From the IMG/VR virus record IMGVR_UViG_3300044621_000754, positions 1 to 37,484 of that record: a DNA stretch of 37,484 nt. One strand, 5' to 3'. The stretch's first letter is position 1. Each line of letters opens with the position of its first letter. This DNA comes from a virus. The translations under genes and the position numbers were made by a program. Of the stretch, positions 1 to 37,484 are shown piece by piece. The notes under the pieces were generated by a model, which was not told the DNA's origin, did no database searches, and saw nothing but the letters and a program-made list of their open reading frames with translations.

Positions 1-44
1 GTCAATTGATTGAAGACCACACCTGCTGGTCCTACAAAAAGTAA
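1..44 (+). CDS. C-terminal end of an upstream gene (partial)
   Basis: One frame is open from the window edge to a TAA at 42-44 and gives the last residues QLIEDHTCWSYKK. A strong intrinsic terminator follows at once, which supports this being the real end of a gene. Too little is visible to assign a family; since what follows is a virion region, a structural protein is possible but this is inference. Confidence 0.5.
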   Translation, partial: QLIEDHTCWSYKK

Positions 45-45
45 C

Positions 46-69
46 AAAGGGAGCTTCGGCTCCCTTTTT
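46..69 (+). terminator. Rho-independent terminator with UUCG tetraloop
   Basis: GGGAGC (49-54), loop TTCG, GCTCCC (59-64), then five T. Flanking AAA/TTT extends the stem. This is a textbook intrinsic terminator that closes the upstream transcription unit. Confidence 0.93.
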
Positions 70-71
70 AC

Positions 72-78
72 CTAAATA
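72..78 (+). promoter_or_regulatory. Candidate late promoter element CTAAATA
   Basis: CTAAATA sits directly after the terminator and 22 nt before the ATG at 101. It resembles the T4 late -10 box TATAAATA, and no -35 is evident. Similar motifs precede the genes at 2352, 3178, 8368 and 32272. The function is inferred from position and resemblance. Confidence 0.45.
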
Positions 79-100
79 GATTACGCAAAAAGGAAGATCT

Positions 101-1333
101 ATGATTGGATTTAACAAATATCTCGTCGAAGCAAAGAACACACACATGGAACATCTTGAAGATAATGTTCTAAACGGTGGTGTTGATGGAGCAAGACAAT
201 CAATTAACTTTCTTCAGTCACTACGCGACATGCTTGCTGGTAATAGCAATGTAAAAGTAAACACCACTGTGAAGTGGGATGGCGCACCTGCTGTATTTGC
301 TGGCATCGATCCTCGTGATGGCAAGTTCTTTGTAGCCAAGAAAGGTATCTTTAACAAGAATCCTAAAGTCTATAAGACACCAGCTGAAGTGCGCGCTGAT
401 ACATCGGGCGACCTAGCTGATAAACTTGTAACCTGTCTAAAGTATTTACCTGAGTTGGGCATCAAAGGTGTTATCCAAGGTGACCTGATGTTTACTCAGT
501 CAGACTTAAGAACGCAGGAAATTGGCGGTGAATCTTGTGTGACATTTCACCCAAACACTATCGTCTATGCAGTTCCTACCAAAACTAAATTAGCAAAACA
601 GATTCAGAGTGCTAAGATGGGAATCGTCTGGCACACAACTTATACTGGCAGTTCTTTTGAAACAATGAAAGCCAGCTTCGGTAAAAACATTAAAAGTAAA
701 TTAAAAGCAAGCAAAAATGTCTGGTTTGATGACGCGACTTATCGCGATGTGACTGGTACAGCTACCATGACGCAAACTGAAACCGAAGAAGTTACAAAGG
801 TTCTTTCTAGGGCTGGTACATTATTTCAAACTATCAAGCCAGCTATTCTAAATGGCTTTGCTAATGATGAAGAACTGCTTATTATGACTAAGACTTTTAA
901 CAACAGCAAGATTAGAATGGGTCAACCTATTATTGATAATGGCGCATCTCACGTTCGTGGTCTAGTTCAGTTCATCACCGACAAGTTTCAGAAAGATGAA
1001 GACTCAAAGAAAACTGAAGCTGGTAAGCAAGCAGTTCGTGAAAGAAAACAAAGAGTATTAAAGTTCTTCAGCAACAACGATCCTATGGAAATAGCCAAGG
1101 TGTTTGACTTGATGAAACTACTCGTCGAAGCCAAGATTGTTATTGTTTCTAAAATGAACAAAGCAGAAGGCATCGGTACATTCTTAAAAACAGCTGTAGG
1201 ATTTATGGCTACAAGTCAAGAAGGATACGTTGCTATTGATCATACTGGCAAGAACGCAGTCAAAATTGTAGATCGTCTTGAGTTCTCGCGCGCAAACTTC
1301 TCACCAGATATACTAAAAGGTTGGCAAAGATGA
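101..1333 (+). CDS. Ligase/nucleotidyltransferase-like phage protein with capsid-targeting N-terminus (DUF6267-like)
   Basis: This 410-aa protein has an ATG start with AGGAAG 5-10 nt upstream. It begins MIGFNKYLVEAKN, similar to T4 capsid-targeting peptides (cf. MKTYQEFIAE) with a possible prohead-protease site after LVE. VKWDGAPAVFAG around residues 58-69 contains a KxDG motif like motif I of ATP-dependent ligases and capping enzymes; GVIQGDLM near residue 125 could be the acidic motif III; AVKIVDRLEF near the C-terminus could be motif V. I recall such proteins in T4-like cyanophages as DUF6267. The gene overlaps the next start (ATG at 1330 within its last codons). A head-packaged nucleotidyltransferase is a hypothesis; the substrate is unknown. 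Confidence 0.7.
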   Translation: MIGFNKYLVEAKNTHMEHLEDNVLNGGVDGARQSINFLQSLRDMLAGNSNVKVNTTVKWDGAPAVFAGIDPRDGKFFVAKKGIFNKNPKVYKTPAEVRADTSGDLADKLVTCLKYLPELGIKGVIQGDLMFTQSDLRTQEIGGESCVTFHPNTIVYAVPTKTKLAKQIQSAKMGIVWHTTYTGSSFETMKASFGKNIKSKLKASKNVWFDDATYRDVTGTATMTQTETEEVTKVLSRAGTLFQTIKPAILNGFANDEELLIMTKTFNNSKIRMGQPIIDNGASHVRGLVQFITDKFQKDEDSKKTEAGKQAVRERKQRVLKFFSNNDPMEIAKVFDLMKLLVEAKIVIVSKMNKAEGIGTFLKTAVGFMATSQEGYVAIDHTGKNAVKIVDRLEFSRANFSPDILKGWQR

Positions 1334-1725
1334 AAAAGTTTATTCCTTTCTTACTTGAAGAATCTTGTCCTGTTGCTACACAGGATATTCATGTAAACCT
1401 AGAAAATCGTCAGCATGCAATCGACGAATACTATTATGGTCCAGCTAATCCTAACGAGCCAGGAAATTACTGGAAAGATGCAGCCAAACGATGGAAGATT
1501 GACGAAGCTACTGCCAAAACTATGAAGTGTGGAAATTGTGCTGCGTTTGATGAGTCACCGAAGATGTTAAAGTGTATTGAATCTGGTATTGTCAATGATG
1601 TTAAGCACGTTGACGGTGAGAAGACTGTTGATTTAGCAGAGCTGGGTTATTGTAATCTGTTTCACTTCAAGTGTGCTGCCAGTCGATCTTGCACCGCTTG
1701 GCTAGTAAATGGACCAATTAAATGA
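1330..1725 (+). CDS. Small cysteine-rich phage protein with capsid-targeting-like start
   Basis: The ATG at 1330 was chosen over the upstream in-frame TTG at 1321 because it yields MKKFIPFLLEES, matching the MKxFxxFLxE pattern seen on several neighbours (possible cleavage after LLE). The remaining body has a conserved-looking Cys set: KCGNC, KC, GYC, FKC, SC (residues ~60-122), suggesting a bound metal or Fe-S cluster. Similar small CGNC...GYC proteins occur in T4-like phages of unknown role. It overlaps the preceding stop by 4 nt and the following start by 4 nt (ATGA), so it is probably translationally coupled and expressed late with the head genes. Confidence 0.72.
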   Translation: MKKFIPFLLEESCPVATQDIHVNLENRQHAIDEYYYGPANPNEPGNYWKDAAKRWKIDEATAKTMKCGNCAAFDESPKMLKCIESGIVNDVKHVDGEKTVDLAELGYCNLFHFKCAASRSCTAWLVNGPIK

Positions 1726-2324
1726 GATTGTTTGAATCAAAGACCGCCAGCCTGACAATATTTGATATTGATGACACGCTATTCACCACAGATACTAAGA
1801 TCCATATCGTAAAGGGTGGCAAGCGCATCAAGTCGCTGACTCCTGCTGAGTTCAATGTGTATAAAGTAAAGAGCGGAGAGTCACTTGACTTCTCTGACTT
1901 TCGCAGTGCCGAGGTGTTTCAGAAAACAGCCAAGCCGATCGCCACGGTGTTTAAGACAGCCAAGTCTATCATCTCGCGATTCAGCGCATTTGCTAACAAG
2001 AAGATAGTCATCGTCACTGCTCGCGGCGATCTAGACGACAAGAACGTGTTCCTTGATACATTCAAGAAGTATGGCTTCGATATAAGTAAAGTATATGTTC
2101 ACCGCGCTGGTAATGTCGGTGGCGCTGACTCAGCCCAAAACAAAAAGGTAGTCATCCGAGAACTAATCAAGGATGGTAAGTATGAAATGGTTCGCCTGTT
2201 TGACGACGCCAAATCAAACCTAGATGCACTACACGAACTTGAATCTGAGTTCCCAGAGATGAAATTTGAGACCTTTTATGTTGACCATTCAGGGTCCATC
2301 TCAAGGTATAAAACCACTAAATAG
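1722..2324 (+). CDS. HAD-superfamily phosphatase
   Basis: This 200-aa protein shows the HAD motifs in order: motif I FDIDDTLF (nucleophile Asp and acid/base Asp, residues ~14-21), motif II IVTARGD (~97-103), and motif IV RLFDDAKSN (~165-173). Such phage HADs usually hydrolyse phosphate esters, for example 5'(3')-deoxynucleotidase or polynucleotide 3'-phosphatase; the exact substrate cannot be read from sequence. Its start overlaps the previous stop (ATGA). The short N-terminus MRLFESK is a weak echo of the targeting peptides upstream. Its stop codon lies within the CTAAATAG late-promoter-like motif for the next gene. Confidence 0.82.
   Translation: MRLFESKTASLTIFDIDDTLFTTDTKIHIVKGGKRIKSLTPAEFNVYKVKSGESLDFSDFRSAEVFQKTAKPIATVFKTAKSIISRFSAFANKKIVIVTARGDLDDKNVFLDTFKKYGFDISKVYVHRAGNVGGADSAQNKKVVIRELIKDGKYEMVRLFDDAKSNLDALHELESEFPEMKFETFYVDHSGSISRYKTTK
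2317..2323 (+). promoter_or_regulatory. Candidate late promoter element CTAAATA
   Basis: CTAAATA overlaps the end of the HAD gene and lies 28 nt before the next ATG at 2352. The resemblance to the T4 late box and the recurrence before other virion-region genes support it; no biochemical evidence is visible. Confidence 0.4.
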
Positions 2325-2351
2325 TTTCATGTAAGGTGATGGAGAATTGTT

Positions 2352-2633
2352 ATGTCCGACAATAAGGAGAAAACATTTATGACATCGCTAAAAGACATGT
2401 TAAGAAATACCTTTACTGGTAAAGATAATCAAACACTAGATCTAGGTCGTTTACTATGGGCAAAGGGTGTGTTTGTTTATTTCGCCCTAACAATGTACGA
2501 TCTTTACAACAATGGTAAGTTTGATGCTATGGATTGGGCAACTGGTCTTGGCATCGTTCTCGCTGCTGGTGGTGCTGCTCTAGCTATGAAAGCTAAGACT
2601 GAACCAGAACAACCACCTGCACCAAAGAAATAA
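2352..2633 (+). CDS. Small two-helix membrane protein (holin-like candidate)
   Basis: This 93-aa protein has two hydrophobic stretches (about residues 36-53 and 62-80) and a Pro/Lys-rich C-terminal tail. Size and topology fit a phage holin or an inner-membrane assembly factor, but no family motif is recognised. Two starts are possible: ATG 2352 with GGAG 7 nt upstream (chosen) and ATG 2379 with AAGGAG 9 nt upstream, which would give an 84-aa product. Dual starts are known in lambda-type holins, so both may be used; that is inference. Confidence 0.68.
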   Translation: MSDNKEKTFMTSLKDMLRNTFTGKDNQTLDLGRLLWAKGVFVYFALTMYDLYNNGKFDAMDWATGLGIVLAAGGAALAMKAKTEPEQPPAPKK

Positions 2634-2651
2634 AATTAAGGAAACTGCAGT

Positions 2652-3125
2652 ATGAATCTAATCATCGACAACTACGAAACTAAAAACTTTGACATCTCGC
2701 CACTTGCATCAGAAGCATTCTCTGCTCTGGCTGCGCGTAAGTTTGATGAAGAACTAGGTTTAGTTCGTGAAGCTGCTCAACACTTGGACAAAGCATTAGC
2801 TGTTGTTCGCAAGACAACTCTTGGTCGTAAAACTACAGACCAAGATCTTGACAAATTTGATGAGTATGCGTCACAAGCTGAAGAAATCCTAGACGAGTTG
2901 GGCGAATTAGAAGAGCACTATTATATCCGCGACTTCCACGAAGCAGGTATGATTAACTGGTACGAAATTGATATGTCAGAGATCGAAGAACTCGACGAAC
3001 CAGATGCAGTATATGACGAATATGATGACGAAGAATCTGACATTGATGTCGACGATATTGATGATTATCCAGAAGACACCGAATATGGTGCACCAGAGGA
3101 ACTGGACTTCGAAGACAAAGATTAA
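2652..3125 (+). CDS. Acidic phage protein of unknown function
   Basis: This 157-aa protein starts at an ATG preceded by AAGGAAA. The N-terminal ~100 residues are predicted helical; the C-terminal third is strikingly acidic, with runs such as EYDDEESDIDVDDIDD. Very acidic tails occur in T4-like prohead core/scaffold proteins, so a role as an internal scaffold component is possible but unproven. It sits between a membrane protein and the giant head protein gene and is probably expressed late. Confidence 0.65.
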   Translation: MNLIIDNYETKNFDISPLASEAFSALAARKFDEELGLVREAAQHLDKALAVVRKTTLGRKTTDQDLDKFDEYASQAEEILDELGELEEHYYIRDFHEAGMINWYEIDMSEIEELDEPDAVYDEYDDEESDIDVDDIDDYPEDTEYGAPEELDFEDKD

Positions 3126-3131
3126 TTTTTA

Positions 3132-3138
3132 CTAAATA
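3132..3138 (+). promoter_or_regulatory. Candidate late promoter element CTAAATA
   Basis: TTTTTACTAAATAG in the 52-nt gap before the 1345-aa head gene; 39 nt lie between the element and the ATG at 3178. Same motif class as at 72, 2317, 8337 and 32244. Confidence 0.45.
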
Positions 3139-3177
3139 GTATGTGGCTCAGAAAGCTAAGGCAATCCTGGAGATAAG

Positions 3178-6100
3178 ATGAAGTCCTTTATAGAAGTAAT
3201 CAAAGAAGCAGACGAAACTCAAGCTAGACTCAAGTTCATTCAAGATCCAAAGAGTTCTAGCAAATCTATCGCTAATCTCGCAAGAAGCGAAGATCTCGTC
3301 GTACGTAATGCAGCTGAAGAAGAACTAAAGCGTCGTCGTGATTCTGGTGACCAAGATGCAGCTGCTCATGTTCAACCTCCCAAAGATCCTAGCGTACACA
3401 CTGCTCAAACTCAGGTCGGTGGCGAACAAGCACAAGCCCAAGAAAAAGAAACCAAGACCAAGGAAGTCGAGCCTAATAGAATTGCTCCTTTCAAGAAAGG
3501 TTCTGGCAAAGATATTCTAAACAATCTCAAGAAAGGCAAAACCGTTTCTGGTGATGCGCCAAATGCTATCGAACTAAACCCACAATACATCATCCGCGCT
3601 GATGGTATCAAAGAAGCTGCGATGAAGTCAGTTGTGTTCTCGTTCGGTCGCATGAATCCGCCAACAGTCGGACATGAAAAACTGGTAGATAAAATTCAAG
3701 CTGTCGCTAAAGCTAACAAAGCAGACGCTCGTCTTTTCTTGTCAAGAACAGAAGGCGATGATAAGAATCCATTGCCTTATTCCGATAAACTAAAACTAGC
3801 CAAGATGGCATTCCCAGGAATCGTACAAGATACACCAAAGAGTATGTATCCTGCTGGCTTTATCGGCTTGCTTAAAATGCTCGAAGACAAATACGATAAG
3901 GTCATTATCGTTGTCGGTTCCGATCGTCTTGCAAATATCAAATCACTAGCAAACAAGTACAACGGTTCAGAATATAAGTTCGAAGAAATCGAAGTTGTTT
4001 CCGCTGGCGAGCGCGACCCAGACGAAGAAGGTGTCGGCGGAATGTCAGCGTCAAAGATGCGTGCTGCTGCGAAAGCTGGCGATCTAGCCAAGTTCAAGTC
4101 AGGTCTGCCTTCTCGTTTGAAGTCTGCTGCTAAACTTGTGATGGATAAATTAAAACAATATCTTTCTGAAGATCTAGACGAAGCAGTTCTTACATTGAGC
4201 CAACGTCTAAAGCGTCGCACACAAATGCGTCGTGTCAAAGGTAAGATTCGCCTTGGCCAAAGACGCGCTCTTGCTCGTAAAGCCACCTCTAAGGTAATTA
4301 GTAGACGCTCTAAGCGCGTAGCAATCAAGATGATGCGCAAACGCATTCTACGTGGTAGAAAGTATCAAGATCTTTCTTATTCCTCGCGCGCAGCAGTAGA
4401 TCGTCAGATCGCGCGCAGAAAAACAGCCATTGCTCGTCTAGCAAAACGTATCGAGCCAAAACTACGTCAAGCTGAAGGTCGCCGTAGATCTGGTCAGGGC
4501 TTCAAGTCTATTTCGCTTAGTCCGACGCCAGTAAAGAAAAAGAAACTAAGAGAAAGCATGTCACGTGATAATCTGATTCACTCAGTCAATACTATCATGA
4601 AGCGCATCATCGCAGAGCAGAACTATTCTTTAGCTCCGCTCGAACAAGCATCACTAATTAGAAAGTCGAATGAAACTGGTGTTCCTGTCAAGGTCATCAA
4701 AGAAGTCTATGCGCGTGGTGTAGCATCATGGAACATGGGCTTGCGTGAAGATACAACTCCACAACAGTGGGGTTTCGCGCGTGTCAATTCATTCTTAGCT
4801 GGTGGATTCAATGCTCATACAGCCGACAGAGATTTGTTAGAGCAAGATGACGTTGCAACTCATGGAGAGGAAGAAGCCCTTGCCAAAATTGCAGATACAG
4901 ACAACAAGCTATCGTTAGGTCAATATGCATCTAGAGGTTCGACTGATAAAGTTAAGGCTGCAGCCGCAAAAAAATTAGAAGAACTGGGTGGCGAACAACC
5001 AGCGCAGCAGCCAACAGCTACTAATGGTAGAGAAGCACCACAAGGTGATGGTCAACCAGCTGCTGCTGTAAACCTAGCGCCAAAAGTAATGGATGGTCCA
5101 GCGTCTGCTCTAAACACTTATACAGCAGGTGTACAAAGTAATTCACCAAATAGTCAACCTGTTGATGCTCAACCAGATAGAGGAGCATCTCTTTCTCCGC
5201 AAGAAATTGAAACAGCCGTAGATCAACAAAGTACTGAAACAGCTAGTCAGAAAATTAAGCGTGGAAAAGAAATCGGAGCAGAGATCGAACAAGATACAAC
5301 AACCAAAAAAATGAACAAAAAACTAGAAGATCTTGCAGAAAAACATAAATCAAGTTTTATTTCTGGTCCAGATTTAGATAGATTTAATTCTATGATTAAG
5401 GGTTACAAAGATTTTGTTAATGCTGATACAGAAGAAGATCGAGTTGAAGCTCTTCGTTATCTAGCAGAGAATAATCTAATATCCAGTCACAGTGGCGGTA
5501 AAAAGATTTACGTGCATAGCAATGTATTAGGTGGTATGAAAGGAAATGAAACAGTGCATGATGAGTTGAGAAAAAAATTGGCTCCAGATAAAGGAGATAC
5601 ATTCTCATTAGAAGCAAATCGTCTGATCGAAAAATATGGGATAGAGATTGAACCAGGAGATGATCCTGGCAGATTGCTTGCTGACCTAAGTGGAAAACTA
5701 CACGAAGCAGGAATAGCAGCTCTTATACATCCAAGTCCAGAAAACACCGAAGCAGCAGAAAAATTGCGCGATAGATTTGTTAAAGCTGGTGGAGATCTGG
5801 ATATTGCTGAAAAACAAAACGAAGATGCTGCAAAAGAACTTCGTGATTACATACAATTGCTACATGAAGGAGCTGAAATAGTTTCTTCTCAGCAAGTCGG
5901 TGGTCTAGGACCTAACAAGCTAAAAGAGCTTGGTATAACTCCATTAACTGATCCTACTGATGTTATCGTTACTATCAAAGATAAATCTGGAAATCTAATC
6001 AATAAAAAGTTTTCTTTCAAGACTTACGATAATGTAAACAACATTACTATGAAAAACTCTGGTACAGATAAGGCGGGAGAAACTTGGCTCGGCGGAGAAA

Positions 6101-7215
6101 TTGGTAAGAAAATAGATGAAAAATTGAAAAACATGAAATCTAAGTCAAAATATAATTACTGGGCAGATGACATAGATGAAGCTGAGGTAAAAAGACGTAA
6201 AGAAGACTTGAAAAAAGATTACCTTAAAGAATTTGGTGGATCAATGGCAGATCTAGCAAAAACTAAAGATGGCCAAGAACAATTGAAAGATATATGGTTA
6301 AAAGTTCATGGTTGTGGAAATGACGTTGCTACATTGATAACTAATAAGAAAACTAATAAAACCGAAATCAAACCACCTGATTACTACTGTAATCCTAAGG
6401 GAAATTTCAAAGTATCTATTGACGGAACTAAAGTTGTTGTAAACATGGAAGAGTCTCCAGAGGGAGACGAACCAGTAAGAATGCTTCAGCTTGACTTTAA
6501 AACGGAGAAAAGAGGATCAACAAAAATGTTGTGGAGACATATTGTTGTTAAGCCAAAGCCTGCTAAGAAAGCAAGTCCAACAAATAAAGGGGCTAAAGCC
6601 AAAGCTCGACAAGATAATATGACACGCGAGGTTTCTAAATTACCTAAGAAATCTAAAAAACAAAAGAACGAATCCTTCCTATCCTTCGGTGACTTCCTAA
6701 TGGAATCCGCTGACATGGCAGTCGGTAATCAGCCAACTGTAAATCCGAAGCCGATTCACCACAAAGCATCTGGCCATAAGTATCACGTTCATCACATGAT
6801 CAATCCTAATCTAGGAATGATGCATCAAGTCAAGCACGCAGTTGACCGCAAAGACCTAGACATTGATGGTGACACAGATGAATTTGATAAGCCAAAAGCT
6901 GGTATACCAGACGAGATTGGTGTCGGAACAACACCGACCACCAAAAAGATGTTTGCTAAATACAGCAAAGAACTTGCTCACATTCACGCTGGCGAGCCAG
7001 TCGACGAGCAGAAGATTACACCGAAATACACTGGTGATGAGAACTCTTGGTATCTTGATGCATCTGGTCAGAAAGTCCGAGTATACTCACAATCTGATCT
7101 AAAACATCCAGAAGACGTCGGCGAATTCCTAAAGAATCCAACACCAGAAAAAGATATCGGTCCAATGATGTCAATGAAAGACTTCCTAAAAACACAACCT
7201 GAGAAAAAGAAATGA
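3178..7215 (+). CDS. Giant modular head protein with nucleotidylyltransferase domain and DUF5824-like module (possible polyprotein)
   Basis: This 1345-aa protein begins MKSFIEVIKEAD, a capsid-targeting-like peptide with a possible cleavage site after IKE. Residues ~149-320 form an NMNAT/cytidylyltransferase-like domain: GRMNPPTVGHEKL contains the (H/T)xGH signature, VVGSDR follows, and GGMSASKMR resembles the ISxTxxR motif. Residues ~340-445 are extremely Arg/Lys-rich and could bind DNA. Residues ~480-560 (VYARGVASWNMGLR...TPQQWGFARVNSFL) match the DUF5824-type module that recurs in the next gene. A long middle section is unrecognised; near residue 1165 a second targeting-like segment (FLSFGDFLMESAD) precedes a C-terminal module. 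Several LxE/IxE sites suggest prohead-protease processing. The gene overlaps the next one (ATGA at 7212). Confidence 0.75.
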   Translation: MKSFIEVIKEADETQARLKFIQDPKSSSKSIANLARSEDLVVRNAAEEELKRRRDSGDQDAAAHVQPPKDPSVHTAQTQVGGEQAQAQEKETKTKEVEPNRIAPFKKGSGKDILNNLKKGKTVSGDAPNAIELNPQYIIRADGIKEAAMKSVVFSFGRMNPPTVGHEKLVDKIQAVAKANKADARLFLSRTEGDDKNPLPYSDKLKLAKMAFPGIVQDTPKSMYPAGFIGLLKMLEDKYDKVIIVVGSDRLANIKSLANKYNGSEYKFEEIEVVSAGERDPDEEGVGGMSASKMRAAAKAGDLAKFKSGLPSRLKSAAKLVMDKLKQYLSEDLDEAVLTLSQRLKRRTQMRRVKGKIRLGQRRALARKATSKVISRRSKRVAIKMMRKRILRGRKYQDLSYSSRAAVDRQIARRKTAIARLAKRIEPKLRQAEGRRRSGQGFKSISLSPTPVKKKKLRESMSRDNLIHSVNTIMKRIIAEQNYSLAPLEQASLIRKSNETGVPVKVIKEVYARGVASWNMGLREDTTPQQWGFARVNSFLAGGFNAHTADRDLLEQDDVATHGEEEALAKIADTDNKLSLGQYASRGSTDKVKAAAAKKLEELGGEQPAQQPTATNGREAPQGDGQPAAAVNLAPKVMDGPASALNTYTAGVQSNSPNSQPVDAQPDRGASLSPQEIETAVDQQSTETASQKIKRGKEIGAEIEQDTTTKKMNKKLEDLAEKHKSSFISGPDLDRFNSMIKGYKDFVNADTEEDRVEALRYLAENNLISSHSGGKKIYVHSNVLGGMKGNETVHDELRKKLAPDKGDTFSLEANRLIEKYGIEIEPGDDPGRLLADLSGKLHEAGIAALIHPSPENTEAAEKLRDRFVKAGGDLDIAEKQNEDAAKELRDYIQLLHEGAEIVSSQQVGGLGPNKLKELGITPLTDPTDVIVTIKDKSGNLINKKFSFKTYDNVNNITMKNSGTDKAGETWLGGEIGKKIDEKLKNMKSKSKYNYWADDIDEAEVKRRKEDLKKDYLKEFGGSMADLAKTKDGQEQLKDIWLKVHGCGNDVATLITNKKTNKTEIKPPDYYCNPKGNFKVSIDGTKVVVNMEESPEGDEPVRMLQLDFKTEKRGSTKMLWRHIVVKPKPAKKASPTNKGAKAKARQDNMTREVSKLPKKSKKQKNESFLSFGDFLMESADMAVGNQPTVNPKPIHHKASGHKYHVHHMINPNLGMMHQVKHAVDRKDLDIDGDTDEFDKPKAGIPDEIGVGTTPTTKKMFAKYSKELAHIHAGEPVDEQKITPKYTGDENSWYLDASGQKVRVYSQSDLKHPEDVGEFLKNPTPEKDIGPMMSMKDFLKTQPEKKK

Positions 7216-8336
7216 AGACATTCAAAGAACTATACGAAGCTTGTTGCTCTGCTTGCGAAAAACGTAGCGAGATGGAAGAATCTGACTCAGGTCTAGCAGC
7301 GAAAGCTGACAAGTCTGGCATGCCACTATCAACTCTACGCAAAGTTTACAAGCGTGGCGTTGCTGCGTGGAACTCAGGTCACCGTCCAGGAACAACTCCG
7401 CAACAGTGGGGCATGGCTCGCGTCAACTCCTACATCACTAAGGGTAAGGGAACTTATCATGGTGCTGATAAAGATCTGCGCGAAGAGGAACTAGAAGAAG
7501 TCGCAAAGGACAAAGAGTCAGGTCTGCCTAAGAAGTATGTGTCTGGTCTTTCGCCATCTACCGCAAAAGCACGCGCAGCACATTGGGAAAAGATGGACAA
7601 ACTTTCTGACAAAGATCCTGCTGCCTATGAACCAGCTCCTGGCGACGCAACCGCAAAGACCAAAGAATCAAAGCACACCATCAAAGCTCGTAAGATGTTT
7701 GGCGAAGCATGCTGGACTGGATACAAAAGAGTCGGCATGAAAAAGAAAGGCGACAAGATGGTTCCTAACTGTGTTCCTGAAGAAACCGACAGAAATGCGC
7801 GATTAAGAGCTGCTCTTGAGAAAGTCAAGAACGATTTCTCGAAGCCACCAGCTGACCACAAAGATGCTGAACCAAGCAAGCCAACTCCTGCGACCAAACC
7901 AAAAACTGGCGGTGGAATGCCTTACTATCCAGATAGCCATGGCGGAAAACGCTACATGGGCGACAGCGTAGAGATGAATGGTAAGACTATCAAAGAAACA
8001 TCACCAACAGCTGGCAAGAACGTAGTTCCTCCGCCAGCTGGCAATATTGGTACTAGTGGTGGATTAGTCAGAGAAGAAGAAAACGAGAACAAGCCACTAG
8101 GTAAAGTGATGCGCGCTGGTGACGGCAAAAAGAAGTTCAAGGTGTTTGTAAGGAATGAAAAAGGAAATGTAGTAAAGGTTGGCTTCGGCGATCCTAACAT
8201 GGAAATCAAACGCGACGATCCTGCTCGCAGAAAGAACTTCCGCGCACGTCACAACTGCGACACTGCAACTGATAGAACGACTCCGAGATACTGGAGTTGT
8301 AGGCAATGGAGAGCTTCAGCTAAGGTCGAAGCATAA
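7212..8336 (+). CDS. Modular phage head-associated protein (DUF5824 plus C-terminal RHxC/YWSCR module)
   Basis: This 374-aa protein starts MKTFKELYEACC, a very good match to T4-type capsid-targeting peptides (MKTYQEFIAEA), with likely cleavage after LYE. Residues ~35-95 form the DUF5824-like module (VYKRGVAAWNSGHRPGTTPQQWGMARVNSYI) shared with the preceding gene. Next is a segment with SGLPKKYVSGLS and HTIKARKMFGE, then CWTGYKRVGMKKKGDKMVPNC, all commonly seen in structural polyproteins of T4-like phages. The C-terminal ~80 residues include RHNC...YWSCRQW, a plausible metal-binding or fold-defining Cys pair. Role: probably an internal capsid protein; the exact function is unknown. Confidence 0.75.
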   Translation: MKTFKELYEACCSACEKRSEMEESDSGLAAKADKSGMPLSTLRKVYKRGVAAWNSGHRPGTTPQQWGMARVNSYITKGKGTYHGADKDLREEELEEVAKDKESGLPKKYVSGLSPSTAKARAAHWEKMDKLSDKDPAAYEPAPGDATAKTKESKHTIKARKMFGEACWTGYKRVGMKKKGDKMVPNCVPEETDRNARLRAALEKVKNDFSKPPADHKDAEPSKPTPATKPKTGGGMPYYPDSHGGKRYMGDSVEMNGKTIKETSPTAGKNVVPPPAGNIGTSGGLVREEENENKPLGKVMRAGDGKKKFKVFVRNEKGNVVKVGFGDPNMEIKRDDPARRKNFRARHNCDTATDRTTPRYWSCRQWRASAKVEA

Positions 8337-8343
8337 CTAAATA
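8337..8343 (+). promoter_or_regulatory. Candidate late promoter element CTAAATA
   Basis: CTAAATATAGGG overlaps the end of the upstream stop region and lies 24 nt before the dps ATG. Same motif as before other virion genes; late-promoter assignment is by analogy with T4. Confidence 0.45.
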
Positions 8344-8367
8344 TAGGGTTCCCACGGAGATTAATCT

Positions 8368-8886
8368 ATGTTACAAGATACAATGAAAACCATCCTAGCC
8401 AATACTGTCGTTTTGAAGTACAAAGCGCAGGGCTATCACTGGAATGTTAAAGGCATGTTCTTCCCACAACTACATGAGTTCTTTGGTGAATTATACGAAG
8501 ATTTTGAAGGCGCAATCGATCCTACTGCTGAAGAAATTCGCACTCTGGGTATCGACGCTCCAGCTGGTCTGAGTGAGTTCGTTGCACTAAGAACTATTGC
8601 CGATGGAACTGCTACAACTCCAGTTGATATGATTATGGATTTGTATCAAAGCAACGCTGAAATGATTAATCTCCTGACTCGCGCGTTCGACGAGTCAAAC
8701 GCTGTAAAGAAATACGGCATGAACGATTTCTTAGGTGGTAGAATCGACGCTCACGAAAAACACGCTTGGATGCTTCGCTCTATCGCTTCTGGAGTTGGTG
8801 TCCGTGAAGAAGTAAACCAACGTATTGCTGACATCAACGAAAAATATGACTTTGGTTCTTGGACCAAATCTCGTAGAAACAAATAA
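8368..8886 (+). CDS. dps: Dps-like ferritin (DNA protection during starvation)
   Basis: This 172-aa protein has the length and motif layout of the Dps family: YHWNVKGMFFPQLHEFFGELYEDFEGAIDPTAEEIRTLG (residues ~24-62) carries the HWNV His, then the Asp and Glu that build the inter-subunit ferroxidase centre; a second helical pair includes HEKHAWMLRSIASG. Family members form dodecamers that oxidise Fe(II) with peroxide and may coat DNA. The C-terminus ends in basic residues (SWTKSRRNK). It has its own GGAG ribosome site and a late-type promoter motif, and lies between two head polyprotein genes, so it could be made late and even packaged; packaging is inference. No capsid-targeting start is seen. 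Confidence 0.88.
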   Translation: MLQDTMKTILANTVVLKYKAQGYHWNVKGMFFPQLHEFFGELYEDFEGAIDPTAEEIRTLGIDAPAGLSEFVALRTIADGTATTPVDMIMDLYQSNAEMINLLTRAFDESNAVKKYGMNDFLGGRIDAHEKHAWMLRSIASGVGVREEVNQRIADINEKYDFGSWTKSRRNK

Positions 8887-8895
8887 GGAACCATT

Positions 8896-11172
8896 ATGTC
8901 GAACCCATTTACCACAAAAGATCCACTAGTCGATATCATCAAGCAAGTTATGCTTGGTGAGAAGAAACTGACCGACGCTGAGATGAAGAAACGCGAAGAA
9001 ATCGCAAAAGCCATGGAACGCGAAAATCCAGGAATGGACATGGGTAAGAAGATGGCGATTGCTACTGCTACAGCGAAGAAAGTTGCTGAAGAAGTCGAGC
9101 TAGACGAAGCCATGAAGCCATTTACTGATGCTGACCACGCTACAGCTGCCAAGCACGGCGACAAAATCGAAAAAAATATCGAACACATCAAGAAAGTTCC
9201 TACGAAGCATCTTCAGTATCTACATCACCATAACATGGGATACAGTGGTGGCGGTGGCCATGAAGACCCACATCTTCCACATATTAAGGCTGAATTAAAA
9301 AAACGTGGCGCGAAGCCACTGCCTCACACGGAAGGCGAAAAGATGTTTAATGAATCGTTCGAGCAGATCGATGAAATCAGCGACAAGACACTAGGCAATT
9401 ATGTCAGCAAAGCCGTTGTCGATGTACACAACGATGCTAAGTTTGCTGGCGAAAGCGGAAGCAAGGATGCATCGAAAAAAGCATTCAAGCGTCTTCTTGG
9501 CGTCAAGAGCGCAGCTGCTCGTCTAAGCAAACAAAATGTATCTGGTGGCAGAATCAGCAACTATCGTGCAGAAGAAGTCAACCTGCAAGAAATTACCACG
9601 AAGAGTGGCGCAGACGTTGATAGAAATCTGGACGATCATGATCCAGAAGAACATGGCGATATTCCTGACCGCAAACCAGACCACGAACTAGAAACACATG
9701 GAGGAACGACATTGCACGTTCACCATGTCAAAGATTCAAAAGGAAAAACAACACATACCATAATCAATCATGTACATGATCCAGCAGGTGGTGGTACGTT
9801 TGTAGTAAAAGGACATGCGCATCCAAAGCACATTCTTTCTTCTTATAATAGAGCAGAAAGAGAAGACATGTACGAGTCAGTCAACCTAGACGAACAACTA
9901 GAAAACTTCTGGGAAGCATACACAACTATGTTCAACGAAGCAGAAGACCAACAGCAAAACATGTTGCTTCGTGCAATGGCTAAGGATCCTTCCGATCTAA
10001 TGAAGATGAAGCGCGCAATCAAGATGGGCGACAAGGCTCTGACCAATCCAGCACTTCGTCAGGAAATCTTAGCGATGCTTGACAAGATGATGAATCTGAC
10101 TACAGCTGATCCTTCGCTTCTACAAAGAACCAAGATGGGCTTTCAGAAAGCGAAAATGAAAATGCCAGAAGAAGTTGAGTTGGATGAAGCCAATAAGTCA
10201 TCTCCAACACATTATCATTCTGCAAATCTTCGTCACAAGCAAAAACAAAAACTTACTTCAGATCACGTAGTAACATCCACTGGTCATGTGGTGCATAAAT
10301 CAACAGGAAAAGTAGTAGGACATGTAAAAAAGGACTCGGTTGTTCGCAGACGTCATGGTGGTTTGGCTTCTTACGATAAAGATACGCACGGACAAATTCC
10401 AGCAACGCATAAACCAGCGACACCTAAACCAGCAGCAACGACTGACAATAAAGACGATGGTCCGTTGGGCAGGACAATTCTCTCATACCCTAAACCTAAA
10501 AGAACACTAGGCGAAGCCCTCGTGGCCATCGGTGACAAGCCACGACCTAAACCAGCAGCAACGCACATCGTTGACAAGCCAGGACATCCGCTACATGGTA
10601 AACCCGTATCTGTTCTGGGTGGAGCTGGTAGGGTGTATGGCACACGTACTGCTGGAATGGCTGTCCATCACGATGGAAAGAATCACATTGTATCACAACA
10701 ACATTTGAAACCAATTCCCAAATCAGAAGGCGACTCTAAACCTAAAAGCACACTAGGCGAAGCCATCGGTGCTAAAGACAAGCAAGACGAAGGCGAGTAT
10801 GGCTACGAGGGTGATATGGCTATGTCGCAACTGCGCACCATCATCCGCAACTGCCAAGAAATGATGAAAGTTCTTGACAAAGAAACTGACATGCCAGAGT
10901 GGGTTCAGTCAAAGATTACACTAGCAACTGACTATCTACAGACCGCTAATGACTATCTGATGTCAGAGTTGGAAGAAGCTACTAATCCTGCGCAACAAGC
11001 AGCGATCGCTATTGCTATGAAGAAATCTGGCAAGAAACCTAAGAACGAAGAAGTAGAAAAAGCTCCATTCGAGGGCGGTCGTGAAGTCAAGTCTTCAAAG
11101 CCAGCTGCTATGCGAGTCAAGAAGATTGCCAAAGGCATGCAAAAATTAAACACACCAAAGGATAAAAAGTAA
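8896..11172 (+). CDS. Modular head polyprotein with repeated LDE|A-type protease sites
   Basis: This 758-aa protein is built of unlike modules separated by short similar linkers. Sites of the form (L/I)xE lie at about residues 69-71 (VELDEA), 158-160 (IDE), 230-232 (LQE), 331-333 (LDE), 429-431 (VELDEA), 538-540 (LGEA), 620-622 (LGEA) and 692-694 (LEEA). These match the T4 gp21 prohead-protease preference for L/I-x-E. Modules include a helical NPGMDMGKKMAIATATAKK segment, DKTLGNYVSKA, a His-rich region (~265-312), and a helical domain with LPEWVQSK-like MPEWVQSKITLATDYL (~645-695). Such EEVELDEA-bearing proteins are common in T4-like environmental phages. Likely cleaved inside the prohead; the fate of the pieces is unknown. 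Confidence 0.72.
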   Translation: MSNPFTTKDPLVDIIKQVMLGEKKLTDAEMKKREEIAKAMERENPGMDMGKKMAIATATAKKVAEEVELDEAMKPFTDADHATAAKHGDKIEKNIEHIKKVPTKHLQYLHHHNMGYSGGGGHEDPHLPHIKAELKKRGAKPLPHTEGEKMFNESFEQIDEISDKTLGNYVSKAVVDVHNDAKFAGESGSKDASKKAFKRLLGVKSAAARLSKQNVSGGRISNYRAEEVNLQEITTKSGADVDRNLDDHDPEEHGDIPDRKPDHELETHGGTTLHVHHVKDSKGKTTHTIINHVHDPAGGGTFVVKGHAHPKHILSSYNRAEREDMYESVNLDEQLENFWEAYTTMFNEAEDQQQNMLLRAMAKDPSDLMKMKRAIKMGDKALTNPALRQEILAMLDKMMNLTTADPSLLQRTKMGFQKAKMKMPEEVELDEANKSSPTHYHSANLRHKQKQKLTSDHVVTSTGHVVHKSTGKVVGHVKKDSVVRRRHGGLASYDKDTHGQIPATHKPATPKPAATTDNKDDGPLGRTILSYPKPKRTLGEALVAIGDKPRPKPAATHIVDKPGHPLHGKPVSVLGGAGRVYGTRTAGMAVHHDGKNHIVSQQHLKPIPKSEGDSKPKSTLGEAIGAKDKQDEGEYGYEGDMAMSQLRTIIRNCQEMMKVLDKETDMPEWVQSKITLATDYLQTANDYLMSELEEATNPAQQAAIAIAMKKSGKKPKNEEVEKAPFEGGREVKSSKPAAMRVKKIAKGMQKLNTPKDKK

Positions 11173-11444
11173 TGGATAAAGATTCTCAAAAACTAATTCG
11201 CTGGATTCTAAAGGTCACAGTAGGCACACTCGCTTCTATCTGCGTTGTAGTTGTGCTTGCTCTTCTTGTTGGTATTTTCATGCCAAATGATGTTGTTGAC
11301 AATCAGCAAATCTTTGCCATTATTGGTCCAGCTTTTAACACCGTAATTGGTGCATTCGTAGGTCTGCTTGGTGGTCTATCGCTGAGCGGTGATGGTAAGC
11401 AAAAAGAAGAGCCAGTTGTGGCTGATGAGCCATATCAGGAATAA
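11172..11444 (+). CDS. Small membrane protein (two TM helices)
   Basis: This 90-aa protein has hydrophobic stretches at residues ~12-35 (LKVTVGTLASICVVVVLALLV) and ~48-68 (FAIIGPAFNTVIGAFVGLLG), with a short acidic C-terminus. It starts at TAATG overlapping the stop of the polyprotein gene, so it is translationally coupled. The topology is holin-like, and the lysis genes Rz/Rz1 lie 2.5 kb downstream, but no family motif is present; a holin role is only a candidate. Confidence 0.68.
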   Translation: MDKDSQKLIRWILKVTVGTLASICVVVVLALLVGIFMPNDVVDNQQIFAIIGPAFNTVIGAFVGLLGGLSLSGDGKQKEEPVVADEPYQE

Positions 11445-11450
11445 TAAATA

Positions 11451-11675
11451 ATGGGTATCGTAGCCAAGAACATTGTTAAGAAAGAAAAGGTAGAGCAAAA
11501 ACAGCCTACCGTTATTAACAATTTCGGTGAATGGCAAGCGAATCGCAATAAACAACAGGAAGTAGTTATTGAAAAGCCTGTTGTTGAAGATACGAAAATA
11601 GATAATAAGAGACAGCCTTCCTCAAAGTGGCTGAGTATCAAAGAATCTGATTATGTAAGCCACTTAATAAAATAA
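11451..11675 (+). CDS. Small hypothetical protein
   Basis: This 74-aa basic protein has no recognised domain. It starts 6 nt after the previous stop, with no good Shine-Dalgarno, so it may depend on coupling. The sequence is rich in Lys, Gln, Val and Asn. A TAATAAATA string just before the ATG resembles a late box but is too close to serve this gene. Confidence 0.6.
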   Translation: MGIVAKNIVKKEKVEQKQPTVINNFGEWQANRNKQQEVVIEKPVVEDTKIDNKRQPSSKWLSIKESDYVSHLIK

Positions 11676-11690
11676 CTTAGGAGAAAGAAT

Positions 11691-12932
11691 ATGCTATGGG
11701 GAAATACTGATGTTAAATCCGGAACTGGTACTATTGCGATTGCGAACGTTGACGCAAACGCAATCTATGGTACTTTAACTGGAACCTCTACCCTACTTGG
11801 AACAGAAGTAAAAGTAGGTAATTACATTATCGCCGACGGAAGAAAATATCTTCTAGTTGCAATCACAAGCAATACTGCTGGTGTTGTAGCTGGCGATCTA
11901 ACTGGTGTTTTACTAGCAAACGTTGATGCTGGTAACACATTCACAGTTCAAGAAGGACCAGCGTTTATTGGTTCGGAAGATAAAGGCGACCTAGATGAAA
12001 TTTTTGGTGTCGATACTACCGAAGCAACTGTTTCTGGTAACGCTTCTGTTCAACAATACATCGTTACTTTCAAAGGTTCGGGCTACTTCTCAGCTCCAAC
12101 TGTAACTGTTGGTGGTAATGCTACCGCAACTGCAACTGCTAACGGCACTGGTTATATCTCGGTTATCGCTGTTAATGCTGCTGGTAATACTTACACCGTT
12201 GCTCCAGCTGTAACTGTTGATCCACCAGCCGAGCAAACTTTCAATGCTAACACCGCATTGATCAAAGATAACACTTTCAACGCGCTAACTGGTGTTGCTA
12301 ATACTACTGAGTTCATCACAACTACTTCCGCTCACGGTCTAGCTAACGGTGACAAGGTTCAGTATCTAGTTGCTGCTGGTAACACTGCTATTACTGGTAT
12401 CGTCAACGGAACCAGCTACTTTGTAGTAAGCTCGAATACAACTGCTCTACAACTAGCACTAACTTCTGGTGGTGCAAACCTTAACTTGACTGCTGGTGTT
12501 TCTGAAACTGGTCACACTCTACGTCGCGTCGGTCAGGGTTATATCACAATCGCTTCCAACAAGTTCCAAGTTGGTGACAAAGTTGTATATGACGTCAAAG
12601 CTGGCAACACTGCCATCTCGCCACTTGTTGACGGAACAACCTATCACGTTGCTTCTTCGAACTCGACCACAATCAGCATAGCTGCTACAAACGGTGGTGC
12701 TGCTCTTGTTCTAGTTCCTGGTGTTGGCGAAACAGGTCACGGTCTAACTGGTGAAACTGCTACTGCAGCTGCTGTTCTATCCTCTGGTGGTGACAAGAAC
12801 GTCGCTCACGCTGGTTGGGTGAAGCGCACTGTTGGTACTGGCGGTCGTGCTGGTCGCGTGTTCTACGAAACCCTAGTCGCTGGTGGTACAATCGGTGGTG
12901 ACCAAGAAGATGCAGTCTTCAAAGATGCCTAA
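11691..12932 (+). CDS. Virion structural protein with two tandem ~70-residue repeats
   Basis: This 413-aa protein has a clear AGGAGA ribosome site. It is rich in Gly, Thr, Ala and Val, as are phage beta-sandwich decoration or fibre proteins. Residues ~207-278 and ~282-352 are related repeats: each has a GD(K)VxY strand, AGNTAIxxxV(D/N)GTxYxV, SSN(T/S)T, GGAxLxL and GV(S/G)ETGH. These resemble phage repeat modules found in head-decoration and tail-associated proteins. The N-terminal part contains GNYIIADGRKYLLV. A hairpin follows the gene. Highly expressed structural protein is likely; its place in the virion is unknown. Confidence 0.72.
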   Translation: MLWGNTDVKSGTGTIAIANVDANAIYGTLTGTSTLLGTEVKVGNYIIADGRKYLLVAITSNTAGVVAGDLTGVLLANVDAGNTFTVQEGPAFIGSEDKGDLDEIFGVDTTEATVSGNASVQQYIVTFKGSGYFSAPTVTVGGNATATATANGTGYISVIAVNAAGNTYTVAPAVTVDPPAEQTFNANTALIKDNTFNALTGVANTTEFITTTSAHGLANGDKVQYLVAAGNTAITGIVNGTSYFVVSSNTTALQLALTSGGANLNLTAGVSETGHTLRRVGQGYITIASNKFQVGDKVVYDVKAGNTAISPLVDGTTYHVASSNSTTISIAATNGGAALVLVPGVGETGHGLTGETATAAAVLSSGGDKNVAHAGWVKRTVGTGGRAGRVFYETLVAGGTIGGDQEDAVFKDA

Positions 12933-12933
12933 T

Positions 12934-12950
12934 AAGTAGTTCGTCTACTT
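12934..12950 (+). terminator. Weak hairpin after the structural gene
   Basis: AAGTAG (12934-12939), loop TTCGT, CTACTT (12945-12950), then TATAGG. The stem is short and no T tract follows, so it may be a partial terminator or an mRNA end-stabilising hairpin between the structural gene and the next gene. Confidence 0.3.
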
Positions 12951-12962
12951 TATAGGATTATT

Positions 12963-13355
12963 ATGGAATACCACAATTTGAACGCTAAAAACTTCGTGCT
13001 CTACGCAGCCAAACATTATGATAATCCTGGCTGCGAGAGCATTGAAGAGTTTCATGATGACTTAAATCGTTTTAAGTACATCAAGCGTTTATTTACGAAG
13101 TATCAAGAAACAGGTGAAATCAAAGAGCGATTAGTTCTAAACCACCTAATCGCTCTTTATAATTTGTTCGGCGCAATCCCTACAACCAGAATGCTTTTCT
13201 TGAAGCTGGACGGCAATTGGGAATTGCTAAAACCATTTCTGGTCTATCTTGGCTACATGCCAGAAAGGTTATACGAAATTGGGCAACACGCAGTTATAAT
13301 TGACAGTAACATTTCTCTTGATGATGAGATAGTAAATAGACTAAGGAATATTTAA
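12963..13355 (+). CDS. Conserved T4-like phage protein of unknown function
   Basis: This 130-aa, apparently all-helical protein (for example RFKYIKRLFTKYQETGEIKERLVLNHLIALYNLFG) has no motif of known function. I recall similar short proteins beside structural genes in T4-like phages but cannot name a role. The ribosome site is AGGATT, weak. The final A of the TAA stop is the first base of the next ATG (TAATG). Confidence 0.7.
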   Translation: MEYHNLNAKNFVLYAAKHYDNPGCESIEEFHDDLNRFKYIKRLFTKYQETGEIKERLVLNHLIALYNLFGAIPTTRMLFLKLDGNWELLKPFLVYLGYMPERLYEIGQHAVIIDSNISLDDEIVNRLRNI

Positions 13356-13915
13356 TGGCTGGTGTAATCGACTTATATTTGGCTTATAGATTCTTAAAGA
13401 ATCTTGTTTTACCATTCGAAAAATGGGAAGCCTATAAAACTGGCGTCATCGATAAAGATGGCGCGATTCTAATTCCAAAGAAAAATAGAACACCAGATCA
13501 AAGAGATTCTTTTGGTTATTTTGATTTGATTGGAATGAATCTAAAGAAACTGCTAGGAAAACTTCCTGGCGGTAAATCAGCTATTGCGTCTTATGCTGCA
13601 GCATTGCTACTCCTAAGAGAATATAACAAGAAAGAAGTAAAAGAAGATTTTAATGATTATGTTGACATGGATTGGTTAGAAAAAGAATTCAATATTTGTT
13701 TAGCAGAAGCTGAAAAAATGTTCAAAGAAGAACAAGTTGAAGAAGAGGGCGAACCAACCAACAACGTATCTGGTGGTGCCATCGCTGGTCTTGGCGTGGG
13801 TGCTAAGGGCGAACCACCTGTAAAGCCAAGAAACAAATACAAAGCACAAAATGAAATTGATACAAAAGAGATCGCTCGTCGCGTTCTCGGTATTATTAAT
13901 GGAGGAAAGCAATAA
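13355..13915 (+). CDS. Conserved phage protein, possible virion component
   Basis: This 186-aa protein has an N-terminal part (LYLAYRFLKNLVLPFEKWEAYKTGVIDKDGAIL) typical of a widespread but uncharacterised phage family in which a helix is followed by WExxAxKxGIIDxxG. A hydrophobic helix follows near residues 70-90 (GGKSAIASYAAALLLLREY). The C-terminus is Gly/Pro-rich (NNVSGGAIAGLGVGAKGEPP), then charged. It is coupled by TAATG at both ends to its neighbours. Expression with the lysis/virion unit is likely; the function is unknown. Confidence 0.72.
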   Translation: MAGVIDLYLAYRFLKNLVLPFEKWEAYKTGVIDKDGAILIPKKNRTPDQRDSFGYFDLIGMNLKKLLGKLPGGKSAIASYAAALLLLREYNKKEVKEDFNDYVDMDWLEKEFNICLAEAEKMFKEEQVEEEGEPTNNVSGGAIAGLGVGAKGEPPVKPRNKYKAQNEIDTKEIARRVLGIINGGKQ

Positions 13916-14280
13916 TGGGACCACTAACACCGTACATTATGTACATTAAAATTGGCGCAGCAGTTCTAGTAATCGCGCTTTCATTTGGCGCAGGTTATCG
14001 CCTGAAGACTATGCAAGTTGCTGAGAAAGAAAACGAATTGCTCAAAGCTGCCATCGCAGAAAACGAAAGACTGCAAAAAGAATACAATGCGCTGTCTGGT
14101 AAAGTTATCGAACTTGCGGGTCAGAACGACACAATTCAAACACGCACTATTGAGCGTGTTACAACAGAAGTAGAGAAGCCAGTCTATAGAGAATGCGTTG
14201 TTCCTGCTTCTGGTATCGAAATTCTAAACACTCAGATTGAAGAACTAAACAAATCTATTCGCGGTGAGGTTATAAAATGA
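13915..14280 (+). CDS. Rz: i-spanin (Rz-like inner membrane lysis protein)
   Basis: This 121-aa protein has one N-terminal transmembrane helix (residues ~9-27), a long coiled-coil stretch (~38-72) and a C-terminal region with CVVPASGIEILN, a motif shared by many Rz-type spanins. Spanins bridge inner and outer membranes and fuse them at the last step of lysis in Gram-negative hosts. Its 3' end overlaps the start of a small lipoprotein gene (ATGA at 14277), the classic Rz/Rz1 arrangement. A later start at 13936 (ATGTAC) is possible and would trim 7 residues. Confidence 0.85.
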   Translation: MGPLTPYIMYIKIGAAVLVIALSFGAGYRLKTMQVAEKENELLKAAIAENERLQKEYNALSGKVIELAGQNDTIQTRTIERVTTEVEKPVYRECVVPASGIEILNTQIEELNKSIRGEVIK

Positions 14281-14555
14281 AACAACTATTGATTCTCCCA
14301 GTATTACTATTGCTTGGTGGCTGTCCTGCTGCGACAAATCCGTTTGTCAAGATGCCAGACTATCCACCAACTGTGCTACAAGAATGCAAAGAATTAGAAC
14401 AAACAGCAATTGATGCTACCGCTGATGGTGTATCTCTTGAAGTATTCTATAAAGAGAAAATGTCATTAAATAAACAGTACGCTGACTGCGCGAGTATGCA
14501 CAATGAACTCATTAGATTCATCAAAAAAGAACAAGACAAGAAAAACAAAGATTGA
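14277..14555 (+). CDS. Rz1: o-spanin (Rz1-like outer membrane lipoprotein)
   Basis: This 92-aa protein starts with a lipoprotein signal: MKQLLILPVLLLLGGC, lipobox LGGC with the lipidated Cys at residue 16. The mature protein has Pro residues near its start (KMPDYPPTV) and a C-terminal helical segment. It follows the Rz-like gene with a 4-nt overlap. As the outer-membrane partner it would bind the i-spanin C-terminus across the periplasm. The pairing and the Gly-Cys lipobox make the assignment strong. Confidence 0.86.
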   Translation: MKQLLILPVLLLLGGCPAATNPFVKMPDYPPTVLQECKELEQTAIDATADGVSLEVFYKEKMSLNKQYADCASMHNELIRFIKKEQDKKNKD

Positions 14556-14559
14556 TCTC

Positions 14560-14877
14560 ATGGAAATCGAGAGAGTAGCCAAATTGGAAGCGCAAGTTGA
14601 GGGAATCAAGGAAGATGTTGCGGCTGTCAAACAGGATATTAGAGATCTACATTCTCGCATCACAACTGGCAACCGTGAGATCATGGAGAAAATCGACGAT
14701 AAAGTTGATGAACTCGCACAAGCTGACAAAGAACAACATGCTGCTCAAATTGACGCCACACGAAATCTCGCTGGTCGTGTTGAAACACTAGAAAGATGGC
14801 GCTGGATGGTAGTTGGTGGCGCTGTGGCACTTGGCTATATTCTGTCAAAACTCCCTCTGGAAGCTGTTTTCGGATAA
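14560..14877 (+). CDS. XhlA-like coiled-coil membrane protein
   Basis: The ATG at 14560 gives a 105-aa protein (an upstream in-frame start at 14503 would lie inside the Rz1 gene). Residues ~5-80 form a coiled coil (VAKLEAQVEGIKEDVAAVKQDIRDL), followed by ERWRW and one C-terminal transmembrane helix (residues ~84-103). This layout matches the haemolysin XhlA family, cell-surface proteins that act with holins during lysis. Its place immediately after the spanins supports a lysis role. A GATCTC/weak ribosome site suggests dependence on upstream translation. Confidence 0.75.
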   Translation: MEIERVAKLEAQVEGIKEDVAAVKQDIRDLHSRITTGNREIMEKIDDKVDELAQADKEQHAAQIDATRNLAGRVETLERWRWMVVGGAVALGYILSKLPLEAVFG

Positions 14878-14878
14878 T

Positions 14879-14907
14879 TTTACTAATAGACCAAAATATA
14901 GTATAAT
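14879..14907 (+). promoter_or_regulatory. Sigma70-like promoter TTTACT-17-TATAAT
   Basis: TTTACT at 14879-14884, 17-bp spacer, TATAAT at 14902-14907, then a 21-nt leader before the primase ATG, with GAGGG at the end of it. The same TTTACT/TATAAT pair at 17 bp recurs at 20756, 30625 and 36100. It separates the lysis cassette from the replication genes. Confidence 0.85.
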
Positions 14908-14928
14908 ATTCTCATTGAGGGATATATT

Positions 14929-15975
14929 ATGCTTTGGATTGATGTAAAATACGCTAACATGATATCGAACCGTCTAGGTCGATACTCGCTAAAAAACAAT
15001 AAACCATTTCTTGCTAATTTTCGCTGTCACTATTGCGGTGACTCGGCGAAGAACAAGGGCAAGTCACGTGGTTATTTGATTGAGAAAGGTGGCGCAGACT
15101 TTCTAATCTACTTCTGTCACAACTGTGGCAAGTCAACTGCGTTCGGTCGTGCTCTCAAAGATATCGACCCGATTCTGTATCAAGAATACACACTAGAGAA
15201 ACTACGCGAGTCTGGTTCTAATCGTGAAGTGTCAACTACATTCCAACCTGACATCGGCTCGTTTGCCAAGCGCAGGTTCGAAAAGTTTGATGCACTCAAA
15301 GCACTAAAGAAAATCAGTCAGCTACCAGTTGACCACCCAGCACGCAAGTATGTTGAGAAGAGAAAGATTCCTTCTAATTTACATTACAAGCTGTACTATG
15401 CGACTAAATATATGACGTTCGTTAATTCGATCGTTCCCGACAAGTTCTCAGCGGAAGCTCTCAAGAAAGATGAGCCGAGATTAGTGATTCCATTCATTGA
15501 CGCTGACGGTCGGGTTTTTGCTTTTCAAGGTCGTAGCTTTGACCCGAACAGCAAACTGCGCTACATCACCATCGTGCTCGACGAGTCAGCTCCAAGAATC
15601 TATGGGCTTGATACGATGGACAGATCCAAGGATGTAATCGTTGTAGAAGGTCCGATTGATTCTATGTTCCTTCCAAACGCAATTGCTCTTGCTGGTGGTG
15701 ACAACGCTGACATTAATCGCGTTGTAAGCAAAGACAAAGCAATATTCGTTTTCGACAACGAGCCAAGAAACCCAGATACAATACGAAGAATAGAGAAAGC
15801 AATCGATGCTGGCTATCAGGTATCCTTTTTTCCTGATAATATACAAAGCAAAGACGTCAACGATATGGTGACGAAAGAGAACTTTACTATTGAAGAAATT
15901 AGCGGTATAATATACAGGAACGCTGTGAGTAGTTTGGCAGCGAAATTAAAATTAGCGACATGGAGAAAGGTATGA
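14929..15975 (+). CDS. DNA primase, T4 gp61 type
   Basis: This 348-aa protein, close to the 342 aa of T4 gp61, has an N-terminal zinc ribbon (CHYCG at ~33-37, CHNCG at ~65-69), then a Toprim catalytic domain: VVEGPIDSMF (motif with catalytic Glu, ~235-244), and FVFDNEP (Asp motif, ~270-276), with KDVNDMV near residue 310. gp61 makes RNA primers for lagging-strand synthesis together with the gp41 helicase, which is not in this window. The start is preceded by a strong promoter and GAGGG. The 3' end overlaps the nrdA start. Confidence 0.92.
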   Translation: MLWIDVKYANMISNRLGRYSLKNNKPFLANFRCHYCGDSAKNKGKSRGYLIEKGGADFLIYFCHNCGKSTAFGRALKDIDPILYQEYTLEKLRESGSNREVSTTFQPDIGSFAKRRFEKFDALKALKKISQLPVDHPARKYVEKRKIPSNLHYKLYYATKYMTFVNSIVPDKFSAEALKKDEPRLVIPFIDADGRVFAFQGRSFDPNSKLRYITIVLDESAPRIYGLDTMDRSKDVIVVEGPIDSMFLPNAIALAGGDNADINRVVSKDKAIFVFDNEPRNPDTIRRIEKAIDAGYQVSFFPDNIQSKDVNDMVTKENFTIEEISGIIYRNAVSSLAAKLKLATWRKV

Positions 15976-18269
15976 GTCAAATTCTAGTGACAAAGCGCAC
16001 TGGCGAAAAAGAACCAATGGACTTGGATAAGTTTCATAAGGTTGTTTCGTTCGCGTGCGGCGATTTGTCAGGTGTATCAGCGTCAGAAGTAGAAATCAAA
16101 TCACACATTCAGTTCTATAATGGTATCACTACCTCTGAGATTCAGGAGTGCATCATCAAGGCTGCGAGCGAGTTGATTAGCGAAGATACTCCCAACTATC
16201 AGTTTGTTGCTGGACGTTTGATTAACTATCATCTACGCAAGCAGGTGTTCGGTAAGTTTGAGCCAGACAACCTGTACGACCATTACGAAAAGATTCAAGC
16301 ACTAGGTTATTATGACGCAGAACTTTCTACTGCTTATACACTAGAGGATTGGGATGCGCTAGACAAGTACATCAAGCACGAGCGCGATTTATCACTCACC
16401 TATGCTGCGATGGAGCAGTTCCGTGGTAAGTATCTAGTCAAGAACCGTGTCACAGGTCAAATCTTTGAGACACCGCAGATCGCATACATGCTAATCGCGA
16501 TGACTCTGTTTCAATCATACCCGAAAGAAACAAGGTTGAAGTTTGTCAGAGATTACTATGACATGATTAGCCAGCACTATGTGTCGCTTCCTACTCCAAT
16601 CATGGCAGGTGTGCGTACACCGCAACGTCAGTTCTCTAGCTGTGTGCTAATCGAAACTGATGACTCGCTTGATTCTATCAACGCAACCAGTTCTGCTATC
16701 GTGAAATACGTCAGTCAGAAAGCTGGCATCGGTGTTGGTCTTGGTTCTATCCGCGCTATCGGTTCACCTATTCGTGGCGGAGATGCCGTACATACTGGCG
16801 TTGTTCCTTTCGCACGTCTGTTTCAGTCAGCAGTCAAGTCATGCAGCCAAGGTGGTGTGCGTGGTGGTGCTGCGACCGTGTACTATCCTGTGTGGCACCT
16901 AGAAGTCGAAGACCTGCTTGTACTCAAAAACAACAAGGGAACTGAGATGAATCGTCTGCGCCAGATGGACTATGGCGTGCAGTTTAACAAGCTGATGTAC
17001 GAGCGTCTAGTGACTGGCGGAAACATCACGCTGTTCTCGCCGAAGGATGTTCCTGGATTATACGAAGCCTTTTTCAACGACCAAGACAAGTTCCGTGAGT
17101 TGTACGAGAAAGCTGAGCGCACTCGCTCCATCCGTAAGAAATCTATTCCTGCAGTCGAGCTGTTCTCTATGTTTATGCAGGAACGCAAGGACACAGGTCG
17201 CATCTATCTAATGAACGTCGACCATGCTAACGACCATGGCTCGTTCCTAGCAGACAAAGCACCTGTGCGTCAATCAAACCTATGCGCTGAGATTACTCTA
17301 CCGACTAAGCCACTCAACGATATCAACGACCCAAATGGCGAGATCGCGCTATGTACGCTGTCAGCTATCAACTGGGGCTTGATTGACGACCCATCTGACT
17401 TTGAGAAACCATGTGAGATGGCAGTTCGTGCGCTTGATGCGTTGCTTGACTACCAGAGTTATCCTGTTCTAGCAGCAGAGATAGCGAACAAGGCTCGCCG
17501 ACCGCTTGGTATTGGTATCATCAACTTTGCTTACTGGCTTGCTAAGAACGATCTGAAGTATCAGGACATCGATGAAGCTGGTCTGATGAAAATTGATAGC
17601 ATGGCTGAAGCGTGGTCGTACTATCTAATCAAAGCATCCGTCAAGTTGGCAAAAGAAAAAGGTGCGTGTGAGTGGAGCGACCAGACTAAGTACGGACAAG
17701 GTATCCTTCCTATTGATACCTACAAGAAAGATGTTGATGCGCTGATGGGTATGAGCGGAGCAAGCGAACCAACCGCACACTGGACTCAGCTACGCAAAGA
17801 TCTAAAAGAATATGGTATTCGTAACAGCACACTCATGGCTCTGATGCCAGCTGAAACTTCCGCGCAGATATCCAACAGCACCAACGGCATCGAGCCACCT
17901 CGTGCGTTGGTATCTATCAAGCAATCGAAGGATGGTGTGTTGGCTCAGGTTGTTCCTGAGATCCGTCGTCTCAAGAATAAATATGACCTGCTCTGGGATC
18001 AGAAGTCACCGCTTGGATATCTAAAGATTATGGCTGTGCTACAGAAGTATGTCGACCAGAGTATCAGCGTCAACACCAGCTATAATCCTAAGTTCTATCC
18101 CGAAGAACAAATCCCGATGAGCGAATTGTTACAGCATCTGTTGCTGTGCTACAAGTGGGGCATCAAGACACTTTACTACTTCAACACTGCTGACGGTGCT
18201 GGTGAAGTAGACGTAGAGTTGAAACCAGTCGAAGCTGATGAAGCTGATTGTGATAGTTGCAAGATTTAA
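15972..18269 (+). CDS. nrdA: Ribonucleoside-diphosphate reductase alpha subunit, class Ia
   Basis: This 765-aa protein starts from the ATG at 15972, preceded by GAGAAAGG; an upstream in-frame ATG at 15960 would add four residues but has a poorer context. It begins with an ATP-cone (VTKRTGEKEPMDLDKFHKVV). Catalytic features are all present: FSSCVLIE (first active-site Cys), NLCAEIT (Asn-Leu-Cys-Ala-Glu), LCTLSAINW (partner Cys), and a C-terminal CDSCKI that relays reductant. NrdA reduces NDPs to dNDPs with NrdB, supplying DNA precursors for phage replication. It overlaps the primase gene and is followed 9 nt later by nrdB. Confidence 0.95.
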   Translation: MSQILVTKRTGEKEPMDLDKFHKVVSFACGDLSGVSASEVEIKSHIQFYNGITTSEIQECIIKAASELISEDTPNYQFVAGRLINYHLRKQVFGKFEPDNLYDHYEKIQALGYYDAELSTAYTLEDWDALDKYIKHERDLSLTYAAMEQFRGKYLVKNRVTGQIFETPQIAYMLIAMTLFQSYPKETRLKFVRDYYDMISQHYVSLPTPIMAGVRTPQRQFSSCVLIETDDSLDSINATSSAIVKYVSQKAGIGVGLGSIRAIGSPIRGGDAVHTGVVPFARLFQSAVKSCSQGGVRGGAATVYYPVWHLEVEDLLVLKNNKGTEMNRLRQMDYGVQFNKLMYERLVTGGNITLFSPKDVPGLYEAFFNDQDKFRELYEKAERTRSIRKKSIPAVELFSMFMQERKDTGRIYLMNVDHANDHGSFLADKAPVRQSNLCAEITLPTKPLNDINDPNGEIALCTLSAINWGLIDDPSDFEKPCEMAVRALDALLDYQSYPVLAAEIANKARRPLGIGIINFAYWLAKNDLKYQDIDEAGLMKIDSMAEAWSYYLIKASVKLAKEKGACEWSDQTKYGQGILPIDTYKKDVDALMGMSGASEPTAHWTQLRKDLKEYGIRNSTLMALMPAETSAQISNSTNGIEPPRALVSIKQSKDGVLAQVVPEIRRLKNKYDLLWDQKSPLGYLKIMAVLQKYVDQSISVNTSYNPKFYPEEQIPMSELLQHLLLCYKWGIKTLYYFNTADGAGEVDVELKPVEADEADCDSCKI

Positions 18270-18278
18270 GGAAAACAA

Positions 18279-19370
18279 ATGAAACTGAGATTCAAAACCT
18301 ACAACCACGAAAACGTAAAGCCAGACCAAGAGAAGACGATGTTCTTCGATGAGTCAGTTGCTATTGCTCGTTATGACGTACAGAAGTATCCGTTCTTTGA
18401 AAAGATGACGGATCGCCACCTCGGCTTCTTCTGGCGTCCTGATGAAATCGACGTCACGCGCGATGCTAAGGACTTCAAGGAACTGACACCGCACGAACAG
18501 CACATCTTTACCAGCAACCTGAAACGTCAGATCGTGCTTGACTCCGTGCAAGGTCGCAGTCCAGTCACTGCATTCCTTCCTATTGTTTCGCTTCCTGAAG
18601 TTGAGACATGGATTCAGACGTGGGCTTTCTTTGAGACTATTCACTCACGAAGCTACACGCACATCATCCGCAACGTCTATGCTAATCCAAGCGAAGTGTT
18701 CGATGGCATCAACTCTATTGCTGAGATCGTCGACTGCGCCAAGGATATCAGTAGATACTACGATGAGTTGGTTCTATGGAACAACCACGGTGAGTACGGA
18801 AGCTACAAACACAAGAAAGCACTATGGCTCGCATTGAATGCTGTCAACGTGCTAGAGGGTATTCGCTTCTATGTGTCGTTCGCTTGTTCGTGGGCTTTCG
18901 CCGAACAGAAGAAATCTATGGAAGGCAATGCTAAGATTATCAAGCTGATTGCGCGCGACGAGAACCTACACCTCGCTTCTACTCAACACATGCTAAAGAC
19001 GCTACCAAAGGATGACCCAGACTTTGCTAAGATCGCAATCGAAACCGAGCAAGACTGCATCGCTATCTTTGACTCAGCGGTAGAGCAGGAGAAGTCGTGG
19101 GCGAAGTATTTGTTCAAGGATGGCTCTATGGTTGGTCTGAACGAACAGATGCTGTGTGAATACGTTGAGTGGCTGGCTGCGAAGCGCATGCGCTCAATTG
19201 GTCTACCGACTAAATATAAGAGCGGTACGAATCCTCTACCATGGACTCAGCGTTGGATTGCTGGTTCTGAGGTTCAGGTTGCACCACAGGAAACAGAGAT
19301 TAGTTCGTACATTGTCGGTGGTGTCAAGAAAGATGCTACTTCCGAAACATTCCAAGGATTCAGCTTATGA
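18279..19370 (+). CDS. nrdB: Ribonucleoside-diphosphate reductase beta subunit, class Ia
   Basis: This 363-aa protein carries the diiron and radical residues of NrdB: Asp in IVLDSVQG, Glu and His in FFETIHSRSYTHI (with the radical Tyr four residues after the His), Glu in LEGIRFYV, and the ExxH of ARDENLHLAS. It generates the tyrosyl radical used by NrdA. The ribosome site is AAGGAAAAC, 9 nt after the nrdA stop. The 3' end overlaps the next ATG by 4 nt, so the following internal-protein-like gene is translationally coupled. Confidence 0.95.
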   Translation: MKLRFKTYNHENVKPDQEKTMFFDESVAIARYDVQKYPFFEKMTDRHLGFFWRPDEIDVTRDAKDFKELTPHEQHIFTSNLKRQIVLDSVQGRSPVTAFLPIVSLPEVETWIQTWAFFETIHSRSYTHIIRNVYANPSEVFDGINSIAEIVDCAKDISRYYDELVLWNNHGEYGSYKHKKALWLALNAVNVLEGIRFYVSFACSWAFAEQKKSMEGNAKIIKLIARDENLHLASTQHMLKTLPKDDPDFAKIAIETEQDCIAIFDSAVEQEKSWAKYLFKDGSMVGLNEQMLCEYVEWLAAKRMRSIGLPTKYKSGTNPLPWTQRWIAGSEVQVAPQETEISSYIVGGVKKDATSETFQGFSL

Positions 19371-19648
19371 AAACCTACAAACAATTTATGGAACAGTATT
19401 CTGGCAGAACAATTGGTTCGAAAACCAATAGCACTGCTGGTGCAGCAATGGCAAAACGCGCATCAAATGCACGTGCCGCAGAAAAAGTAGATAAGAAAAG
19501 CGAAAAGATTATTGCTGCTACAAACAGAGAAGCAAAACCAGTCAAGCCACTTGGTGAAGACGACCGCATGCTAGATCCTACTAACGTCGAAGAACCAAAG
19601 AAAAAGAAACCTGAGCCACCAGAAACTCAGCTACCATACGGAATGTAA
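19367..19648 (+). CDS. Internal-protein-like small basic protein with capsid-targeting start
   Basis: This 93-aa protein begins MKTYKQFMEQYSG, almost the T4 capsid-targeting peptide (MKTYQEFIAE) that directs internal proteins IPI-III and Alt into the prohead; cleavage would fall after FME. The rest is a Lys/Ala-rich segment followed by a Pro/Lys-rich tail ending LPYGM. No enzyme motif. It lies in the nucleotide-metabolism operon rather than with head genes. A packaged internal protein that is injected with DNA is a reasonable inference. Confidence 0.7.
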   Translation: MKTYKQFMEQYSGRTIGSKTNSTAGAAMAKRASNARAAEKVDKKSEKIIAATNREAKPVKPLGEDDRMLDPTNVEEPKKKKPEPPETQLPYGM

Positions 19649-20239
19649 ATGAAAACCATCGGTCTCGATTATTCGATGACCAGTCCTTCAATATGTGTTC
19701 ATTATGGCGAAGAATGGTCTATTCGAAACTGCCAGTTCTATTTTCTCACAGATAGACCTAAACTGGAAGGCAAAACAAATCAATTCAACGGAACGCTACA
19801 CCCTATTCACTCATGTGAAGAACAGCGATACGACAACATCTCAAACTGGGCGATGAGTATCATACAACCAGTTGATGCGAATAGAATTGTGTTAGAGGGT
19901 TATTCGTTCGGTTCTACTGGTCGAGTATTTCATATCGCTGAGAACATTGGATTGTTGAAGCACAAGATGTGGGAAGCAAAGTTCAAGTTTGATGTAATTG
20001 CTCCCACTGCTATTAAGAAGTTCGCAACTGGTAAAGGTAATGCGAACAAAGAAAAAATGCAAGAATCATTTATTGCAGAAACCAACATTGATGTTAAGCT
20101 GGTATTAAGCCAGTCTGAGAAACAATGGTCGCCGAGCGGTGACATTATAGATTCATACTATATGTGCAAATATGCGCACCACCTAGCAACGACAGGAGAA
20201 CAACCTGATGATAGATTTACCACCGACAATACCAAGTGA
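19649..20239 (+). CDS. RuvC-like Holliday-junction/RNase H-fold nuclease
   Basis: This 196-aa protein shows the RuvC-type acidic pattern: GLDYSMTSPS (first catalytic Asp, residue ~6), VLEGYSFG (Glu, ~74-81), and a C-terminal GDIIDSYYMCKYA (Asp pair, ~165-177), with a basic segment AIKKFATGKGNANKEKM between. In T4-like phages lacking gp49 such proteins are thought to resolve recombination intermediates before packaging. It starts directly after the TAA of the previous gene, and its 3' end overlaps the next gene by 32 nt. Confidence 0.83.
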   Translation: MKTIGLDYSMTSPSICVHYGEEWSIRNCQFYFLTDRPKLEGKTNQFNGTLHPIHSCEEQRYDNISNWAMSIIQPVDANRIVLEGYSFGSTGRVFHIAENIGLLKHKMWEAKFKFDVIAPTAIKKFATGKGNANKEKMQESFIAETNIDVKLVLSQSEKQWSPSGDIIDSYYMCKYAHHLATTGEQPDDRFTTDNTK

Positions 20240-20711
20240 CTTCCCACAGAACTCTGTTGTAATTGTGATGGATGCTAGTCAGCACATTAACGAAGATCGT
20301 CTGTATATTTACAAAGTCAACGATAAGCAAGAAGCTGTTCTTGTCAAAAGAACTAAGACCGCTCATGGTATTGGCTCAGACCGCAATCGTGATGGCTACA
20401 TTGATAGATTCAGCAACAAATACAACACCTATGCCAACAGCGAGGGTGTTTATAAAATAGCTGAGAGATATCGTGGCTCTTGGAGTCCAGCCTACAGACT
20501 TGATGGACTTGACAAAACTAACAGCAATGCGCGTGGTCGTGCGATTGTGCTACACGAAGCTGACTATGTCACCAAGTATCGCGCAGGATATTCGCAGGGC
20601 TGTATCGTTGTCTATCGTGGGTTTGTTAAAGGTACACTCGTTCCGCTTATCTCTACCGCCAGTTCAGCGTGGCTGATAGTTAAGAATGGCACGCTTCCTG
20701 TAAAGCATTGA
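20208..20711 (+). CDS. Murein L,D-transpeptidase catalytic-domain protein
   Basis: This 167-aa protein has AGGAG 8 nt before its ATG inside the preceding gene. The order of motifs fits the murein L,D-transpeptidase catalytic-domain family: RTKTAHGIGSDRNRDGYIDRFSN, then YRLDGLDKTNSNARGRAIVLHEADYV, then SQGCIVVY with the presumed catalytic Cys near residue 138 and the His in VLHEA. These enzymes act on meso-diaminopimelate bonds of peptidoglycan. No signal peptide or membrane segment is visible, so it would need a holin or cell damage to reach the wall. It may serve as a lysis or wall-modifying enzyme; no other endolysin is seen in the window. Confidence 0.82.
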   Translation: MIDLPPTIPSDFPQNSVVIVMDASQHINEDRLYIYKVNDKQEAVLVKRTKTAHGIGSDRNRDGYIDRFSNKYNTYANSEGVYKIAERYRGSWSPAYRLDGLDKTNSNARGRAIVLHEADYVTKYRAGYSQGCIVVYRGFVKGTLVPLISTASSAWLIVKNGTLPVKH

Positions 20712-20784
20712 TTTCATTAGAGTTATAAGTCATTGATTTGTAAGGGTTTAATTCCTTTACTTTTGGCTCCAACTAGGGTATAAT
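20702..20784 (+). promoter_or_regulatory. Promoter TTTACT-17-TATAAT with two upstream AAGTCATTGATTT boxes
   Basis: Box 1 (AAAGCATTGATTT) at 20702-20714 overlaps the end of the L,D-transpeptidase gene; box 2 (AAGTCATTGATTT) at 20727-20739, exactly 25 bp later. The -35 TTTACT is at 20756-20761 and the -10 TATAAT at 20779-20784 (17-bp spacer). It drives the small-gene cluster starting at 20809. See the other box arrays at 24031, 25324, 26160, 27003, 27999, 28484 and 32566. Confidence 0.82.
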
Positions 20785-20808
20785 ATTCTTATCTGATAGG
20801 AGTATATT

Positions 20809-21162
20809 ATGTTGGTCTATTGTAAATCGTCGTTCAAGCCCAAGAAGAAAAAGCGCACACCTGTTGCCAAAGCCAAGAAGTTCGTTCCGTCGTTCAAACC
20901 TATGCGCGAGATCGACTTCACTGCTGGTAAATATCGCGCGACCGACACAGCGCACATCCCCTCTAAAATTGAATCGTTCCTCGCCGAGCACGCACCAACG
21001 CACGTCATTCCCACTAAATATGATGGTGAGTTGGCTATTCGTGAAGCAGTCGCGCAGGAAGAAATCGCACGCAAAGCTAAGTGTGTCGCTCCTGCTTTCA
21101 ACAAAGGAAATTACACCTATATCGCTTCCGAAGAACAAGCCAAGTGGGTGGGTAGAAAATAA
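20809..21162 (+). CDS. Small basic phage protein of unknown function
   Basis: This 117-aa protein has a strongly basic N-terminus (FKPKKKKRTPVAKAKK) and a mixed C-terminal half. No known domain. It is first in its transcription unit, behind a strong promoter and a TAGGAG ribosome site. A nucleic-acid-binding early protein is possible from charge alone. Confidence 0.7.
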   Translation: MLVYCKSSFKPKKKKRTPVAKAKKFVPSFKPMREIDFTAGKYRATDTAHIPSKIESFLAEHAPTHVIPTKYDGELAIREAVAQEEIARKAKCVAPAFNKGNYTYIASEEQAKWVGRK

Positions 21163-21174
21163 AGGGGAACTCTA

Positions 21175-21531
21175 ATGGGTTTGGCCAAAGTATTATTTGC
21201 GTCAACCTTATTATGTTTGAGTGGATGTGTATTCGATTATGAAGTTCGAAGAGTAGATGTTAGAACCTACGACGAGGTCCGTGAAGTAAATTGTGTCAGA
21301 TCCGTCGCATGCTATACCTGTGACAATGATAATTGTAGCAAGTTGTTTGACAGCCAATACAAATGTCCTGCCACCAATACCACTACTGTAAAAATTGTAG
21401 AATATGTTTCAGTAAGAAAGTCGGGTGCTGAAAGATTAATGAAAGACGAACAATACACTGGTGTTCCTTACGAACAGCTGTGTAGGGATTGGATTCTTCC
21501 GACTATCGTTGAACCTATTAAAGTGAGATAA
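21175..21531 (+). CDS. Cys-rich lipoprotein
   Basis: This 118-aa protein has a lipoprotein signal (MGLAKVLFASTLLCLSGC, lipobox LSGC, lipidated Cys at residue 18). The mature part has seven further Cys, including CYTCDNDNC, suggesting periplasmic disulfides. AAAGGGG precedes the ATG. Phage lipoproteins of this type can block superinfection at the envelope (as T5 Llp does), but nothing specific links this protein to that role. Confidence 0.72.
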   Translation: MGLAKVLFASTLLCLSGCVFDYEVRRVDVRTYDEVREVNCVRSVACYTCDNDNCSKLFDSQYKCPATNTTTVKIVEYVSVRKSGAERLMKDEQYTGVPYEQLCRDWILPTIVEPIKVR

Positions 21532-21533
21532 AA

Positions 21534-21755
21534 ATGTTTTGGGATTTTGCAATGATGACTTTTGGCATTGGGGTTGCTATCGTAGTAATCGCGTTTGCTG
21601 TTGGACTAGGAATTTGGGGTTATTTTAAGTTGGCATACTTGTTGCATAGAAAGGCGAAGCGAGCCATGCTTCCGCACGACATCTATGTCAACTATGACTA
21701 CACCCCGAAAAAGAACAGGAAAAAATACCGCAAACCTAACGGAGATTCGAAATGA
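21534..21755 (+). CDS. Small single-helix membrane protein
   Basis: This 73-aa protein has one long N-terminal hydrophobic segment (residues ~5-35, FGIGVAIVVIAFAVGLGIWGYFKLAYLL) followed by a basic cytoplasmic tail. It starts 2 nt after the lipoprotein stop and overlaps the next ATG by 4 nt. No family recognised. Confidence 0.62.
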   Translation: MFWDFAMMTFGIGVAIVVIAFAVGLGIWGYFKLAYLLHRKAKRAMLPHDIYVNYDYTPKKNRKKYRKPNGDSK

Positions 21756-21907
21756 ATGCATTAAAATATATGTGGCACAAGTTTGACACCAACATGACAT
21801 CTGCTTACTATGCTCTTGGCTTGACTCTGGCTAAAATTCCTGAGTCTATTTTCTTCCTCGCTGTCACTGTGTGGGCTGTCGGAATGGTGGTGTTGGTCTT
21901 CATCTAA
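21752..21907 (+). CDS. 51-aa membrane protein
   Basis: The ATG at 21752 overlaps the previous stop (ATGA) and the ORF runs to a TAA whose last A starts the next ATG at 21907. The 51-aa product has a hydrophobic C-terminal helix (IFFLAVTVWAVGMVVLVFI) after an amphipathic start. Overlaps at both ends argue that this short frame is a real gene; function unknown. Confidence 0.6.
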   Translation: MNALKYMWHKFDTNMTSAYYALGLTLAKIPESIFFLAVTVWAVGMVVLVFI

Positions 21908-22425
21908 TGGCATTTAAGCGTAAAACAAAACGTGGTAGTGGTGGTAATCGAACCACCACTACAACGCACAACGACGGAACAGGATTTTCTCGTTCCTATT
22001 CTTCCAGTTCTACTGGCAAGCAAAAAACTGGATCTGGTGCTCGCTACACCACCACAATACACTCGGATGGGCGAACCACCAAAACCATCACTAGACATGG
22101 AGCCAACGGATTCATCAGCAAAAGTTCTAAGACAACTGGTGGATCTAAAAAGCCCAAGAAAATTAAAGCAAAATTATCAACACCCAAGTATAAATCTACA
22201 AAAATTCGGAATGTCTTTTCTAGAAGAAGATCTTCTTCTGGTAGGTCAAGAAGTTCCTCTAGCCGAGGAAGATCTGCTTCTCCGCAAGAGGTGATGGCCA
22301 CGCTATTTCTCATCGGAGGAATCGGTGTCCTCTATCTGATTGTCGCCTACTGGCAATACATTCTGGCTGCGATTGGCGTTGCAATTTTATTTGCAGTAAT
22401 TTACTTTCTAAACAAGCAGAAATAA
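21907..22425 (+). CDS. Ser/Gly/Arg-rich protein with C-terminal membrane helices
   Basis: The ATG at 21907 (MAFKRKTKRGSGG) is preferred to an in-frame upstream start at 21871 because it forms a TAATG overlap with the previous gene. The 172-aa protein has a low-complexity Ser/Thr/Gly/Arg/Lys-rich ~120 residues and two C-terminal hydrophobic helices (FLIGGIGVLYLIVAYW and ILAAIGVAILFAVIYFL). The basic, probably disordered part would lie in the cytoplasm. No family recognised. Confidence 0.65.
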   Translation: MAFKRKTKRGSGGNRTTTTTHNDGTGFSRSYSSSSTGKQKTGSGARYTTTIHSDGRTTKTITRHGANGFISKSSKTTGGSKKPKKIKAKLSTPKYKSTKIRNVFSRRRSSSGRSRSSSSRGRSASPQEVMATLFLIGGIGVLYLIVAYWQYILAAIGVAILFAVIYFLNKQK

Positions 22426-22452
22426 AAATTTTTTTCTGGAACCCACTTTATC

Positions 22453-22617
22453 ATGAACCTCGCTCTCATTTTTTTAATTGTCGCTGCTCTCTTCGGCTAC
22501 ACTGCTGAGAAAAATCTCGACGACAACCCTGACCTCGGCATCCCAGCCACAGCAATTTCTATAATCTGCACCGTGGCTGGGCTCATGATCATCTTCTTAG
22601 AGAGGTGCAGCTGGTGA
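22453..22617 (+). CDS. 54-aa two-helix membrane protein
   Basis: ATG at 22453 and TGA at 22615-22617 give a 54-aa protein with an N-terminal helix (NLALIFLIVAALFGY), a polar loop (EKNLDDNPD) and a second helix (TAISIICTVAGLMIIFL). The next gene starts within its stop (GTGA). No good ribosome site is seen, but the coding pattern and overlap support it. Confidence 0.55.
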   Translation: MNLALIFLIVAALFGYTAEKNLDDNPDLGIPATAISIICTVAGLMIIFLERCSW

Positions 22618-22925
22618 AACCAATCCTAGTCCTAGCAAGTTCCCCTAATTCTGGCTTCGCATGGATCGCCAAGCACGGAGATTCCTTTCGCGACAAGCAC
22701 CATCATAGCTGGCATACCGCATCTAACACAGCTGAGCTGGAGCATGTTCTGACAACAGAGTTCGTCGACAAGCAGATGGATGATATTGACGTCGAGGGAT
22801 ATATTCTCCCTGACTTTCAGAATAATCCCCAGAAAGCACTCATGATAGAGCTGATTATAAACCATAAACGAAGAATCAGCAACGCATCCGCCGAGAAATT
22901 TGTAGCAACACTGTTACAGTCATGA
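22614..22925 (+). CDS. Small hypothetical protein (GTG start)
   Basis: The GTG at 22614 has GAGAGG 6 nt upstream and overlaps the preceding TGA; an in-frame GTG at 22605 has no room for a ribosome site. The 103-aa product (MKPILVLASSPNSGFAWIAKHG...) has no recognised domain. It overlaps the next gene by 4 nt. Its C-terminal half shares a layout with that of the following gene (acidic IxDxxGxI stretch, then a helix), hinting at distant duplication, but similarity is weak. Confidence 0.62.
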   Translation: MKPILVLASSPNSGFAWIAKHGDSFRDKHHHSWHTASNTAELEHVLTTEFVDKQMDDIDVEGYILPDFQNNPQKALMIELIINHKRRISNASAEKFVATLLQS

Positions 22926-23215
22926 AAGTAATCATTCACCACCAAGAAAATATTGGTAACACAGTGCATTTCATTGTTAGCAGTCTCAGCAGCATAAAAG
23001 CAATGATAGAAATATTCCCGCACGAAGACATCGAGGGAGAAATCCGTCCATCAGCCAGAAACAACTCAGAACTACAAGATATTCTAAAAGAAATCTATAA
23101 TCATAAGCTGACACTATGGAACAAAACTGGCGATATCCTAAGAAATCCACTGCCACATGAGAAATTCCTTGAAGTCCTAGAGAAAAATGGACTAGGAATA
23201 ACACCCAGTGCATAG
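22922..23215 (+). CDS. Small hypothetical protein
   Basis: This 97-aa protein starts at an ATGA overlap with the previous gene. Segments such as FPHEDIEGEIRPSARNNSELQDILKEIYNHK are reminiscent of VDDIDVEGYILPDF in the preceding gene, suggesting a divergent pair. No known domain. It ends a tightly coupled run of genes that began at 20809. Confidence 0.62.
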   Translation: MKVIIHHQENIGNTVHFIVSSLSSIKAMIEIFPHEDIEGEIRPSARNNSELQDILKEIYNHKLTLWNKTGDILRNPLPHEKFLEVLEKNGLGITPSA

Positions 23216-23398
23216 TGATAGGAATAAAATATCCCTCGTCTTCCTAACACTAAGGATAATGCTATACGTGTATGTGATAGTGTGGATATATTTGAACATT
23301 TTTCGCTGAAAATTGATGCTTAAATAAAAGGGATAAAAATGGGGTATGTGTCTCTCGCGACATATATCGTCTGAATCAATAAAAAGGAGATATAAACT
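23216..23398 (+). other. 183-nt gap, no supported gene
   Basis: A 16-codon frame at about 23262 (MLYVYVIVWIYLNIFR) and an 11-codon frame at about 23339 are present but lack good ribosome sites, so I do not call them. AAAAAGGAGAT at the end is the ribosome site of the next gene. No clear sigma70 promoter or terminator. Confidence 0.4.
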
Positions 23399-23599
23399 AT
23401 GAAGATATTCTATGTGACATTAGGGATTGCATTACTGATTGCACTCCTAGCACTCATCCCATGGATCGGGTTCTGGGCTATCGGCACGCTGTTTGCATTC
23501 CATATTCCCCTGACGTGGAGCACTGGTCTGGCATTCTGGGTGTTGATTGCACTACTAAAGGGTGGCGAAGTCCAACTAAACCGAGGAACACACGTATGA
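23399..23599 (+). CDS. 66-aa membrane protein
   Basis: ATG preceded by AAGGAGA at ideal spacing. Two hydrophobic helices (FYVTLGIALLIALLALIPWIGFWAI and FHIPLTWSTGLAFWVLIALL). No family recognised; resembles the many small membrane peptides of phage early regions. It overlaps the next 24-aa frame (ATGA at 23596). Confidence 0.62.
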   Translation: MKIFYVTLGIALLIALLALIPWIGFWAIGTLFAFHIPLTWSTGLAFWVLIALLKGGEVQLNRGTHV

Positions 23600-23670
23600 T
23601 TCGCCTAGTCATAATGATTGCACTGGTGTGGATCGCTTATAAACTAATAAAAGACGCAAGGAGAAAGTAA
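23596..23670 (+). CDS. 24-aa membrane peptide
   Basis: The frame MIRLVIMIALVWIAYKLIKDARRK starts at an ATGA overlap and ends with a stop just before the next ATG. One hydrophobic helix and a basic tail (positive-inside). Its tight coupling on both sides suggests it is translated; the small size keeps confidence moderate. Confidence 0.5.
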   Translation: MIRLVIMIALVWIAYKLIKDARRK

Positions 23671-23671
23671 A

Positions 23672-23923
23672 ATGGGACAATGGTTAATTGATATTGGGGC
23701 TGATAAAGCTCTGGGAGTGCTTATTATAGTGTTATCTTTCTATTTTGGGCTCAAGATGTTCTTTATGTCTAGGGGACCAGTAGAGGGTGTCGGTGTTGGG
23801 AAGCGTGCACGTGATGAAGATGGTCGGTTTGTCGCTGATGATCCGTCGACTGAAGCCAATGAAGCCTATGTTGGTGGGAAATCGAGGACTAAGTCCTTGA
23901 AAACTAAGAAGAAAGTCGACTAA
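23672..23923 (+). CDS. Small single-helix membrane protein
   Basis: This 83-aa protein has GGAGAAAG before its ATG. One helix (residues ~12-28, LGVLIIVLSFYFGLKMFF) is followed by a charged tail. No known domain. A GGCTTTGCAAAGCC palindrome lies 23 nt after its stop and may form an RNA hairpin, but no T tract follows. Confidence 0.6.
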   Translation: MGQWLIDIGADKALGVLIIVLSFYFGLKMFFMSRGPVEGVGVGKRARDEDGRFVADDPSTEANEAYVGGKSRTKSLKTKKKVD

Positions 23924-24030
23924 ATCCGTTTTTGGGTCGCTGCAAGGGCTTTGCAAAGCCTTCCTGTGAAGCGATTTTGCGAAAAAGTCCGTCCACGGAG
24001 GGTACTAGCTCTCTGGGAGCTTAAAATGAC

Positions 24031-24160
24031 AAGTTATTGATTCCAAAGGAGTTGCAAGTGCTTGTTTTTGCTTGTTTTTTCGTGCTTTTTGCAAGTTATT
24101 GATTTTACAGGGCGTTTTGGCGAAAATAATGCTTTACATTGCTGGCAAATGGAGTATAAT
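24031..24160 (+). promoter_or_regulatory. Three-box promoter TTTACA-16-TATAAT
   Basis: Boxes AAGTTATTGATTC (24031), AAGTGCTTGTTTT (24056, degenerate) and AAGTTATTGATTT (24093) keep the 25- and 37-bp spacing seen at other promoters. The -35 TTTACA is at 24133-24138 and the -10 TATAAT at 24155-24160. The 5' leader can fold GGGTGAG (24171-24177) with CTCTCCC (24186-24192, one mismatch). Drives the gene at 24224. Confidence 0.78.
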
Positions 24161-24223
24161 GTCTATTGTAGGGTGAGGGAACGGTCTCTCCCCTGAATTT
24201 GAACCTCTACTAAGGATATTATT

Positions 24224-24523
24224 ATGAAAAACACCAAAAACCAAAAGGCTGCGAAAGCCACCCAAGCCAAAGTGCGTGACGTGTCGGTCTCCTTCGACGA
24301 ATTTATCGCTCTGCGCGGTATCAACTCTGGCTATTACAATGCCACTCCGTCCATGGCTGGTCGCCTGAGTCGCAAGAATCTGGTCGAAGTGACCGAAACC
24401 AGCGAAACTGTGCTGGCTCGCGAAACCAAGACCGCCATCTTCTATAAGAAGGTCGTGAAACGCAATGCCTCGCTCACCCCGAGCGGTCTGCGTCTGCTTG
24501 AGAAGCTGAACGCTTCCCTGTAA
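24224..24523 (+). CDS. Small probable DNA-binding protein
   Basis: This 99-aa protein has a basic N-terminus (KNTKNQKAAKATQAK) followed by a helical region and a short beta-like stretch, ending LTPSGLRLLEKLNASL. The pattern is compatible with a winged helix (LTPSGxxLLxxL resembles the end of MarR/PadR-like folds), but the helix-turn-helix is not clear. It lies 120 nt before another probable winged-helix gene, with which it shares architecture. Codon choice is biased to C-ending codons more than in the late region, suggesting strong early expression. Confidence 0.65.
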   Translation: MKNTKNQKAAKATQAKVRDVSVSFDEFIALRGINSGYYNATPSMAGRLSRKNLVEVTETSETVLARETKTAIFYKKVVKRNASLTPSGLRLLEKLNASL

Positions 24524-24530
24524 TTCGGTC

Positions 24531-24625
24531 GGTCTGGGTCTAACCCACCCAGACCACTGAGTGAAGCGCGTGTGTGAGCCTGTGATGGACACTCCGCCAG
24601 CGTCGCGCGCTTTACTCAGTGGTCT
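24531..24625 (+). promoter_or_regulatory. Two competing RNA hairpins between paired regulator-like genes
   Basis: Hairpin A: GGTCTGGGT (24531-24539) pairs perfectly with ACCCAGACC (24547-24555), loop CTAACCC. Hairpin B: 24551-24570 pairs with 24606-24625 over 20 bp with one G-U. The segment AGACC (24551-24555) is used by both, so they exclude each other. No T tract follows hairpin B; the ribosome site of the next gene (TGGAG) lies just after it. This looks like an RNA switch or RNase-processing site rather than a terminator. Confidence 0.6.
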
Positions 24626-24643
24626 AATAGAATGGAGTAACAA

Positions 24644-24961
24644 ATGCAAAAGATTGACAAAAACAAGTTCCTCGTGATGCGCGCTCTGCTTGAGCATTAC
24701 AATCCCGAAGATGCTATTGCTTGGTCTGCTACTGCGCGCGAACTTGCGAAGCAGACTGGTCTGAAAGAAAACCAGTGCCTGACCATTGGTCGCCGACTGG
24801 CTGATGCTCGCCTTGCGCGCGCGATTCAATCCAGCAAGACCATCAAGTCTGGCTCGAGTGTCAAGAAGAAGCCTATTGTTGGCTTTGCGCTGAACCGCGC
24901 TGGTGCTCAAGAGTTCGTTCGAATCGACGAGCAACTGGCTGAGTTGGGCATCAACCTGTAA
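24644..24961 (+). CDS. Winged-helix-like DNA-binding protein
   Basis: This 105-aa protein has an N-terminal helix (KFLVMRALLEHY), then ATARELAKQTGLKENQCLTIGRRLADARLA, which reads as a helix-turn-helix, then a basic linker and FALNRAGAQEFVRIDEQLAEL, as in MarR-like winged helices where a wing and terminal helix follow. Preceded by TGGAG and the 20-bp hairpin. A regulator of the AAGTCATTGATTT-box promoters nearby is an attractive but untested idea. Confidence 0.68.
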   Translation: MQKIDKNKFLVMRALLEHYNPEDAIAWSATARELAKQTGLKENQCLTIGRRLADARLARAIQSSKTIKSGSSVKKKPIVGFALNRAGAQEFVRIDEQLAELGINL

Positions 24962-25238
24962 CACAGAAAACCACGTCCATCGGCGGATATCCGATGGGGC
25001 TTTGATGGGAGCCAAATCAGAACTGAGTCCATCCCCGAAACCAAGCTGGGTGAAATGCTGGGGCTGTGAGTGAGACCTGACTCACCGTGGAATGATAGTG
25101 CGACCACGATACTATGCGTCGCTTCTATACAAACGGGTGGATGACCCATGTTGGGGCACGCTGTGGTGGTGTGTAGCCAACAACCTTTTTGTAAATATCA
25201 TCATAATACCTCGCCACCCAGAAATGGATGGCTTTTTT
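24962..25238 (+). ncRNA. Structured noncoding stretch ending in a terminator
   Basis: No gene is seen here. Local hairpins include CCATCGG/CCGATGG (24977-24983 with 24991-24997), GTGAGT/ACTCAC (25066-25071 with 25080-25085) and ATAGT/ACTAT (25095-25099 with 25111-25115), and the stretch ends at an intrinsic terminator at 25213-25238. No promoter is obvious inside it, so it is either a long structured 3' untranslated region of the upstream gene or a small RNA processed from it. Confidence 0.4.
25213..25238 (+). terminator. Rho-independent terminator with GAAA loop
   Basis: GCCACCCA (25213-25220), loop GAAA, TGGATGGC (25225-25232) with one C-A mismatch, followed by six T. Closes the transcription unit begun at the promoter near 24133. 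Confidence 0.82.
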
Positions 25239-25323
25239 ATTGGTTTACGAATCGTCCTGGATACGTAAAAAAACTATGTCTTTGGGCGAATTCTTAAACC
25301 ACCCCTGCAGGCGCGGGTTCTGC
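25239..25323 (+). other. Short noncoding gap before promoter array
   Basis: No gene, tRNA or strong structure seen between the terminator and the first promoter box. Confidence 0.4.
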
Positions 25324-25431
25324 AAGTCATTGATATTAAAGGAGTTATAAGTCATTGATTCCATTGGGTTTTCACGGGAATCGCAAGTCATTGATTTTAT
25401 TGGTTGACATTCCCAGCAGTTCAGGTATAAT
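25324..25431 (+). promoter_or_regulatory. Three-box early promoter TTGACA-16-TATAAT
   Basis: Boxes at 25324 (AAGTCATTGATAT), 25349 (AAGTCATTGATTC) and 25385 (AAGTCATTGATTT), spaced 25 and 36 bp; -35 TTGACA at 25404-25409 is 19 bp from the start of box 3; -10 TATAAT at 25426-25431. The predicted +1 (7 nt after the -10) falls on the A of ATG at 25438. Confidence 0.87.
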
Positions 25432-25455
25432 AGCTGTATGAATAGGGAGAAATCT

Positions 25456-25686
25456 ATGAAAGTGTACGTGAATGACGTAGTGACCGTCGTCTGGTCTAAT
25501 GGTGCGGGTGAAAGTGACTACCGCGTGGTTGAAAATGAAATCGGTCCTAGTACCTTTGAGCTGGTCGCTGAACGTGAGTTCGGTGAGGGTGTTGATGACG
25601 GTGACTTTGACGCTGATGACTGGGCTGCTGTCGTCGCTGATGCTAAGTCTCGTCGGGCTTGGCCATATGGTGGGGTGGTTGAATGA
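25456..25686 (+). CDS. Small acidic early protein
   Basis: The ATG at 25456 has AGGGAGA upstream and gives a 76-aa protein; an in-frame ATG at 25438 lies at the predicted transcription start and would add MNREKS. The product is Asp/Glu-rich (GEGVDDGDFDADDWAAVVADA), the kind of acidic protein phages use against host factors, but no family is recognised. It overlaps the next gene by 4 nt. Confidence 0.66.
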   Translation: MKVYVNDVVTVVWSNGAGESDYRVVENEIGPSTFELVAEREFGEGVDDGDFDADDWAAVVADAKSRRAWPYGGVVE

Positions 25687-25871
25687 ACCCTCTCTGGCTC
25701 GGTTGCCCTCTCTGGCTAGTCTATACTGATGAAGCTGGCGTGCTTGAAACTGCTGGCGTCTACTCTACCGCTGAGAAGGCTAGTGTCGTCGCGCGTGAAG
25801 CCACCGAAGCCACTGGTCTGAAGTGGGGTGTGCGTATGCTTCCGTCTATTGACTCTAACTGGGAAATCTAA
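25683..25871 (+). CDS. Small early protein
   Basis: This 62-aa protein starts at an ATGA overlap. The centre (VYTDEAGVLETAGVYSTAEKASVVAREAT) resembles short phage proteins in which a strand-turn-strand is followed by a SxxEAxxxA helix; the same layout is seen in the gene at 28859 (VFSSPEQATARMD). Function unknown. Confidence 0.6.
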   Translation: MNPLWLGCPLWLVYTDEAGVLETAGVYSTAEKASVVAREATEATGLKWGVRMLPSIDSNWEI

Positions 25872-25874
25872 TCT

Positions 25875-26144
25875 ATGAATATCAATGACGTCCTGACCTT
25901 TATCTCCACGCAAGCCAGTCAACAAGACATGGCCAAGATCGTGGATGCGTATCGCTTCCGCCAAGACTCTCTCCGTCGCTCTGCCAAGGCACAGTTCTCC
26001 AAGGGTGACACCGTGACGTGGCACAACAGCCGAACTGGCACTCAGATGTCTGGCTCTATCGCCAAGATCAATCAGAAGTCCATTGACGTGCGAACCGCTC
26101 AGGGCATCTGGCGCGTGGGTGCCAACCTGCTGAAGCGAGCGTGA
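25875..26144 (+). CDS. Small early protein with possible SH3/KOW-like C-terminal barrel
   Basis: This 89-aa protein is helical over its first ~38 residues, then FSKGDTVTWHNSRTGTQMSGSIAKINQKSIDVRTAQGIWRVGANLLKRA, a strand pattern (KGDxVxW...GxIxKINxKSxDV) typical of small SH3-like barrels that bind nucleic acid or protein. It ends just before the next promoter array. Function unknown. Confidence 0.63.
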   Translation: MNINDVLTFISTQASQQDMAKIVDAYRFRQDSLRRSAKAQFSKGDTVTWHNSRTGTQMSGSIAKINQKSIDVRTAQGIWRVGANLLKRA

Positions 26145-26159
26145 GAGCCGCCGATCTGC

Positions 26160-26269
26160 AAGTGATTGATTTCCCTAGAGTTACAAGTCCTTGAAAACAC
26201 AGGACTTTCTGGTAAACATGCAAGTCATTGATTTTATTGGTTGACAAATCGCGCGGTCTACGGTACAAT
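26160..26269 (+). promoter_or_regulatory. Three-box early promoter TTGACA-17-TACAAT
   Basis: Boxes at 26160 (AAGTGATTGATTT), 26185 (AAGTCCTTGAAAA) and 26222 (AAGTCATTGATTT), spaced 25 and 37 bp; -35 TTGACA at 26241-26246, -10 TACAAT at 26264-26269. Unlike four similar units, the leader lacks the TGTAATGAATAAGG sequence and has TAGGAGAGAG as ribosome site. Confidence 0.85.
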
Positions 26270-26293
26270 AGTCTTCTAACTAGGAGAGAGTGT

Positions 26294-26470
26294 ATGAAAG
26301 GCGAATATTTTATTTGGGAGAAATCCCCCGAAGTAGACGGTAAAGTCGTCACCGTTTTAACCAGCGAGAAAAAGGTAAAGGAATACATTAAATCGCGCGC
26401 AGTACAGGTAGACGAGGGCGGTTTCAGCGGTACACTAGAAAATGGCGGTTTCATCGGCGCAATCATTTAA
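26294..26470 (+). CDS. Small early protein
   Basis: The ATG at 26294 (TAGGAGAGAGTGT upstream) gives 58 aa; an upstream in-frame start at 26228 would lie before the promoter -35 and is ruled out. The sequence reads as alternating strands with one helix (YFIWEKSP...VVTVLTSEKKVKEYIKSRAVQV). Single-gene unit, closed by a terminator 8 nt later. Function unknown. Confidence 0.65.
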   Translation: MKGEYFIWEKSPEVDGKVVTVLTSEKKVKEYIKSRAVQVDEGGFSGTLENGGFIGAII

Positions 26471-26477
26471 CAAATAA

Positions 26478-26501
26478 GGGGATCTGAAAAGGTCCCTTTT
26501 T
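26478..26501 (+). terminator. Rho-independent terminator
   Basis: GGGATC (26479-26484), loop TGAAAA, GGTCCC (26491-26496; one G-U), then five T. Terminates the 58-aa gene unit. Confidence 0.8.
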
Positions 26502-26507
26502 CCTTAC

Positions 26508-26596
26508 ACATCAGTAACTTGTAACTCCTTCAAAATCAATGAGTTGCTAAGTCATTGATTTTATTAGTTGACAAATGAGTCTGGCTAGGGTATAAT
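26508..26596 (+). promoter_or_regulatory. Early promoter TTGACA-17-TATAAT with direct and inverted boxes
   Basis: One direct box AAGTCATTGATTT (26549-26561) precedes the -35 TTGACA (26568-26573) and -10 TATAAT (26591-26596). Upstream is the reverse complement of a box pair: AAATCAATGAGTT (26533-26545) and ACATCAGTAACTT (26508-26520), again 25 bp apart. The inner inverted box and direct box form a near-perfect dyad with a 3-bp centre. Confidence 0.83.
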
Positions 26597-26621
26597 GACT
26601 GTAATGAATAAGGAATCTACC

Positions 26622-26996
26622 ATGACTGAAGCTGACCGTAAAGACGAACTGGGTGCTGTTTATTATGACTTCTATAAGGAAGTCCATGGCATCCGTCCTC
26701 GCTGGGTGAACCACGAGGAAGCCACCATTGAGTGGTACGAAGCCGAGCTGGAACAGCTTCAGCTTCAGGCTGACATTCAGTGGCAGGAGCAGCAGGTGCG
26801 CGATGCCGAGACCATCGGTGTGGTGGAAGCCAACATCGCCGAGCTGATTGCTTCGGGTGCTGGTGACCGCGCGACTGCTCTGCGTTGGTTGCATGACGCC
26901 AATGACACCAACGGCGACTGGGAGTTCCTGTGCTACCACTTGGATCTTCCGTACGGATACTTCCGTGCTGACGCTGGGAGCTGGGTGGAGCCGTAA
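26622..26996 (+). CDS. Early protein of unknown function
   Basis: The ATG at 26622 follows ATAAGGA; an in-frame ATG at 26604 is at +2 of the predicted transcript and would add MNKEST. The 124-aa product is acidic and mostly helical (EEATIEWYEAELEQLQLQADIQWQEQQVRDAETIGVV reads as a coiled coil), with a Trp/Tyr-rich C-terminus. No family recognised. Single gene between two promoter arrays. Confidence 0.67.
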   Translation: MTEADRKDELGAVYYDFYKEVHGIRPRWVNHEEATIEWYEAELEQLQLQADIQWQEQQVRDAETIGVVEANIAELIASGAGDRATALRWLHDANDTNGDWEFLCYHLDLPYGYFRADAGSWVEP

Positions 26997-27002
26997 TCTG
27001 GC

Positions 27003-27111
27003 AAGTCCTTGATTTCCCTAGAGTTATAAGTCATTGATTCCAGTCGGTTTTACAGAGAAACGCAAGTCATTGATTTTATTACTTGACATTTGGGACGATC
27101 TAGGGTAGAAT
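27003..27111 (+). promoter_or_regulatory. Three-box early promoter TTGACA-17-TAGAAT
   Basis: Boxes at 27003 (AAGTCCTTGATTT), 27028 (AAGTCATTGATTC) and 27064 (AAGTCATTGATTT), spaced 25 and 36 bp; -35 TTGACA 27083-27088, -10 TAGAAT 27106-27111. Inter-box sequence TAGAGTTATAAG is shared with other copies. Confidence 0.86.
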
Positions 27112-27136
27112 ACTTGTAATGAATAAGGAAACCTAT

Positions 27137-27436
27137 ATGACAAAGTTTGACAAATCGAAATTCACCTATTACTCGGGCTATCTGATGTACGACGGTCAAT
27201 TCGTCGCGCGGTTCAAGTACAGTGGTCCGTTCACCAAGGCTGTCTTTCTGAAGCAACTGCTGAAGAACCATACGGTCGAGGAATACTTTCACAAGCATCA
27301 GGTGCAAAACATCGCTCCGCTGACGATTCTGGAACAAGCCGATCCGAAATGGTCTGAGACCACCATGGCTAAGTGGAAAGCCAAGATCGAAGAACGCTAT
27401 GGTGTTCGCCCGATCCGCACGATGATTACTCTCTAA
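27137..27436 (+). CDS. Early protein of unknown function
   Basis: The ATG at 27137 follows AATAAGGA; the in-frame ATG at 27119 lies at +2 and would add MNKETY. The 99-aa basic product starts MTKFDKSKFTYYSGYLMYDGQFVARFKY (beta-rich), then a helix (TKAVFLKQLLKNHTVEEYFHKHQ). No known domain. First gene of a four-gene unit. Confidence 0.66.
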   Translation: MTKFDKSKFTYYSGYLMYDGQFVARFKYSGPFTKAVFLKQLLKNHTVEEYFHKHQVQNIAPLTILEQADPKWSETTMAKWKAKIEERYGVRPIRTMITL

Positions 27437-27450
27437 TACAAGGAACACGT

Positions 27451-27705
27451 ATGAGCACTTTCTCAAACATTCTGATTGACATCGAAGAACTTTGGGCTGA
27501 AGGCAAGTTCTCCGATGAGATTGCCGAGATCATCAACAAGCAGTATGGCACGGTCTATACTGACGTCGAGATCGACAATGCCATCACCGAGTTCCTCGAT
27601 GCGCGCGACCAAGCCTACAACGACGACATGGACGGCGACCACGCTTCCGCTCTCGCTTCGGCTGGCTTCGGCACCGACGAGGACTATGGCTACTATGGTG
27701 AATGA
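27451..27705 (+). CDS. Small acidic early protein
   Basis: This 84-aa protein has AAGGAACACGT before its ATG. It is acidic, with helical ELWAEGKFSDEIAEIINKQYG and a Gly/Tyr/Asp-rich end (TDEDYGYYGE). The segment IAEIINKQYGTVYTDVEIDNAI may be a small helix-turn-helix-like fold, but this is uncertain. Overlaps the next gene by 11 nt. Confidence 0.64.
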   Translation: MSTFSNILIDIEELWAEGKFSDEIAEIINKQYGTVYTDVEIDNAITEFLDARDQAYNDDMDGDHASALASAGFGTDEDYGYYGE

Positions 27706-27889
27706 TATCAGCCACGAGGAAGAAGAACGCGTCTGTCGCCTGATTAAACAACATGGCGGTGAGATCGTGCTGAATCCCACAGGCGATGGCGAACAGGTCA
27801 TCATCGACTTCGACGACATCGTGGAACTCATCCGTGCTGCGAAACGCCAAGAGCGCGCAGACATCATCCTAGACAAGGAACAACAATGA
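27695..27889 (+). CDS. Small early protein
   Basis: The ATG at 27695 (MVNDISHEEEERV) gives 64 aa; GTG at 27698 is an alternative. The sequence has a helix, a strand pair (GGEIVLNPTGDGEQVIIDFDDIVEL) and a C-terminal helix ending in DKEQQ. Overlaps neighbours on both sides (ATGA at 27886). Unknown function. Confidence 0.6.
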   Translation: MVNDISHEEEERVCRLIKQHGGEIVLNPTGDGEQVIIDFDDIVELIRAAKRQERADIILDKEQQ

Positions 27890-27981
27890 ACCGAGTCTAC
27901 CGCGATCTACTGAGTGGAGCATTCTGGGCTGTGGTTTTCACTGGGGCGATGTTTAGTTTCCTATACTGGTTCTATCGCTGA
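27886..27981 (+). CDS. 31-aa membrane peptide
   Basis: The frame MNRVYRDLLSGAFWAVVFTGAMFSFLYWFYR begins at an ATGA overlap with the preceding gene, behind AAGGAACA. Single hydrophobic helix. Short, but overlap and ribosome site support translation. Confidence 0.55.
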   Translation: MNRVYRDLLSGAFWAVVFTGAMFSFLYWFYR

Positions 27982-27998
27982 CAGAGCCGCAGTCTGGC

Positions 27999-28098
27999 AA
28001 GTCATTGATTTTGAAGGATTTATAAGTCATTGATTTGCAAGGGGTTTTAAGACTAGTCGTTTTTAATGCTTGACTTCCTCCTGACATAGGAGTATAAT
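27999..28098 (+). promoter_or_regulatory. Two-box early promoter TTGACT-17-TATAAT
   Basis: Boxes AAGTCATTGATTT at 27999 and 28024 (25 bp apart); the expected third box is absent. -35 TTGACT at 28070-28075, -10 TATAAT at 28093-28098. Confidence 0.84.
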
Positions 28099-28123
28099 GA
28101 CTGTAATGAATAAGGAAATGCAA

Positions 28124-28294
28124 ATGAAAGCAATCTATAACAACTTCGCGCTGGGTCTGATGACCGTGGCTCTGTTCTGTGTCGTGTTCGCCCTGACGCT
28201 GGCTAACCCTGATGAAATTCGTACGCTGGCTATCGTGACTGGTGTGTCGGTTGGCTTGAGCCTGTGGTTCCTTAAAGCAGGTGAAAAGAAATGA
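28124..28294 (+). CDS. Small two-helix membrane protein
   Basis: The ATG at 28124 follows AATAAGGAA; in-frame ATGs at 28106 (at +2) and 28118 also exist. The 56-aa product has two hydrophobic helices (NFALGLMTVALFCVVFALTLA and TLAIVTGVSVGLSLWFL). It overlaps the next gene by 4 nt. Function unknown. Confidence 0.63.
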   Translation: MKAIYNNFALGLMTVALFCVVFALTLANPDEIRTLAIVTGVSVGLSLWFLKAGEKK

Positions 28295-28518
28295 GAATTC
28301 TTCGCCTAGAGGTCTTCGAAAAGAACGAACTCGTATACATCCGCGAGAAGCCTGTGTTCGCAAAGACGCAAAAAGGCATCAAAGCCACAAACACTCGCCT
28401 AGTCAACTGGGCTCAGAAGAACTTCCCTGAGTGGACCGAGGTCACAGTCCAGCCGATCGAGCGTCCAAGAGCCGTGGTCTCGCAAGTCATTGATTCCAAT
28501 AGGGTTACAAGTCCTTGA
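28291..28518 (+). CDS. Small basic protein whose 3' end runs into a promoter array
   Basis: This 75-aa protein starts at an ATGA overlap. It reads MRILRLEVFEKNELVYIREKPVF (strands) then a basic helix. The last dozen codons (SQVIDSNRVTSP) are made of the first two AAGTCNTTGATT boxes of the next promoter, so the array has probably been inserted or has drifted over the gene end. Unknown function. Confidence 0.62.
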   Translation: MRILRLEVFEKNELVYIREKPVFAKTQKGIKATNTRLVNWAQKNFPEWTEVTVQPIERPRAVVSQVIDSNRVTSP

Positions 28519-28604
28519 TTTTACTCGGTTTTCCAGGGATTCTGCAAGTCATTGATTTTCAAGGAGTTTCGATGCTTGACTTTCCAGCCCAACGGGAGTA
28601 CAAT
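28484..28604 (+). promoter_or_regulatory. Three-box early promoter TTGACT-17-TACAAT
   Basis: Boxes at 28484 (AAGTCATTGATTC), 28509 (AAGTCCTTGATTT) and 28546 (AAGTCATTGATTT), spaced 25 and 37 bp; -35 TTGACT at 28576-28581, -10 TACAAT at 28599-28604. Confidence 0.85.
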
Positions 28605-28632
28605 AGCTGTAATGAATAAGGAAACGCAAACT

Positions 28633-28857
28633 ATGAACCTGAGTAAATTTGAGCGCGAACGCGCATGTTTTGGCTGTACCGAACACGATATGAAGGAATC
28701 TATTGACTCCGCTATCCCCTATACTGACTACCACATGATCGCTATGTCTATGATGTCTGACGCGCAAATGGCTATCGAACGTAAAGACTATGAGTGGTCG
28801 CGCCAGCTGATTAATCGCGCCAAATGGGTGCTGTCTACCTACCAAGTGAGAAACTAA
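28633..28857 (+). CDS. Small early protein
   Basis: The ATG at 28633 follows AATAAGGAA; the in-frame ATG at 28612 (+2) would add MNKETQT. The 74-aa product is helical, with CFGCTEHDMKESID near the start and a C-terminal amphipathic stretch. No known domain. Leads a long unit that runs to about 30619 without further promoter. Confidence 0.64.
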   Translation: MNLSKFERERACFGCTEHDMKESIDSAIPYTDYHMIAMSMMSDAQMAIERKDYEWSRQLINRAKWVLSTYQVRN

Positions 28858-28858
28858 T

Positions 28859-29065
28859 ATGAATGACTTTACTGTGGCGCACGACCATCTCGTGTATGTT
28901 CTCTTCCGTGACCGCTATGGTTTTGCACCTGACTATTGCGGTGTCTTCTCCTCGCCCGAGCAAGCCACTGCGCGCATGGATGTACTGATGCAGGAAGAAA
29001 TCGATGGCTTCGGCTATTCGTATGACTACATCGTCCGCCCTGTCCGTCTTGACTCAGGAGAATAA
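28859..29065 (+). CDS. Small early protein
   Basis: This 68-aa protein starts 1 nt after the previous stop. Layout VYVLFRDRYGFAPDYCGVFSSPEQATARMDVLMQ (strand, turn, helix) is like other small phage proteins with an SxxEAxxR helix, including the one at 25683. Unknown function. Confidence 0.61.
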   Translation: MNDFTVAHDHLVYVLFRDRYGFAPDYCGVFSSPEQATARMDVLMQEEIDGFGYSYDYIVRPVRLDSGE

Positions 29066-29066
29066 T

Positions 29067-29276
29067 ATGCTGAATTACCGCGATATCGAAAGTTACAAAC
29101 TGTCAATGATACGCACTCTCAACGAGCGTGGATATCTTGCCACTCGGGTGACGCTGGCTGGCAACAGCTGGATTGCTCTGGTTCGTGGCGAGGGCTGGCG
29201 TCCTGTCAATGACCTGCTGACTGGGAAGCCTACTCGTGTTCCCGTTGACAATGACTTCATCACTTCTGTTATCTAA
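29067..29276 (+). CDS. Small early protein
   Basis: The ATG at 29067 has AGGAGAA upstream and sits 1 nt after the previous stop; the longer in-frame version from 29004 would overlap the upstream gene widely and is rejected. The 69-aa product MLNYRDIESYKLSMIRTLNERGYLATRVTLAGNSWIALVRGEGWRP... has no known domain. Confidence 0.62.
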   Translation: MLNYRDIESYKLSMIRTLNERGYLATRVTLAGNSWIALVRGEGWRPVNDLLTGKPTRVPVDNDFITSVI

Positions 29277-29290
29277 TAAGGAAATATCAC

Positions 29291-29500
29291 ATGGCACGTA
29301 AAGCATCCACCTACATCGGCGACGATTCCCAAGTTGAATGGGGTCGCGTCTACACTCACGAAGAGATCGCAGAGCACATGGGCTTGACCAAAATGCGCGT
29401 CTGTCAGATCGAGAAAGAAGCACTTGCGAAACTGCGAGCGATTCCTGGAGCCGAGGAACTTCTTCGCGACTTCATGTATAACGATAAAGGTATTCGCTAA
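29291..29500 (+). CDS. Sigma70 region 4-like mini-protein
   Basis: This 69-aa protein is nearly all a helix-turn-helix: YTHEEIAEHMGLTKMRVCQIEKEALAKLR (residues ~21-49) closely follows sigma70 region 4.2 (pattern T-x-E-E-I-x-x-x-x-G-V-T-x-x-R-V-R-Q-I-E-x-x-A-L-x-K-L-R). Regions 1-3 are absent, so it cannot be a complete sigma factor. It could bind -35-like DNA, the beta flap, or act as an adaptor that changes host RNA polymerase choice. Ribosome site AAGGAA; its stop overlaps the next ATG (TAATG). Confidence 0.8.
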   Translation: MARKASTYIGDDSQVEWGRVYTHEEIAEHMGLTKMRVCQIEKEALAKLRAIPGAEELLRDFMYNDKGIR

Positions 29501-29697
29501 TGAAACGATTCCACTTTCAAGTAAACACGACTGTCAACTACGACGTCGCCGAGATCGAAGCCAACTCCCTAGAGGAAGCCTACGAGAAGATGCGCTGGTA
29601 CTACGCACAGCACAAAGGGTATGAGAGAATCGTCCATACTGTAAAGGAAGAACCTAATGACGATTTCAACGCATTCATGGGAATTAACGCACTATGA
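29500..29697 (+). CDS. Small early protein
   Basis: This 65-aa protein begins at a TAATG overlap. MKRFHFQVNTTVNYDVAEIEANSLEEAYEKMRW reads as two strands followed by an SLEEAYEKM helix, a beta-beta-alpha layout common in phage proteins with the AxSLEEA helix start. Overlaps the next gene by 4 nt. Unknown function. Confidence 0.63.
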   Translation: MKRFHFQVNTTVNYDVAEIEANSLEEAYEKMRWYYAQHKGYERIVHTVKEEPNDDFNAFMGINAL

Positions 29698-29891
29698 GCA
29701 AACGACAAATCACAATCACAATCACAGTCGATGACCTGCAACAATACTTCGAATGCTCGGAACAGGAAGCAAATCGCATCTGGGACGCAATCGACGAAGA
29801 AACTGACATCGAAGAAACACTCAACGAAGCTGCCATGGGCGACTTCAATATACTAATGTTTGACTATCAACGGAGAAACAACAATGCCTAA
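29694..29891 (+). CDS. Small acidic early protein
   Basis: This 65-aa protein starts at an ATGA overlap: MSKRQITITITVDDLQQYFECSEQEANRIWDAID. Acidic and helical after an N-terminal strand. Overlaps the start of the next gene by 8 nt. Unknown function. Confidence 0.61.
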   Translation: MSKRQITITITVDDLQQYFECSEQEANRIWDAIDEETDIEETLNEAAMGDFNILMFDYQRRNNNA

Positions 29892-30369
29892 TTGGTGCGA
29901 CAATACACTTACACTGACTCACGAAGATCCGACTCAGATCGATCGAGCCATCACTGCTTTTAGAGAAGGAAAGCTGTGTCAGGAATTCCATCCGATGCAA
30001 CCGCAACTCCTAGAGGACGAAAGCTGGTACAGCTGGCGCGTCGATAACTGGGGAACCAAATGGGACATCGGTGGTGAAACCGCAGGTCACGTTGACCGTC
30101 TCAGTGAAAACAGTGTCTATTTTGCTTTCGAATCAGCTTGGTCTCCGCCAGTGGAATTCTATTCTTTCCTAGTGGAAGAACTTGGCTTCACGGTTGATGC
30201 CATGTACTATGAGCCAGGAATGAACTTTGCTGGTCGATTCTATGACGGCGAGGATCAATTCGTCCAATGGTCTTCGCTCGAGGAAGCACGCGAAATCCTA
30301 GACGATGACCTAGACCAGCAGTTTGGCATCATCGAAGGCATGGAAGCATGGGAAGAAGAAAATGAATGA
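29884..30369 (+). CDS. DUF1281/YubB ferredoxin-like domain protein
   Basis: This 161-aa protein begins MPNWCDNTLTLTHEDPTQIDRAI, the hallmark MPNWCxNxL start of the DUF1281/YubB (api92-like) ferredoxin-fold family found in phages and plasmids. Further conserved features: WYSWRVDNWGTKWD near residues 58-71 and FAFESAWSPP near 88-97. The longer frame from 29860 is rejected in favour of this start, which has GGAGAAACA upstream. Role unknown in all members I know of. Its 3' end overlaps the next gene. Confidence 0.82.
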   Translation: MPNWCDNTLTLTHEDPTQIDRAITAFREGKLCQEFHPMQPQLLEDESWYSWRVDNWGTKWDIGGETAGHVDRLSENSVYFAFESAWSPPVEFYSFLVEELGFTVDAMYYEPGMNFAGRFYDGEDQFVQWSSLEEAREILDDDLDQQFGIIEGMEAWEEENE

Positions 30370-30619
30370 CATCGAACTGGCACAAACTTTACGAACCGCA
30401 AGCGAAACTTACAAGCAGGAGAACATCGCTTTGTCTATGATTTTACTTATGGCTGCTGAACGAATCGAGAGGTTGACACATGAACGTGATATCAAGTTCA
30501 CTAATGCTGGTGACTATATGAACCAATACAAGAAACCACCTGCACCGATGTGGGTCAATGCGTTTATCATTGGGCTATGCATTCTCACAGGTTTATTCAT
30601 TATCTGGTGGAATCTCTGA
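30362..30619 (+). CDS. Small protein with C-terminal membrane helix
   Basis: The ATG at 30362 gives 85 aa. A helical cytoplasmic part (DIELAQTLRTASETYKQENIALSMILLMAAERIERLTHERD) is followed by MWVNAFIIGLCILTGLFIIWW, a single transmembrane helix at the C-terminus. GGAAGAAGAA lies upstream. Similar helical N-terminal parts occur in phage Rz-like or ead-like small proteins, but no clear family. Confidence 0.62.
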   Translation: MNDIELAQTLRTASETYKQENIALSMILLMAAERIERLTHERDIKFTNAGDYMNQYKKPPAPMWVNAFIIGLCILTGLFIIWWNL

Positions 30620-30624
30620 ATTAT

Positions 30625-30653
30625 TTTACTAATTCACACTTTTACAGTATAAT
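30625..30653 (+). promoter_or_regulatory. Sigma70-like promoter TTTACT-17-TATAAT
   Basis: TTTACT 30625-30630, 17 bp, TATAAT 30648-30653; 36-nt leader to the ATG at 30690 with GGAG. No AAGTCATTGATTT boxes upstream. Same class as at 14879 and 36100. Confidence 0.86.
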
Positions 30654-30689
30654 CATTGGTGTAGCCTAACACTATAATATGGAGTAAAC

Positions 30690-30842
30690 ATGCAAGTTAC
30701 AATTAACGAAATTATTGATGCGTTGCGAAATTCAGTAACAGGTAATGACCTTGCCGATCGCGTCGAGAAGTATGGCATTGCAACAAAATGCCCAGAACCG
30801 CTGATTCGCACCCCACAGATGAATGACGAAGTGTATCGATAA
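30690..30842 (+). CDS. 50-aa protein of unknown function
   Basis: The ATG at 30690 follows ATGGAGTAAAC, directly behind a strong promoter. The 50-aa product (MQVTINEIIDALRNSVTGND...) has two short helices. The A of its TAA starts the next ATG (TAATG). Position and ribosome site make it credible despite its size. Confidence 0.65.
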   Translation: MQVTINEIIDALRNSVTGNDLADRVEKYGIATKCPEPLIRTPQMNDEVYR

Positions 30843-31471
30843 TGCCATTTCTCAATCATAACATTCCAACGATTACTTGTCTCATGCGAAACGAGTATCT
30901 GTTTAATCATAAGAAAGGTCATGGTGAGTTTACTCCCTGTGACGTTCATACTGTGGCTTCTATGGAGCGACGAGTTCCATTGTTCGAAGCATTCCTAGAG
31001 AATGGCGTCAACTGGACTCGCCGACCAATCACCGCATTTTGCTGGAAGCCTGATGCACCTATTCGACAGCTCAACGAGCATGTCTACTGGGATTGCTTTA
31101 GTTCCTACGTGGACGTTCAGGTTCGGTCGCGACTCAATCGCCTACGTGCCAAACTTATTACTCCCTCGGGCGAACAGCGCAGTGGGATTTATTTGTTTAC
31201 ACTTGACTGGTCTTTTGAGAACCGAGCGATGCTTGACACGAACTTCTCTGAAACGCCAGAGCACAAATGCGGTCACGTGTTTCAGATGGACGAGGGCAAC
31301 TACTACGTCTATCCTAACAATCGTATCATCTGGCATGATAATGCTTGGGTGTATAATCCTATCACCAAAAATCCTGGCTATGAGATTGATATGAATATCT
31401 ACTCAGTCGAGAATCGCAGTGAGATGATTACTGACAACAGCTACATTACAGAATTCAAGAAAGCAGAATAA
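30842..31471 (+). CDS. Conserved phage protein of unknown function
   Basis: This 209-aa protein is rich in aromatics and Asn (MPFLNHNIPTITCLMRNEYLFNHKKGHGEFTPCDVHTVASM). Clear globular character; no active-site motif recognised. I believe similar proteins occur in other large myophages without a known function. Coupled at both ends (TAATG before, TAATG after at 31471). Confidence 0.7.
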   Translation: MPFLNHNIPTITCLMRNEYLFNHKKGHGEFTPCDVHTVASMERRVPLFEAFLENGVNWTRRPITAFCWKPDAPIRQLNEHVYWDCFSSYVDVQVRSRLNRLRAKLITPSGEQRSGIYLFTLDWSFENRAMLDTNFSETPEHKCGHVFQMDEGNYYVYPNNRIIWHDNAWVYNPITKNPGYEIDMNIYSVENRSEMITDNSYITEFKKAE

Positions 31472-31599
31472 TGACTAACATAATCCTAGCTATCTTTATT
31501 ATCACTGCATTCGTGTCGCTGGTCTGGGTGATAGCAACAGACAAGACCACACGCGAAGAGCAGAAAGAAATGCTTGACTCCGACGAGATGTTCCCATGA
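31471..31599 (+). CDS. 42-aa membrane protein
   Basis: The frame starts at TAATG overlap and ends within ATGA of the next gene. MTNIILAIFIITAFVSLVWVIA forms one helix; the tail is charged. Overlap at both ends supports translation. Function unknown. Confidence 0.6.
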   Translation: MTNIILAIFIITAFVSLVWVIATDKTTREEQKEMLDSDEMFP

Positions 31600-31787
31600 A
31601 CGCAAAGGGATTAAAAGGATTTCTGATCCGAACACTCGACAACGGGATTGTATTCCGTGTCTATCACGAAGAGCATAGCTTCACTGACTATGACATTCAC
31701 CACTATGACCTAGAGGTAGAAATCATAGGGGATGATTCTGCGGTGTTTAGCGACGGCGAAAGAAATTGGATTGATTACGATGAATAA
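31596..31787 (+). CDS. Small acidic protein
   Basis: This 63-aa protein begins at an ATGA overlap. MNAKGLKGFLIRTLDNGIVFRVYHEEHSFTDYDIHHYDLEVEI reads as a small beta sheet. It overlaps the dCMP deaminase start by 8 nt. Unknown function. Confidence 0.63.
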   Translation: MNAKGLKGFLIRTLDNGIVFRVYHEEHSFTDYDIHHYDLEVEIIGDDSAVFSDGERNWIDYDE

Positions 31788-32247
31788 CAAATGGGACATG
31801 CGTTTCGGTCACCTCGCTTCAGTCGTGGCTGGTTGGAGTAAAGATCCTTCCACTCAGGTTGGTGCAGTCATCGCACGTCCAAACAAAACGATCGCATCGG
31901 TGGGTTATAATGGATTCCCTGCAAGCATGGAAGACAAACCCGAGTGGTACGCTGACCGCGACGAGAAGCTCAAGCGCATTATACATGCCGAACACAACGC
32001 ACTGAATCATTGCGAGCATGACAACATTACTGGGTCGACCATCTACGTCTATCCGCTTCATCCCTGTCAGAAATGCGCATTCAAGATTTACCAGCGCGGA
32101 ATCACTAGGGTTGTCACAGTCACCACGCGCGAGAAAAACGACTACATGTCACAGCCTGAAGTTTGGCAACGCTATGGATTTGACAACACGCTCAGGTTGT
32201 TTCGTGAGTGGGGTCTGAAGCATGAGACGATTGTCATCCTCGACTAA
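31780..32247 (+). CDS. Deoxycytidylate (dCMP) deaminase
   Basis: The ATG at 31780 gives MNNKWDMRFGHLASVVAGWSKDPSTQVGAVI, the typical N-terminus; the upstream in-frame start at 31732 would lie inside the previous gene. The 155-aa enzyme has the zinc/catalytic motifs HAEHNAL (His ligand and catalytic Glu, residues ~70) and PCQKC (two Cys ligands, ~98-102). It converts dCMP to dUMP, feeding dTMP synthesis, and fits with NrdA/NrdB in phage dNTP supply. The C-terminus ends TIVILD. Confidence 0.92.
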   Translation: MNNKWDMRFGHLASVVAGWSKDPSTQVGAVIARPNKTIASVGYNGFPASMEDKPEWYADRDEKLKRIIHAEHNALNHCEHDNITGSTIYVYPLHPCQKCAFKIYQRGITRVVTVTTREKNDYMSQPEVWQRYGFDNTLRLFREWGLKHETIVILD

Positions 32248-32250
32248 ATA
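32244..32250 (+). promoter_or_regulatory. Candidate late-type element CTAAATA
   Basis: CTAAATAATAG overlaps the stop of the deaminase gene and lies 21 nt before the next ATG at 32272. Outside the virion region, so it may be chance. Confidence 0.3.
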
Positions 32251-32271
32251 ATAGTTCACTAGGAGTCATTA

Positions 32272-32541
32272 ATGAACAGATATAGAACAAGACAAGTCAC
32301 GACTGGTCGATACGTCAAACAACAAGCACGATTCTATCCGCAATACCAGCCAGAGGGCGACAGCGTCAACTGGTTCAATTTTCAGCGCGATGGTCTAGAC
32401 GTTTACTTTACTTCCCTTGCCGAAGCGGAAGCATATCTTGACAATGCGGTAGAAGAAGAAACGATTCACGAATATCTGCCAAGCCAAGTTTATATCGAAA
32501 CAAGATTCACTACTTCTATTGCGCGCGAAGACGACTTCTAA
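32272..32541 (+). CDS. Small hypothetical protein
   Basis: This 89-aa protein has AGGAGTCATTA before its ATG. Basic N-terminus (MNRYRTRQVTTGRYVKQQARF), then VNWFNFQRDGLDVYFTSLAEAEAYLDNA, in which a strand leads to an SLAEAEAYL helix as in other small proteins here. Unknown function. Followed by a promoter array. Confidence 0.64.
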   Translation: MNRYRTRQVTTGRYVKQQARFYPQYQPEGDSVNWFNFQRDGLDVYFTSLAEAEAYLDNAVEEETIHEYLPSQVYIETRFTTSIAREDDF

Positions 32542-32565
32542 AAGCTGTCCGAGCCGCGATCTTGC

Positions 32566-32684
32566 AACCCATTGATTTCGATAGGTTTTTAAGTCATTGA
32601 TTTTATTGGGTTTTTGGGTCGGCTGCAAGTTATTGATTTTTAAGAAGTTTATTCTTTTACCTGGACTCGGTTTCAGGTTATACT
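32566..32684 (+). promoter_or_regulatory. Three-box promoter TTTACC-17-TATACT
   Basis: Boxes at 32566 (AACCCATTGATTT), 32591 (AAGTCATTGATTT) and 32627 (AAGTTATTGATTT), spaced 25 and 36 bp; -35 TTTACC at 32656-32661, -10 TATACT at 32679-32684. Drives the KTSC/ligase unit; the weak -10 suggests it may rely on an activator at the boxes. Confidence 0.8.
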
Positions 32685-32720
32685 ATTGATGTGGTAAATA
32701 CTTAATTATGGAGAAATACT

Positions 32721-32942
32721 ATGAATGATTTGAAATGGGTCAAAGTGAAGTCCAGCAATCTCGCCAAAGTTGCGTACGATAAAGCTGACAAAGAACTGTA
32801 TGTTGAATTCAAGTCGGGTAGCAAATACAGCTACATCGATGTTTCTAACAAGAAGTTCGAATCTCTGCTGAATGCCGAATCGAAAGGCACTTACTTCAGC
32901 ACCAAAATCAAACCGAAACACGATTACCGCGACTGGAACTAA
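32721..32942 (+). CDS. KTSC-domain protein
   Basis: This 73-aa protein matches the KTSC domain over its full length: VKSSNLAKVAYDKADKELYVEFKSGSKYSYIDVSNKKFESLLNAESKGTYFSTKIKPKHDY, with the family's SS...vgYd, L.v.F.sG..Y.Y, and S.G.yf..kIk...Y pattern. The domain is widespread in phages and occurs fused to lysyl-tRNA synthetase or nucleic-acid enzymes; its biochemical role is unclear. TATGGAG precedes the ATG; the ligase follows 4 nt later. Confidence 0.85.
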   Translation: MNDLKWVKVKSSNLAKVAYDKADKELYVEFKSGSKYSYIDVSNKKFESLLNAESKGTYFSTKIKPKHDYRDWN

Positions 32943-32946
32943 TACC

Positions 32947-33855
32947 ATGTCTAAAGGTTTCAAGCCTTTGCTCGCTGCGACTCTAACTCAAGACGAGATA
33001 GAGAAGCTTCCGTATCCGATGTATCTATCTGCGAAACTTGACGGCATTCGTGCCGTCATTCGCGATGGCGTCGTCTACTCTCGCAATCTGAAACGTATTC
33101 CTAATGAGTACGTTCAGCTTCTGTTCGGTCAAGACAAGTACAATGGTTTTGACGGCGAGCTGATTGTCGGTAAGAGTAATGCTGAGAATGTGTATAATGT
33201 CACTGTCTCTGGTGTAATGAGCGAGGACGGTGAACCTGATGTGCGGTTCTGCGTGTTCGATGATGCGACCGAAGCGCATGCTGACGAAGAATACAAAACC
33301 CGATACGAGCGCATTCAGAAGCGACTAGCGAAAGCAGTTCCGTCTGACCGCATTCATATCATGCCGCAGAACCTCGTTATGAACGAGGATACGTTGCTTG
33401 GCTTTGAGAAAGCATTGGTCGGTGATGGCTACGAAGGTGTTATGGTGCGAAGCCTGACTGGTAAATACAAGCATGGTCGTTCTACGAATCGCGAAGCCAA
33501 CATCTTTAAGCTGAAGCGATTCAGCGACAGCGAAGCTGAGATCCTTGGCTTTGAAGAACTTTACAAGAACATGAATGACAAGCAAGTGAACGAACTGGGT
33601 AACAGCTTCCGTTCTAGCCACAAGGATAACCTAATGGCTATGGATACACTTGGTGCGCTGATTGTTCGTGACATCAAAACTGGTATCGAGTTTAACATCG
33701 GTTCTGGTTACACGCAGGAAGTCCGTGATGAAATCTGGGCTAACCGCGACAAGTATCTTGGCAAACTTGCCAAATATAAACACTTCGAAGTCGGTGTTAA
33801 AGACAAACCGCGCTTCCCTGTCTTTATTGGTATGCGAAGTGAGATCGATCTATGA
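32947..33855 (+). CDS. ATP-dependent DNA ligase
   Basis: The ATG at 32947 gives a compact 302-aa ligase. Nucleotidyltransferase motifs: I AKLDGIRA (catalytic Lys at residue ~29), III FDGELI (~69-74), IV GYEGVMVRS (~164-172), V FKLKRF (~188-193), followed by an OB-fold domain ending KPRFPVFIGMRSEIDL. It seals nicks during phage replication and repair. The size resembles the T7 type rather than the 487-aa T4 gp30. The start at 32872 is rejected because it overlaps the KTSC gene. Overlaps the HNH gene by 4 nt. Confidence 0.92.
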   Translation: MSKGFKPLLAATLTQDEIEKLPYPMYLSAKLDGIRAVIRDGVVYSRNLKRIPNEYVQLLFGQDKYNGFDGELIVGKSNAENVYNVTVSGVMSEDGEPDVRFCVFDDATEAHADEEYKTRYERIQKRLAKAVPSDRIHIMPQNLVMNEDTLLGFEKALVGDGYEGVMVRSLTGKYKHGRSTNREANIFKLKRFSDSEAEILGFEELYKNMNDKQVNELGNSFRSSHKDNLMAMDTLGALIVRDIKTGIEFNIGSGYTQEVRDEIWANRDKYLGKLAKYKHFEVGVKDKPRFPVFIGMRSEIDL

Positions 33856-34475
33856 GTAAGAAGATGAGTGCTGCTGAAAAGAAGTTGAAGGAAGAGAACT
33901 ATTCAAAGTGGTATTATCACTATGTTATAAAGAAAGATCCAGCGAAAGCTGCTTCTCGAGCTGTAGCGAGTCGCCGATATTATGAGAAGGTAAAGGATAC
34001 TCCAGAACATAAACACAAATCCAAGCAATATTATGACAAACGACAACGAGATCCTAAGAAACGAGTGTTGTTTCTTCGTTCTTGTAGACAGAACCTGAGC
34101 GATAAGATGCTCTTTCTCAAGACGTACAAAGAAAGCGTTGGTTGTGAAGACTGCAAAGGTAAGTTTCCTTTCTATGCGCTTCAGTTTGATCATGTTGATT
34201 CAAAGAGCAAAATCAAACGCGCCACTGGTAGGAACAAAGGTGCAGCGATCCCTTTGAGCTGGGGAATCAATCGCATGGCAGAAGAAATAAAGAAATGTCG
34301 CGTGGTTTGTGCAACCTGTCATGCTATCAAAACATATCAATCGAAAGATTACTTGAGCAAAAGAACTTCGATGCTGGCCAAACATAATAAAGGTATTGTC
34401 GGCAAGATTGATCGAAATATGGATTTGTTGAAATCGCTTTTGCTTGAAAAGAACTTGACAACAACTCCCCAATAG
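33852..34475 (+). CDS. HNH-type endonuclease-like protein
   Basis: This 207-aa protein has a strongly basic helical N-terminal half (NYSKWYYHYVIKKDPAKAASRAVASRRYYEK), then a Cys4 zinc-finger HNH fold: CEDC near residue 98-101, LQFDHVD (Asp-His of the HNH) near 110-116, and CATCHAIKT near 155-163. It starts at an ATGA overlap with the ligase. Free-standing HNH genes in T4-like phages are often homing endonucleases, and the basic repeats could bind DNA. Its codon use is more A/T-ending than that of the ligase, suggesting separate acquisition. Confidence 0.8.
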   Translation: MSKKMSAAEKKLKEENYSKWYYHYVIKKDPAKAASRAVASRRYYEKVKDTPEHKHKSKQYYDKRQRDPKKRVLFLRSCRQNLSDKMLFLKTYKESVGCEDCKGKFPFYALQFDHVDSKSKIKRATGRNKGAAIPLSWGINRMAEEIKKCRVVCATCHAIKTYQSKDYLSKRTSMLAKHNKGIVGKIDRNMDLLKSLLLEKNLTTTPQ

Positions 34476-34476
34476 T

Positions 34477-34492
34477 GTGACAATGGTGTCAC
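34477..34492 (+). promoter_or_regulatory. Short hairpin before the DUF262 gene
   Basis: GTGACA ATGG TGTCAC forms a 6-bp stem in the 44-nt gap. A TTGACA (34455-34460) lies upstream, but no good -10 is found at 16-18 bp, so a promoter is uncertain. Confidence 0.3.
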
Positions 34493-34519
34493 CAGAGTGG
34501 GACAAATGGAGAAATAAAC

Positions 34520-35860
34520 ATGCAAAACACATTCCTTTTCGAGAAAGTCCGAGAAGTCTACAACCTTACTGATGGCGGATTGCTAAATGCCGATCCCATC
34601 GGTCAGCGTCCACCTGTAACACAATCTCATGAAAAATCTATCGATATTATTCAATCTTTGATTGACGGATATGGTATCGGTATGATTACACTGCGCGATA
34701 TCAGCAACGACGAAGAGATGCAAAAAATCTATCCTGGTGTTAAATACTTGGTTATCGATGGCGGACATCGTATTCGTGCTATCGGCGGATACATGCGTAA
34801 CAAATTCCGCGTCAACAAGAAGTTCTATCGCGAACTGACTCCCGAGCAAAAGAATATGTTCGAGCAAATACAAATTGTTCTCGACTCTAAGATCTGTTCT
34901 TCTAAACAAGCAATCGAAGTATTCCGCAATCTAAACAAAACAACCGACGTCAACTTTATGGAGATGTTGATGTGTGATGACGAGTCTGTAAATTGCCGCA
35001 CCGTGCGCAGTATGACTCGTCCTTACAAAGAATACAACAATATCCCGTTGGGTTTGTTCGACACAATCTTCTCGAAAGATGGTGAAGAAAAATCAAAGTA
35101 TTTTGATATGGCTCCGAATCATCGCCGTAAGTGGGATGAGTATGCGTTCATCGCGTTGATTAAAGCAGATGGTGGTGGAAATGTGTCGGCTGGCCAGCCA
35201 GCAATTACCGAGATGGCTGAAAGCGCATTGCCTTTAAGCAAAACAACTATTAAGACGGCTGAGCGATTCTTCGAAGATGTCGAGCGTGTGTGCTCATGGC
35301 GCGGAAGTCGCAAAATTAACAACGATATCTTTGCTGCTTTGCAACTGGTATGGTTTGCTTTCTATGAAAAGAACAAGAACTTCAAAGTCGTAGATGTGGA
35401 ATTATTCCATGACTCTTTCTTTGGTGCTTACACTGCGCTTACTGGTTCGAGTCCTAGTCACTATGACAACGAAACGATTGGCTCTGGTCAAGATAAGATG
35501 TTTGTAAAAGAATTCGTTCGCAAGAATGGCAAAAACTTTGCTAACAGCGTTGTTCAGAAGCAATGCGCCGAACTCTTCCTCGATGAAATGGGCGAAGAAT
35601 GTGGTGTTGTTTTCCGCGACGAGAAGCGAAGCCTATCTACTAAAGAGCGCGAGGAATATCTTGCGAAGCAGGGATTCAAATGTGCCATTGACGGTCTAGC
35701 TCTGAAGCTCGAGGATTCTGTTTGGGGTCACGATACTGCTTGGGCAAAGGGTGGAAATCTAATGGATGGTGCTGTTATTCGCCGAACCCATAACACCGAC
35801 ATGGGTAGCTGTACTCTTGACGAATATCGACTGATTCTTAAACTACGCACACAGAAGTAA
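34520..35860 (+). CDS. DUF262-HNH protein (GmrSD-like nuclease family)
   Basis: This 446-aa protein has an N-terminal DUF262/ParB-like domain: GMITLRDIS and VKYLVIDGGHRIRAIGGYM (residues ~51-93) contain the DGGHR variant of the DGQQR motif used for NTP binding. A helical middle part follows. The C-terminus resembles the HNH module of GmrSD proteins: FKCAIDGLALKLEDSVWGHDTAWAKGGNLMDGAVIRRTHNTDMGS (~390-435), but with GHDT in place of the usual DHIxP and HNTDMG for CNxxKG, so the active site may be altered. Bacterial relatives are type IV restriction systems; a phage version may act against host or rival DNA, or be involved in DNA processing. GGAGAAATAA precedes the ATG. Confidence 0.8.
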   Translation: MQNTFLFEKVREVYNLTDGGLLNADPIGQRPPVTQSHEKSIDIIQSLIDGYGIGMITLRDISNDEEMQKIYPGVKYLVIDGGHRIRAIGGYMRNKFRVNKKFYRELTPEQKNMFEQIQIVLDSKICSSKQAIEVFRNLNKTTDVNFMEMLMCDDESVNCRTVRSMTRPYKEYNNIPLGLFDTIFSKDGEEKSKYFDMAPNHRRKWDEYAFIALIKADGGGNVSAGQPAITEMAESALPLSKTTIKTAERFFEDVERVCSWRGSRKINNDIFAALQLVWFAFYEKNKNFKVVDVELFHDSFFGAYTALTGSSPSHYDNETIGSGQDKMFVKEFVRKNGKNFANSVVQKQCAELFLDEMGEECGVVFRDEKRSLSTKEREEYLAKQGFKCAIDGLALKLEDSVWGHDTAWAKGGNLMDGAVIRRTHNTDMGSCTLDEYRLILKLRTQK

Positions 35861-35864
35861 GGAT

Positions 35865-36095
35865 ATGGCGATGATGTATCAGAGTAATAATTCTATGACT
35901 CCGAAGATTATGCATTATGAGTGCACGCACGAATACGCAAATGGCAGTGTAACGCATAGTTATGGTGCTGTTCCTGTGTTTAACGAGCGTCACGGAAACG
36001 AGATGCTACACAAGTGGAATCTCAATCCCACCAAATCTGGTATAGAACCAGGAACTCGCTACATCTACAAATTAGCGTTCTTCGCCGATAACTAA
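35865..36095 (+). CDS. Small hypothetical protein
   Basis: This 76-aa protein starts 4 nt after the DUF262-HNH stop (TAAGGATATG); the ATG at 35874 is an alternative. IMHYECTHEYANGSVTHSYGAVPVFNERHGNEMLHKWN reads as a small beta-rich fold. No known domain. Last protein gene before the RNA cluster. Confidence 0.64.
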   Translation: MAMMYQSNNSMTPKIMHYECTHEYANGSVTHSYGAVPVFNERHGNEMLHKWNLNPTKSGIEPGTRYIYKLAFFADN

Positions 36096-36099
36096 TTAT

Positions 36100-36128
36100 T
36101 TTACTTTTCGCGCTAAATATAGTATAAT
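36100..36128 (+). promoter_or_regulatory. Promoter of the tmRNA/tRNA cluster, TTTACT-17-TATAAT
   Basis: TTTACT 36100-36105, 17 bp, TATAAT 36123-36128; predicted start near 36135, 15 nt before the acceptor piece. CTAAATA (36113-36119) is inside the spacer and could add a late-type element. Confidence 0.87.
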
Positions 36129-36149
36129 AGATTTATTATGGTTGTATGA

Positions 36150-36200
36150 AGGAACGAGAAGGTTTCTTGGACGGCGGTTCAACTCCGCCCATCTCCACCA
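36150..36200 (+). ncRNA. ssrA: tmRNA acceptor piece (3' half of a permuted tmRNA)
   Basis: This piece contains a T arm (GGCGG 36173-36177, loop TTCAACT, CCGCC 36185-36189), the 3' acceptor strand CATCTCC (36190-36196), A and encoded CCA (36198-36200). It is the usual tmRNA 3' end. The strand pairs over 7 bp with GGGGATG at the start of the coding piece that lies downstream, with a G-U at position 3, the alanine identity element. TTTCTT (36163-36168) can pair with AGGGAA (36250-36255) as helix P2. The 5' end is approximate. It is encoded before the coding piece, hence a circularly permuted gene. Confidence 0.9.
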
Positions 36201-36229
36201 AAAATGTTTTCGAGTAGAATGTTTTTGAT
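36201..36229 (+). other. Intervening segment between tmRNA pieces
   Basis: Twenty-nine A/T-rich nt separate the CCA of the acceptor piece from the 5' G of the coding piece. In permuted tmRNA genes this segment is cut out of the precursor by tRNA-processing enzymes. Confidence 0.8.
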
Positions 36230-36601
36230 GGGGATGTCCTGGCTTCGACAGGGAAAGATATCCGACCAGACAACTCGATAGGCGACTGACGTAATCAGCG
36301 CAAACAAAAGTAAAAGCAAATGACTCTTACTACAATCAAGCACTAGCTGCCTGATCCAACTGTTCTTCCGAGTGGGTTTCTCAACGGAAGTGGTCGCACT
36401 CTCTAGTAGAGTGCTATCAAAAGCATATTGACTTAGTGTGCTTCTGATAACATTATTCTAATGTGAGAACTGAAACCAGTTCTCTTATGATGGTTGTCGA
36501 ATCAGCCATCCGCTATCCGCAAAGGTAGCATTCTTGTCGTGATGACAATCTGATAGTATAGGTTCGCCGAGGATTCCCTACAAAACTCGGCACAGTTTTT
36601 T
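36230..36601 (+). ncRNA. ssrA: tmRNA coding piece with tag ANDSYYNQALAA
   Basis: It starts GGGGATGTCCTGGCTTCGAC, as tmRNAs do. The reading frame starts at GCA 36316 and reads ANDSYYNQALAA to TGA at 36352-36354, ending ALAA like bacterial degradation tags. Downstream structure is rich: CTTCCG/CGGAAG (36365-36370 with 36385-36390), GCACTCT/AGAGTGC (36396-36402 with 36408-36414), GAGAACTG/CAGTTCTC (36465-36472 with 36477-36484), and a pseudoknot of TAGG/CCTA (36559, 36577) interleaved with GCCGAG/CTCGGC (36566, 36586). Six T follow at 36596-36601. There is no acceptor end downstream. tmRNA frees stalled ribosomes with SmpB and tags the stalled product. Confidence 0.9.
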
Positions 36602-36676
36602 GGACTTGTAGTTCAGTGGTAGAACAGGTGACTGTTAATCACCATGTCGGAGGTTCAATCCCTCCCAAGTCCGCCA
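36602..36676 (+). tRNA. tRNA-Asn (GTT)
   Basis: Acceptor GGACTTG/CAAGTCC, anticodon loop CTGTTAA with GTT, T loop TTCAATC, CCA encoded. Starts directly after the T tract that ends the tmRNA. Confidence 0.95.
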
Positions 36677-36685
36677 AATAAAATT

Positions 36686-36759
36686 GCGGGATTCGTTTAA
36701 TGGTAGGACTTCAGTTTTCCAAACTGATAGCAACAGTTCGATTCTGTTATCCCGCTCCA
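36686..36759 (+). tRNA. tRNA-Gly (TCC)
   Basis: Acceptor GCGGGAT/ATCCCGC, anticodon loop TTTCCAA with TCC, T loop TTCGATT, discriminator T and encoded CCA. Confidence 0.94.
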
Positions 36760-36765
36760 GTTTTT

Positions 36766-36841
36766 GCTGTCTTAGCTCAGTCGGTAGAGCACCTGCCTTG
36801 TAAGCAGGATGTCGTGAGTTCGATTCCCACAGACAGCACCA
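36766..36841 (+). tRNA. tRNA-Thr (TGT)
   Basis: Acceptor GCTGTCT/AGACAGC, anticodon stem CCTGC/GCAGG with loop CTTGTAA (TGT), T loop TTCGATT, encoded CCA. Confidence 0.96.
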
Positions 36842-36846
36842 AACAT

Positions 36847-36922
36847 GGGTCCATAGCTCATCTGGGAGAGCGCCAGCTTTGCAAGCTGGATGTGGTCGGT
36901 TCGAGTCCGACTGGATCCACCA
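36847..36922 (+). tRNA. tRNA-Ala (TGC)
   Basis: Acceptor GGGTCCA/TGGATCC with the G3-U70 alanine identity pair, anticodon stem CAGC/GCTG with loop TTTGCAA (TGC), encoded CCA. The same G3-U pair is in the tmRNA. Confidence 0.96.
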
Positions 36923-36927
36923 AAAAT

Positions 36928-37009
36928 GCGGTCGTGGTGGAATGGTAGACGCGCTGGTCTTAGAAGCCAGTCTTAATTGGTGAGAGTTCGAGTCTCTCCG
37001 ACCGCACCA
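36928..37009 (+). tRNA. tRNA-Leu (TAG)
   Basis: Acceptor GCGGTCG/CGACCGC, anticodon loop CTTAGAA (TAG), a variable arm (TCTTAATTGGTGA region), T loop TTCGAGT, encoded CCA. Long variable arm fits a class II tRNA. Confidence 0.94.
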
Positions 37010-37013
37010 TATT

Positions 37014-37090
37014 CGGAGTGTAGCACAGCTTGGTAGTGCGCTTGCTTTGGGAGCAAGAGGTCCAAGGTTCGAATCCTTGTACTCCGACCA
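37014..37090 (+). tRNA. tRNA-Pro (TGG)
   Basis: Acceptor CGGAGTG with GTACTCCG side, anticodon stem CTTGC/GCAAG with loop TTTGGGA (TGG), T loop TTCGAAT, encoded CCA. Confidence 0.95.
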
Positions 37091-37110
37091 ATTTAACAAA
37101 GGAGAAGTTT

Positions 37111-37368
37111 ATGTACAGTGGTCCAGTTAATGTAGACGTGTATGAAACAAATTCAGTAGAATCAATTATTGCTACTGGCGAAAAGATTTCTTCTCATTAT
37201 GATAACAACGAAGTTCTAATCTGCGAAGTGTTTCATTTTGATCACACACTAGATGGTTGGAAGTATGCAGTAATTTTCTTTGACGGAAGTTATCCTGTTG
37301 ACTTCTCAGATATTGAATCTGCTGAAAACTACGCTGAGGATGCAGCTTTGTCAGGTTACAGAATGTAA
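37111..37368 (+). CDS. Small protein gene inside the tRNA cluster
   Basis: The ATG at 37111 has AAAGGAG upstream and gives 85 aa; the longer frame from 37030 would run through tRNA-Pro and is rejected. The acidic product (MYSGPVNVDVYETNSVESIIATGEKISSHYDNNEVLICEVFHFDHTLDGWKYAVIFFDG...) looks like a small alpha/beta protein with no known domain. It ends 1 nt before the next tRNA. Confidence 0.7.
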   Translation: MYSGPVNVDVYETNSVESIIATGEKISSHYDNNEVLICEVFHFDHTLDGWKYAVIFFDGSYPVDFSDIESAENYAEDAALSGYRM

Positions 37369-37369
37369 T

Positions 37370-37453
37370 GCGAGCGTGGTGGAATGGTATACACGACAGA
37401 CTTAAAATCTGTTGCCGAATGGCTTGAGAGTTCGAGTCTCTCCGCTCGTACCA
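37370..37453 (+). tRNA. tRNA-Leu (TAA)
   Basis: Acceptor GCGAGCG/CGCTCGT (G-U at the first pair), anticodon stem ACAGA/TCTGT with loop CTTAAAA (TAA), variable arm, T loop TTCGAGT, encoded CCA. Second Leu isoacceptor of the cluster. Confidence 0.94.
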
Positions 37454-37457
37454 ATTT

Positions 37458-37484
37458 GGACAGGTGGGCGAGTGGTTTATGCCA
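37458..37484 (+). tRNA. Truncated tRNA, probably Ser (class II)
   Basis: GGACAGGTGGGCGAGTGGTT matches the 5' acceptor and D arm of Ser-type tRNAs; it is cut by the window edge before the anticodon, so identity is not certain. Confidence 0.7.

What the first reader, a model, noticed from the sequence alone, without database searches (positions are those of the whole stretch)
36135..36601. Phage-encoded, circularly permuted (two-piece) tmRNA
The sequence shows a tmRNA 3' end (T arm, CATCTCC, ACCA) upstream of a tmRNA 5' end (GGGGATG...TTCGAC), 29 nt apart. The two ends pair over 7 bp with the alanine G3-U. A tag frame ANDSYYNQALAA-TGA and many downstream hairpins and a pseudoknot follow, and no acceptor end lies 3' of the coding piece. 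Permuted tmRNA genes are established in some bacterial lineages, while the well-known phage tmRNAs (some mycobacteriophages) are one-piece. A permuted one inside a phage tRNA cluster, with its own promoter, is unusual. It could keep ribosomes free or steer tagged proteins during infection.
Basis: partly seen in the sequence, partly recalled or inferred. Interest (0 to 1): 0.92.

Follow-up and report, generated by a model that had tools for sequence, protein, structure and literature searches.

The report
Two-piece tmRNA in a phage
A bacterial virus carries its own copy of the RNA that rescues stuck ribosomes, built in the known two-piece form; that is real but already known from other phages, and the more unusual thing is a small unnamed folded RNA just behind it, in front of the virus's tRNA genes.

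Summary
The permuted tmRNA is real: ARAGORN and two Rfam models agree. Acceptor piece 36140-36200, 29-nt spacer, coding piece from 36230, tag ANDSYYNQALAA; acceptor stem 7 of 7 pairs with G3.U70. It is kept in 15 of 20 phage records that carry a relative of the upstream gene. No SmpB gene was found in the window or 14 other phage records, so it most likely works with host SmpB in trans-translation. It is not a new kind: 53 two-piece phage tmRNAs were reported in 2022 (PMC9004378), and T4-like Stenotrophomonas phages carry the same form. The "downstream hairpins" are three things: the tmRNA pseudoknot and end hairpin (36355-36414); a second spacer-type hairpin (36419-36447), whose pattern occurs in five viral contigs, all with permuted tmRNA genes; and an unnamed multi-hairpin RNA (36465-36591) that recurs in front of tRNA genes in two other phage lineages and, on weaker evidence, near the tmRNA of phage DLP6. 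It matches no Rfam family. Its function is inferred only.

The parts
36100..36128 (+). promoter-like site TTTACT-17-TATAAT upstream of the tmRNA
   Evidence: consensus scan, 10 of 12; weak evidence
36140..36200 (+). tmRNA acceptor piece (P2 strand, T arm, CATCTCC-A-CCA)
   Evidence: RF04321 and RF01850 alignments, sequence
36201..36229 (+). intervening segment (IVS1), 29 nt, forms a hairpin
36230..36354 (+). 5' part of tmRNA coding piece: GGGGATG acceptor strand, TTCGAC, resume codon GCA 36316, tag ANDSYYNQALAA, TGA
   Evidence: 0 of 215 bases differ from L003/L024 over 36140-36354
36355..36390 (+). H-type pseudoknot of the coding piece
   Evidence: all cells paired in window, L003 and L098; most pairs do not vary
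36396..36414 (+). end hairpin of the coding piece
   Evidence: aligned by RF01850; one pair changed on both sides between window and L003/L098
36419..36447 (+). second spacer-type (IVS-like) hairpin AAAGCATATTG..GTGTGCTTCTGAT, 3' of the coding piece
   Evidence: pattern found in 5 viral contigs, all permuted-tmRNA loci; enlarged form at the same place in L098
36450..36464 (+). small hairpin ACATTA-TTC-TAATGT
   Evidence: MFE fold
36465..36591 (+). unnamed multi-hairpin RNA element: A 36465-36484, B 36489-36510 (loop UCGAAU), C 36512-36529 (loop CGCAAA), D 36534-36548 (loop GUGAU), E 36566-36591
   Evidence: recurs in L131 and L134; B, C, D-like hairpins in phage DLP6 on weaker evidence; no Rfam match
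36602..37090 (+). tRNA genes Asn, Gly, Thr, Ala, Leu, Pro (a further tRNA-Leu at 37370-37453)
   Evidence: ARAGORN and Rfam RF00005

Best explanation
36140-36414 is a working, beta-type permuted (two-piece) tmRNA gene of a probably T4-like phage. Inferred steps: one transcript is cut at the spacer (RNase P at GGGG 36230; a 3' nuclease at the CCA at 36200); the two pieces stay paired through the acceptor and P2 helices; host alanyl-tRNA synthetase charges it through G3.U70; host SmpB delivers it to ribosomes stalled on broken mRNA during infection; ANDSYYNQALAA is added and the product is degraded by host proteases through the ALAA end. It supplements, or replaces a damaged, host tmRNA. A second spacer-type hairpin (36419-36447) probably marks 3' processing of the coding piece. 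The RNA at 36465-36591 is a separate element in front of the tRNA genes.
For: Two Rfam models and ARAGORN. 13 distinct permuted sequences that were not brought in by a pattern fixing these bases (L036-L040, L061, L063, L064, L065, L067, L068, L069, L098) all have 7 of 7 acceptor pairs and G3.U70; over 60 distinct sequences 60 have G3.U70 with seven acceptor-stem combinations, but there the patterns and the script itself (which demanded GGG and at least 6 pairs) partly force this. Of 34 ARAGORN tags, 29 contain AND and 30 end in AA (recounted). Kept in 15 of 20 records with a relative of 34520-35860: ten distinct sequences, one record being the window's near-twin. Window against L003/L024: 0 differences in 215 tmRNA bases and 0 in 489 bases of the tRNA stretch, against 23 in 231 of a flanking small gene. 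In 36355-36601 there are 11 changes and none breaks a predicted pair; random sets of 11 changes break 5.7 pairs on average and none in a fraction of 5e-5 of 20,000 trials. No SmpB in 14 of 14 other phage records nor in the window; control rings in 10 of 14 genomes.
Against: No RNA data: cutting, charging and tagging are inferred from the known family. The host is unknown, so it is not known whether the host already has a two-piece tmRNA. 5 of 20 relatives gave no match (contigs of 5 to 49 kb). Several SmpB-searched records, and the window, are fragments, so absence of SmpB is not proven. The window is an IMG/VR record of 37,484 bases, likely a fragment. Covariation counts on the pseudoknot rest on 3 sequences and are reached by 146 of 500 shuffles.
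Confidence: 0.88

Rival explanations
1. A decayed or captured host tmRNA gene with no function in the phage, for example left from integration at ssrA.
For: Fragments of ssrA have been identified in prophages and host ssrA can be an integration site (PMC9004378 passages).
Against: Both pieces, the tag and the pseudoknot are intact; the gene is kept in 15 of 20 related records with diverged sequence; zero changes in the core while a flanking gene changes.
Confidence: 0.05
2. A modified tmRNA that acts against the host system (a competitor or decoy) rather than as a rescue RNA.
For: [quoted passage not shown] coli (PMC11915505 passage).
Against: This one has a full tag with the ALAA end, a resume region and a pseudoknot, so nothing points to loss of tagging.
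Confidence: 0.07
3. For 36465-36591: a cis-acting leader that keeps RNA polymerase moving through the long untranslated tRNA operon, as HK022 put RNA does.
For: It lies in front of tRNA genes in the window, L131 and L134; in L131 and L134 a promoter-like site lies just upstream (L134 TTGACA-17-TATACT; no shuffled control run there); put RNA is about 70 nt with two stem-loops, putL just downstream of PL, and acts against Rho-dependent and intrinsic terminators (PMC9378689 passages).
Against: No sequence comparison with put was made; three lineages plus a weak fourth; no functional data; in the window the best promoter-like site lies about 340 bases upstream, before the tmRNA; in L134 the element lies between two runs of tRNA genes, not at the head of all of them; the terminator scan flags hairpin C itself as terminator-like.
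Confidence: 0.3
4. For 36465-36591: a free, stable phage RNA (as GOLLD and ROOL near phage tRNA islands), acting in trans on tRNAs, ribosomes or a host nuclease.
For: Loops of B and C are kept while outer pairs of B and the stems of D and E change; GOLLD and ROOL often lie near tRNA islands of phages (PMC12286853 passages), and the L134 phage itself has a GOLLD-like hit about 1.3 kb upstream.
Against: Much smaller than GOLLD; no Rfam hit better than E 1.2 for the window copy.
Confidence: 0.35

Closest known systems
Permuted tmRNA, Rfam RF04321 / beta_tmRNA RF01850 (PMC11915505)
   Same: Order acceptor piece - spacer - coding piece; T arm, CCA, G3.U70, TTCGAC, tag, pseudoknot
   Different: In a phage; second spacer-type hairpin and another RNA element directly 3'
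Two-piece tmRNA of Methylophilales phage Melnitz and the 53 two-piece phage tmRNAs counted with it (PMC9004378)
   Same: Phage-encoded two-piece tmRNA
   Different: The Melnitz form is alpha-like and linked to a glutamine riboswitch; this one scores as beta-type and precedes a tRNA cluster
Permuted tmRNA of Stenotrophomonas phages DLP6, Yut3, Bhz51 and IME-SM1 (L036-L039)
   Same: Beta-type model match, in tRNA arrays of large phages; Gp23 found in the two of these records tested, DLP6 and Bhz51
   Different: Tags ANDDSFAPMAIAA and VAANDDSYTVRIAA; not annotated in the DLP6 and IME-SM1 stretches
HK022 put RNA; GOLLD/ROOL RNAs (for 36465-36591)
   Same: Phage structured RNAs, near a promoter (put) or near tRNA islands (GOLLD, ROOL)
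   Different: Different size from GOLLD; no Rfam match; likeness of role is inferred, put was not compared by sequence

Membership tests
permuted tmRNA (RF04321) | acceptor 3' end encoded upstream of the 5' end, with a spacer | tested here: met
   full-length model match 1-213, 133.5 bits
permuted tmRNA (RF04321) | 7-bp acceptor stem with G3.U70, A73-CCA | tested here: met
   7 of 7 pairs, G-U at 3-70
permuted tmRNA (RF04321) | tag reading frame with protease-type end | tested here: met
   ANDSYYNQALAA-stop
permuted tmRNA (RF04321) | pseudoknot in the coding piece | tested here: met
   all 57 cells (pseudoknot and end hairpin) paired in 3 of 3 sequences; few varying pairs, so weak as covariation
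permuted tmRNA (RF04321) | mature RNA is two pieces, alanine-charged, SmpB-dependent | not testable with these tools
   needs RNA from infected cells
beta_tmRNA (RF01850) | score above the curated cut-off | tested here: met
   121.8 bits, cut-off 84, model 1-331
standard one-piece tmRNA (RF00023) | acceptor end 3' of the tag | tested here: not met
   no such hit reported in the window; 0 of 20 related records above the RF00023 cut-off
any Rfam 15 family, for 36465-36591 | match to a curated model | tested here: not met
   window copy: only chance-level hits, E 1.2 or more; no hit over the element in the loci of L131, L134 and DLP6 at E up to 1
HK022 put RNA, for 36465-36591 | RNA polymerase antitermination by two stem-loops | not tested
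   no put sequence compared; no assay

The most novel reading that the evidence does not exclude
36465-36591 is a member of an undescribed structured RNA of large phages that precedes tRNA/tmRNA genes (core hairpins with kept loops UCGAAU and GCAA, often GYGAU, and changing outer pairs or stems), acting as a put-like antitermination leader or a free RNA; together with a portable spacer hairpin (AAAGCAT..ATGCTTCTGA) used at both ends of the tmRNA coding piece and between phage tRNA genes as a common processing signal.
Probability: 0.5. Interest if true: 0.6.

Novelty: new member of a known kind. Interest (0 to 1): 0.45.

Why it matters
The tmRNA itself extends a known but little studied group: phages that bring their own ribosome-rescue RNA in the two-piece form. 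The comparative set shows how far the form can be reduced (spacers of 1 to 86 nt), which makes the processing question testable: with a spacer of one or a few bases a single RNase P cut nearly makes both ends. The neighbouring hairpin RNA, if confirmed, would be a new phage RNA tied to tRNA genes, with a role that simple reporter and Northern tests could settle.

Tried and rejected
Considered and dropped: (1) that the whole hairpin array 36355-36601 is extra tmRNA structure: rejected because 36465-36591 recurs in L131 and L134 without a tmRNA directly in front (no RF04321 hit in records G030 and G031; both are probably fragments, and G030 probably belongs with the tmRNA contig of L098). (2) That 36419-36447 is a chance hairpin: the exact pattern hits only 5 viral contigs, all permuted-tmRNA loci; the script also finds a hairpin of this type between tRNA-Leu and the tmRNA in Bhz51 (L038), so it is not limited to the tmRNA spacer; the same script lists several other hairpins in the loci that look unrelated. 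(3) A bacterial source or host: both genome-contig scans gave 0 hits, but my patterns were over-specified, so this says nothing; plasmids gave one weak Cupriavidus match. (4) More copies of the hairpin element: the last viral scan gave 15 contigs; 10 of them (L150-L159) carry no tRNA called by ARAGORN, eight look like one coding region, and the model hits none of them at E up to 0.1; L138 is in what reads as a coding region. Blastn of the window array against phages: no match; of the L131 and L134 copies: only matches at E 2. Results against the element: covariation on A3 rests on 4 sequences and is reached by 45 of 500 shuffles; the fold of the DLP6 region is not clearly stronger than shuffles (z -1.5, 16 of 200); the best fold of the L131 copy pairs hairpins A, D and E differently; and the five contigs that hold the 16-base core by apparent chance (L132, L133, L135, L136, L137) score 20.5 to 23.3 bits with the model, close to DLP6's 25 bits, so the DLP6 score rests mainly on that core.

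Full report
ARAGORN calls a permuted tmRNA at 36108-36445 on the + strand, followed by seven tRNA genes. Rfam matches RF04321 tmRNA_permuted at 36140-36354 (133.5 bits, E 3.5e-26) and RF01850 beta_tmRNA at 36087-36419 (121.8 bits, E 8.7e-37). The sequence shows the acceptor 3' piece ending in CCA at 36200, a spacer 36201-36229 and the coding piece from 36230. All 7 acceptor pairs form, with G3.U70. The tag is ANDSYYNQALAA, stop at 36352-36354. The pseudoknot at 36355-36390 and the end hairpin at 36396-36414 pair fully in the window, L003 and L098 (3 sequences, and 146 of 500 shuffles reach the covariation score).

It is part of a maintained gene. A pattern scan of viral contigs for the permuted order gave 34 loci, and ARAGORN of 34 as permuted. 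Three of them (L003, L024, L031) are near-identical to the window there; L031 equals the window and L024 equals L003 over 36095-36601. Of 20 records that encode a relative of the upstream protein 34520-35860 (one is the near-twin L031), 15 of 20 carry a permuted tmRNA above the cut-off, in ten distinct sequences, and 0 of 20 a one-piece tmRNA above its cut-off; the five without are contigs of 5 to 49 kb. Over all loci then held, a script found 60 distinct permuted sequences, 60 of 60 with G3.U70 and seven acceptor-stem combinations. Patterns and script partly force that count; 13 distinct sequences were not brought in by such a pattern and also keep G3.U70. Between window and L003 the stretch 36140-36354 has 0 of 215 changes and the tRNA stretch 36602-37090 0 of 489, while 35865-36095 has 23 of 231 (the longer gene 34520-35860 was out of register and could not be compared there). 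In 36355-36601 there are 11 changes: 6 unpaired, 5 paired and kept, 0 broken; random changes would break 5.7 pairs on average.

Mechanism. The parts fit ordinary trans-translation with host SmpB, because no SmpB was found in the window or in 14 phage records searched, while the control rang in 10 of 14 genomes; several of these records are fragments. [quoted passage not shown] that this one is cut, charged and used is inference. The phage is probably T4-like: the capsid family Gp23 was found in 6 of 14 records, among them DLP6, Bhz51 and a 197-kb record with a 60% relative of the neighbour protein; the 84-kb near-twin L031 and seven others showed none. The window carries ribonucleotide reductase, primase, ligase and dCMP deaminase genes.

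It is not new as a kind. PMC9004378 (passages read) reports 402 phages with tmRNA among 18,146 genomes, 133 unique structures, 53 of them two-piece by ARAGORN. PMC11915505 (passages read) holds 79 bacteriophage tmRNA sequences and introduced RF04321. Here, Stenotrophomonas phages DLP6, Yut3, Bhz51, IME-SM1 and BUCTxx99 carry permuted tmRNAs; in the stretches fetched, Yut3 and Bhz51 annotate it, DLP6, IME-SM1 and BUCTxx99 do not. That their host has a one-piece tmRNA is recalled, not tested.

The hairpins behind it. 36355-36601 folds far better than shuffles (z -6.84, 0 of 200). It resolves into three parts. First the pseudoknot and end hairpin. Second, 36419-36447, which has the sequence of a tmRNA spacer hairpin: the pattern AAAGCATATTG...AGTRTGYTTCTGAT occurs in only 5 viral contigs, as the true spacer in L012 and L029 and behind the coding piece in L003, L024 and L031. 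In L098, a relative with 75% ligase identity, the same place holds an enlarged hairpin with the same base. A similar hairpin lies between tRNA-Leu and the tmRNA in Bhz51. I read it as a portable processing hairpin; a relic of a duplicated gene is also possible.

Third, 36465-36591. Its 16-base core GGTTGTCGAATCAGCC hits 10 viral contigs: three of the window lineage, L131 and L134, and five others without any tRNA in the stretch held (0 of 5) and without the rest of the element by eye. In L131, which starts at a contig end, it lies just upstream of 12 tRNA genes; in L134 it lies between two runs of tRNA genes, behind a TTGACA-17-TATACT site. Outer pairs of hairpin B and the stems of D and E differ while the B and C loops are kept. 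A model from four copies (R1) searched over 62 sources (518,512 bases) finds the copies it was made from and their twins, one further place in DLP6 (L036 2639-2680, 25 bits, E 0.0011) and one chance-level place (L026, E 1.5). The DLP6 place is in a gap between annotated genes about 330 bases upstream of the DLP6 tmRNA, with a small gene between, and a hairpin with loop GUGAU follows further on. Against it, the five chance contigs score 20.5 to 23.3 bits, so the DLP6 score rests mainly on the 16-base core; I count DLP6 as probable, not certain. Over 24 whole records, 9 had a match at E up to 1; below 0.005 were only the copies above and DLP6, while G004, G005 and a second DLP6 place lay at 0.006 to 0.007 and G015, G006 and Bhz51 had none. 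Rfam gives no family. Covariation on four sequences is not beyond shuffles (45 of 500), and the DLP6 region's fold is not unusual. L098 and L131 come from the same metagenome and share a 22-base end overlap, so they are probably one phage.

Spacer length. A scan for spacers of 1 to 10 nt gave 29 loci, 22 of 29 called permuted by ARAGORN; five have one base between CCA and GGGG (two of these five called), many have 4 or 5. BUCTxx99, a named phage record, has 4. Over the 60 distinct sequences the spacer runs from 1 to 86 nt. I saw no statement on minimal spacers in the passages read or the listing; the 2004 paper on a third two-piece lineage is not held.

Verdict: a sound, intact member of a known kind; interest lowered from 0.92 to 0.45, of which a good part is for the unnamed RNA next to it.

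Noticed in passing
L110, L111, L118, L125, L126; L040, L065, L068 and others: Permuted tmRNA genes in phage records with spacers of only 1 or 4-5 nt between CCA and GGGG; one is the named phage BUCTxx99 (L040, 4 nt).
   Followed up: partly
L036 2976-3319; L039 2730-3104; L040 2470-2795: Permuted tmRNA genes that the fetched annotation of Stenotrophomonas phages DLP6, IME-SM1 and BUCTxx99 does not list.
   Followed up: yes
L140 1-223: GOLLD-like RNA match (74.2 bits, below the cut-off of 150, cut at the locus edge) in the same phage tRNA region as the L134 copy of the hairpin element.
   Followed up: no
L036 2553-2569: Possible second copy of hairpin C (GCTACTGCGATGGTAGC) in DLP6, 9.9 bits, E 0.09.
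   Followed up: no
L026 11222-11297: ARAGORN calls a tRNA-Pyl (CTA anticodon) gene near a permuted tmRNA on a viral contig.
   Followed up: no
L011, L018, L020: Long or unusual tag peptides predicted for permuted tmRNAs (33 residues in L011).
   Followed up: no
window 30842-31471: Ferredoxin-type gene (phrog_3704) in the phage fragment.
   Followed up: no
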